Both the position numbers and the translations under genes were made by a program. A model generated the notes under the pieces. That model was given only the letters and a program-made list of their open reading frames with translations, was not told the DNA's origin and did no database searches. Below, one piece after another: positions 1 to 64,000 of a stretch of 64,000 bases of DNA; the stretch's first letter is position 1; each line of letters begins with the position of its first letter. The DNA is from Limnochordaceae bacterium (GTDB lineage Bacteria > Bacillota > Limnochordia > Limnochordales > Geochordaceae), in contig JADBKR010000005.1 in NCBI GenBank assembly GCA_014896295.1, forward strand, positions 310,001 to 374,000. Direction: 5' to 3'.

Positions 1-882
1 CGATCGCCTGCATCCATGCGGCAGCCGGCGACGCACCGAAGCGCTCCGTCAACCGGCCGCGCAGCGCATCGGATCGCTCCCCGGCCCAGACTGCGATCCG
101 AGTGGCGGCGGGAAGGCGGCGCTCCCGTGCCAGGGCGTACCACCGCCGGCGGTCCTTGACCCGCAGCTCCAGCGCCACCCCCCGGGCACGCCAGTACCGC
201 CTGGGGGAGAACGCCCCCGGAAAGGGGGCCTCGTCCGGCACGCTCACCAGTCCCCGGGCTCCGATCGCATCGCCCCTCGCGATCGCCCTGGCCAGGCTGT
301 CGCCGGCCGGCAAGCGCACCCGCACCGCTCCGGGCAGGGGACGCCATCGGCACGAGCCGGGGTCCTCTGCGACGCCTTCGTCACACCAGCGACCGGCGCC
401 CAGGATCAGGACCGGCGTGTACCATGCCGTTTCTACCGCGATCACGGTCCCCTGCACCCACGCCACCCGCCCGGGCTCGAAAGGCGCCACCGCCTGCCGC
501 CACCTGTCCATCTGCCACGTGCCCACCAGCAGCCCCGCGACCAGCGCACTGCCGACAGCCTTCCAGCGGGCGGGGTGCGTTCCGCCGGGCCACGCCCCCG
601 GCTCCGGCCGCTCTTCTCCCGGACCAGCCGGCCCGGGATCGCGGACGGAGCCGGCGGCCACACCCTCGCCTGTCTCCAGGGCCTCTTCGTCCCGCCCACG
701 TCTATGGAGGCCCTCACACGGCCCCACGCCCGGGCTGCCGCCGATCCGGCCAGCGCCGCTCCGTACGCCGCGCAGGCCCATGCGACCACCTCGGCCTGCC
801 CCGGGTCGGCGGTGGCCGCCACGGCGCTTCCCAGAGCGAAAGCCCAGGCCACGGCGCCCGCCTTGGAGACCAACCCGGCCAT
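1..882 (-). CDS. comEC: ComEC/Rec2 competence DNA channel, N-terminal part, apparent frameshift, cut by window edge
   Basis: This is the amino end of the inner-membrane channel that takes up single-stranded DNA during transformation. From the ATG at 882 the first frame encodes two hydrophobic helices. A second frame then gives a third helix (VGSALVAGLLVGTW) and a DUF4131/OB-like region that includes PGAFSPRRYWRARGV, which resembles the family's FDYRRYLARRGI signature. The frame changes between about 720 and 600 and is restored by adding one base. The gene runs off the left edge, so the competence membrane domain and the beta-lactamase-like domain are not seen. It starts 9 nt after comEA, the usual order. 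A real pseudogene cannot be excluded, but the break matches the pattern in leuS and minC. Confidence 0.72.
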
Positions 883-891
883 GGCCGCGCC

Positions 892-1557
892 TCACGGCTT
901 TCCGGCCACGATCCGGCCGGCCAGGCGTTCGAGCGTCTTGGGCCCGATCCCGGGGACCTCCACGAGATCGTCCACGGAGCGAAAGGGCCCGTGCTCTGTT
1001 CGGAAACGGACGATCCGCTCCGCCAGTGCAGGTCCGATGCCGGGCAGCTCGTCCAGCTCCTCCGGGGATGCCGTGTTGATGTCGACCGTCCCGCCCCTCG
1101 ACGCCGGGGACCCGGGTCCCCTGCCGGGTGCCTGCCGCGCCCCTGTGAGGCGTAACAGGCGTGCCTCGAGCCGCCTCGACAGCCCCCGGCACCGGGGGGT
1201 GGCCCGGAGGAAGATGGCAGGTAGCGGCCGGGGCGCTCTCCCCGGGCTCCCGTTCGGCTGCCAGCACTGCCCCCTCCGGGACGGCTCGCCCGCCCGGGAC
1301 TCCTCCTGCCCGGCCTGCGAGGCGGCCACGCTCACGGGCCGTAACACGACGGGCGGGCCCAGGTCGGTACCCAGCCGGTATCCCGTGGCAAAGAGCGCGG
1401 CGGCCGCTGCGACCAGGGCCAGGTGCCGCCCGGCGGCCACCCGGCCGGCCCGCTTCACGCGCAATCCCAGTCGCAGCCACCTGCGCGGCGTCATGCGCTG
1501 CACGACTCGCCCTCCTTTTAGCTCTACTATCGTTACCCTGACTAACTCATTGGCCAT
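892..1557 (-). CDS. comEA: ComEA-type helix-hairpin-helix DNA-binding protein
   Basis: This is a membrane-anchored DNA receptor of the competence system that hands DNA to ComEC. It has 221 aa, with a transmembrane segment near residues 45-60 (LALVAAAAALFATGY). The C-terminal tandem helix-hairpin-helix domain starts at VDINTASPEELDELPGIGP and ends with VPGIGPKTLERLAG, closely matching the family. The SLBB domain usually found between anchor and HhH is not recognisable. That segment is a Pro/Arg-rich linker, so DNA binding should rest on the HhH part alone. A purine-rich AAAGAGAG lies just before the ATG. The gene follows the Clp-fold protease by 24 nt and precedes comEC. Confidence 0.88.
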   Translation of the reverse strand: MANELVRVTIVELKGGRVVQRMTPRRWLRLGLRVKRAGRVAAGRHLALVAAAAALFATGYRLGTDLGPPVVLRPVSVAASQAGQEESRAGEPSRRGQCWQPNGSPGRAPRPLPAIFLRATPRCRGLSRRLEARLLRLTGARQAPGRGPGSPASRGGTVDINTASPEELDELPGIGPALAERIVRFRTEHGPFRSVDDLVEVPGIGPKTLERLAGRIVAGKP

Positions 1558-1581
1558 GGCTTCTCTCTTTCCCTTGTCGCC

Positions 1582-2442
1582 TCACCGGTCGTCGTCCGCC
1601 CCGGGTGCGCCCCGCAGCCGGAGCCTCCCTGCAGGTGCGGGCAGCGGTACGTACTGCACCGAGGGCCGGCGCTCGGGAGCCTGCGGGTAGAGGTCCATGA
1701 GGGCGTACATCTCGGGCGGCAACCCGCACCGCACGGGCAGGCCCCACTCCTGGAGCCTCCGGCACTCCAGCGGGTAGTCGTGCGTCCAGTGGCCCTGGGT
1801 CAGCCGGTCGGCCACCTCGGCGGCCCGGGGCTCATCGAGATGATCCCGCAAGAGCTCCTGGACGAAGTCGCGCACCTGCTGCAGCGCCTTGCGGGCCAGA
1901 TCCGCCATGATGAGCGTCTCGTCATCGACGCGGTTGCGGTCCTTTTGTTCTACGGCCCGCACGATCGAGGCCGCCGGCCACTGCCCCAGTTGAGGGTCGA
2001 CCGGCCCCAGCACGGCGTTCTCGTCCATCCAGATCTCGTCGGCCGCCAGGGCCAGCAGCGTTCCCCCGGACATGGCGTAGTGGGGCACGTAGACGCTCAC
2101 CCTCGCCGGGTGGCGGCGCAGCGCCTGGGCGATCTGTTCGGCCGCCAGTACCAGCCCGCCGGGGGTATGCAGGATGAGGTCGATCGGCACGTCCGGCGGG
2201 GTGGTGCGAATGGCCCGCAGCACTTTCTCCGAGTCCTCGATCGTGATGAACCTCCGCCCGAACAGCCCCAAAAGCCCCCACGCTTCCTGGCGGTGGATGA
2301 GGGTGATGAGGCGGCTCCCCCGGGCGGCCTGGATACGGCGCATGAGCCGCAGCCGCATCCTTTCCACCTGCTGCTGGCGCAGCAGCGGCCACAAGGAGAG
2401 GACGAGGATGGCGATCCAGAACCACTGGAGCACGAAGTTCAT
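1582..2442 (-). CDS. membrane-anchored SDH-family (Clp-fold) serine protease
   Basis: A 286-aa protein with an N-terminal transmembrane helix (residues 1-20) followed by a ClpP/SppA-like fold of the SDH_sah type (PF01972 family by motif). The oxyanion-region motif HTPGG and the nucleophile motif HYAMSGGTLLALAAD are visible. Family members are thought to cleave membrane or secreted peptides, and the substrate here is unknown. It lies between leuS and comEA. The terminator-like hairpin at 2447-2484 sits immediately before its start, so it probably belongs to the comEA/comEC transcript or is reached by read-through. Confidence 0.8.
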   Translation of the reverse strand: MNFVLQWFWIAILVLSLWPLLRQQQVERMRLRLMRRIQAARGSRLITLIHRQEAWGLLGLFGRRFITIEDSEKVLRAIRTTPPDVPIDLILHTPGGLVLAAEQIAQALRRHPARVSVYVPHYAMSGGTLLALAADEIWMDENAVLGPVDPQLGQWPAASIVRAVEQKDRNRVDDETLIMADLARKALQQVRDFVQELLRDHLDEPRAAEVADRLTQGHWTHDYPLECRRLQEWGLPVRCGLPPEMYALMDLYPQAPERRPSVQYVPLPAPAGRLRLRGAPGADDDR

Positions 2443-2446
2443 CGAA

Positions 2447-2484
2447 GAGCAGGCCCCCGGGCTTAGTCTGCCGGGGGCCTGCTC
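2447..2484 (-). terminator. strong hairpin between leuS and the downstream protease gene
   Basis: A perfect 14-bp inverted repeat (2447-2460 and 2471-2484) encloses a 10-nt loop. It lies 25 nt after the leuS stop codon. The stem is extremely GC-rich but only a short CTCTTC stretch follows on the minus strand, so intrinsic termination may be incomplete. It also sits about 5 nt upstream of the next start codon, where it could limit translation initiation. Confidence 0.6.
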
Positions 2485-2508
2485 CCGTCATGCGGGGGCC
2501 GCCGGGTC

Positions 2509-5036
2509 TCAGCCCCGCTCGGTCACGACGCTCACCAGCTTGCCGGGCACGACGATCACCTGCCGGATGGCGCGCCCGGCCGTCTCCTTGCGCACCCGCT
2601 CGGAGGCCAGCGCCGCCTCCCGTAGCGCTTGCTCATCGGCATCGGCAGGCACCTCGATGCGGTCGCGGACCTTGCCGTTGACCTGGACGGCCACCGTGAT
2701 CCGGTCCACCTCCAGGGCCTTGGGGTCGTACGCCGGCCACGGCTGCTCGTGCACGCTCTCGCCGTGGCCGAGCCGCGCCCACGCCTCCTCGGCCAGGTGC
2801 GGGACGAACGGCGCCAAGCACAGCGTCAAGAGCTCCAGAGATTCCCGGACCACCTTCGGGTGCGGGGTGGCTTGCGGGCGCTCCTTGTACCGGTAGAACG
2901 CGTTGACGGCCTCCATCAGGGCGGCGATGGCCGTGTTGAACGCGAAGCGCTCCGAACAGTCCTCCGTTACCTTGCGCACGGCCTGGTGCACCGCTCGCCG
3001 CAGCGCCCGTTCGTCGGGCCCCAGCGGCCTGCCGTCTTCGCCCGCCCCGCTTCCCGACAGCAGCCCGTCCGGCGCCGCATACTCCTGCACCAGCCTCCAG
3101 AAACGCTGCAAGAACCGCAGCGCGCCCTCGACGCCCGAGGTGCTCCACTCCAGGTCCCGTTCCGGCGGCGCGGCGAACAGGATGAAAAGGCGCGCCGTGT
3201 CGGCGCCGTAACGCCCCACGACTTCGTCCGGGTCCACCACGTTGCCCCGAGACTTGCTCATGGCGGCCCCGCCCAACGTCACCATGCCCTGGGTGAACAA
3301 ACGGGCGAAGGGCTCCGGAGTCGGCACCCATCCCTCGTCGTAAAGCACCTTGGTGAAGAACCGGGAGTACAACAGGTGCAGCACCGCGTGCTCGATCCCG
3401 CCGATGTACTGGTCGACGGGCATCCAGTAGCGGACTGCCTCCCGGTCGAAGGGCGCCTGCTGCTCCCTCGGCGAGCAGAAGCGCAGGAAGTACCAGGACG
3501 AGTCCACGAACGTGTCCATGGTATCCGTCTCCCGGCGGCCCGCCCGCCGCAGCGCGGGCAGGTGGCCTCGACGAACGCCGCCGACGTGGCCAGGGGCGCC
3601 CGGCCCTCCGGGGCGAAGTCCACCTCCCGGGGCAACATCACCGGCAACTCGGACTCGGGCACCGGCTGCTCCCCGCACCTGTCGCAGTAAACGATGGGGA
3701 TGGGCACCCCCCAGTAGCGCTGGCGGCTGATGAGCCAGTCGCGCAGCCGGTACTGGACGGTGGCTTTGCCCGCACCCCTGCGCTCCAGCTCCCGGACGAT
3801 GGCCCGCTTGCCCTCCTCGCTCGGCATCCCGTCGAAGGGCCCCGAGTGAACCATCACCCCGGGCTCCACGTAGGCCGCCTGGAGCTGCGAACCGTCCAGC
3901 GGCACGCCGGGCCCCTGGATCACCACCCGGATGGGCAGCCCGTACTTGCGGGCGAACTCGAAGTCGCGCTCGTCGTGGGCCGGTACGCCCATGACGGCAC
4001 CGGTGCCGTACTCCATGACCACGTAGTTGCCGACCCAGATGGGCACCGGCTCGCCGGTGAGCGGATGGACGGCGTGGGCCGGCGTGGGCACGCCTACCTT
4101 CTCCGTCTCGGCCAGCTCTTGCTCCCGCAAGGCCATACCTTCGGCCATGTGGCGCACTTCGTCCTCATAGGCCGTGCCGGCCACGAGCCGGGCCGCCAAC
4201 GGGTGCTGCGCCGAGAGGACCAGGTACGTGACACCGAACAGCGTATCCGGCCGGGTCGTGAAGACCGGGAGGTCGTCGCCCGTCTCCTGCACCCGGAAGT
4301 GCACCTCGGCCCCCTCGCTGCGGCCGATCCAGTTGCGCTGCATCACCTTGACCCGCTCGGGCCAGTCCGTCAGGGCCTCGAGGTCGTCGAGCAGCCGATC
4401 GGCGTACGCCGTGATCCGGAAGAACCACTGGCGCAGGCGCCGCTGCTCCACCTTGCTGCCGCAGCGCCAGCACTCCCCGTCGACCACCTGCTCGTTGGCC
4501 AGGACCGTCTGGCAGCGCGGGCACCAGTTGACCCGGGCATCCGCCCGGTAGGCGAGCCCCTTGCGGTACATCAGCAAGAACAGCCACTGGGTCCACCGGT
4601 AGTACTCGGGGTCGGACGTGGCCAGCTCTCGGCTCCAGTCGTAGCTGATCCCGAGCCGCTTGAGCTGGTCGCGCATCACCGCGATGTTGGCGTACGTCCA
4701 GTCGGCCGGGTGCTGCCCATGCTTGATGGCGGCGTTCTCTGCGGGCAGGCCGAAGGCGTCCCAACCCATCGGGTTGAGGACGTGGTACCCCCTCATCCGG
4801 GTGAAGCGGGCCACCACGTCCACCAGGGTGTAATTGCGCAGGTGCCCCATGTGGAGCCGGCCGGAGGGGTAAGGAAACATGCCCAGCGCGTAGTACTTGG
4901 GTCGATCCCCTGCCTCGGTCGCCTCGTACTGGCGCCGGCTTTCCCAGCGCTTCTGCCAGTAAGGCTCGATGGACCTGGGGTCGTACTCCCGAGCCCCGCT
5001 TCCGGCCACTTCCCGCCGGATCTGCGTCGTCGCCAT
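2509..5036 (-). CDS. leuS: leucyl-tRNA synthetase, apparent single-base frameshift
   Basis: This enzyme charges tRNA-Leu. The first frame has the HIGH-type motif HMGH at residues 62-65, a zinc-ribbon-like CPRC...CWRCG and the CP1 editing domain. The second frame has [12 protein letters not shown] and the KMSKS-type motif [12 protein letters not shown], then the anticodon-binding domain. The frame changes at about 3535-3550, right after the second CPRCGG. Adding one base in the GCCGCC/GGG tract restores one reading frame of 843 codons, the normal length. The ATG at 5036 was chosen because GGGGAGGG lies about 9 nt upstream; a TTG at 5060 has no such site. An essential gene broken at a homopolymer argues for a sequence error rather than a pseudogene. 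Confidence 0.93.
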
Positions 5037-5073
5037 CGGTCGAAGCCCTCCCCGAAACAACCTGGCGGAAACG

Positions 5074-5362
5074 AAAAGGCGCCTCTCGCCCCCTAGAGGC
5101 GAAAGGCGCCCGCCTTCCGCGGTACCACTCTACTTGATCCGGGGATGTATCGCCCTCCCGGATCCTCTCCTGTGGCTGTAACGGAGCCTGCCGTCCCCTC
5201 GCAGGACGGGCTGCCCGTCCCGGACTACCCGGCCCAGAAGGCCGATCGCCCGGGAAGCTCCGGGGCGAGTTGGCGACCCGGGCGGCACCGCCTCGCACCA
5301 CCGGCGGCTCTCTCTTGCCGGACCCGACTGCCGGTCGCTACTGCTCCCCGTCATTGCCGCAT
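5074..5362 (-). promoter_or_regulatory. T-box riboswitch leader of leuS
   Basis: Read on the minus strand, the leader holds the stem I landmark region (an AGAGAG stretch followed by GGTGGTGCGAGG). It then has the T-box antiterminator sequence AGAGTGGTACCGCGG (5118-5132) and a terminator hairpin at 5078-5110 followed by TTTT (5074-5077). The terminator stem is 7 plus 5 bp around a 7-nt loop. The downstream gene is leuS, and a CTC triplet (Leu codon) at 5267-5269 after the apical part of stem I is the best specifier candidate. Uncharged tRNA-Leu should stabilise the antiterminator and switch leuS on. Element boundaries are approximate. Confidence 0.9.
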
Positions 5363-5372
5363 ATCCACTTGT

Positions 5373-5399
5373 AAGAAAAGACCCACCTCGAGGAAGTGG
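5373..5399 (-). terminator. short hairpin with U-tract just after tRNA-Ala
   Basis: On the minus strand a 7-bp stem (5393-5399 with 5383-5389) with a 3-nt loop is followed by CTTTTCTT (5373-5380). It overlaps the encoded CCA end of the tRNA. It could be a weak intrinsic terminator separating the tRNA from the leuS leader, or a processing signal. No good promoter is visible between it and the T-box, so some read-through is likely. Confidence 0.4.
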
Positions 5400-5472
5400 T
5401 GGAGCCGAGCGGGATCGAACCGCCGACCTCGTGAATGCCATTCACGCGCTCTCCCAGCTGAGCTACGGCCCC
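5397..5472 (-). tRNA. tRNA-Ala, anticodon GGC
   Basis: A 76-nt cloverleaf on the minus strand. The acceptor stem GGGGCCG pairs with CGGCTCC (one G-U pair). The anticodon stem CGTGA/TCACG closes the loop ATGGCAT, giving anticodon GGC, which reads GCC. The T-arm GGTTCGATCC is present and the 3' CCA is encoded. It lies between rsfS and the leuS T-box leader and has its own promoter just upstream. Confidence 0.96.
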
Positions 5473-5489
5473 ACGGCGGGTCGCCCTTG

Positions 5490-5518
5490 ATTATAGCGGC
5501 GCGTCCCCGACCGGTCAA
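5490..5518 (-). promoter_or_regulatory. sigma-A type promoter for tRNA-Ala (and probably leuS)
   Basis: On the minus strand: -35 TTGACC (5513-5518), a 17-nt spacer and a perfect -10 TATAAT (5490-5495). The predicted start is roughly 10 nt before the mature 5' end of tRNA-Ala. No comparable promoter is seen between the tRNA and the leuS leader. Confidence 0.85.
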
Positions 5519-5556
5519 GTGAAGGCAACGAGACGACCTCGGAAGCGCCTGTGGGG

Positions 5557-5910
5557 CTACGGCCCCACGCTGATCTGCGGCGCCTTGTCCCACAGCGCTT
5601 CGAGCCGGTAGAATTCCCGGTCGGCGTGGTGGAAGACGTGCACCACCACCGCACCGTAGTCCAGGAGAATCCAGCGCGCGCCGTCCGTGCCTTCTCTCCG
5701 GGGAACGGGGGCCCCTGCCTCGTCGAGCTTGCGCTCCACGTAGTCGGCGATGGCCCGCACCTGGGGGGTCGACTCGCCGCTGGTCAACACGAAGAAATCG
5801 GCCACCGGACTCAGCTCGCGCAGGTCGAGGATGATGGTATCCTTCGCCTTGCGTTCGTCAGCCGCGAGGGCGGCCAGCCGTGCGAGTGTCTCGGCTCCCA
5901 GCGCGTTCAC
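5557..5910 (-). CDS. rsfS: ribosomal silencing factor RsfS
   Basis: A 117-aa Iojap/RsfS-family protein that binds uL14 on the large subunit and blocks subunit joining under poor nutrition. Diagnostic stretches are DTIILDLRELSPVADFFVLTSG, seen here as separate motifs LDLRELSPVADFFV and SGES, and GARWILLDYGAVVVHVF near the C-terminus. Length is typical. Its first 53 nt overlap the 3' end of the LCP gene in another frame, which suggests translational coupling. It sits in the familiar nadD-yqeK-LCP-rsfS order. Confidence 0.95.
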   Translation of the reverse strand: MNALGAETLARLAALAADERKAKDTIILDLRELSPVADFFVLTSGESTPQVRAIADYVERKLDEAGAPVPRREGTDGARWILLDYGAVVVHVFHHADREFYRLEALWDKAPQISVGP

Positions 5911-7219
5911 CTCCTGCCGGCAGGCCCGGACGGTCGACGACCGGCCGCTCGGCCAGATCCCGCCCCACCAAGACCACCACCGGCTCTGCGGGACGGCTGC
6001 CGAGCCACGGCCGCACCAGCGGGCCTTCCTCTTCCGGACCCCGGGAGCTCAACAGCGTGGCGATGCGATCCGCGAGATCTCCGGCCGCGGGGTCCAGCAC
6101 CACCACCCGGGTGGTATCCAACCCGAAGCGCTTCGCGTTTTCGACGCGCGCCACGCGGATCCCCCGCGCCTCGAGCAGCTGGGCGACCCTCGCCGCCGAA
6201 CCGCCCACGCCGTTGGCGTTGAGCACGGCGACAGGCCCGAGCTCTGCGTCCGGCGGCTGGAGCACCTCGCTCGCCACCTGCCGGGCGCGGTCGCGGTCAG
6301 GCAGCCAGTAGCTGGCGCCGGCGACGGTACCCGGCATCCCCGGCAGCACCGACGTTTCGATTTGCAACCGGCGGTGACGCATCAGCCACGAGGATGCGGC
6401 AAGAGCCAGATCCATGGAAAGATCGGTCTCGACCATGCCGTACGCCTGGCGCACCAGCCGCGGCAAGCGTGCCAGGGTGCGGGGCTGGAGCACCGTGCTG
6501 GCAAGCGCCCGGATGAACTGCTGTTGCCGCTCGATCCGCCCGTAGTACTGCCCGGTGCCCGGATCGTACGAGATGTCGCCGAGCCCATCGGCCCGGTAGC
6601 GCACGAACTCCAGCGCCTGCTTGCCGTTGAGGCGCTGGCGCCCGGGCTGCAGGTCGATGACGAGCCCCTGCGCCCGGTCCACGTAGTGCATGCGGCGGGG
6701 CACGTCGACCTCCACCCCGCCCAGCGTGTCGATCACGTGCTCGAAGGTCTGGAAGTCCACCCGCACGTAGCCGTCGACGGGCACGCCCAGGAGGTCGGAG
6801 AGCGTCCGCATGAGGGTGCGGGGCCCGTAAGCCGTGAACACCATGTTGACCTTGTTGTAAGAGCCGCCGGGCAGCCGCACCCGGGTGTCCCTCGGGATGG
6901 AGACGATGCCGACTTTCCCGTCTCGCAGGCTGAAGCTGACCACCATGATGGTGTCGGTCCTGCCCGGATCGTGAGCCCGGTCGTCGGTGCCGACCACGAC
7001 GGCCGACAGGTAACCGTCCGAGGCCAGCCCCGAGCGCAACGGGCTTTCCACCAGACCGGCCAGCCAGCCCGGCCCCCGGAAGAAGGTGACCAGCACGGAG
7101 ACGACGAGGCTCGAGAGCCCCGCGCCCAGGAGCCACCACAGCCGTCGGCGCCGGCGCCCCGGCCGGGCCTGCCTGGTGCGAAGATCGTGGCTCAGGTAGA
7201 GATCGGGACGGTCAATCAT
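5858..7219 (-). CDS. LytR-CpsA-Psr (LCP) cell wall polymer ligase with LytR_C domain
   Basis: LCP proteins transfer undecaprenyl-linked glycopolymers onto peptidoglycan at the outer face of the membrane. The 453-aa product has an Arg-rich cytoplasmic start and a transmembrane helix around residues 28-46. The LCP domain follows, with VVVGTDDR, RTDTIMVVSF and IPRDTRVRLPG, and then a C-terminal LytR_C-like domain with LNANGVGGSAARVAQLLEARG. GGGAGA lies about 6 nt before the ATG. The start overlaps the end of yqeK by 8 nt and the end overlaps rsfS by 53 nt. Confidence 0.92.
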   Translation of the reverse strand: MIDRPDLYLSHDLRTRQARPGRRRRRLWWLLGAGLSSLVVSVLVTFFRGPGWLAGLVESPLRSGLASDGYLSAVVVGTDDRAHDPGRTDTIMVVSFSLRDGKVGIVSIPRDTRVRLPGGSYNKVNMVFTAYGPRTLMRTLSDLLGVPVDGYVRVDFQTFEHVIDTLGGVEVDVPRRMHYVDRAQGLVIDLQPGRQRLNGKQALEFVRYRADGLGDISYDPGTGQYYGRIERQQQFIRALASTVLQPRTLARLPRLVRQAYGMVETDLSMDLALAASSWLMRHRRLQIETSVLPGMPGTVAGASYWLPDRDRARQVASEVLQPPDAELGPVAVLNANGVGGSAARVAQLLEARGIRVARVENAKRFGLDTTRVVVLDPAAGDLADRIATLLSSRGPEEEGPLVRPWLGSRPAEPVVVLVGRDLAERPVVDRPGLPAGGERAGSRDTRTAGRPRG

Positions 7220-7799
7220 GGCGGTCTCCCGCCCTTGCCAGAAGGGCCCAATTGCGGGCTGCGACCGTCCTCGGGTGCATCACCTTGCCGGTATCGAGCA
7301 GATAACGGAGCCGGGCATCCAGGCTCAACCGGTACGCCTTCAACAGATCGTGGCGGGCCACCTCGCGAATGTGCACCGCTTCCGAAAACTCCCGGGACGG
7401 CTCGCTATAGTCCGCGACCACCAAGACCATTTCGATCGGAGAAGGCTCTGGCCGTCCGGTCGTATGGAAGCGCACGGCCGCCAGGACCTCCCGATCCTCG
7501 ACGCCCAGCTCCCTGCGGGCCCAGCTGGCAGCCGCCGGCCCATGGAGAAGCTCGGCCGCTTCCCATTCGATGGGGTCCAGCGCCCCGTCCCACTCGAGCG
7601 CCGCCTGCCGCAGGCGCTCGCGATCCCAGTCCCTCGCCGCATCGTGCAGCAAGCCCGCCAGGGCCGCCGCCTCTACGTCAACCCCGTTGAGCGCGGCAAG
7701 CTCTCGGGCCATCTCGACGACCCCTGCCACGTGCCGCCAGCGCTTCGCCGCCACCATGGCGCGCACGCTGCGCTCGGCGGTGCTCCACCCCACCTGCAT
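7212..7799 (-). CDS. yqeK: YqeK-type HD-domain bis(5'-nucleosyl)-tetraphosphatase (symmetrical)
   Basis: YqeK hydrolyses diadenosine tetraphosphate to ADP. The HD-domain ligands are visible: H in WRHVAGVVEMA, HD in LAGLLHDAARD, the H of ELLHGPA, the H of VRFHTTGR and the D of VVADYSEPSR. The ATG at 7799 (MQVGWS) is preferred. An in-frame extension to 7853 runs through the terminator-like repeat at 7835-7873 and is unlikely. It follows nadD and the RRM gene and couples to the LCP gene. Confidence 0.88.
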   Translation of the reverse strand: MQVGWSTAERSVRAMVAAKRWRHVAGVVEMARELAALNGVDVEAAALAGLLHDAARDWDRERLRQAALEWDGALDPIEWEAAELLHGPAAASWARRELGVEDREVLAAVRFHTTGRPEPSPIEMVLVVADYSEPSREFSEAVHIREVARHDLLKAYRLSLDARLRYLLDTGKVMHPRTVAARNWALLARAGDRHD

Positions 7800-7834
7800 A
7801 CCCTTTTCTTGCCACACTCCTCGCTCCAACGAAA

Positions 7835-7873
7835 GGGCGGTCCGCCTAACCATACCACGGCGACGGACCGCCC
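7835..7873 (-). terminator. intrinsic terminator after the RRM protein gene
   Basis: A perfect 10-bp inverted repeat (7835-7844 and 7864-7873) with a 19-nt loop is followed by TTTCGTT on the minus strand. It lies 64 nt downstream of the RRM gene and upstream of yqeK, so it should separate these transcripts at least partly. Confidence 0.65.
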
Positions 7874-7936
7874 GCCACGGCCCTCCGTGCCACGCCGCAG
7901 CGGGCGCCGGAGGAGGCTAGTGCAGGTCAGCTCGGG

Positions 7937-8194
7937 CTACTCGCGCTCGGCCCTCGGTCGAGCCTCGTTGACGACGATCTCCCGGCCGCCCAGCTGGGTG
8001 CCGTTGAGGGCCTGCACCACCTTTTGTACGTCCTCGTCGGGCACCTCCACGAACCCGAACCCCCTGGAACGCCCGGTGACCCGGTCCGTGATGATGCGGG
8101 CGGAAATCACTTGGGTGTACTGGGCAAACGTACCTCGGAGCTCCTCTTCGGTAGTCTGCCAGGGCAGGTTGCCGACATACAATGTCTTGGCCAT
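7937..8194 (-). CDS. small RRM-domain RNA-binding protein
   Basis: An 85-aa single RNA recognition motif protein. RNP2 is LYVGNLPW and RNP1 is RGFGFVEV, both complete, so it should bind single-stranded RNA. A short Arg/Glu tail (ARPRAERE) follows. The ATG at 8194 is set by GAGGTGA 8 nt upstream; a start 12 nt earlier has no site. It lies between nadD and yqeK, which are normally adjacent, with a 105-nt gap to nadD and its own terminator. Such stand-alone bacterial RRMs are linked to RNA chaperone or cold-response roles, and its role here is unknown. Confidence 0.9.
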   Translation of the reverse strand: MAKTLYVGNLPWQTTEEELRGTFAQYTQVISARIITDRVTGRSRGFGFVEVPDEDVQKVVQALNGTQLGGREIVVNEARPRAERE

Positions 8195-8299
8195 GAAACT
8201 GATCACCTCGGGTCCCTTGCGGCCGCTCGAGTGGGAAGCTTCGCCCGGGCCATGGCGGCCTCGGTGTGTCCCGGACGCTTCTCGGAGCCACTGCGCTTT

Positions 8300-8974
8300 C
8301 TATTCTGTTCCCCCGGGTATTTGGGCCATGCGATGACCTCCCGCCACGACCTCCCTCCCCGTCGGCGCTTGGTACAGCCGGTGCTTGTAGATGTAGTCGA
8401 CCACCGGCTCCGGTACCAGGTAGCGGATGGGCTGGCCCCTGCGCACCCGCTGCCGGATGTCGGACGAGGAAATGGAAAGCCCGGGCACCTGCACGACTGC
8501 GATGCGGTGCCGGAAACGACGGAAGAGCTCGCCCAGTGCCGACTCCAGCCGCTCGAGGTCGTAGCCCGGCCGGGTGGCTGCGATGAGGTGACACCGCTCC
8601 AGGAGCCGTTCCGGTTGCTTCCAGGTCAGGATCTCCAGGATGGCGTCGGCTCCCGTGATGAAGTACAGTTCGGCATCGGGCGGCAGGCCGTGTCGCGCCT
8701 GCTCCACGGTGTCCACCGTGTAGCTCGGCCCCGGCCGGTCGATGTCCAGACGGGAGACCTCGAAGTAAGGGTTGCTGAGTGTCGCCAGCACCGTCATCAG
8801 GTACCGGTGTTCGGCGGGGGTCACGTCCATGGCGCTCTTGTGCGGCGGCCAGCCGGACGGCACGAACCAGACCCGCTCCAGCCCGAACTCCACCCGCGCC
8901 CCCTCGGCGGTCACCAGGTGCCCGTAATGGATAGGGTCGAAGGTGCCTCCCATCAGCCCGATGCGGATACTCAC
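8300..8974 (-). CDS. nadD: nicotinate-nucleotide adenylyltransferase
   Basis: This enzyme converts nicotinate mononucleotide and ATP to deamido-NAD, the shared step of de novo and salvage NAD synthesis. It has 224 aa. The nucleotidyltransferase start GGTFDPIHYGHL, the VPSGWPPHK motif and the C-terminal SISSSDIRQRV motif (SxTxxR type) are clear. Its start overlaps the proA stop by 4 nt, so the two are translationally coupled. Confidence 0.96.
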   Translation of the reverse strand: MSIRIGLMGGTFDPIHYGHLVTAEGARVEFGLERVWFVPSGWPPHKSAMDVTPAEHRYLMTVLATLSNPYFEVSRLDIDRPGPSYTVDTVEQARHGLPPDAELYFITGADAILEILTWKQPERLLERCHLIAATRPGYDLERLESALGELFRRFRHRIAVVQVPGLSISSSDIRQRVRRGQPIRYLVPEPVVDYIYKHRLYQAPTGREVVAGGHRMAQIPGGTE

Positions 8975-10284
8975 TCGCGTACCTGCCCGTCCCCGAAGAC
9001 TACGAACCGCGTCGTCGTGAGCGCCTCCAGCCCCATGGGGCCCCGGGCGTGGAGCTTTTGCGTGCTGATGCCGATCTCCGCGCCGAATCCAAACTCGCCG
9101 CCGTCGGTGAACCGGGTCGAGGCGTTGACGTATACCGCCGCGCTGTCGACCTCCCGCACGAACCGGCGCGCTGCCGCCAGATCCTGCGTCACGATGGCCT
9201 CCGAGTGCCCCGTGGAATACCGGGCGATGTGTTCGAGCGCCTCGTCCAGGCTCTCCACGACCCGCACCGCCAGGATCAGGTCCAGGTACTCCGTGGCCCA
9301 GTCGGCCTCAGTGGCAGGCACCGCCTGGGGAATGACCTCGCGGGTGGCCGGGCACCCGCGGATCTCGACGCCCAGCTCCCGCAGACGGGCGCCCAGCCGG
9401 GCGAGGTCGCCCCGGGCCGCCACGTCGCGGTGGACCAGCAGCGTCTCCACGGCGTTGCAGACCGTGGGGCGCTGGATCTTGGCGTTGAGGACGATCCGTT
9501 CCGCCATCTCGTAGGAGGCCGAGGCGTCCAGGTAGATGTGGCAGTTGCCCGCGCCCGTCTCGATGACAGGCACGGATGCCTGCTCCACCACCGTGCGGAT
9601 CAGCTCGGGCCCTCCCCGCGGGATCAGCAGATCGATCCATCCCCGGGCATGCATCAAGGCCACTGCGGCCCGGCGATCCGCTGTCGGCACCACGGCGATG
9701 GCCCCTTCCGGCACTCCTTCGCCCTGAGCCGCCTCCGCCAGCACGCGGCCGATGGCCAGGGAGGTCTCGAGCGCCTCCGAACCGCCCCGCAGGACGACCG
9801 CGTTGGCCGACTTGATGCAAAGGGCCGCCGCGTCGGCGGTGACGTCGGGCCGTGACTCGTAGATGACCCCGATCACCCCCAGGGGCACCCGGATCTCCGT
9901 GATCTCCAACCCGTTGGGCCGCCGCCACGAGCGGACGGCCCGTGCCAGAGGGTCTTCGAGCGCCGCCACCTGCTCGATGCCCCTCGCCACCCGCTCCAGC
10001 CGGACCTCGTCGAGCAACAGCCGGTCGACGAGCGCCGCGCGCAAGCCGGCCGCCCTGGCTCGCTCCACGTCGTCGCGGTTGGCCTGCAAGATGGCCGCGG
10101 CGTGCCGGCGCAGGGCTGCTGCCATTGCAAGCAAAGCCCGATCCCGGGCCTTCGACTCCATCCGGGCAAGAAGCCGGGCCGCCTGCCGGGCGCCGGAAGC
10201 GAGCCGGCGCACGGTCTCTTCGGGCGACGGCTCGCCCTTCTCCCCAGACGTCCGCCGGTCAAGGGCAGGCGATGGGAGGCTCAT
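8971..10284 (-). CDS. proA: glutamate-5-semialdehyde dehydrogenase (gamma-glutamyl phosphate reductase)
   Basis: Second step of proline synthesis: NADPH-dependent reduction of gamma-glutamyl phosphate. It has 437 aa with the family motifs GVIYESRPDVTADAAALCIKS (seen as YESRPDVT and LCIKSANAVVLRGG). The catalytic-Cys region is QRPTVCNAVETLLVH and the end is FGFGAEIGISTQKLHARGPMG. It lies 6 nt after proB in the same transcript, and its end overlaps nadD. Confidence 0.96.
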   Translation of the reverse strand: MSLPSPALDRRTSGEKGEPSPEETVRRLASGARQAARLLARMESKARDRALLAMAAALRRHAAAILQANRDDVERARAAGLRAALVDRLLLDEVRLERVARGIEQVAALEDPLARAVRSWRRPNGLEITEIRVPLGVIGVIYESRPDVTADAAALCIKSANAVVLRGGSEALETSLAIGRVLAEAAQGEGVPEGAIAVVPTADRRAAVALMHARGWIDLLIPRGGPELIRTVVEQASVPVIETGAGNCHIYLDASASYEMAERIVLNAKIQRPTVCNAVETLLVHRDVAARGDLARLGARLRELGVEIRGCPATREVIPQAVPATEADWATEYLDLILAVRVVESLDEALEHIARYSTGHSEAIVTQDLAAARRFVREVDSAAVYVNASTRFTDGGEFGFGAEIGISTQKLHARGPMGLEALTTTRFVVFGDGQVRE

Positions 10285-10290
10285 CGAAGC

Positions 10291-11466
10291 TCAGGCCCCC
10301 TTCTGCCGGGCTTCGCCGCCCGCCACGGCCACGAACTCGTCACGATGCACGACCTCCCAGGAGGTGCGCACGCGGCTCACCACGGCGGCGAGCTCCGTGG
10401 AGTGGCGACCCCTGGCGCGGCGAAGCTCGTCGCTCGAGAACCTCACGATGCCTCGCCCGACCTCCTGGCCACCGGGGTCCGTCACGCTCACCACCGCGCC
10501 GGCAGGGAACTCCCCCACCACTTCCACCACGCCGCTCGCCAGAAGGCTCCTTCCCTGGCGCACCAGCGCCTGAGCGGCCCCTTCGTCGATGACCACGGCA
10601 CCCGTGGAACGCGGGTAGAAGGCGAGCCACCGCTTCTTGCCCCGCAGCACCTCGGGAGCAGGCTCGAAGAACGTGCCGACCGACGCGCCGGAGAAGAGGC
10701 GCTCCACTACGCCGGGCTCCGCTCGGGCCAGCACGGTCGGAATCCCCGCGGCACCCGCCATGCGGGCCGCCTGCAGCTTGGTGGCCACGCCGCCCGTCCC
10801 CATCGGGCCTCCTGAAGCGCGGCGGCTCACCAGGCCGTCGAGCGCGTCGCCGAAGGCGACCGCCGGGATCCGGCGGGCCTGCGGGTCGCGCCGCGGGTCG
10901 CCCGAGTACAACCCGTCGACGTCGGAGAGGATGACGAGCAGATCGGCCTCCACCAGGACGGCCACCATGGCCGCCAGCCGGTCGTTGTCTCCGACGCGGA
11001 TCTCGTCGACGGCCACGGTGTCGTTTTCGTTGACGATGGGGATCACGCCGCGCCCGAGCAGTGTCTCCATCGTGCGGTAGGCATGGGTGAAGCGCTTGCG
11101 GTCCCGCAAATCGTCCGCGGTGAGCAGCACCTGGGCACACGTGCGGCCCTGCTCGGCCAGCAGCGCTTCGTACACGCCGACGAGCACGCCCTGGCCCACG
11201 GCGGCAGCTGCCTGCTTCTCCGGGAGGGAGCTGGGGCGGCGTTTGAGCCCGAGGCGGGGCCAGCCGAGCGCAATCGCCCCCGAGCTGACCAGCACCGCCT
11301 GGCGGCGGGGCGGGCCCTGGATCAACGCATCGACCTCGCGGCAGACGGCCCCCAGAAGCTCCAGCCGGGGAGCCCCGCGTCCATCCGAGACGCTGCTGCT
11401 GCCGATCTTCAGCACCACGCGGCGGGCGCCGCGCACCCACGGCCCCAGACCCCTGGCGTCGGTCAC
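10291..11466 (-). CDS. proB: glutamate 5-kinase with PUA domain
   Basis: First step of proline synthesis, phosphorylating glutamate, and normally feedback-inhibited by proline. The amino acid kinase domain shows VVLKIGSSSV, VSSGAIALG, IPIVNENDTVAVDE and DNDRLAAMVA. A C-terminal PUA domain begins near TGAVVIDEGA. The GTG at 11466 was chosen because GGAG lies 9 nt upstream; an extension to 11514 is open but lacks a site. It is followed at once by proA. Confidence 0.94.
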   Translation of the reverse strand: MTDARGLGPWVRGARRVVLKIGSSSVSDGRGAPRLELLGAVCREVDALIQGPPRRQAVLVSSGAIALGWPRLGLKRRPSSLPEKQAAAAVGQGVLVGVYEALLAEQGRTCAQVLLTADDLRDRKRFTHAYRTMETLLGRGVIPIVNENDTVAVDEIRVGDNDRLAAMVAVLVEADLLVILSDVDGLYSGDPRRDPQARRIPAVAFGDALDGLVSRRASGGPMGTGGVATKLQAARMAGAAGIPTVLARAEPGVVERLFSGASVGTFFEPAPEVLRGKKRWLAFYPRSTGAVVIDEGAAQALVRQGRSLLASGVVEVVGEFPAGAVVSVTDPGGQEVGRGIVRFSSDELRRARGRHSTELAAVVSRVRTSWEVVHRDEFVAVAGGEARQKGA

Positions 11467-11545
11467 TCGACGATGCTCCTGGCTGTCACGTCCGAGACCC
11501 ACTACCGAGCGCACTATTTCGTGCCGCCATGTGCCATTCCTTCAC

Positions 11546-13292
<1,747 letters not shown>

Positions 13293-13305
13293 GAACAAGA
13301 CGGGC

Positions 13306-13710
13306 TCACCGTCCACCCGTCGTCCACCCATGACGGTGTTGGCCATCTCGTCGTTCACCCCCATCTTCCACTCGCTCCACGATGCGTACGTGCTTCGGGT
13401 ACTGCTTGACGATCTCGTCGAGCCCCCACAGGGCCGCCTCCAGCACCGCCTGGGCCTTCACCCACGCCGTGGCGCCGTCGCCACCTGCTGGCGGCTCGCT
13501 CGTCACCGCCAGGGCGACGAGCCCCTCTCCGGCCTCCAGGTGGGCCCGCTCGCCCAGGTACCGCACGGCGGCGAGCGCGGCCGTCTGCACGATGGCCGAT
13601 GCTGCCGCACACACGATGTCTTTTCCGTAAGGCCCCCAACCGGCATGCCCGCTCGCCCGGAGGCCCGTGATCGCACCGGAGGTTTGCCGGCTGACCTCCA
13701 CCGTCAGCAT
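13306..13710 (-). CDS. prp: ribosomal-processing cysteine protease Prp
   Basis: Removes the N-terminal extension of bL27, essential in Staphylococcus. The 134-aa product has the catalytic His in [11 protein letters not shown] and the catalytic Cys in [11 protein letters not shown], spaced as in the family. It lies between rplU and rpmA, 13 nt upstream of the L27 start. The last ~20 residues (Arg/His/Gly-rich) extend beyond the usual C-terminus. Confidence 0.93.
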
Positions 13711-13729
13711 GGGCGGTCGCCGGCCGGCC

Positions 13730-14056
13730 TCACGTCGCGGGCCCCTCGATGCTCCGGATCTCCAGCCGCGTGAACGGCTGCCGGTGCCCCCGGCGGCGCC
13801 GGTAGTTGACTTTCGGCTTGTACTTGAACACCAGCACCTTGCGCCCCCGGCCGTGCTCCACCACCCGGGCCGTGGCCCGAGCGCCTTCCACCGTCGGGCT
13901 CCCCACGATGGTGCGCTCGCCTTGCCGCACCATCAGCACCCGGTCCACCGGGACCTCGTCGCCGACGTTGGCTGCGATCCGCTCCACCGTGATGAGGTCG
14001 CCGGGGCTCACCCGGTACTGTCGCCCTCCCAGTTCGACGACGGCGTAGTCTGCCAC
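13730..14056 (-). CDS. rplU: ribosomal protein bL21
   Basis: Binds 23S rRNA in the large subunit. 108 aa from the GTG at 14056, with [18 protein letters not shown] and the C-terminal [15 protein letters not shown] motif. GGTGAGG lies 5 nt before this GTG; a longer open frame to 14134 runs into the promoter and is rejected. First gene of the L21-Prp-L27 transcript. Confidence 0.95.
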
Positions 14057-14105
14057 GTTGTCCTCACCCTTCGACCGCTCGCACCTTCGTACCATGCACT
14101 GTGCG

Positions 14106-14134
14106 ATTGTAACATCCGTCGCATGGGCCGTCAA
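14106..14134 (-). promoter_or_regulatory. sigma-A type promoter of rplU-prp-rpmA
   Basis: On the minus strand: -35 TTGACG (14129-14134), a 17-nt spacer and -10 TACAAT (14106-14111). The start site would fall near 14099, leaving a leader of about 40 nt before the rplU GTG. It lies between rng and rplU, just beyond the rng stop codon. Confidence 0.8.
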
Positions 14135-14138
14135 AGCC

Positions 14139-15884
14139 TCAACGCACCCGGTCCTCTACCGGCGAGACGACCCGGCCCTTGGCATAGGTCCGGAAGACTT
14201 TGGTGATTTCCACCTTGAGGCGCCGGCCGACGTGCCGGCCTCCACCCTCGATATCCACCACGTACCCCTCCAGGCGCGCGATACCGTCCTTGGGGTTGTT
14301 GACGTGGGGCTCCTCGACCTCCAGGTCCACCAGCTGCCCTTCCTTGACCGGCATGGCCTGCGCCTCGACCTCTTCCCGGCTCCCCAGGGAGAGCACGCGG
14401 ATCTCCTCCATGTGCACGTCCTCGCTGCCCCGCACGAAGATGACCCTTCCCGTCTCCCCCTCCAGCCGTCGCAAGTTGGCGCCGCCGGCCCCGATGACCT
14501 GTGCGGCCACCGAGGGATGCACGGCCAGGAGCATGGCGTCGGCCTGCGACGAGCGGGCCAGGTCCGCGATCTGCCGTTCCACCTTTTGGGCCATGGTCAC
14601 CTCGGAAAGGACCCGCCCCGTTCCCTGGCAATAGGGGCAGGGGCGCTGCAGCACGGCGTAAAGGTCCTCCCGCACCTTCTTGCGCGTCAGTTCCACGAGC
14701 CCCAGCCGGGTGAATCCCAGGACGTGGGTGCGGGTGCGGTCCTTCTTGAGCTCCTCGGTGAGCCGGGAGAGGACCTGCTCCTGGTCTTCCTTGCGGTCCA
14801 TGTCGATGAAGTCGATGAGGATGATGCCCCCGAGATCCCGCAGCCGCAGCTGCCGGGCGATCTCGACGGCTGCCTCGAGGTTGGTGTGCAAGACCGTGTC
14901 GGCGAGGTTGGTCGTGCCCGTGTAGCGGCCGGTGTTGACGTCGATGGCCGTGAACGCCTCGGTGTGGTCGATCACCAGGTAACCGCCGCACTCGAGCCAT
15001 ACCCGCCGGTCCAGGGCCCGCTCGATCTGGGGCTCGATGCCGAACTCGTCGAAAATGGGCCGCTCCCCTTGGTAGAGCTGCAGCCGATCCCGTATCGAAA
15101 GCCCCACCGACTCCGCCAGGTCGACGATCTTCTGGTACTCCTGGCGAGAGTCGACCACGATGCGCGAAAGCTCCTCGGTGAACACGTCGCGGACGAGCCG
15201 GTACACGAGGTCGTGGTCCCGGTAGAGGATCGACGGGACGGGAGCCCTCCTCGCCCGCTGGTGGACCCGATCCCACACCCGCAACAGAAAGCGCAGATCC
15301 TGCTGGAGCTCGGCCTCATCGTGCCCTTCCGCCACCGTCCTGACGATGAGGCCCATCCCGCGGGGGCGCATCTTGCGGGCGATGGCCTTCAGGCGGTCTC
15401 GCTCCTGTTCGTCGGCGATACGCCGGGAGATCCCGACGTACTCGTTGAACGGCATCAGCACCAGATAGCGGCCCGGCAGGCTGAGGCTGGTCACGACCCG
15501 GGCGCCCTTGGTGCCGATGGGTTCCTTCACGACCTGGACGACGACGTCCTGGCCTTCTCGCAAGCGGCTGGGCTGGCGAGAGGCCCGGCGCGGGATCGCC
15601 TCGACCCCCTCGTCCTCCGCCCCCTCTCCCCCGTGGTCATGGTTACGGCCGTCGAGATACGGAACGGCGTCCCCCAAATAGAGAAAAGCGTTGCGCTCGA
15701 GACCGATGTTGACGAAGGCGGCCTGCATCCCCGGCAAGACGTTCTCGACGCGGCCCTTGTAGATGTTACCTGCGACCCGCTCGTGAGCCTCCCTCTCCGT
15801 GAACAGCTCCATCAGCCGGCGATCCTCGAGCAGTGCTGCCCGCGTCTCCCCGTGCCCCACGTTGATGACGATCTCCCGTACCAT
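14139..15884 (-). CDS. rng: ribonuclease G/E family endoribonuclease with C-terminal TRAM-like domain
   Basis: 581 aa. It has an N-terminal S1 domain (NIYKGRVENVLPGMQAAFVN) split by a charged insert near residues 80-105, then the catalytic domain with FTAIDVNTGRYTG and IIIDFIDM-type motifs (here LIDFIDMDRKEDQ). The zinc-link CPYCQGTGR follows. After it come a KH-like stretch (VIGAGGANLRRLEGETG) and a TRAM-like beta domain beginning VKEGQLVDLEVEEPHVN. It likely processes rRNA or mRNA. Its gene precedes rplU, a common arrangement. Confidence 0.92.
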   Translation of the reverse strand: MVREIVINVGHGETRAALLEDRRLMELFTEREAHERVAGNIYKGRVENVLPGMQAAFVNIGLERNAFLYLGDAVPYLDGRNHDHGGEGAEDEGVEAIPRRASRQPSRLREGQDVVVQVVKEPIGTKGARVVTSLSLPGRYLVLMPFNEYVGISRRIADEQERDRLKAIARKMRPRGMGLIVRTVAEGHDEAELQQDLRFLLRVWDRVHQRARRAPVPSILYRDHDLVYRLVRDVFTEELSRIVVDSRQEYQKIVDLAESVGLSIRDRLQLYQGERPIFDEFGIEPQIERALDRRVWLECGGYLVIDHTEAFTAIDVNTGRYTGTTNLADTVLHTNLEAAVEIARQLRLRDLGGIILIDFIDMDRKEDQEQVLSRLTEELKKDRTRTHVLGFTRLGLVELTRKKVREDLYAVLQRPCPYCQGTGRVLSEVTMAQKVERQIADLARSSQADAMLLAVHPSVAAQVIGAGGANLRRLEGETGRVIFVRGSEDVHMEEIRVLSLGSREEVEAQAMPVKEGQLVDLEVEEPHVNNPKDGIARLEGYVVDIEGGGRHVGRRLKVEITKVFRTYAKGRVVSPVEDRVR

Positions 15885-15989
15885 CTCCCCCGTTCAACTC
15901 CTAACCTTCATACCTCAACCCCCAAAGCGTTCGGATGGCCCCGAAGCTGCCATGCCGGTCCCGACCCGTTCGGCGTCGCTTCCCTCTCT

Positions 15990-16916
15990 TTATAGCCTTC
16001 GGGCGGGCAGGCTCGCCACCGGGGTGCTGGCACCCCGCCCCACCAGCACCCGCAGCACCTCCCCCTCGTCGGTGAGTCCCACGAGCCGGCCGCTGGGGTC
16101 GGCCACCACCACCAGGTGGTACCGGTCCGGCACCAACCGGTCCGCCACCTGCATCACCGTAGCCGCCCCGGGCGCCACCAGGATGCGCCCCTCCATCACC
16201 CCGCTCACCGCCCGGCGCGACCCTGCCTGGCGGGCCAGGTAGTACGCCCAGCTCCCAGAGGCTCGCTGCCGCTCCCCCCGCGCGGCGTGCAGCAAGAACA
16301 AACCCATGACCGCGCTCCACAGGCCTTCGCCCCGCACGGCGAACTGCCAGGCGGCCACGATCGCCATGACGGCCCCTGCGATCTCGCCCGCCAGGCTCAC
16401 CTGGCGGGTCGCGGTCCGGAACCCCATCCGCCGGGCGAGCAACGCCCGTAGCAACCGGCCGCCATCCAGGGGAAAGGCGGGCAGCAGGTTGAAGGCGCCC
16501 AGGCCGAGGTGGTCCCACCCCCACTGGGTCAACATGGCGACGGCGAAGCCGGCAGGGCCTCCGTCGGATGGTACGCTGTCATGGGCTGCCCCGAGAGCCC
16601 GCCCTGCGGCCACGAGGGCGAGCCCCGCCATCAGGCTCGCCGCGGGCCCGGCGAAGATGATCGGGATCTCGTCCGCGGGCTCTACCAGGGCCGCCTCGTC
16701 GAGCCGCGCGACCCCGCCGAAAGGGAGCAGCTGGATTTCGTGGGCCCGCACGCCCCGGCGCCGGGCCCAGACCACGTGGGCCACCTCGTGGGCCAGGACG
16801 GCTCCGAACAGCATGGCCGCCCGCATCCCCGCCCCCGCCAGCACCAGCAGGAGGGCGAGCAGGAGGAAGGCAGGATGCACGCGTACCCGGGTGCCACTCA
16901 GCGAAAAGAGTATCAC
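15990..16916 (-). CDS. SpoIVFB-like M50 site-2 metalloprotease with CBS-type C-terminus
   Basis: An intramembrane zinc protease of 308 aa. The zinc motif HEVAHVV is in the first part and the third ligand motif NLLPAFPLDGG in the middle, with several hydrophobic helices. The C-terminal ~80 residues resemble a CBS half (VMQVADRLVPD...VVVADPSGRLVGLTDEGEV), as in SpoIVFB. In spore formers this enzyme cleaves pro-sigma-K, but no SpoIVFA-like partner is adjacent, so the substrate is open. It lies between rodA and rng. Confidence 0.88.
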   Translation of the reverse strand: MILFSLSGTRVRVHPAFLLLALLLVLAGAGMRAAMLFGAVLAHEVAHVVWARRRGVRAHEIQLLPFGGVARLDEAALVEPADEIPIIFAGPAASLMAGLALVAAGRALGAAHDSVPSDGGPAGFAVAMLTQWGWDHLGLGAFNLLPAFPLDGGRLLRALLARRMGFRTATRQVSLAGEIAGAVMAIVAAWQFAVRGEGLWSAVMGLFLLHAARGERQRASGSWAYYLARQAGSRRAVSGVMEGRILVAPGAATVMQVADRLVPDRYHLVVVADPSGRLVGLTDEGEVLRVLVGRGASTPVASLPARRL

Positions 16917-17011
16917 AGGGCTGTCTGCCAGCCTTCCACGCCGGCCGGCCGGTCCCTCGCGCGAGCAGGCTCGGCTCCCTCCAGTCTATGAGACGAGACC
17001 CCACCGCTGCC

Positions 17012-18202
17012 CTACCAGGGCACCCGGCGCGCGCCCACTCCGGCGACCATGCCCAGCGCGGTGAGCGTGGCAAGCCCGTGACTGCCTCCGTAGCTCAACA
17101 GCGGCAGGGGAATGCCCATCACGGGCACCATCCCCAGCGTCATCCCCACGTTGAAGACCACGTGGAACCCGACCATGACCACGACCCCGGCCGCCAGGAG
17201 CGCCCCGCCTCTGTCCCTCGCCTGCGCGGCAATGGCGAGGCCGCGGCGAATGAGGACGAAGAAGAGCCCCAGCACCGCTGCCGCTCCGAAGAAGCCCAGC
17301 TCCTCCCCGATCACCGAGAAAATGAAGTCCGTGTGCCGGGCCGGGACGAAGGCCAGCTGCGTCTGCGGGCCCGAAAACAGACCCCGGCCAAACAGCTTGC
17401 CGGACCCTATGGCGATCACGGACTGCGACACGTTCCAACCGGCCCCCTGCCGGTAAGCCCCCGGATCCACGAAGACCGTCAGCCGCTGGATCTGGTGAGG
17501 CTTCAAGACCTCGAACCAGCCCAAATAGGTCACCACCACCGCGGCGGTGACCGCCAGGGCGGCGGCTCCGGCCATCCATCCCAGGTAGCGGGCCGGAGTC
17601 TGTGCCGCATATAGCATCCCCAGTAAAATCACTCCAAAAACCACGGCCGTCCCCAGGTCCGGCTGCGCCAGCACGAGACCGGCCATGCCGGCGGTGAGCC
17701 CGATCGGGACCGCCAGGTCCCGCCACGACTCAGGGGGCTTGCGCTGGCCCAGGTACTCGGCCAGCACCAGCACCAGGGCGACCTTGGCCAGCTCGGACGG
17801 CTGTACGGCAAAGGGGCCCAGGGGGAGCCATCCCTGCGTGCCTGCGACCCTCCGCCCCGCTACCAGCACCGCCACCAGGAGCGCGGCACCCAGGCCGTAG
17901 ACCACCCCGCTGGCCCGGAGCAGGCGCCGGTAATCCACGGCGACCGCCGCGACGAGCCCTATCAGCCCGGCCAGCAGGTTGATCGCCTGGCGCCGCAGGT
18001 AATAGCCGGGGTCGCCGACCACCCAGGATCGGGTCGCGGAGTAGACCATGACCGCGCCGATGATGGCCAGCGCCAGCGCGGAGGCGATCAAAGCCCCGTC
18101 GAGTCTGGGCGAAGAAGCGCCGCGCGGCCCTCCCCGGCCGGGACACGGCCTATCGCCTCGCGCCGACCGTGCGCCGCGGGCCCCGGATAGGCACGTTGGC
18201 AA
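17012..18202 (-). CDS. rodA: RodA peptidoglycan glycosyltransferase (SEDS family)
   Basis: Polymerises lipid II during elongation together with PBP2. About ten hydrophobic segments and the SEDS motifs are present: PFAVQPSELAKVALVL, AQPDLGTAVVF, and near the end VPVMGIPLPLLSYGGSH. The start is uncertain. The open frame begins at a TTG at 18202, overlapping minE by 53 nt, and no clear ribosome site marks an internal start before the first helix. It is grouped with PBP2 and mreBCD. Confidence 0.92.
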   Translation of the reverse strand: MPTCLSGARGARSARGDRPCPGRGGPRGASSPRLDGALIASALALAIIGAVMVYSATRSWVVGDPGYYLRRQAINLLAGLIGLVAAVAVDYRRLLRASGVVYGLGAALLVAVLVAGRRVAGTQGWLPLGPFAVQPSELAKVALVLVLAEYLGQRKPPESWRDLAVPIGLTAGMAGLVLAQPDLGTAVVFGVILLGMLYAAQTPARYLGWMAGAAALAVTAAVVVTYLGWFEVLKPHQIQRLTVFVDPGAYRQGAGWNVSQSVIAIGSGKLFGRGLFSGPQTQLAFVPARHTDFIFSVIGEELGFFGAAAVLGLFFVLIRRGLAIAAQARDRGGALLAAGVVVMVGFHVVFNVGMTLGMVPVMGIPLPLLSYGGSHGLATLTALGMVAGVGARRVPW

Positions 18203-18443
18203 CCAGCTCGACCTGGGCCTGGGTCCCCCTCGACGGGCTGCTGAGCGAGACCTGGATGCCGTCTTCGGCGACCTCGACGTAACGGGAGATGACCTCCAGC
18301 AGCTCGTCCTTGAGCGTATCGATCAGCCCCGGGGGCAGCTTCGCCCGGTCGTACTTGAGTACCAGCTGCAGGCGCTCGCTGGCCAGCTGCGCGCTGTTGG
18401 AGCTACGCTGGCCCGTCAGTCTTGCCCACCAGTCCATCTGCAC
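18150..18443 (-). CDS. minE: cell division topological specificity factor MinE
   Basis: Displaces MinD from the membrane and drives Min oscillation. 97 aa with the anti-MinCD segment ERLQLVLKYDRAKL and the topological domain LKDELLEVISRYVEV. Length and order after minD are typical. Its presence means an oscillating Min system of the Clostridia/Proteobacteria type rather than the DivIVA-anchored type of Bacillus. Confidence 0.94.
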   Translation of the reverse strand: MQMDWWARLTGQRSSNSAQLASERLQLVLKYDRAKLPPGLIDTLKDELLEVISRYVEVAEDGIQVSLSSPSRGTQAQVELVANVPIRGPRRTVGARR

Positions 18444-18459
18444 CCAGGCCCCCGATCCT

Positions 18460-19266
18460 TCACGACGCCGCCTTCGTGCCCCTGACCAGCTTCAACAGTC
18501 GAGCCATCAGGCTGCCGTCCTCCAGCTCGAGAAATGGCACCTCCTGCCCCTCGAGCCGCCGGGCGATGTTGCGGAAGGCCTGGCCCGCCCGCGAGTGCCC
18601 GTCCAGGACTGCAGGTTCACCCCGGTTGGTGGTGACGATGATCTCCTCGTCGTCGGGGACGATGCCGATGAGGGGAATGGCCAGGATCTCCAGCACGTCC
18701 CCGACCTCCATCATGTCCCCCCGCCGCACCATCCGCGGCCGGATGCGGTTGATGACCAGCTTCGGCTCGTACAGCTCCTTGCTCTCCAGGAGGCCGATGA
18801 CCCGGTCGGCGTCCCGGACGGCGGCGACTTCCGGGGTGGTGACGATGATCGCTTCCGTCGCACCCGCCACCGCCGTGTGGAACCCGTGGTCGATGCCCGC
18901 CGGCGAGTCGACCAGGACGTACTCGAACTCCTCCTGCAGCTGCGCCATGAGATCCCGCATCTGGGCGGGGGTGACCGCGTCCTTGCCCCGGGTCTGGGCC
19001 GCAGGCAACAGCGTCAGGTTTTCGGTACGCTTGTCCCGGATCAGGGCAGCCTTCAGCTTGCAGTTGCCCTCCACGACGTCGACCAGGTCGTAGACGATCC
19101 GGTTTTCGAGGCCCAGCACCACGTCCAGGTTGCGCAGGCCGATGTCCGCGTCGACCACCACGACCCGCCGCCCGTTCTGCGCCAGGGCTGCCCCCAGGTT
19201 GGCCGTGGTGGTCGTCTTGCCCACGCCCCCCTTGCCGCTGGTGATGACTATGACGCGCCCTGCCAT
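18460..19266 (-). CDS. minD: septum-site ATPase MinD
   Basis: Membrane ATPase that recruits MinC. The deviant Walker A GKGGVGKTTTTANLG, DADIGLRNLD and DSPAGID are present, and a C-terminal amphipathic helix (LMARLLKLVRG) fits the membrane-targeting sequence. The ATG at 19266 lies 9 nt after GAGGG; a GTG 6 nt upstream is too close to the site. minC overlaps its start by about 19 nt. Confidence 0.96.
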   Translation of the reverse strand: MAGRVIVITSGKGGVGKTTTTANLGAALAQNGRRVVVVDADIGLRNLDVVLGLENRIVYDLVDVVEGNCKLKAALIRDKRTENLTLLPAAQTRGKDAVTPAQMRDLMAQLQEEFEYVLVDSPAGIDHGFHTAVAGATEAIIVTTPEVAAVRDADRVIGLLESKELYEPKLVINRIRPRMVRRGDMMEVGDVLEILAIPLIGIVPDDEEIIVTTNRGEPAVLDGHSRAGQAFRNIARRLEGQEVPFLELEDGSLMARLLKLVRGTKAAS

Positions 19267-20055
19267 TCCCACGTGCCCTCCTCCAGTGCGGCCGGATACG
19301 GTTGTACCTCCACCACGCCCTCGCGGATCCAGGCCACCTCCGGGCCGCGGTCGACGGCCCCCTCCTCGGGGAGCGCGCCACCCGGTGCGCGATGCGCAGC
19401 TGCAGCGGGGCGAGCCTCAGCGCCAGCACGACCGCCCCTTCGTCGCCCCGGGCCCCGGCGTGCGCCACGCCCCGGAGGGTCCCCATCACGACGATGTCCC
19501 CGCTGGCGATCACCTCGGCCCCGGGATTGACGTCACCCACTACGACGAGGTGCCCGTCGTAGGCGATCCGCTGCCCCGAGCGCAACGTGCGCCGGACGAG
19601 CAGGGTACGGCTGGCGGCGACGCTGCTCGCAGCGGGCCGGCGGCTCTCGGTCGGGCGCAGGCCGGTCAGGGCCACCTCGTGCGCCAGCTCCGCCGAGCCC
19701 ACGACGGCCCTCACCGCCGGCGCTGCGGCGGCCCGCCCGTCGGCCGGCGCGGCGCCGGGCCCGCCTCGCCCGGTGGCTCCGGCGGCTCCACCAGCTGCCA
19801 CTCCCGCACCTGCAGCCCCCGGCGGGTCAGCACGCCCACGACCCGGCACCAGTCGGCCCACGTGCCGCGGCGCTGGCCCGCCTCGATCCAGACCGACGCC
19901 CCCTCGAAAAACCGGCCGGCGCCCTGCAGCTTCCGTTCCAGGGCCTCCACCAGTTCGTCGAGGGGGGCCTCCTCGTCGAGCACCACGCGAAGCCCTCGCC
20001 GGGAACCCTTCAGCACCACGACGTCGTGGCGGGGACCGTAAGCGAGCGACGCCAT
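19248..20055 (-). CDS. minC: septum-site inhibitor MinC, two apparent single-base frameshifts
   Basis: Inhibits FtsZ assembly away from midcell. The N-terminal domain starts at the ATG 20055 (MASLAYGPRHD; AAGGGGAG upstream) and ends in frame 1 near 19711. The C-terminal beta-helix is in a second frame (TLLVRRTLRSGQRIAYDGHL, DVNPGAEVIASGDIVVMGTL, ALRLAPLQLRIAHRVA). The tail (EEGAVDRGPEVAWIREGVVE) is in a third frame ending at TAG 19248. Adding one base in the linker (about 19711-19800) and one in the C run at 19368-19371 gives a single 270-codon gene overlapping minD. Two independent one-base losses look like sequence errors. Confidence 0.88.
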
Positions 20056-20128
20056 CGTTCTCCCCTTGCCTCCCCGGCATCCCTTCCGGCATGGCGATGT
20101 TCTTGGAAGCCTCGCGCTTTCCTGCCCC

Positions 20129-22093
20129 TCATGTCCCGGGGCGGGCGGCCCCGGATGGCCCGGCCGCCGTGGCCCGCCGGTCGAAGTAGGCCTTGAGGAT
20201 GTCGTGGGCAATGGGGGCGGCCACGCCCGCGCCCCCGCCTCCGTTCTCGACCAGCACCACGACCACGATCTCCGGGGCGTCCGCCGGCGCCACGGCGGCG
20301 AACCACGCGTTGGTCTCGGAGCCCGCTGCCGACAGCTGGGCGGTCCCCGTCTTCCCCATCACCTGCACGGGGATGTCCGCGAACCGCCCGCGTGCCGTCC
20401 CGTGAGGCCCGTTGACCACGCTCCACAAACCCTTTCGAATGAGCGCCCAGGTCTGTGGCGAAGCCGGCACGCGAAAGAGGACCGACGGCTGCACCTGCAC
20501 GACGGGCGTGCCGTCCGGGCGGGTCACCGACGCCACCAGGTGAGGCCGGTAGGCCGTTCCCCCGTTGGCCACCGCCATGTACACGACCGCCATCTGCAAG
20601 GGCGTCACCTGCAAGAAACCCTGCCCGATGGCCATGTCCAGCGTCTCCGCCTCGTACCACGAGCGCTGCCAGGCGGGCCCGGAACGGAAGTACTCGCGCT
20701 TCCACTGCGCGTCGGGCACCAGACCCGGTTGGTCAGGGGGGTAGAGGTCGACACCGGTCGCCGTTCCCAGGCCGAAACGCCGGGCCCAGTAAGCGAGCCG
20801 CTCGATGCCGACCCGCCGTCCCAGCTCCCAGAAGAAGTCGTTGCTCGACCACTCGAACCCGCCGACCAGGTCGACCCATCCCGGCGGGGCGATCCTCGGG
20901 ACCGCCCGCAACATCCAGTCCGTCTTGCCGTACGGGCCGTGCCCGTCCACGTAGAAGCGTTCGTCGGGCCCAAACCGCTGGTCTTCCAGTGCAGCCGTCG
21001 CCGTGACCACCTTGAAGATGCTGCCCGGCGCGTACGTGCCCATGGTGACGCGGTTGAAGAAGGGATGATTGGGATCCCGGTTGAGGAACTCCAGGTAGAG
21101 CTCCCGATCCGGCGCCCACGGCAACAGGGCGGCCGGGTCGAACGCCGGGAAGCTCGCCAGCGCCAGGATCCCGCCGGTCCTGGGGTCGAGCGCGACGGCC
21201 GCTCCGGCCTCGACGGGACGGCCGCTGCGCAGCCGGGGATCCCGCAGCCGGCGTGCCTCGGCCGCCTGGATGCCCTCGACCAGTGCCGTCTCCGTCGCCT
21301 TCTGGAGTTCGAGGTCGAGGGTCAGGTGGAGGTCCATGCCCGGCACCGGGGGCTTCTCCTCGACCAGCCGCCGGAAGCGTCCCCGGGCGTCCACCTCGAT
21401 CTGCCGGTACCCGTCCTGGCCCCGCAAGTACGACTCGTAGACCCGCTCCAGCCCGGTCCGGCCGATGAGGTCCGTGCCCCGGTACCCGGCATCTGCGAGC
21501 TGCGTCAGTTCCTCCAGCGTGATGGGGGCGACCTGCCCCACCACGTGCGCGGCGGTAGAATGCCGCAGGTAGTCCCGCACCGGTTCCTGCTCCACCATGA
21601 CGCCGGGCAGGACGGACCGGTGCTCCTCGAGGGCGATCAGCTGCTCCACCGACAGGTCTCGCGCGATGCGCACCGGCTCGAAGCTGTACCGGCGGGCCTG
21701 GGCTCTCCACGCCTCCTCGATGGTCTGCCTCGGCACCCTCAACAGCTCGGCCAGGGTGGAGGCGAGGGGCGGGTCGCCCTGGTCCCCGGTGCTGTCCGCC
21801 ATCTCCTCGGGGATGATGGAGGCCGTGTAGGAGGTCCGGTTACGGACCAGCACCTGCCCGTTACGGTCGTAGAGGAGGCCCCGAGGAGCCGTCACCGGCA
21901 CCACTCGCAGGCGATTGCGCTCGGCCAGGGCAGCGAAGTGCCCGCCCTGCATCAATTGAAGGTACCACAGGCGCGCCCACAGGATCGCGAAGAGGACCAG
22001 CGCCGCCGTCCCCAGGCGATCGAGACGCCCGGGGGCGGCGGTACTCGCCTCATGTCCGGGCATGCGAGGAGGCGCTCCGGGCAAGAGCCTCAC
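20129..22093 (-). CDS. mrdA: penicillin-binding protein 2, class B transpeptidase (MrdA type)
   Basis: Cross-links peptidoglycan during elongation as the RodA partner. 654 aa with an N-terminal membrane anchor (AALVLFAILWARLWYLQL), a dimerisation domain and the transpeptidase motifs SxxK in APGSIFKVV, SxN in EWSSNDFF and KTG in MGKTGTAQ. The assigned GTG at 22093 is one option; an ATG at 22063 is another. It lies directly downstream of mreD and upstream of minC. Confidence 0.94.
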   Translation of the reverse strand: MRLLPGAPPRMPGHEASTAAPGRLDRLGTAALVLFAILWARLWYLQLMQGGHFAALAERNRLRVVPVTAPRGLLYDRNGQVLVRNRTSYTASIIPEEMADSTGDQGDPPLASTLAELLRVPRQTIEEAWRAQARRYSFEPVRIARDLSVEQLIALEEHRSVLPGVMVEQEPVRDYLRHSTAAHVVGQVAPITLEELTQLADAGYRGTDLIGRTGLERVYESYLRGQDGYRQIEVDARGRFRRLVEEKPPVPGMDLHLTLDLELQKATETALVEGIQAAEARRLRDPRLRSGRPVEAGAAVALDPRTGGILALASFPAFDPAALLPWAPDRELYLEFLNRDPNHPFFNRVTMGTYAPGSIFKVVTATAALEDQRFGPDERFYVDGHGPYGKTDWMLRAVPRIAPPGWVDLVGGFEWSSNDFFWELGRRVGIERLAYWARRFGLGTATGVDLYPPDQPGLVPDAQWKREYFRSGPAWQRSWYEAETLDMAIGQGFLQVTPLQMAVVYMAVANGGTAYRPHLVASVTRPDGTPVVQVQPSVLFRVPASPQTWALIRKGLWSVVNGPHGTARGRFADIPVQVMGKTGTAQLSAAGSETNAWFAAVAPADAPEIVVVVLVENGGGGAGVAAPIAHDILKAYFDRRATAAGPSGAARPGT

Positions 22094-22108
22094 CCATCCG
22101 GGCCTCCT

Positions 22109-22672
22109 TCACGGCAAGGTGACGCGACGGCGGCCGGGCAGGCGCCTTTGCGCCCGTAAGGCCACCCCGTTGAGCAGGGCGTAAGCGACGGCGAAGACGG
22201 CGCCCGTGAGCAACGCATGCACGAGGACCTGGACCACCTGCGCCGCCGTGACGTACACGTCCACCCCGAAGGCCGCAGCTCCCAACTGCGCCACCCCCCA
22301 TGCGGCCACGGCCGCGGCATCGGCCATGGCCACGGCCACGCCCAGGCGGTCGACCCCTGCCCGCGGCGCTGCGTACGCCACCCCCGCCACCACCAGCGCC
22401 CGGCTCGCCGCCCCCAGCCCGATGAGCACGCCCCCCGAGAGGTCGATGAGCAGCCCCAGCGTCAGGGCGGCCAGCACGGCCGGGCCTCCCCACCCTACCA
22501 TGGCCATCGCCACCGTCACCGACAACAGCGTATCAGGCGTCTGCCCGAAGGGGGCGAGCACCGGCCAGACCACGAGATCGAGCACCACCGCTCCGGAGAG
22601 CACCGCCGCCAGCGTCCAGCGATCCTCCGGGGCTGCCAGCACGGGGGCCGCTCGCTCGCTTCGCAGCTTCAT
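22109..22672 (-). CDS. mreD: rod shape-determining protein MreD
   Basis: A 187-aa hydrophobic protein with about five membrane segments, an integral part of the elongasome. The sequence itself is poorly conserved, so the call rests on hydrophobicity, length and its position between mreC and PBP2. The ATG at 22672 overlaps the mreC stop in an ATGA arrangement. Confidence 0.88.
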   Translation of the reverse strand: MKLRSERAAPVLAAPEDRWTLAAVLSGAVVLDLVVWPVLAPFGQTPDTLLSVTVAMAMVGWGGPAVLAALTLGLLIDLSGGVLIGLGAASRALVVAGVAYAAPRAGVDRLGVAVAMADAAAVAAWGVAQLGAAAFGVDVYVTAAQVVQVLVHALLTGAVFAVAYALLNGVALRAQRRLPGRRRVTLP

Positions 22673-23538
22673 GGGGCCTGCTCCCGCCCCGGCCCGGGCA
22701 TGATCACGTAAGCGTACGGGATCCGGTGGAGGTTGGCGGTGGCCACCGCCCATCCCTCGAGCCCGATCCGGTCGGGGGACCGGCGCACCTCCTTGAGCAC
22801 GGCGACCGCCACGCCTTTCGGGTAGACCCCACCCAGCCCCGAGGCCACGATCCGGTCGCCACTCTCGAAGCTGGCATCGGGGGTCAGCGAGCGCACTTTC
22901 AAGAGCATGCTGCCGCTTCCCGTGCCCTCGACCAGGACCAGATCACCCGTGCGTACCACGAGGCCGCCCAGCGCCATCCGCGGATCAGAGATCAGGGTCA
23001 CGGTCGCCGTGCGGGCCGTCACGCTCTGTACCTGCCCGATGACCCCTCCCGCCGCCACCGCCGCCATCTGGGGAGCCACGCCGTCGGCGCTGCCCCGGTT
23101 GATGACGATCTGGGCGTACCAGCGAGAGGGCTGGCGGTCGATGACGTCCGCCGCCAGCAACCGCATGCCGCCGAGCTCCGGCAGCCCCAGCTGGCGGCGC
23201 AACTCGCGGTTTTCGGCCTCGACCCCGCTCAACAGGGAAAGCTGCAGCCGAAGCGCCCGGTTTTCCTCCTCCAGGTCCCGGTACGCCCGCTGCAGGGAAG
23301 CGAGCCGGGCCAGGTTCTCCATCGCCCGGCTCATCCCCTGGGCGACCTGGGCCACCCACCCCTTGGGAACGGCCAACACGTCCGCCATCCAGCGCTCGGG
23401 AGCGGAGCGCTCGGGCCGCACCTGCGCCGTGACGTAGGCCAGGGAGACGAGCACCACGGCCCCTGCGACCCACGCCAGCGTCCACAGCCCACGAGCGCGC
23501 CGCTCCGTGGGGGGTCGCCCTTCGCCCCTGGGCCGCAT
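22669..23538 (-). CDS. mreC: rod shape-determining protein MreC
   Basis: Links MreB to PBP2 across the membrane. 289 aa with an N-terminal transmembrane helix (LAWVAGAVVLVSLAYV), a coiled coil with LEEENRALRLQLSLL and AENRELRRQL, and the beta-barrel domain with VINRGSADGV, GVIGQVQSV and RIVASGLGGVYPKGV. It lies 16 nt after mreB in a coupled cluster. Confidence 0.95.
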   Translation of the reverse strand: MRPRGEGRPPTERRARGLWTLAWVAGAVVLVSLAYVTAQVRPERSAPERWMADVLAVPKGWVAQVAQGMSRAMENLARLASLQRAYRDLEEENRALRLQLSLLSGVEAENRELRRQLGLPELGGMRLLAADVIDRQPSRWYAQIVINRGSADGVAPQMAAVAAGGVIGQVQSVTARTATVTLISDPRMALGGLVVRTGDLVLVEGTGSGSMLLKVRSLTPDASFESGDRIVASGLGGVYPKGVAVAVLKEVRRSPDRIGLEGWAVATANLHRIPYAYVIMPGPGREQAP

Positions 23539-23553
23539 ACCGGTGGAAGCTCC

Positions 23554-25395
<1,842 letters not shown>

Positions 25396-25399
<4 letters not shown>

Positions 25400-25968
25400 C
25401 ACAGGCCGCTGCCCAACCGGCGAAGCATCGTGTGCAACCGGGCGAGGGGCAGCCCCACCACGTTGAAGTAGCAACCCTCGATCCGCTCGACGAACAACCC
25501 ACCCACCCCTTGCACCGCGTAGGCCCCCGCCTTGTCCATGCCCTCCCCGAGGGCCACGTACCGGTCCACCTCGTCCGGGTCGAGCGAGCGGAACGTCACC
25601 TCGGTCCGCTCGGCCTCCACCCGGCAAGCCTCCGGCTCGCGTCGCACGAGCGCGACCCCGGTCCAGACCTCGTGGGTCCGGCCCGATAACGCTTCGAGCA
25701 TCTCCCGGGCTTCGCGGCCATCGGCCGGCTTGCCCAGGATCCGGCCGTCGAGCACGACCACCGTGTCGGCCCCTACGACGAGATCCCGAGGGCGCCGGCT
25801 CGCGACGCTCTCGGCCTTCGCCCGCGCAAGCGCCATCACCAGGCGCTCGGGGTCCTCCAGGCAGTACTCCCGCTCGTCGGCGTCAGGCACCTCGACCTCG
25901 AAACGCGCCCCCACCATCGCCAGCAACTGCCGCCGTCTCGGCGACGTCGAAGCGAGCACCAGACCCAT
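25396..25968 (-). CDS. maf: Maf-type nucleotide pyrophosphatase
   Basis: Hydrolyses modified or canonical nucleoside triphosphates and is linked to septum control. 190 aa with LASTSPRRRQLL at the N-terminus, VVGADTVVVLDGRILGKP and GAYAVQGVGGLFVERIEG. It lies between DUF4321 and radC, next to the mre genes as in many Bacillota. Confidence 0.94.
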
Positions 25969-25980
25969 GATGCGAGCGCC

Positions 25981-26241
25981 CTAATGCCCCCTCAACAGCC
26001 ACGCCGCCACGGCGATCCCGATGGCGGTCCCCAGGTTGACCTTCAGCTGGAAGTCAAAACCCAACGTGAGGACCCCGGCCAGGCTCAGCGGGTCGAGCCG
26101 CAAGGCCAGAGAAGCGGAACGGGCCAGGACGGGCACGTACGGGGAAGCCGCCTGCGCGAGGCCGCTGCCGATGACGGCGCCGACGACGAGCACCAGGATC
26201 AACCAGCCCAGCCGTAGCCCCCGGGGATGGGGTCGCATCAC
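25981..26241 (-). CDS. DUF4321 small membrane protein
   Basis: An 86-aa protein with two membrane segments (LGWLILVLVVGAVIGSGLAQ and, near the end, NLGTAIGIAVAAWLLR) separated by LTLGFDFQLKVN, matching the DUF4321 family of Bacillota. Function is unknown. It lies 12 nt upstream of maf, consistent with cotranscription. The 204 nt between it and the CsoR-like gene show no further gene or clear promoter. Confidence 0.85.
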   Translation of the reverse strand: MMRPHPRGLRLGWLILVLVVGAVIGSGLAQAASPYVPVLARSASLALRLDPLSLAGVLTLGFDFQLKVNLGTAIGIAVAAWLLRGH

Positions 26242-26445
26242 CGCGTATCCCTCTCTCGACGCGTCCCTCGCGCCCGCCTGCCGGTTCGGCGACCGAGGCC
26301 CGTCCGGGTTCGCTGGCGACTATTCTCGCTGGTGATGCCCGCTCCTCTCGGAGCGAGTACCGGATACGCCAGGAAATCCCGGATTTGGGCATCCAATCTC
26401 CGTCGCAGGAGGTCGCACGCGCTGGTTGCCCATCCTGCTGCAGCG

Positions 26446-26817
26446 TCACCGGACGAAGCGCATGATCACGTCCATCAGCTCGGAAATGGCATCGTCCGCT
26501 CCCCGATCGGACCGGATGGCCCGGCTCACGCATCCCCGGGTGTGCTCCTCGAGCAAGGCGATGGCCACCTTGTCGAGGGCCGCTTTGACCGCGGCGATCT
26601 GCACGAGCACGTCGACGCAATACTGTTCCTCGTCCACCATCCGCTGCAAGCCGCGCACCTGGCCCTCGACCCGCCGCAGCCGGCGGATGAGGTCGCGCTT
26701 TCGCGCCGAGTACGACCCGCGCCGCCCCTGCTCCGCCGGGCCACCCCTCTCCAACCCGCACCCCGGTGCAGCCGGAGCGGTACCGCTGCGCCGACCGGGG
26801 TCCTCTGCTGGTCTCAT
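26446..26817 (-). CDS. CsoR/DUF156 family metal- or sulfur-sensing repressor
   Basis: A four-helix repressor of the CsoR/FrmR/RcnR group. The core KRDLIRRLRRVEGQVRGLQRMV and the Cys-His-Cys set typical of CsoR are visible: C in EEQYCVDVL, then H and C in EEHTRGCVSRAI. This set fits Cu(I) or persulfide sensing. A 30-residue Pro/Gly/Arg-rich N-terminal extension may be untranslated if the start lies further in. No copper exporter is adjacent, so the target is not evident. Confidence 0.88.
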   Translation of the reverse strand: MRPAEDPGRRSGTAPAAPGCGLERGGPAEQGRRGSYSARKRDLIRRLRRVEGQVRGLQRMVDEEQYCVDVLVQIAAVKAALDKVAIALLEEHTRGCVSRAIRSDRGADDAISELMDVIMRFVR

Positions 26818-26857
26818 CGCACCAGCCCGACCGCCCTATCCTGCCCGGGCCCTTCCC

Positions 26858-27412
26858 TCATGGGATGAACGCGTCCGGCCAGCGCGGCTTGAGCTTGCGG
26901 AGCGCCTCCTGAGCCTGCTCCCGGCTCGGGTAAGGGCCCACCCACACCTTGTAGGGTACCCCGCTGCTCTTGACGGTGGTGACCTGCGCGGGGAACCCTT
27001 CCCGACGCAGCGTGTCGGCGAGGAGGTTGGCGTTGGCCTGCGAGCCGAACGCCCCGACCTGAACCGAGAAACCGCCGGCGCTGGCAGTACCGGCCGAAGG
27101 GGGAGAGGGAGCCGGGCGGGCCGGCGGAGGGGCCGCGGGCTCGGTTTGCCTTGACGGCGCGCCCTGGGCCTGCGTGGAGGGGACGGCCTCGCCCGAATCG
27201 CTCGGGCGAGCAACCGGCGGCGCCTGCTGGGCCAGGCGCTCCGGCTCGGGCGCCGCGGCTTTGGGCTGGGGCAGCTGCATCATCCGATCGAAGAAGTATC
27301 GCCCCAGGGCGTAGCCGCCCAGGGCTCCCACGACGATGACCACGACCAGCGCTACCACGAAGCTCAAGGCTCCGCGCGCCGCGCTAGCCGGTTGCCCTTG
27401 CCCGTCTGCCAT
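26858..27412 (-). CDS. membrane-anchored SPOR-domain protein
   Basis: 184 aa with a cytoplasmic start, a transmembrane helix (LSFVVALVVVIVVGALGGYAL), a Pro/Ala-rich linker and a C-terminal SPOR domain (GGFSVQVGAFGSQANANLL, YKVWVGPYPSREQAQEAL). SPOR domains bind glycan strands stripped of stem peptides at division sites. It follows folC by 54 nt and may be cotranscribed. Confidence 0.88.
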   Translation of the reverse strand: MADGQGQPASAARGALSFVVALVVVIVVGALGGYALGRYFFDRMMQLPQPKAAAPEPERLAQQAPPVARPSDSGEAVPSTQAQGAPSRQTEPAAPPPARPAPSPPSAGTASAGGFSVQVGAFGSQANANLLADTLRREGFPAQVTTVKSSGVPYKVWVGPYPSREQAQEALRKLKPRWPDAFIP

Positions 27413-27466
27413 CGGCCCCACTCCCTGCCAGGGACCGTACTTTACCCCAGATCGCTCGGAATCCCT

Positions 27467-28879
27467 TCACTTCGCGGCAGATTTCGTCGAAGAGGGGGAG
27501 GCCGAAGGAGACGAGACGGCCAGGCCTTCTTCCAGGATCTCCCCGGCAAGGTAGAGAGAGCCTGCCACCACGACGAGGTCCTCGGGCTCGGCCCGGCCGA
27601 CGGCGTACCGCAGCGCCTCGCGAGCCGGCATCACCGACACCGCCGTCCGGGCCCCCATCTGCGAGGCCAGCGCGGCGAGCTCGTGCGGGTCGATGGGCGT
27701 CGTCCGGCTCGACCTGGCCCGGGTCGCCACGACCCGCGTGGTCGGCCGCACCAGGTGGCGCAGCACGCCCTTCACGTCCTTCTCGGCCAGCATCCCGATC
27801 ACCAGCCACGACGCCGGCCGCCCGAAGACCTGCTCCAGCGCCCGTGCGAGAGCCGCAGCCGCCTGGGGGTTGTGGGCGCCGTCCACCACCACCACGGGTC
27901 GCTTTCCGATCACCTGGAGCCTCCCCGGCCAGCGCACTTCCTGAAGCCCCCGGGCGACCGCCTCCGCCGTGATGGGCCATCCTCGGGAGGCCAGCCGATC
28001 GGCCACCGCCACGGCCGTCGCGGCGTTGACCAGCTGGTGAGGGCCGAGGAGCGGCACGGCCAGGCTTTCGTAGTGAACCCCGCCCGGGGCCCACAGCTCG
28101 AGCCGGCCCCCATCCGGTCCTACGTGCCGGCTGGCGAACACGTAGGAGCGGCCGTCGTTCGCCGGCGCTCGGCCGTCCGGCCCGGGCGTCCGTTCCTCGA
28201 CCTCGAAGAGGGGGGCGCCCACCTTGCGGGCGGCGGCCGCCACCACCTCCCGGGCGGCCTGCGCCTGGGGAGCCAGCACTGCGTCGGCCCCGGGCTTGAG
28301 GATGCCGGCCTTCTCGGCCGCGATCTGCTCCAGGCGGCTGCCCAGCACGGCCGTGTGGTCGAGAGAGAGAGGCGTGATGGCCGTCACCTCCGGCTCCTCG
28401 ACGACGTTGGTCGCATCCAGCCTGCCGCCCAGGCCCACCTCCACCACCGCGAGCTCCACGCCGGCCTGGGCGAAGTGCCAGAGCGCCATGGCCGTCACGA
28501 ACTCGAAGTGGGTCGGCAGCTCTCCTCCCTCTCCGGCCCGGTCGACCGCCTCCCGCACCCGCCGATACGCCCGGACCAGCTCCTCGTCGGTGATGGGCGC
28601 GCCGTCCACCACGATCCGCTCGTGGAAGCGCACCAGGTGAGGCGACGTGTACAGGGCGGTCCGGATGCCCGCAGCCCTGGCCATGGAGGCGATCATGGCA
28701 GCGGTGGAACCTTTGCCGTTGGTCCCCGCCACGTGCACCCACCGGTAGGCCCGGTGTGGTTGGCCCAGGGCCTCGAGGACCCCGCGCATGCGCTCCAGGC
28801 CGAGCCGCACGCCGAAACGAGCCAGCCGGCCCAGGTAGTCGAGCGCGCTCGCCGTCTCCGGCGCCCGGTCAGTGGACAA
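27467..28879 (-). CDS. folC: folylpolyglutamate/dihydrofolate synthase
   Basis: Adds glutamate to folates, and often also to dihydropteroate. 470 aa with the ATP-binding loop VAGTNGKGSTAAMI, YTSPHLVRFHERI, EVGLGGRLDATNV, LDHTAVLG and AAEKAGILKPGA, and the ligand-domain motif DGAHNPQAA. Its start overlaps the end of valS by 11 nt, the frequent valS-folC pairing. Confidence 0.95.
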   Translation of the reverse strand: MSTDRAPETASALDYLGRLARFGVRLGLERMRGVLEALGQPHRAYRWVHVAGTNGKGSTAAMIASMARAAGIRTALYTSPHLVRFHERIVVDGAPITDEELVRAYRRVREAVDRAGEGGELPTHFEFVTAMALWHFAQAGVELAVVEVGLGGRLDATNVVEEPEVTAITPLSLDHTAVLGSRLEQIAAEKAGILKPGADAVLAPQAQAAREVVAAAARKVGAPLFEVEERTPGPDGRAPANDGRSYVFASRHVGPDGGRLELWAPGGVHYESLAVPLLGPHQLVNAATAVAVADRLASRGWPITAEAVARGLQEVRWPGRLQVIGKRPVVVVDGAHNPQAAAALARALEQVFGRPASWLVIGMLAEKDVKGVLRHLVRPTTRVVATRARSSRTTPIDPHELAALASQMGARTAVSVMPAREALRYAVGRAEPEDLVVVAGSLYLAGEILEEGLAVSSPSASPSSTKSAAK

Positions 28880-31559
28880 GGTGCTTGAGCTGCTCCATCT
28901 GCTGCACGATGCGCGTGCGCCGCTCCCTTGCCTCGTCTCGCTTGCGACGCGTGGAGGCGACCACTTCCTCGGGCGCCCGCTCTACGAACTGCGGGTTGGC
29001 CAGGGTCGCCTCCCAGCGGGCAAGGAGCCCTTCCACCTCGGACAGCTCCCGGGCCAGCCGCTTCAGTTCTTCTTCGGTATCGAGCAGCCCTGCCAGCGGC
29101 AAGAACGCCTCCGCCCTGGCCCCCGCCACGGCCGGCACCGCGTCGCGCGGCCGCTGCTTGCCCGGCGCCTCGATGGTCAAATCCGACAGGCCGGCGAGCC
29201 GACGGATGTCCGAGGCGTGCGCCACCAGAAGAGGCCGGATGGAGCCGTCCGCCCAAACGATGGCCGGGATGCGGCGCCCCACCGGCACACCCTTCTCCGC
29301 CCGCACGTTGCGGATGGCCCGCACGACCTCGATGACCTGCCGCATGGCCTCCTCCGAGCTGTCGTCCGCCAGAGCCGCATCCGGCCTCGGCCAGGAGGCC
29401 ACCATGACCGAAGACCCCTCGTGCGGGAGCCTCTGCCAGATCTCCTCGGTGATGAAAGGCACGAACGGATGCAGGAGCCGCACCGCTTGCTCCAGCACGT
29501 ACCACAGCGTCGCCTGCACCCGTTGCCGGCCCGGCGACCCGGGCGCCAGCCGGGGCTTGGCGAGCTCGATGTACCAGTCGCACACCTCGTCCCAGGTGAA
29601 GTCGTAAAGCGCCCGGGCGGCTTCGCCGAGGTCGTAGCGCTCCAGGAGCTCGGTCACTTCGGCCGCCCGCCGGGCAAGCCGCGACAGGATCCAGCGTTCG
29701 GGAAGCTCCAGCTGCCCGTCCCGGGCCCACTCGACCAACCGCGCCGGGGCCGCGGCGGCGTCCTCGAAGTCCTCCAGGTGCATGAGCGAAAAGCGCGCCG
29801 CGTTCCACAGCTTGTTGGCGAAGTTGCGGCTGGCCTCCACGCGCTCGGGCCGCCAGCGCACGTCGTTGCCCATGCCCACGCCCATGACCAGGGTGAGGCG
29901 CAGCGCGTCCGCCCCGTACTCGTCGATGATCTCCAGCGGGTCGATGCCCGTGCCCTTGGACTTGCTCATCTTGCGGCCCATGGCGTCGCGCACGAGCCCG
30001 TGCAGCAGCACGTCCCGGAAGGGCACGTCGCCCATGAACTCGAGGCCCATCACGATCATCCGGGCCACCCAGAAGAAGAGAATGTCGAACCCGGTGACGA
30101 GCAGCGACGTCGGGTAGTAGAACCGCAGCTCCGCGGTCTCCTCCGGCCATCCCATGGTGGAGAAAGGCCACAGCGCCGAACTGAACCAGGTGTCGAGCAC
30201 GTCCGGGTCCTGCTCCACCCGGGCCGATCCGCATCGGGGGCACCGCTCCACGTCTTCCACGCTGGCGGTGACCTCGCCGCACTCCTGGCAGTACCAGACG
30301 GGGATCCGGTGACCCCACCACAGCTGCCGGGAGATGCACCAGTCCCGGACGTTCTCCATCCAGTGGAAGAAGTGGCTCTCGAACCGCTCCGGCAACAGCC
30401 GCACCCGCTTCTGCCTCACCGCTGCGATGGCCGGCTCTGCCAGGGGCTTCATGCGCACGAACCACTGCTTCGAGACGAGGGGTTCCACCACGGTGCCGCA
30501 CCGCTGGCAGTGGCCTACCGCGTGGTGGTGCGCCTCTTCCCGTACCAGGTATCCCTGGCGGCGCAACGCCTCGACGACCTTCTGGCGGGCCTGGGTCCGG
30601 TCCATGCCGGCAAACGGCTCCGGTGCGGCGGAGGTCATCCGGCCCTCTTCCCCGATGACCTGGACCGTCTCCAGGCCGTGCCGCCGCCCGATCTCGAAGT
30701 CGGTCGGGTCGTGGGCGGGGGTGACCTTGACGGCCCCGGTACCAAACGACATGTCCACCGACTCGTCCGCCACGATGGGTAGCCGGCGGCCCACCAGCGG
30801 CAGGATGGCCCGCTTGCCGACGAGCGGGAGGTAACGGGTGTCCTCGGGGTGCACCGCCACCCCGGTGTCGCCGAGCATGGTCTCCGGCCGGGTGGTGGCG
30901 ACCACGATGTCGCCGCTGCCGTCTTCCAGGGGATAGCGGATGTACCAGAGCCGCCCGTCGGTCTCCTCGTGCTCCACCTCCAGGTCCGACAGGGCCGTCT
31001 GGCACCTGGGACACCAGTTGATGATGTAGTCGCCCCGGTAGATGAGCCCCTTGCGGAACAGGTGCACGAAGACCTCCCGGACGGCTCGCGAGCAGCCCGG
31101 ATCCATCGTGAACCTCTCCCGTGACCAGTCGCAGGAGGCCCCGAGCCGGCGCAGCTGGTGGGTGATGACCCCGCCGTACTTTTCCTTCCATGCCCAGACC
31201 CGCTCGAGGAACTGCTCGCGCCCGAGGTCGTGGCGGCTCTTGCCCTCCTTGGCCAGCTCCGCCTCCACGACCACCTGGGTGGCGATCCCGGCGTGGTCGG
31301 TGCCGGGCACCCACAGCGTCGAGTACCCCTGCATCCGCCTGAAGCGCACCATGATGTCCTGCAGCGTGTTGTCCATCGCATGCCCCATGTGGAGCGACCC
31401 GGTCACGTTGGGCGGAGGGATGACGATGCTGAAGGGCTGCCGGGACGGGTCGGGGTCGCCCCGGAAGAAGCCCTGCCTCTCCCAGTACGCGTACCAGCGC
31501 GGCTCCACCTCCTGCGGGCTGTAAACGGACGGAAGGGTCTGGTGATCGGTCCGAGCCAT
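28869..31559 (-). CDS. valS: valyl-tRNA synthetase
   Basis: 896 aa. The HIGH-type motif is in PNVTGSLHMGHAMDN and the KMSKS motif in GRKMSKSKGTGIDP. The editing domain with TTRPETMLGDTGVAVHP and a C-terminal coiled coil (LKRLARELSEVEGLLARWEA) are present, so it is complete. It is controlled by the T-box leader immediately upstream. Confidence 0.97.
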   Translation of the reverse strand: MARTDHQTLPSVYSPQEVEPRWYAYWERQGFFRGDPDPSRQPFSIVIPPPNVTGSLHMGHAMDNTLQDIMVRFRRMQGYSTLWVPGTDHAGIATQVVVEAELAKEGKSRHDLGREQFLERVWAWKEKYGGVITHQLRRLGASCDWSRERFTMDPGCSRAVREVFVHLFRKGLIYRGDYIINWCPRCQTALSDLEVEHEETDGRLWYIRYPLEDGSGDIVVATTRPETMLGDTGVAVHPEDTRYLPLVGKRAILPLVGRRLPIVADESVDMSFGTGAVKVTPAHDPTDFEIGRRHGLETVQVIGEEGRMTSAAPEPFAGMDRTQARQKVVEALRRQGYLVREEAHHHAVGHCQRCGTVVEPLVSKQWFVRMKPLAEPAIAAVRQKRVRLLPERFESHFFHWMENVRDWCISRQLWWGHRIPVWYCQECGEVTASVEDVERCPRCGSARVEQDPDVLDTWFSSALWPFSTMGWPEETAELRFYYPTSLLVTGFDILFFWVARMIVMGLEFMGDVPFRDVLLHGLVRDAMGRKMSKSKGTGIDPLEIIDEYGADALRLTLVMGVGMGNDVRWRPERVEASRNFANKLWNAARFSLMHLEDFEDAAAAPARLVEWARDGQLELPERWILSRLARRAAEVTELLERYDLGEAARALYDFTWDEVCDWYIELAKPRLAPGSPGRQRVQATLWYVLEQAVRLLHPFVPFITEEIWQRLPHEGSSVMVASWPRPDAALADDSSEEAMRQVIEVVRAIRNVRAEKGVPVGRRIPAIVWADGSIRPLLVAHASDIRRLAGLSDLTIEAPGKQRPRDAVPAVAGARAEAFLPLAGLLDTEEELKRLARELSEVEGLLARWEATLANPQFVERAPEEVVASTRRKRDEARERRTRIVQQMEQLKHLVH

Positions 31560-31597
31560 GCGAGAACGCCTGCCTCCTCCTGGCCCGTACTAACGAC

Positions 31598-31916
31598 GGA
31601 CCCCCTCGCCAAAGGGCGAGGGGGTCCCCGCGGTACCACCTTTTTTCCCGGCCGGCACCGGCGCCCGACTCCCCGCCTGCCGGGGAGCGACCGCGCACCG
31701 CCGGGATCTTTGCGGGCGATAACGTACCCGGCCCGTCCGGGCCTACCCGGCTCCCGCCCTCCCGCTGTCTGCGGGCCCGCTCGCCGATCGACCCGGAAGC
31801 TCGGAAGCGACCTTCGGCGCCGCCACGACCCGGGGGCCTTTCACCCGGCGGGCCCCCGTCTCTACCGGCGGGACAGGCGCCTACTCCTCTCCCTCATCGC
31901 CTGCGTTCGTCAACTT
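31598..31916 (-). promoter_or_regulatory. T-box riboswitch leader of valS
   Basis: On the minus strand the leader begins with GATGAGGGAGAGGAGTAGG, a typical stem I base. It carries the antiterminator motif GGTGGTACCGCGG (31628-31640) and ends in a 13-bp terminator stem (31598-31610 with 31615-31627) closing a 4-nt loop. A GTC triplet (Val) at 31809-31811 after the apical part of stem I is the likely specifier. Uncharged tRNA-Val should favour read-through into valS-folC. Confidence 0.9.
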
Positions 31917-31922
31917 AACGGC

Positions 31923-31951
31923 AATCTAGCATGGCCCCTGGAGGCTGTCAA
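31923..31951 (-). promoter_or_regulatory. sigma-A type promoter of valS
   Basis: On the minus strand: a perfect -35 TTGACA (31946-31951), a 17-nt spacer and -10 TAGATT (31923-31928). Transcription would start near 31916, right before the T-box stem I. Confidence 0.85.
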
Positions 31952-32240
31952 GCTTCGCCGATTCCCTGGCGCAGGTTCTGGCCGCCAGACCCACGAAGGA
32001 CGGCACTGAGCATGCGATCGAAAGGAAACGGCCCCGGCCCTGCCGAACCGCTCAGGAGCTCCGGGCTGCAAACTTCGGAGCGGTCCTGCGGGGGGACAGG
32101 GGGTGGTCGGCCCGCCTATCGGGACGCGTCATGCGGAGATTGCCCGTCGTATCGTACCGGCGTGGGAGAGTGGCGTAGGGGCCCAACCCCGGTCCGCGTC
32201 GTTTCCCGTCACTCCAAACAGGTTGGGGGCGGTCCATTCC

Positions 32241-34058
32241 ATGCACGGTCATCACGGTCGAGCCCTGGCGTTGCTGGCGAGCCTGCTCCTGGTGGTCGGC
32301 CTGGCAGCCGCCGCGGGCGCGGCCCCGAAAAACCCGGATACCCTGGTCAAGGCCGAGTACGGCGAGCCGGAGACCCTGGATCCGGCCTTCGCGTACGACA
32401 CCGCCAGCGGGGAGGTCATCTACCAGATCTACGAAAACCTCATCGCGTTCGACGGCAGCGACCTCACCAAGTTCGTGCCCATGCTGGCCACCCAGGTGCC
32501 GTCCGTTCAGAACGGCCTCATCAGCAAGGACGGCAAGACCTACCGGTTCCCCATCCGCAAGGGCGTCCGCTTCCATGACGGCACGCCCCTCACTCCGGCC
32601 GACGTCGAGTACAGCTTCGAGCGGATCATGCTGCAGGACCGCAACGGCGGGCCGGCCTGGATGATCCTGGAGCCGTTGCTCGGGGTCAGCTCCATCGAGC
32701 AGCTCGCCACCAGCATGGCCGGCGTCAAGGAGTTCAAGGAGGTCCCGGCGGACGTCCTTCGCAAGGTGTACGACAAGGTCGACAAGGCCGTCGAGGTGCA
32801 GGGCGACAGCGTGATCTTCCACCTCGCCAGGCCTTACCCGCCGTTCCTGTCGATCCTGGCCCACAACTCGAGCTGGTCTTCCATCATCAGCAAGAAGTGG
32901 GCCATCGCCCAGGGCGACTGGGACGGCAAGCCCGACAACTGGGTGAAGTGGCACGACCCCAAGGCCGAGGAGGACCCGCTCTTCGAGAAGGCCAACGGCA
33001 CCGGCCCCTTCAAGCTGGTCACCTGGGAGCACGGCAGCCAGGTGATCCTGGAGCGCAACGACGACTACTGGCGCAAGCCGGCCCAGCTCAAGCGGGTGGT
33101 CATCAAGAAGGTCGACGAGTGGAGCACGCGCCTGTTGATGCTCCAGTCCGGTGACGCCGACATCATCGTGACGGATCCCCAGTATCTCGGCCAGGTCGAA
33201 AAGCTCCCGGGCGTGACGGTCCTTCGCAAGCTGCCGTGGGTCACCAACACCACCATGTTCTTCACCTACCAGATCGCTGCGGAGGGCAACCCGTACATCG
33301 GCAGCGGCAAGCTGGACGGCAACGGCATCCCGCCTGACTTCTTCATGGACATCGACGTGCGCAAGGCGTTCAACTACGCCTTCGACTTCGACACGTACAT
33401 CAAGGACGTGGTGCAGGGCGAGGGTACCCAGGCCCGAGGGCCGATTCCGAGGGGCCTTCCCTTCTTCAACCCGGAGCAGCCGGTGTACAAGTACGACCCC
33501 AAGAAGGCGGAGGAGCACTTCAGGAAGGCCTGGGGCGGCAAGCTCTGGCAGACCGGCTTCAAGATGACCATCACGTACAACTCGGGCAACGACGCCCGCC
33601 GGATCGCCGGGGAGATCCTCAAGCAGGGCATCGAGTCCATCAACCCCAAGTTCCACATCGACATCCAGGCGGTGCAGTGGCCGACCTTCCTGCAGGCGTA
33701 CCTGGAGAGCAAGCTCCCGATCTTCACCATCGGGTGGCTGGCCGACTTCCCCGACCCGCACAACTTCGCGGTACCGTACCTCGCCAAAGAAGGCGGCACC
33801 TATGCACCCGCGCAGCGGTTCCCCGAGGAGTGGTACAAGCAGTTCCAGGAGCTGATCGACAAGGGGATGTCGACGACCGACCCGAAGGAGCGCCAGGAGG
33901 CGTACTACAAGATGCAGCAGCTCGCTTACGACTACGCGCTCGACATCTTCCTGGTGGACCGCACCGACAACCGGGTCATGCGCGACTGGGTCAAGGGCTT
34001 CTACCCCAACGCGATCCGGCCCGGAGACGACTTCTACCCGATGTACAAAGAGGGTTGA
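32241..34058 (+). CDS. ABC transporter substrate-binding protein, peptide/nickel family 5
   Basis: An extracytoplasmic solute receptor of 605 aa. The N-terminus is a signal peptide (RALALLASLLLVVGLAAAAGAA) without a lipobox Cys. The SBP_bac_5 fold follows, with YGEPETLDPAFAYDT, FPIRKGVRFHDGTPLTPADV and DIDVRKAFNYAFD. ATG 32241 follows GGGGGCGG by about 9 nt, whereas an open extension to 32103 has no signal-like start. Two permease genes follow. The 289 nt between the valS promoter and this start hold no recognised gene or convincing promoter. Confidence 0.92.
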   Translation: MHGHHGRALALLASLLLVVGLAAAAGAAPKNPDTLVKAEYGEPETLDPAFAYDTASGEVIYQIYENLIAFDGSDLTKFVPMLATQVPSVQNGLISKDGKTYRFPIRKGVRFHDGTPLTPADVEYSFERIMLQDRNGGPAWMILEPLLGVSSIEQLATSMAGVKEFKEVPADVLRKVYDKVDKAVEVQGDSVIFHLARPYPPFLSILAHNSSWSSIISKKWAIAQGDWDGKPDNWVKWHDPKAEEDPLFEKANGTGPFKLVTWEHGSQVILERNDDYWRKPAQLKRVVIKKVDEWSTRLLMLQSGDADIIVTDPQYLGQVEKLPGVTVLRKLPWVTNTTMFFTYQIAAEGNPYIGSGKLDGNGIPPDFFMDIDVRKAFNYAFDFDTYIKDVVQGEGTQARGPIPRGLPFFNPEQPVYKYDPKKAEEHFRKAWGGKLWQTGFKMTITYNSGNDARRIAGEILKQGIESINPKFHIDIQAVQWPTFLQAYLESKLPIFTIGWLADFPDPHNFAVPYLAKEGGTYAPAQRFPEEWYKQFQELIDKGMSTTDPKERQEAYYKMQQLAYDYALDIFLVDRTDNRVMRDWVKGFYPNAIRPGDDFYPMYKEG

Positions 34059-34178
34059 GGAGGCTCGCGGGCTCTTCGGCCCCGGCCGGGGCCGGTGGGC
34101 CTGCGCCCGTGTCCGTGAAGCAACCTGGCAGGGGCCCGGGTGACCGGGCTCCTGTCACGATGGGGACGGCGAAGCCCG

Positions 34179-35210
34179 ATGTTACGCCTGATCGTCCGGC
34201 GCCTGCTGCTGTTACCGGTCGTGGTCTTCGGGGTGACCGCGGTCATCTTCGGGCTCATCCAGCTCCTGAGCCCCTACCAGCGCATCAGCCTCTTCATCCG
34301 TGACGTCCAGGAGCTGAAGCGATTCTCGGCCCAACAGCTCATCGAGAAGTACCAGCTGGATGCACCCCTGCAGGTGCAATACCTCAACTGGATGAAGGAG
34401 ATGGCCTCGGGCCACATGGGCTGGTCCGAGGTGGCCAAGCAGCCCCTCGCCGACGTGCTGCGCACCCGCTTCCCGGCCACGGTCGAGCTCACGATCTGGG
34501 CCATCATCCCCATGGCGCTCGGGGGCATCTGGCTCGGTACGCTGGCAGCCGTGCATCACAACCGTTTCCTGGACCACGCGAGCCGGGTCTTCGCCATCGT
34601 GGGCTGGTCCTTGCCGGCGTTCGTCTTCGGGCTCTTGTTCTTGATGTTCTTTTACGGGTACCTGGGCTGGTTCCCGCCGGGGCGGCTCTCCGTCTGGGCG
34701 ACGGAGGCCCTGCTCGCTCCGAGCTTCCGTGCCTACACGGGGATGGTGACCTTCGACGCTCTTCTCAACGGCCGCCTGGACGTCTTCTGGGACGCGCTGC
34801 GCCACCTCGTCGGGCCGGTGACGACCCTCTCTTACCTGTACTGGGCTCAGCTCCAGCGGATCACGCGCTCGAGCATGCTCGAGACGCTGCGGCAGGATTA
34901 CGTCCGTACGGCTCGGGCCAAGGGCCTCGACGAACGCACGGTCATCAACAAGCACGCGCGGCGAAACGCCCTCATCCCCGTCGTGACCATCGTGGGGCTC
35001 ACGGTGCTGGCCCTGCTCGGGGGTGTGGTGATCACCGAGACCATCTTCGCCTTCCCGGGCATCGGGAGCCTCCTCGCCCTGGCCGCGCTCCAGCTCGACT
35101 ACGCGACCGTCGTCGGCATCGCGACCGTGGCGGCCGCATTGACCGTGCTCATCGTGCTGCTCGTCGACATCGCCTACGCCCTGGTGGATCCCAGGGTCCG
35201 GGTACAGTGA
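34179..35210 (+). CDS. ABC transporter permease, DppB/OppB type
   Basis: Inner-membrane permease with MLRLIVRRLLLLPVVVFG at the chosen start, about six membrane segments and the EAA loop (LRQDYVRTARAKGLDERTVINKHARRNA, seen as YVRTARAKGLDE) that contacts the ATPase. A GTG at 34140 would add 13 residues. Part of a binding protein/DppB/DppC operon for peptides or related solutes. Confidence 0.93.
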   Translation: MLRLIVRRLLLLPVVVFGVTAVIFGLIQLLSPYQRISLFIRDVQELKRFSAQQLIEKYQLDAPLQVQYLNWMKEMASGHMGWSEVAKQPLADVLRTRFPATVELTIWAIIPMALGGIWLGTLAAVHHNRFLDHASRVFAIVGWSLPAFVFGLLFLMFFYGYLGWFPPGRLSVWATEALLAPSFRAYTGMVTFDALLNGRLDVFWDALRHLVGPVTTLSYLYWAQLQRITRSSMLETLRQDYVRTARAKGLDERTVINKHARRNALIPVVTIVGLTVLALLGGVVITETIFAFPGIGSLLALAALQLDYATVVGIATVAAALTVLIVLLVDIAYALVDPRVRVQ

Positions 35211-35238
35211 CCCCCGCAGGGACAGGTGGGAGACCCAG

Positions 35239-36117
35239 ATGGACACCGTTCGGAGATACTTCCGCAATCCGATGGCGACGACCGGGTTCGTCTTGCTCAT
35301 GGCGTTCCTCGCCGTCGCCATCCTGGCCCCGGTCCTGGCGCCCCCGCGCTGGCCCGACCAGCCGTTTCGTATCCCGCGCTACGGCTTTTCCGTCGAGCCC
35401 AAGCCCCCCACCGCCGAGCACCCCTTCGGCCTGACGGAGGGCCAGTACGACGTTTTCTACGGGGTCATCTGGGGTACCCGCACGGCCTTCCTGGTGGGCG
35501 TCGGAGTGGTGGGAGCGGCGGTGCTCATCGGCCTCGTCGTCGGCACGCTGGCAGGCTACTTCGGGGGGCGGCTCGACGAGCTGTTGATGCGGATCGCCGA
35601 CATCCTCCAGTCCGTCCCTTACCTCATGGTGACCGTCATCATCGTGGCCATCTTCGGCAAGGGGCTCGACAACGTCGGGGTCACCCTGGCGCTCCTCTCG
35701 TGGATGCCGTACGCCCGGTTGGTGAGGGGAAGCGTCCTGCAAACCAAGTCCATGGAGTTCGTGGAGGCGGCGAGGGCCATCGGGTTGAGCCCCTGGCGGA
35801 TCATGCTGCGCCACGTCCTGCCCAACTCCATTTTCCCCGTGCTGGTGCAGGCATCCCTCGACATCGGCGCGGTCGTGGGCACGGTCGCGGCGTTGAGCTT
35901 CCTCGGGCTGGGCGCCGAACCCGGATTCGCCGACTGGGGACAGCTGACGGCGTTCAGCCGCAACTGGATCCTGGGCCGGCCGGGCGAGCCGTTCGCCTAC
36001 TGGTACACCATCGTGATCCCCGGCATGGCCATCGTGCTCTTCGTACTGGCGTGGAACCTCATCGGGGACGGTCTCCGGGACGTCATGGATCCTCGCCTGC
36101 GCCGGGAGATCCGCTGA
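35239..36117 (+). CDS. ABC transporter permease, DppC/OppC type
   Basis: 292 aa with the OppC N-terminal segment (RRYFRNPMATTGFVLLMAFLA), membrane helices and the EAA loop with EFVEAARAIGLSPWRIMLRHVLPN. It pairs with the upstream DppB-type gene. No ATP-binding subunit gene follows, so the transporter must borrow ATPases encoded elsewhere. Confidence 0.93.
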   Translation: MDTVRRYFRNPMATTGFVLLMAFLAVAILAPVLAPPRWPDQPFRIPRYGFSVEPKPPTAEHPFGLTEGQYDVFYGVIWGTRTAFLVGVGVVGAAVLIGLVVGTLAGYFGGRLDELLMRIADILQSVPYLMVTVIIVAIFGKGLDNVGVTLALLSWMPYARLVRGSVLQTKSMEFVEAARAIGLSPWRIMLRHVLPNSIFPVLVQASLDIGAVVGTVAALSFLGLGAEPGFADWGQLTAFSRNWILGRPGEPFAYWYTIVIPGMAIVLFVLAWNLIGDGLRDVMDPRLRREIR

Positions 36118-36137
36118 GGGAGGGGCTCCGGCTCCCT
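36117..36137 (+). terminator. possible terminator after the ABC permease operon
   Basis: A 6-bp stem AGGGAG (36117-36122) with CTCCCT (36132-36137) and a 9-nt loop starts at the last base of the DppC stop codon and is followed by TCTTGG. The stem is short and the U-tract weak. A second, larger inverted repeat (36150-36157 with 36200-36207) lies before the convergent hydrolase gene. Confidence 0.4.
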
Positions 36138-36211
36138 TCTTGGCGTATGCAGGGGCCACCGCCCGCCCGCGCCCGGCCCTCCGGAGGCGGCAAGGCGGCG
36201 GCCCCTGCTCT

Positions 36212-36907
36212 TCAGGCCACCTGCAGGCTCGCCCCCGGCTGCAGTACCCGCACCTCGACGCCCTGCTGGCGGGCCGCCTCGACGAAAGGCGCCGGATCCT
36301 GCACCAGCACGTCGAAGGTCCCGTAGTGGATCGGCACCGCGAGCCTGGGCTTCAACAGCCGGGCGGCGTAGGCCGCGTCCTCGGGCCCCATGGTGAAGTT
36401 GTCCCCGATGGGCAACAGGGCCACGTCGATGGGGTGGCGCTCGCCGATGAGGGCCATGTCGCCGAAGAGCCCCGTGTCACCCGCATGATACAGGGTCTTG
36501 CCGTCGACGCGCAGCAGGTACCCGCACGGGTTGCCGGTGTAGACGACCCGATCCCCCTCCTCGGCTCCTGACCCGTGCCACGCCGGCGTCAGCTTCACCC
36601 ACCCCCACTCGAACGGGCGGCTGCCGCCGATGTGCATGGGATGCACGCTGGCGCCCCTGGCCCGGCACAGCATGGCCAGCTCGTACGGAGCCACGATGGT
36701 GGCGCCGCTGCGTTTGGCGATGGCCACCGCATCACCCAGGTGGTCGCCGTGGCCGTGCGTCAGCAGGATGGCCCTGGGCCGGAACTGCTCGGGCCGCGCC
36801 CCCGCCTTCTCGGCCAAAGGGTTGCCGGTGACGAACGGGTCGATGAGGATGGTGCCGTGACCTCCCGTCACCTCGACGAAGGCATGCCCCCAGAACCTCA
36901 CCTGCAT
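36212..36907 (-). CDS. UPF0173-type metal-dependent hydrolase (metallo-beta-lactamase fold)
   Basis: 231 aa with the metal-binding motif LLTHGHGDHLGDA, a second His in HAGDTGLFGDM and the C-terminal VPIHYGTFD motif. It matches the YtkL/UPF0173 family; the substrate is unknown. The ATG at 36907 is preferred (GGAGGGG about 11 nt upstream) over an open extension to 37021 that overlaps the dehydrogenase gene. It follows that gene by 40 nt. Confidence 0.9.
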   Translation of the reverse strand: MQVRFWGHAFVEVTGGHGTILIDPFVTGNPLAEKAGARPEQFRPRAILLTHGHGDHLGDAVAIAKRSGATIVAPYELAMLCRARGASVHPMHIGGSRPFEWGWVKLTPAWHGSGAEEGDRVVYTGNPCGYLLRVDGKTLYHAGDTGLFGDMALIGERHPIDVALLPIGDNFTMGPEDAAYAARLLKPRLAVPIHYGTFDVLVQDPAPFVEAARQQGVEVRVLQPGASLQVA

Positions 36908-36947
36908 GGCCTGGTCGTCCCCTCCCTGCGCGCCCGCCGCTGGTCCC

Positions 36948-38027
36948 CTAGACCCCGGCCTCGAGCGCACCAACGATGGCGTCGGCCATCTCCTTCGTGC
37001 CCACGGCCGTCGGGTCGTCACGGCGAGGCTTGAGATCGTAAGTCACGAAGCGGCCCTCGGCGATCACGTGCGCCACGGCCCGCTCCAACCGGTCGGCGGC
37101 CTCCTTCTCCCCCAGGTGCCGCAGCATGAGCATACCCGACAGGATGAGCGCCGTCGGGTTGACCTTGTTTTGCCCCTTGTACTTGGGCGCCGACCCATGA
37201 ATGGCCTCGAAAACCGCGTACTCGTCCCCGATGTTGGCCCCCGGCGCGACCCCAAGGCCCCCCACCAGCCCTGCGGCCAGGTCGGACAGGATGTCCCCGT
37301 ACAGGTTGGGCAACACGAGCACGTCGTACAGCTCGGGCTTTTGCACCAGCTGCATGCTCATGTTGTCGACCAGCATCTCTTCGTACTGGATCCGTCCCTC
37401 GTACCCCCGGGCCACCTCCCGCCCCACCCGGAAGAAGAGCCCGTCGGTGTACTTCATGATGTTGGCCTTGGCCACGGCCGTCACCTTGCGGCGGCCGTTG
37501 GCCAGCGCGTACTCGAACGCGTAGCGGATGATCCGGCGGCTGCCCGTCTCGGAGATCGGCTTGATGGAGATGGCCGAGTCGGGCCGGATCTTCCCCTGGC
37601 TCATCTCGATGATCTGGCGGGCCTGCGGGGTGCCGAGGTCCCACTCCACGCCGGCGTACAGGTCTTCGGTGTTCTCCCGGACGATGACCAGGTCGACCTG
37701 GTCGTAGCGCGACCGCACCCCTTTGTAAAGCTTGCACGGGCGAACGCACGCGTACAGCCCCAGCTCCTGGCGCAAGGCCACGTTGACCGAGCGGAACCCG
37801 GTGCCGATGGGAGTCGTGATCGGCCCCTTGAGCGCCACCTTGTTGCGCCGCACCGAGTCCAGGACTTCCTGGGGCAGCGGCGTCCCGTAGCGCTCCATGA
37901 CCTCCGCCCCGGCCTCCACCACCTCCCACTCGATGGCGACGCCGGTGGCATCCAGCACCCGCCGCGTCGCCTCGGCGATCTCGGGGCCGGTTCCGTCGCC
38001 GGGAATCAATGTTATGGTGTGTTTCAA
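36948..38027 (-). CDS. isocitrate/isopropylmalate dehydrogenase family enzyme, probably NAD-dependent isocitrate dehydrogenase
   Basis: 359 aa with [20 protein letters not shown], the substrate-binding Arg segment [11 protein letters not shown] and [15 protein letters not shown]. The metal-binding region is [22 protein letters not shown] and the cofactor region [13 protein letters not shown]. The VRPCKLYKG and [10 protein letters not shown] forms point to isocitrate rather than isopropylmalate. No leucine genes are nearby. It precedes the hydrolase gene and has a 52-nt gap to the NDUFA9-like gene. Confidence 0.88.
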
Positions 38028-38079
38028 CGTTGCTTGACCTCCCTTGGCTGGCAGTGATGAGATTCACGCCGGGTTGGAT

Positions 38080-39042
38080 TTACAGTTCGTAGGCGCGAAT
38101 GCCTTCTTCGAAGCGCACCCGCGGCACCTCGAAATCCCGGTAAAACGGGGCGGCGTCGGCCACGCTGCCCCGTACCAGCATCGCCAGCTGCTGGCTCGTG
38201 AGCGGCACGAAGGGCAGGCGATCCCCGGCGCGCGCGACGAGGCGGGCCATGGCCATGGGCACGTGGACGAACCGCACGGACGCCCGCACCCGGGTGGCGA
38301 CGGCCCTCAGCAACTGGTCGTAGCGGATCCGGTCCGCGCCGCCCACTTCGTAGAGGCGAGGTGGCAGCGCCGCACCTTCGCGAGGCAGCGGAGCTGCGGC
38401 CGCCTGAGCGAACGCCTCCCCCACCACCCACACCGGCACCGGCTGCAGCCAAAAGGCGCCGTCCCCAAAGATGGGAAAGACCGGGAAGCGCCGCAACATG
38501 CGCGCCAGCATCCCGACGAACCCGTCGCCGGGGCCGTAGATCACCGACGGCCTGAAGACAACCGTCTCCGGGAACGCCGCGTCCAGCACCGCCCGCTCCG
38601 CCTCGGCCTTGGTACGCAGGTAAGGCAGGAGGTCGCCGGGCTGCGCCCCAAGGGCGCTCATCAAGACGAACCGCCGGATGCCCGCCTTGCAGGCGGCGGC
38701 GACGACGTTGCGGGTGCCCGCGGTCACGACGCGGTCGAACGTAATGCCCCGGGAGGGGAACTCCCGGATGATGCCCACCAGGTGGACGACGACCTGCGCG
38801 TCCGCCATCGCCTCGGAAAGGGCCCCCAGGTCCTGCACGTCGCCGTCCACCAGGCGCCCCCCGGAGGCGGCGACCTCGGCCAGGATGCGATTGCCCTCCC
38901 GGGAGCGGTAGCGCTCGGGGCCGGGACGCCGCAAGAGCGTCAGCCGTACCTCGCGGCGAGCAAGCGCCCGGACCACGGCGCGCCCCACGAAACCCGTTCC
39001 TCCCGTCACCACGATCCGCTGGACCTTCTGCGGCCCGGTCAC
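38080..39042 (-). CDS. NDUFA9-like atypical SDR, NAD(P)-binding protein
   Basis: 320 aa with an N-terminal Rossmann motif VVTGGTGFVGRAVVRAL and the family signature VVHLVGIIREFPSRGITFD, then HVAGT-like AGTRNVVAAACKAGIRRFVLMSA and a degenerate catalytic region (LPYLRTKAEAERAV). The group resembles the NDUFA9 accessory subunit of complex I. It lies less than 1 kb from the end of the nuo operon, on the same strand, with DUF554 between. Confidence 0.85.
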   Translation of the reverse strand: MTGPQKVQRIVVTGGTGFVGRAVVRALARREVRLTLLRRPGPERYRSREGNRILAEVAASGGRLVDGDVQDLGALSEAMADAQVVVHLVGIIREFPSRGITFDRVVTAGTRNVVAAACKAGIRRFVLMSALGAQPGDLLPYLRTKAEAERAVLDAAFPETVVFRPSVIYGPGDGFVGMLARMLRRFPVFPIFGDGAFWLQPVPVWVVGEAFAQAAAAPLPREGAALPPRLYEVGGADRIRYDQLLRAVATRVRASVRFVHVPMAMARLVARAGDRLPFVPLTSQQLAMLVRGSVADAAPFYRDFEVPRVRFEEGIRAYEL

Positions 39043-39100
39043 GCCCCGTCACCCCCCTCGGGCGAGGACATCCCCTCCATGATAGCGAAACCCCCTTCCC

Positions 39101-39829
39101 ATGACGGGCACCCTGGTCAACGTGGGCACCGTGATCGCAGGCAGCACCATCGGGCTCGTGCTCCGCAAGCGCCTGTCCCGGGACGGCACGACGGCGGCCA
39201 TGCAGGGCGTCGGGCTCGTCACCCTGTTCGTCGGGATCCAGATGGCCTGGGAGGCCCTGGTCACCGGCGAGCCCGAGCGCGTCTCCCTCCTGCCGATTCT
39301 CTTGAGCCTGGCCCTCGGAGGCTACCTGGGGGATCGGGCCGGTATCGAGGCGTGGCTCGAGCGCATGGGACGGCGGGTCGAAGAGGCCGTCGAGCGGCGC
39401 TGGGGCCAGCAGGACGGCCACTTCGCCCGTGCCTTCGTCGCCTCCAGCCTGCTCTTCGTGGTGGGCCCCATGACGGTCGTGGGAAGCTTCAACGACGGCA
39501 TGTTCGGCGACTACCGGGTGCTTCTGACCAAGGCCGTCATGGACGGCATCGCCTCCACCGCCTTCGCCGCCACCCTCGGGCCGGGCGTGCTGCTGTCGGC
39601 CGGCACGATCCTCGTCTACCAGGGAGCGCTGACCGCCGCGGGCGCCATCGCCGGCCGGGCCCTCGACCCCGTCTCTCTGGCGGCCATCTCCGCCGCCGGA
39701 GGCCTCGTCATCGCGGGCATCGGCTTCAACCTGCTGGAGGCCGCCCGCGTACGCACCGGCAATCTCCTGCCGGCACTGGCCCTGGCGCCCCTGCTGGCGT
39801 GGCTGTGGCGGGCGCTCGGCCTGCCCTGA
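39101..39829 (+). CDS. DUF554 membrane protein
   Basis: 242 aa with about six to seven membrane segments. MTGTLVNVGTVIAGSTIGL, FVGIQMAWEAL and VGPMTVVGSFNDGMFGD are typical DUF554 (YdfK-type) sequences. It is proposed as a transporter, but function is unproven. It is divergent from the NDUFA9-like gene and ends 6 nt before the nuoN stop on the opposite strand. Confidence 0.88.
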   Translation: MTGTLVNVGTVIAGSTIGLVLRKRLSRDGTTAAMQGVGLVTLFVGIQMAWEALVTGEPERVSLLPILLSLALGGYLGDRAGIEAWLERMGRRVEEAVERRWGQQDGHFARAFVASSLLFVVGPMTVVGSFNDGMFGDYRVLLTKAVMDGIASTAFAATLGPGVLLSAGTILVYQGALTAAGAIAGRALDPVSLAAISAAGGLVIAGIGFNLLEAARVRTGNLLPALALAPLLAWLWRALGLP

Positions 39830-39835
39830 AGCCGT

Positions 39836-41335
39836 TCAGCCGGGCAGGGAGAGCGCCGTGCGGGCGACCGCAAGCAGAGGCTCGGGCCAGATGCCCAGCG
39901 CCACGGTCCCCACGGCGAGCAAAGCGGCCAGAAGGGCGAGCGCCCGGCGAGGTCCGGCCGCCTCGGCCGCCGCCCCCCTGCCGCCATCGGCCACGATCCC
40001 GGTGTCCCGGGCAGCAGGACGCCCCGCGACGATGGAGTAGGCCAGCGTCAGGTACGGGTAGGCCAGCACCGCCGTCGAGACCGCCAGCACCAGCGCCAGC
40101 CACGCGGCTCCCTCACGGACGGCCGCCCCTACCAGCAGCACCTTGCCGACGAAGCCGCCGGTAAGCGGCATGCCCACCAGGGCCAGCAGAAAAATGGCGG
40201 CCGTCCAACCGGCGAGCGGCTGAGAGGCCGCCTGCCCTCTCAGGGCATCCAGCGGGTACTCGCTGCGTACCCCCGCCAGCATGGAGGCCGAGACGAAGAG
40301 GCCGAGGTTCATCAGGGCATAGGCGCCGAGGTAGAAGAGGCCGGCCGCTATCCCGTCCCCGGTGAAGTGGGGGAGGCCGATGAGCAGGTACCCGGCGTTG
40401 GCGATCCCGGAGTAAGCCATCAGCCGCCGCAGCTCCCGCTGGCGGAGCGCCCCCAGGCTGCCCACCAGCATGCTGAGCGCCGCCAGCGCCCACAGGGGGG
40501 CGTGAGCGGCGGGAGGAGCCACCGTCGCGACCCGGAGAAGGGCCGCGAACGCCGCCGCCTTGGTCGCCACCGACATGAAGGCGGTGACGCCCAGCGTGGC
40601 TCCCTCGTACGCATCCGGCGCCCAGACGTGGAACGGAGCCAGGGCGAGCTTCAGAGCGAGCCCCACCAGGATGAGGGCGAAGCCTCCCGCGGCGGTCCGG
40701 AAGGCGCCCTGCGCCGGCACCTCCGGCCCTCGTAGCGACAGGGTCCCCGTGGCGCCGTAGACCAGCGCCATGCCGAAGAGCAACACGCCGGAGGCGAGCG
40801 ACCCCAGCAGGAAGTACTTGAAGGCCGCCTCCTGGGCCCGGGGATCCCGCCGCCGGTACGCGACCAGCACGTACAGGCTCAGGGAGAGCAGCTCCAGCCC
40901 CAGGAAGAGCCCGGGCAGCGTCGTGGCGGAGGCCAACAGGCCCATGCCCGCCGCAGCCAGGAGCAACAACGCATAAAAGCCGGCGGGCTCGTGGCGGTCC
41001 AGGACCGGCACGGAGATGGCCACACCCACGAGCCCGCCTGCCACCACCACACCGGTCGCCACACGGGCCAACCCATCCAGGGCAAGCCGCGCCGGACCGG
41101 GCGCGCCGGTCACGACCCCCGCTCCGGTCGGCGCGGGCGGCTGGGCCAGCGCCGCACCGCCCACGAGCCACAGCGAGACGGCTGCCGCTGCCAGGCTGAC
41201 CAGCACGATGCCCGTATTGATGGCGGCCGCCCGTCGTCCCGGAGCGGCGAGTTCGATCCCGAGCACCAGGAGCGCCCCGGCCGCCAGGATCAGGCTGGGA
41301 GTCGCCCCGGCCGGAAAGAGCTGGCTCACGTCCAC
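39836..41335 (-). CDS. nuoN: NADH-quinone oxidoreductase subunit N
   Basis: Antiporter-like membrane subunit of complex I, about 14 helices, 499 aa. The key acidic residue is retained in LGLELLSLSLYVLVAYRRRD, the lysine in LKLALAPFHVWAPDAYEG and a second lysine in SVATKAAAFA, so the proton path looks intact. GTG start at 41335 with GAGGTGAG upstream. It follows nuoL by 46 nt; nuoM, which normally stands between them, is absent. Confidence 0.95.
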   Translation of the reverse strand: MDVSQLFPAGATPSLILAAGALLVLGIELAAPGRRAAAINTGIVLVSLAAAAVSLWLVGGAALAQPPAPTGAGVVTGAPGPARLALDGLARVATGVVVAGGLVGVAISVPVLDRHEPAGFYALLLLAAAGMGLLASATTLPGLFLGLELLSLSLYVLVAYRRRDPRAQEAAFKYFLLGSLASGVLLFGMALVYGATGTLSLRGPEVPAQGAFRTAAGGFALILVGLALKLALAPFHVWAPDAYEGATLGVTAFMSVATKAAAFAALLRVATVAPPAAHAPLWALAALSMLVGSLGALRQRELRRLMAYSGIANAGYLLIGLPHFTGDGIAAGLFYLGAYALMNLGLFVSASMLAGVRSEYPLDALRGQAASQPLAGWTAAIFLLALVGMPLTGGFVGKVLLVGAAVREGAAWLALVLAVSTAVLAYPYLTLAYSIVAGRPAARDTGIVADGGRGAAAEAAGPRRALALLAALLAVGTVALGIWPEPLLAVARTALSLPG

Positions 41336-41381
41336 GATCTCACCTCATCCGCGTCCACCCATGCCACGACGCACCGGCGCC

Positions 41382-43388
41382 TCAAAGGCCGGCCACCACC
41401 CAGATGACGACCACTGCCGCGCCGGCCAGCACCGCCAGCGCGTACCGGCGTACGAAGCCGCTCTGGAGCCGTCCCAGCCACCGGCTGACCAGCGCGGCCA
41501 GGGCTGCCACGCCGTTGACGCTCCCGTCCACGCCCTCGGTTTCGACGACCGACTCGGCCCAGCGGCTCACGGCCAGCGCCGGCCGGACGATGACCCGGGC
41601 GTACGCGGCATCCACGTACAACCCTGCCGCCCAGGCCGCGGCCACCCATGCCGGTGCCCGCAGGCGGCTGCCCGCGTCCCCTCGCCCGGGGCCATAGACC
41701 CACAGACCGGCGCCGCCGGCGGCCAGGGCCACCAGTACCGGTAGCCACGCCACCGCCGCCGGCACCCCGTGGGCGGCGACCTCGGCCGCCGGCTGCACGC
41801 CGGACGCTCCGGCGCCCTCCTGGAGGCCGCGGAAGACCGAACCCAGCACAGCAGGTGCCCACTCCACGCGTCCCGGTATCCAGACCCAGCCGGCCACCGC
41901 CGCCAACGTCGCCAGGATGACCACCGGCACCGTCATGGCCCGGGTCGTGGCTTCGGGCTCGTGATGGGCGGGCCTGCCGATCCGTGCCCGCACCGCGCTA
42001 CCCTGCGGGCCCGTGAAGATCAGCGCGACCATGCGGCCCGAGTAGAAGGCCGTCAACCCCGCCGCTGCCACCGCGAGGGCCCACAACCAGACGGCGCCCT
42101 GCTCCCAGGCTTGCTCCAGGATCGCCTCTTTGCTGAAGTATCCGGAGAACGGCGGGATGCCCGCCATGGCCAGGGCGCCCACCCCGTACGCCACGTAGGC
42201 GAGCGGCAGCCTGCCGGCGAGACCGCCCATGCGGCGGACGTCCTGTTCGCCCCCGAGGTAGTGGATCACCAGGCCCGCCGCCAGGAACAGCAAAGCCTTG
42301 AAAAACGCCTGCGTGAAGAAGTGGAACACGCCGGCCATCTGGGCTTGCAGCCCCACGCCCAGGAACATGTAGCCGATCTGGCTCATCGTCGAGTAGGCCA
42401 GGATCCGCTTGATGTCGGTCTGCCCGCAGGCCACGAGCGCGCCGAACAGCGCCGACAGCGCTCCCACCCACGCGACCGCCTGCGATGCGGCCGGCGCTGC
42501 CGCGTAGACGGGGTACATGCGGGCCGTGAGGTAGACCCCTGCGGTCACCATCGTGGCGGCGTGGATCAAGGCGCTCACCGGCGTGGGGCCGGCCATCGCG
42601 TCGGGCAGCCACACGTGCAACGGGAGCTGCGCCGACTTGGCCGCCGCCCCCCACAGCAAGAGCAGCCCGATGGCCGTCAGCGTCTCCTGGGGCACGCCGC
42701 CGAGGCGCTGGAACAGCGTGACGAAGTCGAGCGCCCCGGTCTGGTCCCACAGCCACGCCGACGCCACGACGATGGCGATCTCTCCGCCCAAGGTCACGAG
42801 AAACGCCTTGATCGAGGCCGCCCGGGCATCGGCCCGTTGATGCCAGAAGCCGATCAGCAGGTACGAGGCGAGGCCCACGTTGGCCCAACCGATGAGCATG
42901 GGCAACAAGCCGTCGGCGAGCACCAGCAGGCTCATGGCGAAGATGAAGTAGTTGAGCTCGGCGAAGTAGCGTCCGAAACTCGGATCCTCGGCCATGTACC
43001 CCACCGAGTAGATGTGGATCAACAGCCCCACGCCGGTGACGATCAGGGCGAACCAGAGCGATAGCCCGTCACCCAAGAGGCCCAGGCCGAGCCGATCCGC
43101 CGGCGTTCCCCCTGCGACCGCGGGCCCCGTGCCCGTCCACCATTCGCCGATGCGCCAAACCAGGGGCACATGCTCCGAGGGCGAGCCATGGGAGAGGTAG
43201 CCCACCAGAGCCACCACGGCGCTCGCAAACGCCAGGGCCACCGCACCGTTGGCGACCCACGCCACCGCCCGGCGGCTCCAGCGCCGTCCGGCCAACGCCA
43301 GCACCAGCGCCCCCGCCAGCGGGAATGCCACGATGGCTGCAAGCCAGGGGGATGTCACCATGCCTGCCGCGCCCGCCCCTTCACCCAT
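41382..43388 (-). CDS. nuoL: NADH-quinone oxidoreductase subunit L, with several altered key residues
   Basis: 668 aa with the NuoL core, including KSAQLPLHVWLPDAMAG, SALIHAATMVTAGVYL, AYSTMSQIGYMFLG and a C-terminal lateral helix plus transmembrane end. Oddities against the family: GWEGVG is GWANVG, so the normally invariant Glu is Ala; KAFIVxRxGD is KAFLVTLGGE; FHLMTHAFFKA is FHFFTQAFFKA; and FSKDEIL is FSKEAIL. The start at 43388 overlaps nuoK by 8 nt; an internal ATG at 43361 is possible. Confidence 0.93.
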   Translation of the reverse strand: MGEGAGAAGMVTSPWLAAIVAFPLAGALVLALAGRRWSRRAVAWVANGAVALAFASAVVALVGYLSHGSPSEHVPLVWRIGEWWTGTGPAVAGGTPADRLGLGLLGDGLSLWFALIVTGVGLLIHIYSVGYMAEDPSFGRYFAELNYFIFAMSLLVLADGLLPMLIGWANVGLASYLLIGFWHQRADARAASIKAFLVTLGGEIAIVVASAWLWDQTGALDFVTLFQRLGGVPQETLTAIGLLLLWGAAAKSAQLPLHVWLPDAMAGPTPVSALIHAATMVTAGVYLTARMYPVYAAAPAASQAVAWVGALSALFGALVACGQTDIKRILAYSTMSQIGYMFLGVGLQAQMAGVFHFFTQAFFKALLFLAAGLVIHYLGGEQDVRRMGGLAGRLPLAYVAYGVGALAMAGIPPFSGYFSKEAILEQAWEQGAVWLWALAVAAAGLTAFYSGRMVALIFTGPQGSAVRARIGRPAHHEPEATTRAMTVPVVILATLAAVAGWVWIPGRVEWAPAVLGSVFRGLQEGAGASGVQPAAEVAAHGVPAAVAWLPVLVALAAGGAGLWVYGPGRGDAGSRLRAPAWVAAAWAAGLYVDAAYARVIVRPALAVSRWAESVVETEGVDGSVNGVAALAALVSRWLGRLQSGFVRRYALAVLAGAAVVVIWVVAGL

Positions 43389-43689
43389 TCAACTGCCGCA
43401 CGTCGTCGGCGTCCACGTGCCGCCGGGCACGGAAGATGGTCACGATGAGCGCAAGCCCGATGGCCGCCTCCGCCGCCGCCACCGTCATGGCCAGGAAGGC
43501 CACCACCTGCCCCGAAGGCTCTCCCAGGTGGCGGGCATAAGCGAGAAAGGCCAGGCCGGCCGCGTTCCACATGACCTCCACCGACATGAGCATGGCGAGC
43601 GGCGACCGGCGGACCAGGACCCCGAGCCCGCCGATGCCGAACAGGACCACCGCCACGGCCACGTATGCTTCGACAGGAGCCCCCGGCAT
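43381..43689 (-). CDS. nuoK: NADH-quinone oxidoreductase subunit K
   Basis: Small three-helix membrane subunit, 102 aa. Both conserved Glu residues are present, in LMSVEVMWNAAGLAF and VAAAEAAIGLAL. Position between nuoJ and nuoL and length are standard. Confidence 0.94.
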   Translation of the reverse strand: MPGAPVEAYVAVAVVLFGIGGLGVLVRRSPLAMLMSVEVMWNAAGLAFLAYARHLGEPSGQVVAFLAMTVAAAEAAIGLALIVTIFRARRHVDADDVRQLNG

Positions 43690-43695
43690 GACCCT

Positions 43696-44352
43696 CTACC
43701 TCTTCTCCCCCGCGCCGTGCGTCGTAGGACCGGCGGGTGCGACCGCCAGGCCTTGCCCCTCAGGCGGCTGCGCGGCGGCCGCCGGCTCGAGGACCCGGGC
43801 ATCCTGCCGGCCATCTTCCGGTTCCGCCGCTTCGCGCCGGCGGCCCACGATGACCATCACGCCGACCATGGCCACCAGCAGGACGAGCCCCGCCACCTCG
43901 AGCTCGAAAGGAAAGCCCTGCAGGAGGGTGCGGCCAAACTCCGCCACGCCGCCGTATCCTTCCGGCACGGCTACCCAGGAGCCCGTCCCCCCGGCTCCGG
44001 CCGCCCGGCCGCCCGGCCCGAGGACCCTCAACAAGACCGCCGCCACGAGGGCGCCCACGGAGGCCAGCGCCAGCGGCAGCTGCAGCGCCAGTGGGTCGAC
44101 CTCCGTCTCCACGGGCCGGTTGCGGGCGCTCAGGATGGTGATGACGAAGACGAACAACACCATCACGGCACCGGCATAGATGATGATCTGGGCGATGGCC
44201 AGGAACTCGGACTGCAGGGTCAGGTACAGGGCCGAGAGCCCCGCGAAGTTGACCAGCATGGCGAGCACGCCGTGGACCGGCGTGCGGGCCGCCACCACGC
44301 CCAACGCCCCGGCCACCGCGACCGCGGCCGCAGCCACGAAGACCAGCGTCAT
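43696..44352 (-). CDS. nuoJ: NADH-quinone oxidoreductase subunit J
   Basis: 218 aa with five predicted helices. The region ALYLTLQSEFLAIAQIIIYAGAVMVLFVFVI (here as EFLAIAQIIIYAGAVMVLF) is the pi-bulge helix of NuoJ. The C-terminus has a 45-residue charged tail beyond the last helix. The start overlaps nuoI by 4 nt. Confidence 0.93.
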   Translation of the reverse strand: MTLVFVAAAAVAVAGALGVVAARTPVHGVLAMLVNFAGLSALYLTLQSEFLAIAQIIIYAGAVMVLFVFVITILSARNRPVETEVDPLALQLPLALASVGALVAAVLLRVLGPGGRAAGAGGTGSWVAVPEGYGGVAEFGRTLLQGFPFELEVAGLVLLVAMVGVMVIVGRRREAAEPEDGRQDARVLEPAAAAQPPEGQGLAVAPAGPTTHGAGEKR

Positions 44353-45014
44353 GACGCGACGGCCCGCCTCTCCTCCGGCACGCAGGGGCCGGCGTCCTGC
44401 CGGCGCGACAGCGCTCGCTGTGCCTCTTGCTCGCCGACGGGAGCCGTCACGCCTGGCCTCTCACGGCCCACCTCCGGCGCTTCCGGAGGTCGCCGCCCCT
44501 CGAAGGGAGGGTAGACGACCTCCGGCACGGTGAACTCCGTCGCCTCCCGATCGACCAAGATCCGCCGCCCGTAGACGAGTGCATCCCGGCTGAACGCGGC
44601 CATCTCGTACTCCTGCGTCAGATGCAGGGCCCCCGTCGGGCACGCCTCTTCGCACATCCCGCAGTAGATGCATCGCAACATGTCGATCTCGTAGGCAAAC
44701 GCGTACCGCTCTCCGGGCGAGTGGGGATGCCGGGGGTCGTTCTCCGCGGCGTAGACCGTGATCGCATTGGCCGGGCAGGCCACCTGGCACAGTTCACAGC
44801 CCACGCACATCTCCTGCCCGTTGGCGTAGCGGCGCAGCTCGTGGCGGCCGCGGAAGCGCGCGCTCCTCTCCCGGCGCCTGTCCGGGTACTGGATGGTGTG
44901 CTTGCGCTGCCAGAGGATGCGCAGGGTCGTGCCGAAGCCCTTGGCCAGCCCGCGGGCGACCCTCCACGCTCGGGCCCCGGCCTCCGGAGGCACCCGCTCA
45001 ACCGGCGCTGCCAT
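44349..45014 (-). CDS. nuoI: NADH-quinone oxidoreductase subunit I (two 4Fe-4S clusters)
   Basis: Carries clusters N6a and N6b in the peripheral arm. Two complete ferredoxin motifs are seen: CVGCELCQVACPANAI and CIYCGMCEEACPTGAL. GAGGGGAG lies 10 nt before the ATG at 45014. The C-terminus is about 50 residues longer than usual and rich in Pro, Glu and Arg. Confidence 0.95.
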   Translation of the reverse strand: MAAPVERVPPEAGARAWRVARGLAKGFGTTLRILWQRKHTIQYPDRRRERSARFRGRHELRRYANGQEMCVGCELCQVACPANAITVYAAENDPRHPHSPGERYAFAYEIDMLRCIYCGMCEEACPTGALHLTQEYEMAAFSRDALVYGRRILVDREATEFTVPEVVYPPFEGRRPPEAPEVGRERPGVTAPVGEQEAQRALSRRQDAGPCVPEERRAVAS

Positions 45015-45052
45015 CCCCCGATCGCTCCCCTCTTCCAACCGTTGTCGCCGCG

Positions 45053-46045
45053 TCAGCCGGCCAGGGCGGCCCACCCGGCGTACACCAGCAAGTTGGCCAC
45101 CGACAGCGGCAGCAGGACTTTCCAGCCCAGGGCCATCAGCTGGTCGTAGCGCAGCCGGGGTACCGTGGCCCGCACCCAGATGAAGAAGAACAGCACGGCC
45201 CCGAGCTTCAACAAGAACCAGACGACGCCGGGCAACGACGACGGCCCGGCCCACCCTCCCAGGTACAGCAACGTGACCAGGCTCGCCTGGGTAATCAGGT
45301 TGACGTACTCGGCCATGACGAACATGGCCATGCGCAGCCCGCTGTACTCCGTGTGGTAGCCGGCGACCAGCTCCGTCTCCGCCTCGGGGAGATCGAACGG
45401 AGCCCTGGCCACCTCGGCGCTCGCCGTGATCAGGTAGATGACGAAGCCGAGCGGCTGGACCAGCGCGTACGGGTACGGCGACTGCGCCGCCACGATGTCC
45501 GACAGCCGCAGCGAACCGGCCATCACCAGCACGGCGAGCAGGTTCATGGCCATGGCGATTTCGTAGCTGATGAGCTGCGCGCTCGCCCGCAGCCCGCCCA
45601 GCAGCGCGTACTTGCTCTGCGACGCCCAGCCGCCCAGGGCGACCCCGTAGATGCCGAGCGACGTGAACGCGAGCAGCACCAGGATGCCCGCGCCCGGGTC
45701 GGCGATGCTGAGCGGGATGGTGTAGGGCCCGATATGCACCGGTGGCCCCACGGGAATGACGGCGTACGCCGCCAGCGCCATGAAGAGGCTGATGCCCGGT
45801 GCCAGCAAGTAGATCAGCCGGTCCGCCTCGGCCGGGATCACGTCCTCTTTGATGAGCGCCTTGACCCCGTCGGCCACGGGCTGCAGCAGCCCCCACGGCC
45901 CTGTGCGGTTAGGGCCCAGGCGAAACTGGAAAAAGCCCAGGATCTTGCGCTCGAAGAGCATCAGGTAGGCAAAGGTCCCGAGGAGCAACAGCACCAGGAC
46001 CAGCGACTTGGCAGCCAACCCCAAGACGACGCCCCAGGAGGTCAT
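45053..46045 (-). CDS. nuoH: NADH-quinone oxidoreductase subunit H
   Basis: Membrane subunit at the quinone site, eight helices, 330 aa. ERKILGFFQFRLGPNRTGPWG, KALIKEDVIPAEAD and APFDLPEAETELVAGYHTEYSG are all typical, with quinone-channel acidic residues retained. It lies 10 nt after nuoG. Confidence 0.96.
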   Translation of the reverse strand: MTSWGVVLGLAAKSLVLVLLLLGTFAYLMLFERKILGFFQFRLGPNRTGPWGLLQPVADGVKALIKEDVIPAEADRLIYLLAPGISLFMALAAYAVIPVGPPVHIGPYTIPLSIADPGAGILVLLAFTSLGIYGVALGGWASQSKYALLGGLRASAQLISYEIAMAMNLLAVLVMAGSLRLSDIVAAQSPYPYALVQPLGFVIYLITASAEVARAPFDLPEAETELVAGYHTEYSGLRMAMFVMAEYVNLITQASLVTLLYLGGWAGPSSLPGVVWFLLKLGAVLFFFIWVRATVPRLRYDQLMALGWKVLLPLSVANLLVYAGWAALAG

Positions 46046-46055
46046 GGCCGGGATG

Positions 46056-48545
46056 TCAGCGCACCACCTCTCCGGCGATCACCTGCACCGCCGTCACCAC
46101 CGGGTGACGATCCCCCACCGCCACCAGGCGGTTCACGCCGCTTCCGGGGCCGTGAGGCTCCACGCCGGCCAGGCCGGGCCCCACCGCCCGGTCCACCGCC
46201 ACGTGGCCTGTCACGGCGCCGTGCGCGGTGGCCAGGGTCACGGGCTCACCGCCCGCCACGCCCAGCCGCCGGGCATCCTCCGGGTGCAGGTGCAACGTCA
46301 CACCCTGGCGGTGCACCTTCGGCGTGAAAGCTTCGTCATGGGCCGCCGTGCCCCCGCCCACCATCAGCCGGTCGAGCACCACGACCCGCAGCCCGCCCTC
46401 CGGCCCACCCGGCGCCTTGCCGTCCCGCGGCTCCGCCGCATGCGCCCGCCCGCCCCACAGGGCCCGGGCCTCTTGCGGCGCGAGGGCGCCCAGGGCCTCT
46501 CCGGCGACGTCGACGTCCCGGCCACTCCACCAGCCGTTCGCGCCCTTCCCGTGCGGCCCGGACGAGCTCCGGGCTCCCAGCCGGGAGGCGATCGCTTCGA
46601 TGATGGCGGCGTCGGAGCGGCCCCCGTCGGCCCCGGCATCCAGGGCCGCCTCCATCCGGTGCACCGTGCCGTCCATGTCCACGAGCGTCCCGTCGCGCAT
46701 CCACGCGGGGACGGCCGGGAGCACCAGCGTGGCGAGCTCGGCCGTGGCGGTCAGGAAGAGGTCCTGCACGATGACCGCCGGCGTCGTTTCCAGGGCCTTC
46801 TCCACCAGGGCCCGATCGGGGAAAGTCTCGAGCAGGTTGGCTCCCACCAGGTACAGCACCCGGAACTCGCCGCGCGCCGCCCGCGCCAGGATCCCGGCGG
46901 TGTCGAGCCCACCTCGACCCGGCAGCAGGCCGGTGGCTTCCGCTGCCCGACTCTGGGGTTGATCTCCGGGGACGAGCACGTGCACCTCTGCCCCGGCCTC
47001 CTCCAGCCGCCCGGCCAGATCGAGGAGCGCCTCCCCGGCCACGGCGGCCGACCCGTCCCAGGCACCTTTGCCGTCCCACACGATGGCCGCCGTGGCGTTG
47101 CGCCCTTCCCGGCCGGCCCTGGCGACGGCCTCGAGTACCTGGGACCTGATGGCCTCGATGGCCGCCCTCGTCTCCGCACCGCCGACGGCCCAGGTATGCC
47201 GCACCGCCTGCCCGCGGTACGACGGGTCGACCGGCCCGATCGAGAAGACCGCGGCGCCGGCGCCGGCCGCCTGCCGCACGGCGAGATCGAGCACGGGGGC
47301 TCGTTCGACCGGAGGTTGCCCCACCACGACGACGATCCCGGCGCGGCCCACGGCCTCCATGCGGCCGGCCCGTCCCGAGGGCGTCGCCAGCGACGCGACG
47401 GCCTGATCCCCGGTCCGGTGATCGCGATGGGGGGTGCCCACGGCATCGGCCAGCGCTCGCAGGGCGGCCGCCTCCTCCGCCATGAGCCGGCCCCCGCCGA
47501 CGATGGCCACGCTCCCGGGCCCGGCGGTGGCCACCGCCTCCCGGATCGCCCGGGCCGCTTCCTCGATCGCCTCGTCCCAGGGCATCGCCCGCCTGGCGCT
47601 CCCGCGCCCGGCGAGAGGCGTCGAGAGCCGGTCCGCGGACTGCGCCCACCGGTAGTTGAACCGGCCCCGGTCGCACAGCCATCCCATGCCCCTGGCCCCG
47701 GCAACGTCCTCGGCAGGAGTGTGATACGCCTGCATCAATCCCCGGGCCCCGAACAGATGCTCCTCCGGTGCTCCCTGCGAGACCACCCGCACCAGCTGCC
47801 CGTGCCGGAAGTCCAGCCGTACCGGGCAGTGCACCGAACAAAGGGTGCAGGCGGAGGCCACCGGAGCCAGGTCCCACGGCCGTGCCCGGAACCGGTACGG
47901 CTCCGAGGTGAGCGCGCCCACCGGGCAAAGCTCGATCGTGTTGCCGGTGAAGTAGTGCGCGTACGGCTCTCCGCCGGCGGTCGCCACCTCGGCATGGTGC
48001 CCTCGCTCCGCGATGACGAGCTGGCCCTCGTGAGCCACCTCGTCGTCGAATCGCACGCACCGCCGGCACAGGATGCACCGCTCCTGGTCGAGCACCACGA
48101 ACGGCCCCAGCTGCACCGCCTTCGGCTTGCGCACTTTGGCGTCGTAGAGCCGGCTTGCACCCGGGCCGTACCTGAACGTCAGGTCCTGGAGCTCGCACTC
48201 GCCGCCCTTGTCGCACACCGGGCAATCCAGCGGGTGATTGAGGAGCAGGAACTCGAGCACGCTCTGCTGGGCCTCCTGCACCTCCGGGTGGCGGGTGTCC
48301 ACGACCATGCCCTCGGCTACGGGCGTGGTGCAGGCGGTCACCAGCTTGGGCATCTTCTCGACCTTGACCAGGCACATCCGGCACACGCCCGCCGGCTTCA
48401 ACTTCGGATGGTAGCAGAAGACCGGGATGGGGATCCCCGCGCGGCGCGCCGCCTCGACGATCAGGGTACCGGGGGGCACCTCGACCGTGCGGCCGTCGAT
48501 GGTCACGCGAAGTTGCGCAGGAGCTGCTCCGGCGGCGCCGTTCAT
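46056..48545 (-). CDS. nuoG: NADH-quinone oxidoreductase subunit G
   Basis: 829-aa iron-sulfur subunit. In order: a 2Fe-2S domain (CYHPKLKPAGVCRMC, TACTTPV), the HxxxC cluster (NHPLDCPVCDKGGECELQD), the 4Fe-4S cluster (CILCRRCVRF, LCPVGAL) and a further Cys set (ACTLCSVHCPVRLD) opening the molybdopterin-like domain. The ATG at 48545 overlaps the nuoF stop in an ATGA arrangement. An apparent longer reading frame upstream is antisense to this overlap and not real. Confidence 0.95.
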   Translation of the reverse strand: MNGAAGAAPAQLRVTIDGRTVEVPPGTLIVEAARRAGIPIPVFCYHPKLKPAGVCRMCLVKVEKMPKLVTACTTPVAEGMVVDTRHPEVQEAQQSVLEFLLLNHPLDCPVCDKGGECELQDLTFRYGPGASRLYDAKVRKPKAVQLGPFVVLDQERCILCRRCVRFDDEVAHEGQLVIAERGHHAEVATAGGEPYAHYFTGNTIELCPVGALTSEPYRFRARPWDLAPVASACTLCSVHCPVRLDFRHGQLVRVVSQGAPEEHLFGARGLMQAYHTPAEDVAGARGMGWLCDRGRFNYRWAQSADRLSTPLAGRGSARRAMPWDEAIEEAARAIREAVATAGPGSVAIVGGGRLMAEEAAALRALADAVGTPHRDHRTGDQAVASLATPSGRAGRMEAVGRAGIVVVVGQPPVERAPVLDLAVRQAAGAGAAVFSIGPVDPSYRGQAVRHTWAVGGAETRAAIEAIRSQVLEAVARAGREGRNATAAIVWDGKGAWDGSAAVAGEALLDLAGRLEEAGAEVHVLVPGDQPQSRAAEATGLLPGRGGLDTAGILARAARGEFRVLYLVGANLLETFPDRALVEKALETTPAVIVQDLFLTATAELATLVLPAVPAWMRDGTLVDMDGTVHRMEAALDAGADGGRSDAAIIEAIASRLGARSSSGPHGKGANGWWSGRDVDVAGEALGALAPQEARALWGGRAHAAEPRDGKAPGGPEGGLRVVVLDRLMVGGGTAAHDEAFTPKVHRQGVTLHLHPEDARRLGVAGGEPVTLATAHGAVTGHVAVDRAVGPGLAGVEPHGPGSGVNRLVAVGDRHPVVTAVQVIAGEVVR

Positions 48546-49825
48546 GCCACCACTGCCTCCCGGACGCACCGGCCCAGCGTCACGTGGGCCCGGTACTCGT
48601 CCATGAAGTACTTGAGGCTCGACTGGAGAAAACCGACGCCCGCGTCCGACAGCGGGCAGATGGTGCGGCCGGCGATGTTGCCCGGAAGGCTCTGGAGGAC
48701 CTCGATGTCCCCGGGCCGCCCCCGCCCGGCCTCGATGCGAGCCAGGATCCGGGCCGCCCAGTGGAGCCCCTCCCGGCACGGCGTGCACTGCCCGCACGAC
48801 TCGTGGGCGTAAAACTCCGCGAGGATCCGGGCCGCTTCCACGATGCAGTCCCGGTCGTCGAGGACGATGACCGCCCCCGACCCCAGCATCGAGCCCGCCT
48901 TGGCGATGGACTCGTAGTCCAGCGGCACGTCCAGCTGCGCTTCGGTCAGGACGGCGGACGAACCGCCCCCGGGCTGAACGGCCTTGACCCGGCGGCCGGG
49001 CTCCAGGCCCCCCGCGACGTCGAACAGCAGCGTGCGCAACGGGATGCCGAGGGGCAGCTCGTAATTGCCCGGCCGGCGCACCCGGCCGCTGACCGAGAAG
49101 ATCTTGGGGCCCGGGCTGGTGGGCGTGCCGATGGAGGCGAACCACCTGGCCCCCCGGTCGACGATCGACGGGATGCAGGCAAGCGTCTCCACGTTGTTGA
49201 CCACGGTGGGCATGCCGTACAACCCCACCACCGCAGGGAACGGCGGCTTGAGCCTCGGCTCGCCCCGGCGCCCCTCGAGGGAGTTGAGCAGTCCCGTCTC
49301 CTCGCCGCAGATATAAGCGCCGGCGCCCCGGTGCACCACGATTTCCAGGGAAAAGTCCGATCCCAGCACCCGGGAACCGACGTAGCCCCGCTGCCTCGCC
49401 TCGGCCAACGCTCGGGAGAGCACCTCGTACGCCCGGCGGAACTCTCCCCGCAGGTAGATGAACGCCTTCGCGGCCCCGATGGCGTACCCGGCCAGCATGA
49501 TCCCCTCGATGACCAGGTGAGGGTTGCGCTCCAGGAGCAGCCGGTCCTTGAACGTCCCCGGCTCGCTCTCGTCGGCGTTGCAAATCAAGTACCGGGGACG
49601 CCCGTCCTTGGGCAGGAAGCTCCACTTGCGCCCCGTCGGGAAACCGGCGCCGCCCCGGCCCCGCAAGCCCGAGTCGCTCACCTCCTGGTGCACCTGCTCC
49701 GGGCTGAGCTCCCGGACCGCTCGCCGCAGGGCCCGGTAGCCCCCTTGCGCCTCGTACCCCTCGATGGCCTCGAGGGCCACCTTGCCGATGCCGGCCGTCA
49801 GTACCGGCTCAAAGGTCTGGCTCAT
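48542..49825 (-). CDS. nuoF: NADH-quinone oxidoreductase subunit F (FMN, NADH site)
   Basis: 427 aa. It has the FMN/NADH region LRGRGGAGFPTGRKW, NADESEPGTFKDR and GAGAYICGEETGLLNSLEG, and the 4Fe-4S motif SCGQCTPCREG with its distant Cys in TICPLSDAG. GGAAGGGAC precedes the ATG at 49825, which lies inside the end of nuoE (17-nt overlap). Confidence 0.96.
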   Translation of the reverse strand: MSQTFEPVLTAGIGKVALEAIEGYEAQGGYRALRRAVRELSPEQVHQEVSDSGLRGRGGAGFPTGRKWSFLPKDGRPRYLICNADESEPGTFKDRLLLERNPHLVIEGIMLAGYAIGAAKAFIYLRGEFRRAYEVLSRALAEARQRGYVGSRVLGSDFSLEIVVHRGAGAYICGEETGLLNSLEGRRGEPRLKPPFPAVVGLYGMPTVVNNVETLACIPSIVDRGARWFASIGTPTSPGPKIFSVSGRVRRPGNYELPLGIPLRTLLFDVAGGLEPGRRVKAVQPGGGSSAVLTEAQLDVPLDYESIAKAGSMLGSGAVIVLDDRDCIVEAARILAEFYAHESCGQCTPCREGLHWAARILARIEAGRGRPGDIEVLQSLPGNIAGRTICPLSDAGVGFLQSSLKYFMDEYRAHVTLGRCVREAVVA

Positions 49826-50423
49826 CACCCGGTCCCTTCCGCTCCGCCACCGGCCTTTGCCCGTTGGGAGAGATCGCCGGCGTTGCCGGCGCCCGGGTCG
49901 CCTCGCCGGGCAACGTGGCCTTGTCGGCCAGCCGGGCCGGCGGCACCCCATCCTTCAGCGACTCGATGAGGGCGTCCACCCGCTCCGGGGTGGCCCGGTG
50001 CACGTAGTAACCGTTGACCTGCAAGACCGGCGCCTGATCGCAGGCGGCCAGGCACTCCCCGGTGACCTTCAGCGTGAACATGCCGTCGCCCGTGGTCTCG
50101 CCGGCCACGACCCCCAGCCGCCGCTCCAGATACCCCACCAGCTCCCTCGCCCCGCCGAGGGCACAGGCCAGGTTGCCGCAGACGGTGAGGGTGTAGCGTC
50201 CCTCTGGCCTGCGCAAGAAGAGGCTGTAGAAAGAGGCGACCGACTCGACCTGAGCGGGCGTGAGATCGAGGATCTCCCCGACGGCGTCGATGTCCTCGCG
50301 GTCGAGGTAACCCCGCTGCTCCTGGGCCAGGTGCAACAGGGGCATGATGGCCGACCGCTTGTCCGGGTAGCGGGACAGGATCTCGCGCACCGCCGACTCG
50401 TCACGAGCCCACTGTGGCGCCAT
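49809..50423 (-). CDS. nuoE: NADH-quinone oxidoreductase subunit E (2Fe-2S)
   Basis: 204 aa thioredoxin-like ferredoxin subunit. Cluster Cys are in TVCGNLACALGG and VTGECLAACDQAPVLQVNG. The C-terminus carries about 35 extra Pro/Ala-rich residues. It lies between nuoD and nuoF. Confidence 0.94.
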   Translation of the reverse strand: MAPQWARDESAVREILSRYPDKRSAIMPLLHLAQEQRGYLDREDIDAVGEILDLTPAQVESVASFYSLFLRRPEGRYTLTVCGNLACALGGARELVGYLERRLGVVAGETTGDGMFTLKVTGECLAACDQAPVLQVNGYYVHRATPERVDALIESLKDGVPPARLADKATLPGEATRAPATPAISPNGQRPVAERKGPGDEPDL

Positions 50424-50429
50424 GGCGGC

Positions 50430-51671
50430 TCAACGATCCACCTCTCCGAAGACCGGGTCGATGCTGGCGATGATGGCCACCATGTCGGCCACCAGGTGGC
50501 CCCGGATGATGAGGGGGATCGCCTGCGTGTTGTAAAACGACGGGGGCCGGACCCGCACCCGCATCGGCCGGTTGCCGCCGTCCGAGACCACGTAGAAGCC
50601 GATCTCCCCCCGGGGGCTTTCCACCGCCTGGTAGACCTCGCCTGCCGGCACGTCGAACCCGTAAGAGACCAGCTTGAAGTGATGGATCAGCGCCTCCATG
50701 CTGCGCCGGACCTCCTCCTTGGGAGGCAGCGACAGCTTGGGATCCTCGACCCGGTACCCCCCCTCGGGCAAGCCGTCCAGCGCCTGGCGGGCGATGCGGG
50801 CGCTTTGCTCCATCTCCGCCATGCGGACGAGGTACCGGTCGTACACGTCGCCGTGCTCGCCCACGGGCACCTCGAAGTCGAACTCCTGGTAAGCGCTGTA
50901 CGGAAACGCCTTGCGCACGTCGTAGTCGACCCCGCACGCCCGCAAGTTGGGGCCGGTCAATCCCCAGGCGAGCGCCTGTTCCGGCGTGACGGCCCCGGTT
51001 CTGCGCACCCGGGCGAGCCAGATCGGGTTATCGTCCAGGATGGCCCGCAGCTCTCCCAAGCGGCGAGGGAACGCACGCAGGTAGGCGTCCACCATTCGCA
51101 CGAAGCCGGGCGTGACGTCCTGCGCGAGCCCGCCGACCCGGAAGTAGCTCGGATTCATCCGGGCGCCCGACACCTCTTCGAAGATGTCGAGGATGCCCTC
51201 GCGCATGTCGAAACCGTAAAAGTAGATGCTCTGCGCCCCCAGGTCCAGGGCATGGGTGGCAAGCCAGACCAGGTGGCTGGCGATGCGCTGGAGCTCCGTG
51301 AGCAGGACGCGCACGTACTGGGCGCGCCGGGGCGGCTCCACCCCCAGGAGCTTCTCTACGGCCAGCACGTAACCGAGGTTGTTGGACAGCGGGGAGAGGT
51401 AATCCATCCGGTCGAGCACCGTGATGGCTTGCTGCCAGGTGAGGTGCTCCGCGTGCTTCTCGATGCCGGTGTGCAGGAAGCCGATCTCGGCCTCGGCGTC
51501 CGTGATGGTCTCTCCATCCAGCTCCAGGATCAGGCGCAGCACGCCGTGGGTACTGGGATGGTGCGGCCCCACGCTGACCGTCATGCGCTCCTGCTGGACC
51601 TCGTCGATCCAGAGGGAATCTCCGAGCGCCTGCCGGCGATCCCGGACGTCGTGCTTCGTCGTCTCATGCAT
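50430..51671 (-). CDS. nuoD: NADH-quinone oxidoreductase subunit D
   Basis: 413-aa quinone-site subunit related to hydrogenase large subunits. GPHHPSTHGVLRL, the IGFLHTGIEKHAEHLTWQQ region and the C-terminal RPPSFYNTQAIPLIIRGHLVADMVAIIASIDPVFGEVDR region (RPPSFYNTQAI) are intact. It follows nuoC by 6 nt. Confidence 0.97.
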   Translation of the reverse strand: MHETTKHDVRDRRQALGDSLWIDEVQQERMTVSVGPHHPSTHGVLRLILELDGETITDAEAEIGFLHTGIEKHAEHLTWQQAITVLDRMDYLSPLSNNLGYVLAVEKLLGVEPPRRAQYVRVLLTELQRIASHLVWLATHALDLGAQSIYFYGFDMREGILDIFEEVSGARMNPSYFRVGGLAQDVTPGFVRMVDAYLRAFPRRLGELRAILDDNPIWLARVRRTGAVTPEQALAWGLTGPNLRACGVDYDVRKAFPYSAYQEFDFEVPVGEHGDVYDRYLVRMAEMEQSARIARQALDGLPEGGYRVEDPKLSLPPKEEVRRSMEALIHHFKLVSYGFDVPAGEVYQAVESPRGEIGFYVVSDGGNRPMRVRVRPPSFYNTQAIPLIIRGHLVADMVAIIASIDPVFGEVDR

Positions 51672-51677
51672 GGCCGT

Positions 51678-52200
51678 TCAACGCCCGTCTTCCTCCGCTC
51701 CCAGCTTGAGCGGTGCAAACCGGCTCCTGAGCGCCTGCGGCTGCCGGGACCGCTCCGGCCCCCGCAACGGGTAATCCTTGCGCAGGGGGTGGCCCTGCCA
51801 GTCGTCGGGCATCAAGATGCGCTTCAAGTTGGGATGCCCCTCGAAGCGGATGCCAAACAGGTCGAACACCTCACGCTCCGCCCAGTTGGCCGAGGGCCAC
51901 AGGTCGCTCACGGTGTCCAGGCGTGGATCCTGTTCCGGCAGCGGCACCCTCAGCCGCAGCCGCCGGCGCTCGTGCACGTCGAGGAGGTGGTACACCACCT
52001 CGAAGCGCTCCTCCGCCGGCCGGTGGCCCAGGTAGTCGACGCCTCCGACGTCCAGGAGCATCCGGTAGCCCTGCTCCCGCAAGAAGCGCGCCACCTCCTT
52101 GAGGGCCCCGGCCCTCACCCGCAGCACCGGCGTGTCGGGCGAAGACGGCAAGAGCTCGACGTCTTGCGGCCATCGCTCGGCGAGGCGCTGCAGCAGCTCG

Positions 52201-52208
<8 letters not shown>
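51678..52208 (-). CDS. nuoC: NADH-quinone oxidoreductase subunit C
   Basis: 176 aa peripheral-arm subunit. [26 protein letters not shown] ([11 protein letters not shown]), [29 protein letters not shown] ([14 protein letters not shown]) and the end [10 protein letters not shown] are typical. Overlaps nuoB by 8 nt. Confidence 0.96.
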
Positions 52209-52703
<495 letters not shown>

Positions 52704-52713
<10 letters not shown>

Positions 52714-53054
52714 TCGAATCCTCCCTTTCTCCAGACGTACGCATCCCCGATGGCCAGGATCAGGAGGAACAGCCCCATGACGGCCAGACCGTACCCTCCC
52801 AGGTGGCGCACCTGGATGGCCCAGGGGTAGAACGCGACCGTCTCCACGTCGAAGATGACGAAGAGCATGGCGACCACGTAAAACTTGACCGAGAAACGCC
52901 CGAGCAAGGGAGGCGTCGGGTAGCCGCTTTCGTAGGCTTCTGCCTTCACCGGGTCCGGACGCCGGGGTCCCACGCGAGCGGCCAGGAGACTGATCGTGGC
53001 CGTGACGACGAGGACCACCGCGAGGTAAATGGACAGCGCCCCGTAGGCCTCCAC
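52704..53054 (-). CDS. nuoA: NADH-quinone oxidoreductase subunit A
   Basis: 116-aa, three-helix membrane subunit. [20 protein letters not shown] and [17 protein letters not shown] are diagnostic. The GTG at 53054 was chosen because GGGGGG lies 10 nt upstream and length fits; open frame further upstream runs into the leader. First gene of the nuo operon. Confidence 0.94.
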
Positions 53055-53160
53055 CGATCGCAAGCCCCCCGTGTACCCCGCCCCTCCCGGCGACCCGGCT
53101 CTCCAGGGGCCGGCTCCCCCGGGCGGCAGTTTGTGATAATCAGCACTAAAAACCCTCAAT

Positions 53161-53202
53161 AAAAGCGGCGATCCCGTGGCCGTGCCACCGCATCCGATCG
53201 CC
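53161..53202 (-). terminator. terminator-like hairpin in the nuo leader (possible attenuator)
   Basis: On the minus strand a 7-bp stem (53196-53202 with 53167-53173) and an inner 5-bp stem (53184-53188 with 53176-53180) are followed by GCTTTTAT (53161-53164 gives TTTT). It lies about 20 nt after the predicted start of nuo transcription and more than 100 nt before nuoA. No upstream minus-strand gene needs a terminator here, so attenuation of nuo is a reasonable inference. Confidence 0.55.
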
Positions 53203-53230
53203 GAACGAGCCCCGTCTTCGCCTCTGGCAA

Positions 53231-53259
53231 AGTATAAACGACGGCTCCGGACCATGCAA
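53231..53259 (-). promoter_or_regulatory. sigma-A type promoter of the nuo operon
   Basis: On the minus strand: -35 TTGCAT (53254-53259), a 17-nt spacer and -10 TATACT (53231-53236). The leader to the nuoA GTG is about 170 nt. The rest of the leader shows the hairpin at 53161-53202 and an A/T-rich patch; no further gene is seen between nuoA and the divergent GH15 gene. Confidence 0.78.
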
Positions 53260-53376
53260 CGCGCCGGGTCATCCCGAAGGTTCCCGAAGGGTCCTCGCTT
53301 TTCCTCCTCTGCTGCGAGAGAGGAGCGGAAGGCAGGCGTGGCGTAGGGACCCGCCAGTCCTGGACGTGAAGGTGGC

Positions 53377-55344
53377 ATGCAGCCGGCCGTGACAGCCTTT
53401 CCAGCGCCAGCCCCCGCGCCGAGCCCCGCCGAGGACCCGGCGGACGCCGGGGTGGTGGGCAACGGCCAAACGGTCGCGATCATCGCTCGCACCGGCGCCG
53501 TGACCTGGTGGTGCCTGCCGAGGGTGGACGGCCACCCGGTGCTGGCGCGCGCCCTCGATCCCTCCCGCGGCGGGATGCTCGACGTTACCCCTGCGTCGCC
53601 CCGCTCTCTTTCTTCCCGCCTGGCCGGAGCGCGCCAGGCGTACTACGACGGCAGTACGGTCCTCGTCACCCGGTGGAAGGCGGGAGGCGGCGCCGTTGCC
53701 GCGGTGGACTTCATGCCCTGGGGCAAGCCTGCCCTGGTTCGGGAGGTGTGGGCCTCCGCCCCTTCGCCCCTCGAGTCCCTGGTGTTGCGCCTCACCGTCA
53801 CCCGTGCCGCCGTGGCCGGCCGCTGGGCGGCGGCCGGCGGGGATCCCGCGGCGCTGGTCACCGAAGACGCGCCTGAAGCGGCCATGGCCTTCGCCCTGGC
53901 GCCCGGGAGCACGAGCGCCCCCCCGCAGGCGTCGTGGGAGCCCGGCACCGGCACGCTCGAGATCCGGTGGAAACCGGCCGGCTCCTGGGATCCCGGCCGA
54001 CCCGCTCCTCCTCATCCGCTCCTCGACGGCCTGCGGCCGGTCGCGCGCCTCGCCGTCGGCTACGGGCGCACCGTCGACCAGGCGCGCTCCGCTGCTGCCG
54101 CCCTGAGCCGCCTGTCGCCCGAGGAGGGCGTTTGTGAGTCCCGGGAGTGGCTGAGTCGCGCCGTGGTCCCGCAGGGCATGAGCCCCGGGCACCTCGCGGC
54201 CTTCCGGCGCTCCTTGCTCACGCTGCGCCTGCTCACCTACCCCGAGACAGGTGCCATCGTGGCGGCTCCCACCGCCTCATGGCCCGCCACGCCGGGCGGT
54301 TCGGACAACTGGGACTACCGGTTCACCTGGCTGCGAGACGGGGCGTGGACGGCCTGGGCGCTGGACCGGGCGGGGTTCCACCGGGAGGCCCGCGCCTTCT
54401 ACCGGTTCGCGGCGCGCCTCCAGGCGGCCGACGGTCACTGGTCCCAGCCCCTCTATGCGGTGGACGGGCGGCTTCCGGTGGAGTTCGACGCGCCGGAGCT
54501 GAGCGGGCCCGGAGGCGAGCGTCCCGTTCGCTTCGGCAACGCCGCTGCCCACCAATTGCAGCTCGACAACGAGGGCAACGTCTTGTGGGGCGTGCAGGCC
54601 CACGTGGAGCTCACGGGCGACCAACAGCTGCTGTGGGAGACGTGGGACATGGTCAAGCGGGCGGCCCTGTGGGTCGAAGCGCACTGGCGCATGCCCGAGA
54701 GCGGCATCTGGGAGCTGCGGGAGTTCACCGGCCACTGGGTGCACGGGACGTCCATGGCCGCCGTGGCCCTGGCCAGCGCCGCGCGGTTGGCCCGAAGGGC
54801 GGGCACGGGCGAAGAGGCGGCCGGACGGTGGGAAGAGCTGGCCCGGGAGATCGCCCGCCAGGCGCTAGACCGTGCGTGGTCGGCCCGTCGCGGGGCGCTG
54901 ATGCGGTTGTTCACCCCGCAAGGCCCCGACGAGTCTCAGGTGCTCGACATCTCGGTGCTGACGCCCCTTCTGTGGCACCTCGCCGACGCCCGCGATCCTC
55001 GCCTCGTCGCCACCATCGAGGCGATGCACCGTTCCCCGGCGGAGGGCGGGCTCACCGTGCGGGCGCCTTCGGCCGCCCGGGGCGGAGAAGGGCTGCTGCG
55101 GTTCGGGGACGGCGCCCTGCCGTTTTACATGGCCGGCTTCTGGATGGTGCGGGCCCTGCACCGGATGGGCCGGGACAGGCAGGCCGTGGCGCTCCTCGAT
55201 CGCCTGTTGGAAGGGGCCAACCCCCTGGGGCTCATGGGCGAGCACCACGATCCGGCGACCGGGCGGCAGTGGGGCAACTTCCCCCAGGCCTTCAGCCATG
55301 AGGAACTGATCCACGCTCTGTACGAGCTGTACGAACCAGGGTAA
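53377..55344 (+). CDS. glycoside hydrolase family 15 (glucoamylase/trehalase-like)
   Basis: 655 aa. The (alpha/alpha)6 domain shows DNWDYRFTWLRDGAWTAWAL, the general-acid Glu in SGIWELREFTGHWVHG and the general-base Glu in MGEHHDPATGRQWGNFPQAFSH. No signal peptide is evident, so a cytoplasmic alpha-glucan, maltooligosaccharide or trehalose substrate is likely. GAAGGTGGC precedes the ATG. Its last 53 nt overlap the convergent GntR gene. Confidence 0.9.
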   Translation: MQPAVTAFPAPAPAPSPAEDPADAGVVGNGQTVAIIARTGAVTWWCLPRVDGHPVLARALDPSRGGMLDVTPASPRSLSSRLAGARQAYYDGSTVLVTRWKAGGGAVAAVDFMPWGKPALVREVWASAPSPLESLVLRLTVTRAAVAGRWAAAGGDPAALVTEDAPEAAMAFALAPGSTSAPPQASWEPGTGTLEIRWKPAGSWDPGRPAPPHPLLDGLRPVARLAVGYGRTVDQARSAAAALSRLSPEEGVCESREWLSRAVVPQGMSPGHLAAFRRSLLTLRLLTYPETGAIVAAPTASWPATPGGSDNWDYRFTWLRDGAWTAWALDRAGFHREARAFYRFAARLQAADGHWSQPLYAVDGRLPVEFDAPELSGPGGERPVRFGNAAAHQLQLDNEGNVLWGVQAHVELTGDQQLLWETWDMVKRAALWVEAHWRMPESGIWELREFTGHWVHGTSMAAVALASAARLARRAGTGEEAAGRWEELAREIARQALDRAWSARRGALMRLFTPQGPDESQVLDISVLTPLLWHLADARDPRLVATIEAMHRSPAEGGLTVRAPSAARGGEGLLRFGDGALPFYMAGFWMVRALHRMGRDRQAVALLDRLLEGANPLGLMGEHHDPATGRQWGNFPQAFSHEELIHALYELYEPG

Positions 55345-56053
55345 TCCGGTAGCGGTAGCGATCGCCCCGGTAGGCGACCCGCCTGAACTCCACGGGCGTC
55401 CCATCCACCAGGCGGGCAACCCGACGGATGAGGAGCACCGGCCGGCCTCTTCGCACCCGCAGCCGGTCGGCCTCGGCGGCGCCGGCCGGCGCCGCCTCGA
55501 CGGTCTGCTCCCCGCTCGCCACCGGATACCCGATGGACTCCAGTGCCGAGTAGATGGTGCGGTCCGGTTCGGCGGAGGCCACCAGCCGGCCCTGGGCGGG
55601 CAGGAGGAAGCTGTCGTCGGTGAACAGCGGCTCCCCTCCCAGCCACACGACCCTGCTGATCTGCACGACCTCCTCGCCCGGCTCGATCCCGAGCGCCCGC
55701 GCCACCTCTGGCGGCGCCGGCACGCAACCCGCCTGGAGCACCCGCACCTCGAACGGGAGCCCCTGCTCCCGCAGCTCCTCCGTGAACCCCCGCAACACTG
55801 CCAGATGCGCGAGAACCGGCTGAGAGGCCACGAAGGTGCCCTGACCGTGGCGGCGCTCGATCAATCCATCCGCCTCGAGCGCGTCCAGCGCCTGGCGCAC
55901 CGTCGTGCGGCTCACCCCAAACAGCCGCATGAGCTCCCGTTCGCCCGGCAGCCTGAAGCCGGGCTTCCACTCGCCTTCCGTAATGCGCCGGCGCAGCGCT
56001 TGATGCAACTGGTGGTAAAGCGGCAGCGCCGCTCCGCGGACGACCGGCTCCAT
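55292..56053 (-). CDS. GntR-family regulator, HutC/UTRA subgroup
   Basis: An N-terminal winged helix (LYHQLHQALRRRITEGEW, LPGERELMRLFGVSRTTVRQALDALEADGLIERR read in pieces such as GVSRTTVRQALDALEADG) is followed by a C-terminal UTRA effector domain. GGGGAGAG precedes the ATG at 56053. A GTG at 56107, overlapping the DUF1634 stop as GTGA, would add 18 residues. The effector may be a sugar phosphate given the neighbouring GH15 and GH31 genes, which is inference. Confidence 0.9.
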   Translation of the reverse strand: MEPVVRGAALPLYHQLHQALRRRITEGEWKPGFRLPGERELMRLFGVSRTTVRQALDALEADGLIERRHGQGTFVASQPVLAHLAVLRGFTEELREQGLPFEVRVLQAGCVPAPPEVARALGIEPGEEVVQISRVVWLGGEPLFTDDSFLLPAQGRLVASAEPDRTIYSALESIGYPVASGEQTVEAAPAGAAEADRLRVRRGRPVLLIRRVARLVDGTPVEFRRVAYRGDRYRYRITLVRTARTERGSVPHG

Positions 56054-56103
56054 CCTGCTCTCCCCGGGCGTGCTTCGAGCCGCCGCTCCGCTCACCAGGC
56101 CGA

Positions 56104-56517
56104 TCACTCCATGACGCCCAACAGCAGGCTCATGAGCAAGAGCGCGAACACCACGCCGGTGATCACGGTAAACGTACGGTCACGCTCGCGGGCGAAGACC
56201 AGGACCGACGCCCCCACCCTGAAAACAGGGGTGAGCACCAAGAGCACCAGGCCGAGCTGGATGATGGCGAGGGCCCTGAGGTGAGCCACCCCTTCGAGCA
56301 CGCCGGCAGGGGTCGTGGGGAACCGCCCGTCGGGGTACCCGCCGGTATCGGTGATGGCCCACACCGCCACACCGGCCGCGATCACGGCCGCGCTCACCAG
56401 CACTCCCAGCTGAAGGATGCGGCTGATGACGGTCTCCATGTCCCATAACGCCCGCTCGACCCGGGCCACCGGGCGGCCGCCGGCCCGGCTCGCCGCTTCG
56501 CTCCCTCCGGCTCTCAC
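56104..56517 (-). CDS. DUF1634 membrane protein
   Basis: 137 aa with three membrane segments: ILQLGVLVSAAVIAAGVAVWAI, IIQLGLVLLVLTPVF and VITGVVFALLLMSLLLG. DUF1634 proteins are typically encoded beside TauE/SafE transporters, as here. The GTG at 56517 overlaps the TauE stop as GTGA. Role unknown, perhaps a partner of the transporter. Confidence 0.85.
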   Translation of the reverse strand: MRAGGSEAASRAGGRPVARVERALWDMETVISRILQLGVLVSAAVIAAGVAVWAITDTGGYPDGRFPTTPAGVLEGVAHLRALAIIQLGLVLLVLTPVFRVGASVLVFARERDRTFTVITGVVFALLLMSLLLGVME

Positions 56518-57356
56518 GGGACGACCCCTTTCCAGATCATCTCCAGACCCATGTAGACGAGCAGGGGCACGAAGGCGTAGCGCAGGAAACGCCCGGGCAA
56601 CCGGGGCAACAGCTTGCTGCCCGCCCAGGCGCCGACCAGCACGCCGAGCGCCACGGGCGCCGCGATGCCCGGATGCACGTTGCCCCGCGCGAAGTGCACC
56701 CCGGCCCCTGCGGCCGCGGTCACGCCGATCATGAAGTTGCTCGTGGCCGTCGAGACCTTGATGGGCAGCCCCATGACCATGTCCATCCCCAGCACCTTGA
56801 AGACCCCCGAGCCGATGCCCAGGACGCCGGAAAGGCCGCCGGCCCCCAGCATGACCGCGAAGCCGCCGCCCAGGCGCCCCGCCCGGTACTCGATGGTCTT
56901 GCCCGAGGTCTCGTCGTGATAGCGACCCTCCAGCCGCAGCCGCCGCGCCCAGGCACTCTCGGGCACCCTGCCGGCCCCCTCGACGTGGCGCCGCTGGAAC
57001 ATCCCGTAGGCCGAGTACACCAACAACACCCCGAACAGCACGTAAAGGGCCCGGACCGGCAAGAGTCCCGAGACGTATGCGCCGCCGATGGCTCCGAGGG
57101 TCGTTGCCATCTCCAGAAACATCGCGATGCGCAGGTTGGTGAGCCGGTCCTTGACGTAGGCGGCCGCCGCCCCGCTGGACGTGGCGATGACGGAGACGAG
57201 CGACGCCCCGATGACGTGGCGGATGTTGTAACCCAGGCCGGTGGTGAGCACGGGCGTCACGATGATCCCGCCGCCCAGGCCCAGGAGCGATCCGATGAAA
57301 CCGGCCGCGATGGAAAGGCCGAAAACGGTCAGGAAGGAGAGGGGGTCGAAGCCCAA
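56514..57356 (-). CDS. TauE/SafE family anion exporter (probable sulfite/organosulfonate exporter)
   Basis: 280 aa with about eight membrane segments. The repeated family motif is seen in GSLLGLGGGIIVTPVL and GLSGVLGIGSGVFKVLGMDMV. A TTG start at 57356 is preferred because AAAGGAGG lies 6 nt upstream. Substrate not predictable; sulfite, sulfoacetate or taurine products are known for the family. Confidence 0.9.
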   Translation of the reverse strand: MGFDPLSFLTVFGLSIAAGFIGSLLGLGGGIIVTPVLTTGLGYNIRHVIGASLVSVIATSSGAAAAYVKDRLTNLRIAMFLEMATTLGAIGGAYVSGLLPVRALYVLFGVLLVYSAYGMFQRRHVEGAGRVPESAWARRLRLEGRYHDETSGKTIEYRAGRLGGGFAVMLGAGGLSGVLGIGSGVFKVLGMDMVMGLPIKVSTATSNFMIGVTAAAGAGVHFARGNVHPGIAAPVALGVLVGAWAGSKLLPRLPGRFLRYAFVPLLVYMGLEMIWKGVVP

Positions 57357-57518
57357 GGGTACCCTCCTTTGCTTACTGGTCACTACCAGAATACCTCCGT
57401 GGCGTCCCTCCCTGCAATGCCCGCTGCGGCTTGACATCCCCCACGGCCGATGGCACGCTCAGTAGGGGCTTGCAGCACCCATGAGTCCTTCTCCCTGCTC
57501 TTCGAAAGGAGTCGCACC

Positions 57519-60068
57519 ATGCCAGACGTGGCGAAGCGAGCAAACCCCGGCCCGTTCACTCCGTTGCCTCCCGGAGACGGCCGGAGCCTGCTCCTCGAAG
57601 ACCCCGAGGGCCGCAGGCTCGAAGTGGCAGCCTGGGCGCCCGACCTGATCCGGGTGCGCTACGTTCCGCCGGAGAAGCCCCCCGAGACCCTCGCGTGGGC
57701 GCTGGCCCGCCCGGAGGGCGAGTGGCCCGAGGACTTCCCCGTCCGCCTCGAAGCTTCCCCCGACGGGTGGACGCTCAGCACTCCGCAGCTGGCGGTAAGG
57801 GTCCGGCGGGCCAACGGCGCGCTCGCCATCGACGCTCAGGGCCATCCCGAGCCCATCGCTGCCGACGACCCCGACCTGCCGGTCCGGGAGGGCAAGCCGC
57901 AACTCGAGCTCTTCAAGCAGCTGAGCCCGTCCTCCATGTGCCTCGGGCTGGGGGAGAAGACCGGGTGGATGGATCGGCGCGGCCGCATCCTCCAGATGTG
58001 GAACACGGACGTCACCCCCCACCTTCCCACCACCGACCCCCTGTATCAGTCCATCCCCTTCCTGGTCGTCTACGACCGTGGCCGCGCCTGGGGTTTGTTC
58101 ATCCACAACACCTACCGGACGCGCTTCGATCTGGGCGCCACCCGCCCGGACCGGCTGGGGATCCACCTCGACGGCGGACAGCTCGATTACTTCGTGATGG
58201 CCGGCCCGGGGCTGGAGCAGGTCGTGGCCCGCTTCACGGAGCTCACGGGCCGTATGCCGCTCCCGCCGCGGTGGAGCCTGGGCTTCCAGCAGAGCCGCTG
58301 GGGTTACCAGACGGCGGACGAGGTGCTGCAGGTCGCCCGGGAGCTCCGCAACCGGCGCATCCCTTGCGACGTGATCTACCTGGACATCGACCACATGCGG
58401 GAGTACCGGGTCTTCACCTGGGATCCCGTGCGCTTCGCCGACCCCGAGGGCATGATGGCGAAGCTGCGGGCGCAGGGCTTGCGCGTCGTGACCATCGTGG
58501 ACCCCGGGATCAAGATCGATCCCGAGTACCCGGTCTACTCCGAGGCTTTGGAGCGGCAGTACTACGTCCGCAAGAAAGACGGCAAGCCCTTCGAGGGCGT
58601 GGTCTGGCCCGGCCCCACCATTTTCCCCGACTTCCTGCGCCAGGAGGTGCGCAGGTGGTGGTCACAGTGGCACCGGGAGCTCATCGGGCGCGGGGTGAGC
58701 GGGATCTGGAACGACATGAACGAGCCGGCCAACTTCCGCCACCCCCTCCCCGCAGGCACCCTGGACCTCGATGCGGTGCACGGCCCCGACCTGGAGCGCC
58801 CTGCCGAAGAGCAGCGGCCGCTCCTCCACGCGGAGGCGCACAACCTGTACGGTTTGTTGATGAGCAAGGCGGCGTACGAGGCCCAACTCGCCCTGCGGCC
58901 CGGGGTACGGCCGTTCGTGTTGAGCCGCGCCGGCTTCGCCGGCATCCAGCGCTACGCGGCCGTCTGGACCGGCGACAACTCGAGCTGGTGGGAACATCTG
59001 GCCATGATGGTGCCGGAGCTGCTCAACATGGGCCTCTCGGGCATCGCCTGGGCGGGCGCCGACGTCGGCGGGTTCGCCGATCATGCGACGGCCGAACTCG
59101 TAGCCCGCTGGACCCAGGCCGGGGCGTTCACCCCGTTTTTCCGCAACCACGCGGCCATCGACGCGCGCCCGCAAGAGGTGTGGCGGTTCGGCGAGGAGAT
59201 CGAGCGCGTCTGCCGTGACGCGATCGAGTGGCGCTACCGGCTGATGCCCTACCTGTACACCCTGTTCTGGGAGGCGGCCTCCCGGGGCACGCCCGTGATG
59301 CGGCCGCTCTTGTGGCACCATCCCGGCGACGCCGAGGCCGAAAGGGTCCAGGATCAGTGGCTGTTGGGCCCGCACCTGCTCGTGGCGCCGGTCATCACGC
59401 CCGGAGCACGGCGGCGGATGGTCTACCTGCCCGCCGGGGAGTGGGTCCACCTCCGCCAGCCGGTCCGCATCACCGGTCCGGCGTACGCGCTGGTGGAGGC
59501 GCCCCTCGACCAGATCCCCGTCTTCGTGGCGGCCGGCGCGCCGGTGCCCCTGGCGCCGCTCGCCCAGCACACCGGCGAGCTGCGCCAGGACGACCGGGTG
59601 AGCCTCCTGCTGATGGCGCCCGCGGGGGATCGTGGCGCGTTCGCCTGGACGTGGCTGTACGAGGACGACGGGGAGAGCCTCGACTACCAGCAGGGAGCGT
59701 ACGCGCGCCGGCGCTTCGACGCCGAGTGGTCCGGATCGAGGGCCGAAGGGCGCCTCCGGCTCGTGCTGAAAGCCGGCCCTCGGGAAGGCGCCTGGCGACC
59801 TGGTCGCCCTTACTTCGAGGTCGTGGTGCAGCGGCCGCCGGGAGCCTGCCGCTCGGTGCGCTGGCAGGGGCAGCCGGTACCCCGATCCGGGCAGGCGCTG
59901 GCCCCGGCCTTCCAAGACGAGGCGAGCGCCGGGCCGGCCTCCGGGACGGCGGTCGGCCCCCTCCCGGTCTGGGACGAGCGGGCCGGGAGCGAGCTGGTCG
60001 TCCGGCTGCCCGAGACGGCCGAGCCGGGCGTCCTCGAAGCGGAGTGGGATCGTGCCGCTCAGGCGTAA
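57519..60068 (+). CDS. glycoside hydrolase family 31 alpha-glucosidase
   Basis: 849 aa. The catalytic nucleophile Asp is in GIWNDMNEPANF and the acid/base Asp in WTGDNSSWWEHL. YLDIDHM and the C-terminal FFRNHAA and LMPYLYTLFWEA motifs are typical of alpha-glucosidases. No signal peptide. GAAAGGAG lies 7 nt before the ATG at 57519. It likely releases glucose from short alpha-glucans together with the GH15 enzyme. Its last 17 nt overlap the next gene. Confidence 0.93.
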   Translation: MPDVAKRANPGPFTPLPPGDGRSLLLEDPEGRRLEVAAWAPDLIRVRYVPPEKPPETLAWALARPEGEWPEDFPVRLEASPDGWTLSTPQLAVRVRRANGALAIDAQGHPEPIAADDPDLPVREGKPQLELFKQLSPSSMCLGLGEKTGWMDRRGRILQMWNTDVTPHLPTTDPLYQSIPFLVVYDRGRAWGLFIHNTYRTRFDLGATRPDRLGIHLDGGQLDYFVMAGPGLEQVVARFTELTGRMPLPPRWSLGFQQSRWGYQTADEVLQVARELRNRRIPCDVIYLDIDHMREYRVFTWDPVRFADPEGMMAKLRAQGLRVVTIVDPGIKIDPEYPVYSEALERQYYVRKKDGKPFEGVVWPGPTIFPDFLRQEVRRWWSQWHRELIGRGVSGIWNDMNEPANFRHPLPAGTLDLDAVHGPDLERPAEEQRPLLHAEAHNLYGLLMSKAAYEAQLALRPGVRPFVLSRAGFAGIQRYAAVWTGDNSSWWEHLAMMVPELLNMGLSGIAWAGADVGGFADHATAELVARWTQAGAFTPFFRNHAAIDARPQEVWRFGEEIERVCRDAIEWRYRLMPYLYTLFWEAASRGTPVMRPLLWHHPGDAEAERVQDQWLLGPHLLVAPVITPGARRRMVYLPAGEWVHLRQPVRITGPAYALVEAPLDQIPVFVAAGAPVPLAPLAQHTGELRQDDRVSLLLMAPAGDRGAFAWTWLYEDDGESLDYQQGAYARRRFDAEWSGSRAEGRLRLVLKAGPREGAWRPGRPYFEVVVQRPPGACRSVRWQGQPVPRSGQALAPAFQDEASAGPASGTAVGPLPVWDERAGSELVVRLPETAEPGVLEAEWDRAAQA

Positions 60069-61452
60069 CCCGAAGGCCGCCCTCAAGCCGGGAGCCATCG
60101 TGTCGGAGGTGCGGGCCGGGTCGCTGGCCGACGAGGCCGGCATCCGGCCCGGCGACCAGATCGTGGCGATCAACGGCGTGCCGGCCAGCGACCTGGTGCA
60201 GCTGCACTACGCTGCGGCACAGGACAGGGTGGACTTGGAGGTGCGCCGGCCGGACGGCGAGACGTGGGTCGTGGAGATCGAGAAGGACGAAGACGAGGAC
60301 CTGGGCCTTCGCTTCTCCGATCCCCTCTTCGACCGGATCGTCACCTGCGTCAACCGGTGCATCTTCTGCTTCGTCCACCAGTCGCCCAAGGGTATGCGCC
60401 GCACGTTGTACATCATGGACGACGATCTGCGGCTCTCCTTCCTGGACGGCAACTTCGTCACCCTCACCAACTGGACGGAGTCCGACTGGCAGCGCGTGCT
60501 GGAGCAGCACCTGTCGCCGCTTTACGTGTCGGTTCACTCCACCGAGGACGACCTGCGCGCGTTTCTCATGGGCACCGACGCGGCCCGGGGGATCCTGGGG
60601 CAGCTGCGGCGCCTGGCGGCCGCCGGCATCCAGGTCCACACGCAGCTGGTGCTGTGCCCCGGCATCAACGACGGGGAGCACCTGGATCGGAGCATCGCCG
60701 ACCTGGCGGCGCTCTATCCCCACGTGCGGTCGATCGCCGTGGTGCCGGTCGGGCTGACCCGCTTCCGCCAGCGGCTGCACCCGTTACGCCCGTACCGGGC
60801 ACCGGAGGCGGCGGCCGTCTTGCGCCAGGTGCACGCCTGGCAGCGGCGGCTGCTGCAACACCTGGGCACCCGGTTGGTCTTCCCCGCCGACGAGTGGTAC
60901 TCCCTGGCCGGCCGGTGGGTGCCACCCCGGGAGGCGTACGAGGACTTCCCGCAGCTTTCCAACGGCATTGGCCTCGTTCGCCGGCTGCTCGACGAGTTCT
61001 ACGCCGCCGAGGCCGGCGCCGTCCGCCGGCAGCGTGGGAGCGCCGGGAGGCTGCCCGGGGGCCGGCGGGTTCTCTGGGTGACCGGGACGTCGGCCCGGCC
61101 GTTCCTGGAGGCGCTCGCCCGCCGGCTGGAGCGGCGGCATCCCGGGCTCGAGGTGCGGGTGCACCCGGTGGTCAACCAGTTCTACGGACCGACCGTCACC
61201 GTCGCGGGCCTGTTGACCGGCGCCGACATCCGGGCCTCCCTGGAGCGCCTGCCCGACCTCGGCCGTTTCGATGCCGTCTACGTCCCCAACGTCGCGCTCA
61301 AGGCCGACGAGCCCGTCTTCCTGGACGACATGCCCCTTCGAAGCTTGCGAGAAGGCCTGCCCGCGCCCGTCGAGGCGATCGACGTGGACGGGCAGGCCCT
61401 TTGGTCGGCCACCACAGGGGCAGCCCTCACATCATCGGCACCTGCCGGATGA
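60052..61452 (+). CDS. PDZ/radical SAM/DUF512 protein
   Basis: 466 aa. An N-terminal PDZ-like segment (AIVSEVRAGSLADEAGIRPGDQIVAING) precedes a radical-SAM-like core with cysteine set CVNRCIFCFVHQSPKGMRR, then the DUF512 C-terminal domain. The family is common in Bacillota, often near the Der GTPase gene; its reaction is unknown. GTG start with GGAGTGGG upstream, inside the GH31 gene. Its end overlaps the convergent aldolase gene by 26 nt. Confidence 0.88.
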   Translation: MPLRRNPKAALKPGAIVSEVRAGSLADEAGIRPGDQIVAINGVPASDLVQLHYAAAQDRVDLEVRRPDGETWVVEIEKDEDEDLGLRFSDPLFDRIVTCVNRCIFCFVHQSPKGMRRTLYIMDDDLRLSFLDGNFVTLTNWTESDWQRVLEQHLSPLYVSVHSTEDDLRAFLMGTDAARGILGQLRRLAAAGIQVHTQLVLCPGINDGEHLDRSIADLAALYPHVRSIAVVPVGLTRFRQRLHPLRPYRAPEAAAVLRQVHAWQRRLLQHLGTRLVFPADEWYSLAGRWVPPREAYEDFPQLSNGIGLVRRLLDEFYAAEAGAVRRQRGSAGRLPGGRRVLWVTGTSARPFLEALARRLERRHPGLEVRVHPVVNQFYGPTVTVAGLLTGADIRASLERLPDLGRFDAVYVPNVALKADEPVFLDDMPLRSLREGLPAPVEAIDVDGQALWSATTGAALTSSAPAG

Positions 61453-62509
61453 GCCGCCCGTCGATCCGTTCGAAGATCTCGTCGAGATCCGGGCCCGTGA
61501 TGGTCAGCCCGTGGTTGCGAAGGCCGATGACCGCCCTTCCCGGGTCGGGGGCTTCTCTCACCAGATTGGCCACCGACTGGGCCAGCTCCAGGGTGCCGCA
61601 GGGGAAGTTGACGAGGGTCGACTTGATCCCGTCCATCCAGGCGTGGACGTGCAGGATCGCGCCCACCTGGGGGTGCTCCGTGTAGATCATCCAGTGCTCG
61701 ATGGCATCCACCGAAACCCGGCGCGGGGTGACGTTGGGCGGGACGCTCAGGACGATCGCGTTCTTCTCGGCGTCGTACCCCTTGACCAGGAGGATGTCCT
61801 GCCCGACTTTCTCCAGCTTGTACTTGTTGACCCCGCTTGCGCTCATCCAGAAACTGTGCCGGTCGCGGCGGGCGCTGATGTTGCCGTAGCTGAGCCCGCC
61901 GATGCCGTACAGGTGCTGGACGTGCCGGAAGTCCTCCGGCGGCAGGATTTCCTGAATCGGGAAGGGCGCGGGCAAGAGGTCGAGCTCGCCGAGCCGCCGG
62001 CTCGTCCGGCGGATCTGATCGACCGCGGCGTCCCCCTCCCACAGCTCGGGAGGGAGGTCCGGCTCGAAGACGTTGTCGATGACCAGGTTGGACGATGCCA
62101 GCGGGTGAAGGCGCTCGTAGAGCCGGGCGAAATAGGACCTCTCGTCGGCGTCGAAGGGCACCGTGTAGTATCCCTGCTCGAGGGTCACGAAGTGCGTGTC
62201 GACCTTGCCGTCCTGGGGTACGGCGAACAGCAGCAGGTTGGAAAGCGACCGGATGAGCACCGGGTATCCGGCGCGCAGCACGTCTTTGGGAGGCTCCTGG
62301 CCCATCACCACGGAGCAGACGAACGTGGCCCGGGCCCGGCGCCGGTACGGCCTGGGATGTTCCATGTCCGTGAAGTTGAGCACCAACCGGACGTCCCGGC
62401 TGGGGGTCTCCTCGTAGACGTTGCCGCGCCGCTCGAGCTCAGCCCGCAGGCCGTCCGCGAGCCACTGCTGGACCGCCGACGAGCGCTCTCCCACGATGGC
62501 GAAGTTCAT
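61427..62509 (-). CDS. class II aldolase/adducin-like protein with an extra N-terminal domain
   Basis: 360 aa. The C-terminal ~190 residues are a class II aldolase fold: GGLSYGNISARRDRHSFWMSASGVNKYKLE, the zinc-binding HVHAWMDG and a third His in GLRNHGLTITG. The first ~165 residues (MNFAIVGERSSAVQQWLADGL, LVLNFTDMEHPRPYRRR) form a separate domain that I do not recognise; it begins like a nucleotide-binding beta-alpha unit. Substrate unknown. It lies 21 nt after the zinc-ribbon gene. Confidence 0.85.
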   Translation of the reverse strand: MNFAIVGERSSAVQQWLADGLRAELERRGNVYEETPSRDVRLVLNFTDMEHPRPYRRRARATFVCSVVMGQEPPKDVLRAGYPVLIRSLSNLLLFAVPQDGKVDTHFVTLEQGYYTVPFDADERSYFARLYERLHPLASSNLVIDNVFEPDLPPELWEGDAAVDQIRRTSRRLGELDLLPAPFPIQEILPPEDFRHVQHLYGIGGLSYGNISARRDRHSFWMSASGVNKYKLEKVGQDILLVKGYDAEKNAIVLSVPPNVTPRRVSVDAIEHWMIYTEHPQVGAILHVHAWMDGIKSTLVNFPCGTLELAQSVANLVREAPDPGRAVIGLRNHGLTITGPDLDEIFERIDGRLIRQVPMM

Positions 62510-62530
62510 CAGTCTGGCGCACCCCCAAGT

Positions 62531-62842
62531 CTACAGCTCCTCGAAATCGTCCCCGCCGTCCAGGTCCTCCGGACCGCCGAAGTCGCCACCGAAGTCGTCC
62601 CCGCCCGGGCCCTCGTCGGAGCCCAGGCCCCCACCGTCTCCCAGGCCGCCGCCATCGCCGGAGCCGGCATCCCCGTCTCCGCCTTGGGACGAGCGCAGCA
62701 CCATGATGTTGCCGAACAGCCGGGCCACGTCGGTGCTTCCGCAGGACGGGCAGACCGGAGAGAGGCCCGCCTCCTTCTCCGCCAGAGTGGCGTGCACGTC
62801 GAACCGCTTCGAGCACTGCTTGCAGCGGTACTCGTAGATCAC
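62531..62842 (-). CDS. FmdB-family zinc-ribbon protein
   Basis: 103 aa. The zinc ribbon is YEYRCKQCSKRFDV with CPSCGS about 18 residues later, then LFGNIMVLRSS and a long acidic, Gly/Asp-rich disordered tail (GGDDFGGDFGGPEDL). FmdB-type ribbons are proposed regulatory proteins, and this one lacks a further domain. GTG start at 62842. Confidence 0.88.
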   Translation of the reverse strand: MIYEYRCKQCSKRFDVHATLAEKEAGLSPVCPSCGSTDVARLFGNIMVLRSSQGGDGDAGSGDGGGLGDGGGLGSDEGPGGDDFGGDFGGPEDLDGGDDFEEL

Positions 62843-62881
62843 CCCGACCCCTCGCCCTCCCCGAGACGTCGAGGATATACC

Positions 62882-62909
62882 AGGATAACCATGACTGGAT
62901 GGTAGACAA
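62882..62909 (-). promoter_or_regulatory. possible promoter for the zinc-ribbon and aldolase genes
   Basis: On the minus strand: -35 TTGTCT (62904-62909), a 16-nt spacer and -10 TATCCT (62882-62887), in the 74 nt between the M24 gene and the zinc-ribbon gene. Both hexamers deviate from consensus. Confidence 0.4.
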
Positions 62910-62916
62910 GATTACC

Positions 62917-64000
62917 TTACCGAGTCGTGCCCGGCATGGCAAGCTCCAGGATACCGGGACGGACCCACCGCCTGCCCCCGGCCTCGACCTCGACGCCCGG
63001 CCACGAGGGCCCGTGGGCCGTGATGATCTCCACCCGGCCCGGCTCCGGCCCATCGGCGGCACCCACGAGGATGGTGTCCTCCGACTTGGTGCCGGTGATG
63101 CTGGGGTTCCAGGCAAAGGCACCGGGCGCCTTGACGACCTGCACGCTCTGGGGCGTGGCCAGGTACTCGCGCTCCGCGTAGGCGATGGCCCCCCCTTGGT
63201 GGTGGAGCTTCCACTCGTCCGGGTAACCGTGGCGCCGGTAAGCCTCCTGGCCTGCCAGCAGGATGTCGGCGACCCGCGCGCCCGGCCGGGTCGCGTCCAT
63301 GAGGGCGGCGTCCACGTGGCAGACGGCCTCGTGCCGGGCCCGCAGATCCCCGGGATTCTGCCGAAGTGCACGAGGCGCGTCAGCGCGGCGATGAGCCCGC
63401 CTTGCCGGGCGCAGATGACCCCCATGAGATACCGCTCCACCGCCCGCCCTGTGGGAATGGGATGGCGGTACTGGCGAATACGGTCGTCGGCGGCGACCAG
63501 CACCACGGTCCCCTCCAGGCCCCGCTCCCACAAGGCCCGGGTCATGCGCCCCGCCACCTCCAGCTCGGTCATGCCCGGAGCCACCTCGGTGGCCAGCACC
63601 TGTTCGAGCGCGTCGCGAGACAGCGCCCCGACCCGGCGCAGCCGCTGGACCTCCTCCGCCGTGAGCGGGAAGCGCAACCCGGCCAGGGCGGCCTGCACGT
63701 TGGGCGTGCCGGCGATTCCGGTGTCGGAGGCGATGCGCCGGCCGTGCACCAGCCGCTCGATGGCCGGCTCGACCCCCAGGTGCCAGGGCACCGCCTCCAC
63801 GTCCAGGTTGCCCCGTGGGGCGACGCCCTCCAGCTCTTCCCGGGCGACCCGGGGAGTTTCGATGTTGGTGGCAATGAGCGTCCATCGCCCCGGCTCGACC
63901 AGGAGCGACGCATTGCCGATCTCCGTGGCCAGCCCCACGTGGTTGTCGCCTCCGGCCGTCATCCACGCGAAGTTGGCCCGCCGGGTCAGGATCACCCCGT
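62917..64000 (-). CDS. degenerate M24 (creatinase/aminopeptidase P fold) protein, apparent frameshift, cut by window edge
   Basis: The first frame encodes a creatinase-N-like domain (ANFAWMTAGGDNHVG) and the start of the pita-bread domain (RYLMGVICARQGGLIAALTRLVHFG). The second frame continues with DLRARHEAVCHVDAALMDATRPGA, HHQGGAIAY and NPSITGTKSEDTILV. Adding one base near 63352 (ATCCCGGGG) joins them. Against M24 enzymes, both metal-binding Asp positions are Cys or Ala, and the first Glu is Asn; the His and last Glu remain. It may be metal-free like creatinase, or inactive. The true start probably lies beyond position 64000. Confidence 0.82.
   Translation of the reverse strand, partial: RGDPDPAGQLRVDDGRRRQPRGAGHGDRQCVAPGRAGAMDAHCHQHRNSPGRPGRAGGRRPTGQPGRGGGALAPGGRAGHRAAGARPAHRLRHRNRRHAQRAGRPGRVALPAHGGGGPAAAPGRGAVSRRARTGAGHRGGSGHDRAGGGGAHDPGLVGAGPGGDRGAGRRRRPYSPVPPSHSHRAGGGAVSHGGHLRPARRAHRRADAPRALRQNPGDLRARHEAVCHVDAALMDATRPGARVADILLAGQEAYRRHGYPDEWKLHHQGGAIAYAEREYLATPQSVQVVKAPGAFAWNPSITGTKSEDTILVGAADGPEPGRVEIITAHGPSWPGVEVEAGGRRWVRPGILELAMPGTTR

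Follow-up and report, generated by a model that had tools for sequence, protein, structure and literature searches.

Among the relatives of respiratory complex I, two antiporter-like subunits are found in the MBS complex (PMC7684303) and four or five in the 2M-type enzymes (PMC9040806). A 2025 survey of prokaryotic complex I describes CD fusions and the loss of EF or EFG (PMC12361115); a search of its text for the terms NuoM, missing and Limnochord returned no class of enzyme without NuoM. The description of cultured relatives of the organism studied here mentions just a proton-translocating NADH:quinone oxidoreductase (PMC11456536), and closed genomes of three cultured Limnochordales exist (PMC11456536). 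No prior report of a complex I without nuoM was found in the literature searched, although an earlier mention may exist. The cluster described below encodes a complex I of the NADH type from which nuoM is missing.

Gene content and organization of the cluster

The minus strand of the window (the whole stretch of 64,000 nucleotides that was analysed) carries 13 genes in the order nuoA-B-C-D-E-F-G-H-I-J-K-L-N, with no nuoM. The N-, Q- and P-modules of an NADH-type complex I are all encoded, the gene for the central antiporter-like subunit aside: the NADH module (E, F, G), the Q module (B, C, D, I) and the membrane core (A, H, J, K) are present, and from the three antiporter-like subunits L, M and N the cluster holds L and N only. 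Subunits A, B, C, D, E, F, G and I were identified by Pfam, and H, J and K by NCBIfam. The features are as follows.

39836..41335, minus strand: nuoN, 499 aa, GTG start, intact, all four key residues kept
41336..41381, minus strand: junction between nuoL and nuoN, 46 nt, the usual site of nuoM, no remnant
41382..43388, minus strand: nuoL, 668 aa, intact, lateral helix of standard length
43381..43689, minus strand: nuoK, 8-nt overlap with nuoL
43696..44352, minus strand: nuoJ
44349..45023, minus strand: nuoI, start approximate
45053..46045, minus strand: nuoH
46056..48578, minus strand: nuoG, start approximate
48545..49954, minus strand: open frame of nuoF, start approximate
49812..50429, minus strand: open frame of nuoE
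50433..51677, minus strand: open frame of nuoD
51681..52262, minus strand: open frame of nuoC
52204..52700, minus strand: nuoB, start approximate, inside the open frame 52204-53139
52707..53100, minus strand: nuoA, start approximate, inside the open frame 52707-53642

The original prediction, made from the letters of the window, had described a nuo operon without nuoM in which nuoN begins 46 nt past nuoL; this was borne out, and the junction is empty. It had also held that nuoN is genuine and not a renamed nuoM. The best NCBIfam models for the window NuoL were PRK06590 and TIGR01974, with a score above the cut-off. The window NuoN scored 316 bits with TIGR01770, just below the curated cut-off of that model (332.6), versus 130 bits with the NuoM model TIGR01972, and a tree built from N and M proteins placed it within NuoN (support 100/100). 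The profile scores and the tree rule out a renamed NuoM and uphold the assignment.

Beyond L and N, no further antiporter-like gene with PF00361 was found in the window. The window genome (2.89 Mb) has five PF00361 genes, namely L and N of the window plus L, M and N on another contig. As this genome is in 8 contigs and 97% complete, an assembly error or missing sequence could have removed nuoM. The closed genome G075 (3.31 Mb, same species), however, has the same five PF00361 genes and the same 13 genes in the same order without M, and missing sequence, including an assembly gap, is therefore excluded as the cause; with the identical junction in two more single-contig genomes as well, the probability of an artefact is negligible.

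Distribution of the cluster

In a NuoL profile search, this type of NuoL was found in 14 of the 73 genomes of the class; the group with the M-less cluster is taken to be Limnochordia. Regarding the 12 genomes with a whole NuoL and downstream sequence (G000, G075, G001, G002, G003, G004, G006, G007, G012, G014, G019 and G023), L was followed directly by N, and never by M, in all 12. The same order was seen in G011, where the contig ends inside L, so that the comparison with sister genomes proposed earlier gave L-N without M in 12 of the 14 plus G011. At these 13 loci the start of the N open frame ranges from 157 nt ahead of the L stop to 81 nt past it. The nuoL of the M-less cluster in G001, a single-contig genome, lies in two frames near the lateral helix (L009:4124-6099), which reflects either a sequencing error or a broken gene.

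In Chloroflexi, 27 NuoL loci had downstream sequence, and M came next in all 27. The screen for M-less clusters in other phyla covered Chloroflexi only, plus a scan of about 85,000 genomes for a single motif; this motif, the TM5 motif without Glu, gave seven matches, six in Bacillota and one in Chloroflexi. The pair in G029 (L036) was rejected as a complex I, being a hydrogenase-linked set. The Chloroflexi genome GL140_3_metabat_63 (G041) carries a Glu-less NuoL with the motif GWANVG on a contig that ends inside nuoL, and, besides a full L-M-N cluster, a lone NuoN that opens another contig (L096/L097); it is possibly a second M-less lineage.

Three genomes from one family of the order (G005, G008 and G010) have only the second cluster described below and no M-less cluster. 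The three MAGs of the family DUMU01 are alone in having no cytochrome c oxidase (PMC11456536); if these MAGs are G005, G008 and G010, the M-less cluster would accompany aerobic respiration.

Second cluster

The second cluster (cluster 2, the M-less cluster being cluster 1) has the order B-C-D-H-I-J-K-L-M-N, with E, F and G absent. Its nuoM, an open frame of 515 aa, is the sole nuoM of the closed genome G075, and cluster 2 with its nuoM was present in 14 of the 14 genomes with the M-less cluster, the reverse not being true. In the window genome this nuoM has one G missing from a G run relative to G075 (G000:C3 ~159955), which is probably an assembly error; the frame of the window-genome copy was not relied on, and the G075 copy was used for intactness. 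In the cluster-2 NuoN (G000:C3:157339-158223 and relatives), the central lysine of TM8 (K247, E. coli numbering) is replaced by Glu in 13 genomes with the M-less cluster, whereas three genomes that have no M-less cluster, and G042, retain it; the replacement was one event by the tree.

Phylogeny and loss of nuoM

The NuoL proteins of the M-less cluster were monophyletic, as were its NuoN proteins (support 100/100 in both cases), and one loss of M is therefore enough. The closest sequences to M-less NuoL in the tree were four Chloroflexi NuoLs (support 99/97), three of which have nuoM directly downstream, with a full A-N operon in G304. Since the nearest relatives carry M, M was lost and not originally absent, and most likely the M-less cluster goes back to a typical complex I cluster of 14 genes, from which M was lost once. 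The loss was a single one, it preceded the split of the Limnochordia families with the cluster, and nuoM was never regained.

The cluster-2 NuoM grouped with cluster 2; the NuoM of the closest relatives of cluster 1 that have M lay elsewhere in the tree. The cluster-2 nuoM is thus of the wrong lineage to be the lost gene in a new place, and relocation is ruled out. The original prediction had named an intact nuoM of matched phylogeny elsewhere in the genome as evidence that would count against it: the genome search did find one nuoM, in cluster 2, and an intact copy exists, but it belongs to another lineage and its phylogeny does not match. The interpretation given at the time is partly supported, in that the arrangement is real and conserved; the 13-subunit, differently pumping enzyme that it considered is hypothetical.

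Lateral helix of NuoL

Measured between two anchors, the conserved Asp that follows TM15 and the conserved Tyr at TM16, the lateral helix of M-less NuoL had 55-56 residues in 11 of 11 sequences, with no shortening, which suffices to span both M and N; the corresponding length in M-containing enzymes was 52-57 residues (E. coli, Thermus, Mycobacterium, Paracoccus and 31 Chloroflexi-side sequences). In the NuoL of cluster 2 the helix had 81 residues in 15 of 15 sequences, owing to a tandem duplication with a period of 26 (G000:C3:160129-162072; L006:10129-12072). In the predicted single-chain models the pLDDT of the helix region was mostly 30-55 in both, i.e., of very low confidence.

In the 2M complex I, an insertion of about 26 aa in the lateral helix of NuoL accompanies one extra NuoM (PMC9040806). 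At about 26 residues per added subunit, some 26 residues should therefore be surplus in M-less NuoL, and on this measure the helix of either cluster could span one subunit more than the cluster encodes. The measure is not a strict one, because the insertion also occurs in other complexes of Ca. Manganitrophaceae, read as possibly in transition (PMC9040806), and because G005 and G010 have a helix of 81 residues and yet only three antiporter-like genes in all.

Origin of a possible middle subunit

The standard helix length in M-less NuoL is what would be expected if NuoM from cluster 2 (M2) completed the enzyme as N1-M2-L1, with one or two copies of M2 in the cluster-2 enzyme itself. Consistent with such borrowing, the dependence between the clusters is one-way (cluster 1 always occurs with cluster 2, and three genomes have cluster 2 only), the only nuoM available in G075 is the cluster-2 copy, and the cluster-2 NuoL, with its helix of 81 residues, has room for one subunit beyond those encoded. 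The remaining comparisons argue the other way: M2 is unrelated to the M of the closest M-containing relatives of cluster 1; the M2/L2 rate ratio was 0.83 in genomes with cluster 1 versus 0.65 in those without, so that M2 is no slower; N1 and N2 did not converge, nor did L1 and L2 (2 and 4 columns); M2 had no residues clearly confined to the genomes with cluster 1, one weak column aside; and the identity between L1 and L2 is only about 40%. The rate and convergence tests give sharing no support, and the helix length and strict co-occurrence fit it; borrowing is considered quite possible, and only a little less likely than the two-pump reading below.

The unshortened helix would be accounted for without borrowing if a second copy of NuoN1 (or NuoL1) occupied the middle slot, so that two genes would yield N-N-L, and in G005 and G010, with their three antiporter-like genes, the cluster-2 NuoL likewise has room for one more subunit. 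NuoN, however, binds NuoK on one face, and in a second copy that same face would have to bind NuoN. We know of no precedent for a homomeric middle slot in complex I, and a doubled subunit is judged improbable.

Key residues and selection

In NuoN of the M-less cluster, E133, K217, K247 and K395 (E. coli numbering here and below) were all kept and invariant among the sequences aligned, and M-less NuoL has kept K229, H254, K342 and K399. The position of the TM5 glutamate E144 was occupied by Ala or Gly in 12 of 12 M-less NuoLs; in the window NuoL, Glu144 corresponds to Ala169 and Asp178 to Glu203. The exchange D178E was present in 12 of 12 M-less NuoLs versus 0 of 48 others, all of which have Asp, the M-containing sisters included, and among the key residues it is the only change specific to M-less NuoL. 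A clustering of M-less-specific changes on the M-facing side of NuoL (residues 100-190) gave p=0.06 and is not claimed.

Three Chloroflexi genomes (G304, G346 and G277; loci L104, L117 and L123) have a NuoL without the supposedly essential TM5 Glu and retain nuoM. An adaptation of TM5 to the loss of M was rejected on these grounds; the loss of E144 is common to M-containing Chloroflexi relatives and is therefore older than the loss of M.

The missing TM5 Glu also bears on whether the cluster is decaying, or encodes an NADH:quinone oxidoreductase whose membrane arm has ceased to pump. In Thermus, replacement of the equivalent residue (Nqo12 E132Q) raised proton conduction (PMC11496545), and the evolutionary rates of M-less L and N are about 1.3-1.5 times those of L and N in cluster 2. 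Against decay, the 13 genes stay in order across families, the key residues of NuoN are invariant, the relatives that keep M have no such Glu either, and dN/dS was below 1 (0.20 for M-less L and 0.46 for N, from few changes). M-less L and N appear to evolve under constraint, with nearly all catalytic residues kept, and decay is considered very improbable.

A proposed complex I with two pump subunits

The reading tentatively put forward here, with somewhat less than an even chance of being correct, is a natural NADH:quinone complex I with two pump subunits and a lower H+/e- ratio, fixed in a bacterial lineage and existing beside a longer-armed complex I within one cell; its subunit composition, L-N contact, pumping ratio and electron acceptor are what we infer for it. 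NuoL would dock directly on NuoN through the quasi-equivalent interface common to the homologous subunits, and the enzyme would move about 3 H+ per NADH (one each through N, L and the proximal E-channel), not 4. Judging from menB and menD, which were found in these genomes, menaquinone is the likely electron acceptor. A lower gear would suit the oxidation of NADH by menaquinone, for the gap between the two is about 0.24 V on textbook potentials, an energy too small to move 4 H+ when the proton-motive force is high. Cluster 2, with no NADH module and a longer lateral helix, would then serve as the high-gear partner for a stronger donor.

The two-pump enzyme is favoured by the M-less gene order, which is present in the window, recurs in the closed genome G075 and extends throughout the order and the class. 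It is further supported by the separation of the two operons, with the lone NuoM belonging to cluster 2 by position and phylogeny, and by the absence of a slow-down of NuoM2 and of convergence between N1 and N2 or L1 and L2; by analogy, the varying number of antiporter-like subunits among complex I relatives would also allow it. Against it stand the NuoL helix, which has kept an M-spanning length, and the cluster-2 nuoM carried by each of the 14 genomes, as a shared NuoM would need.

If true, a natural enzyme free of the middle subunit is a ready-made deletion experiment, and would test the assignment of one proton to each antiporter-like subunit, direct coupling between L and N, and the purpose of the lateral helix. 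If NuoM is instead borrowed, one pump subunit would be common to two respiratory complexes.

Comparison with known systems

Like the 14-subunit complex I (nuoA-N; E. coli, Thermus), the window cluster has all genes of the N- and Q-modules in the same order, a proximal N and a distal L with a lateral helix, and its nearest relatives are M-containing operons of Chloroflexi; unlike it, the cluster has no nuoM, and the window NuoL has no TM5 Glu and carries D178E. The 11-subunit type of complex I without E, F and G, to which cluster 2 corresponds, shares B, C, D, H-L and N with the window cluster, and differs from it in the presence of nuoM, the absence of the NADH module and a NuoL helix longer by about 26 aa. 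The MBS complex is likewise a relative of complex I with two antiporter-like subunits (PMC7684303), but is not an NADH:quinone oxidoreductase, and its modules are made up differently. The 2M complex I (Nitrospira and others, four pumps) is characterized by a NuoL insertion of about 26 aa together with two nuoM genes; the window NuoL has no insertion and its cluster no nuoM, and cluster 2 has the insertion but one nuoM. The 2M enzyme and Complex_I_3 of Ca. Manganitrophaceae, with its five pumps, have changed in their number of antiporter-like subunits (PMC9040806), as has the window cluster; those enzymes gained subunits and a helix longer by about 26 aa (PMC9040806), whereas the M-less cluster lost one subunit with its helix unshortened.
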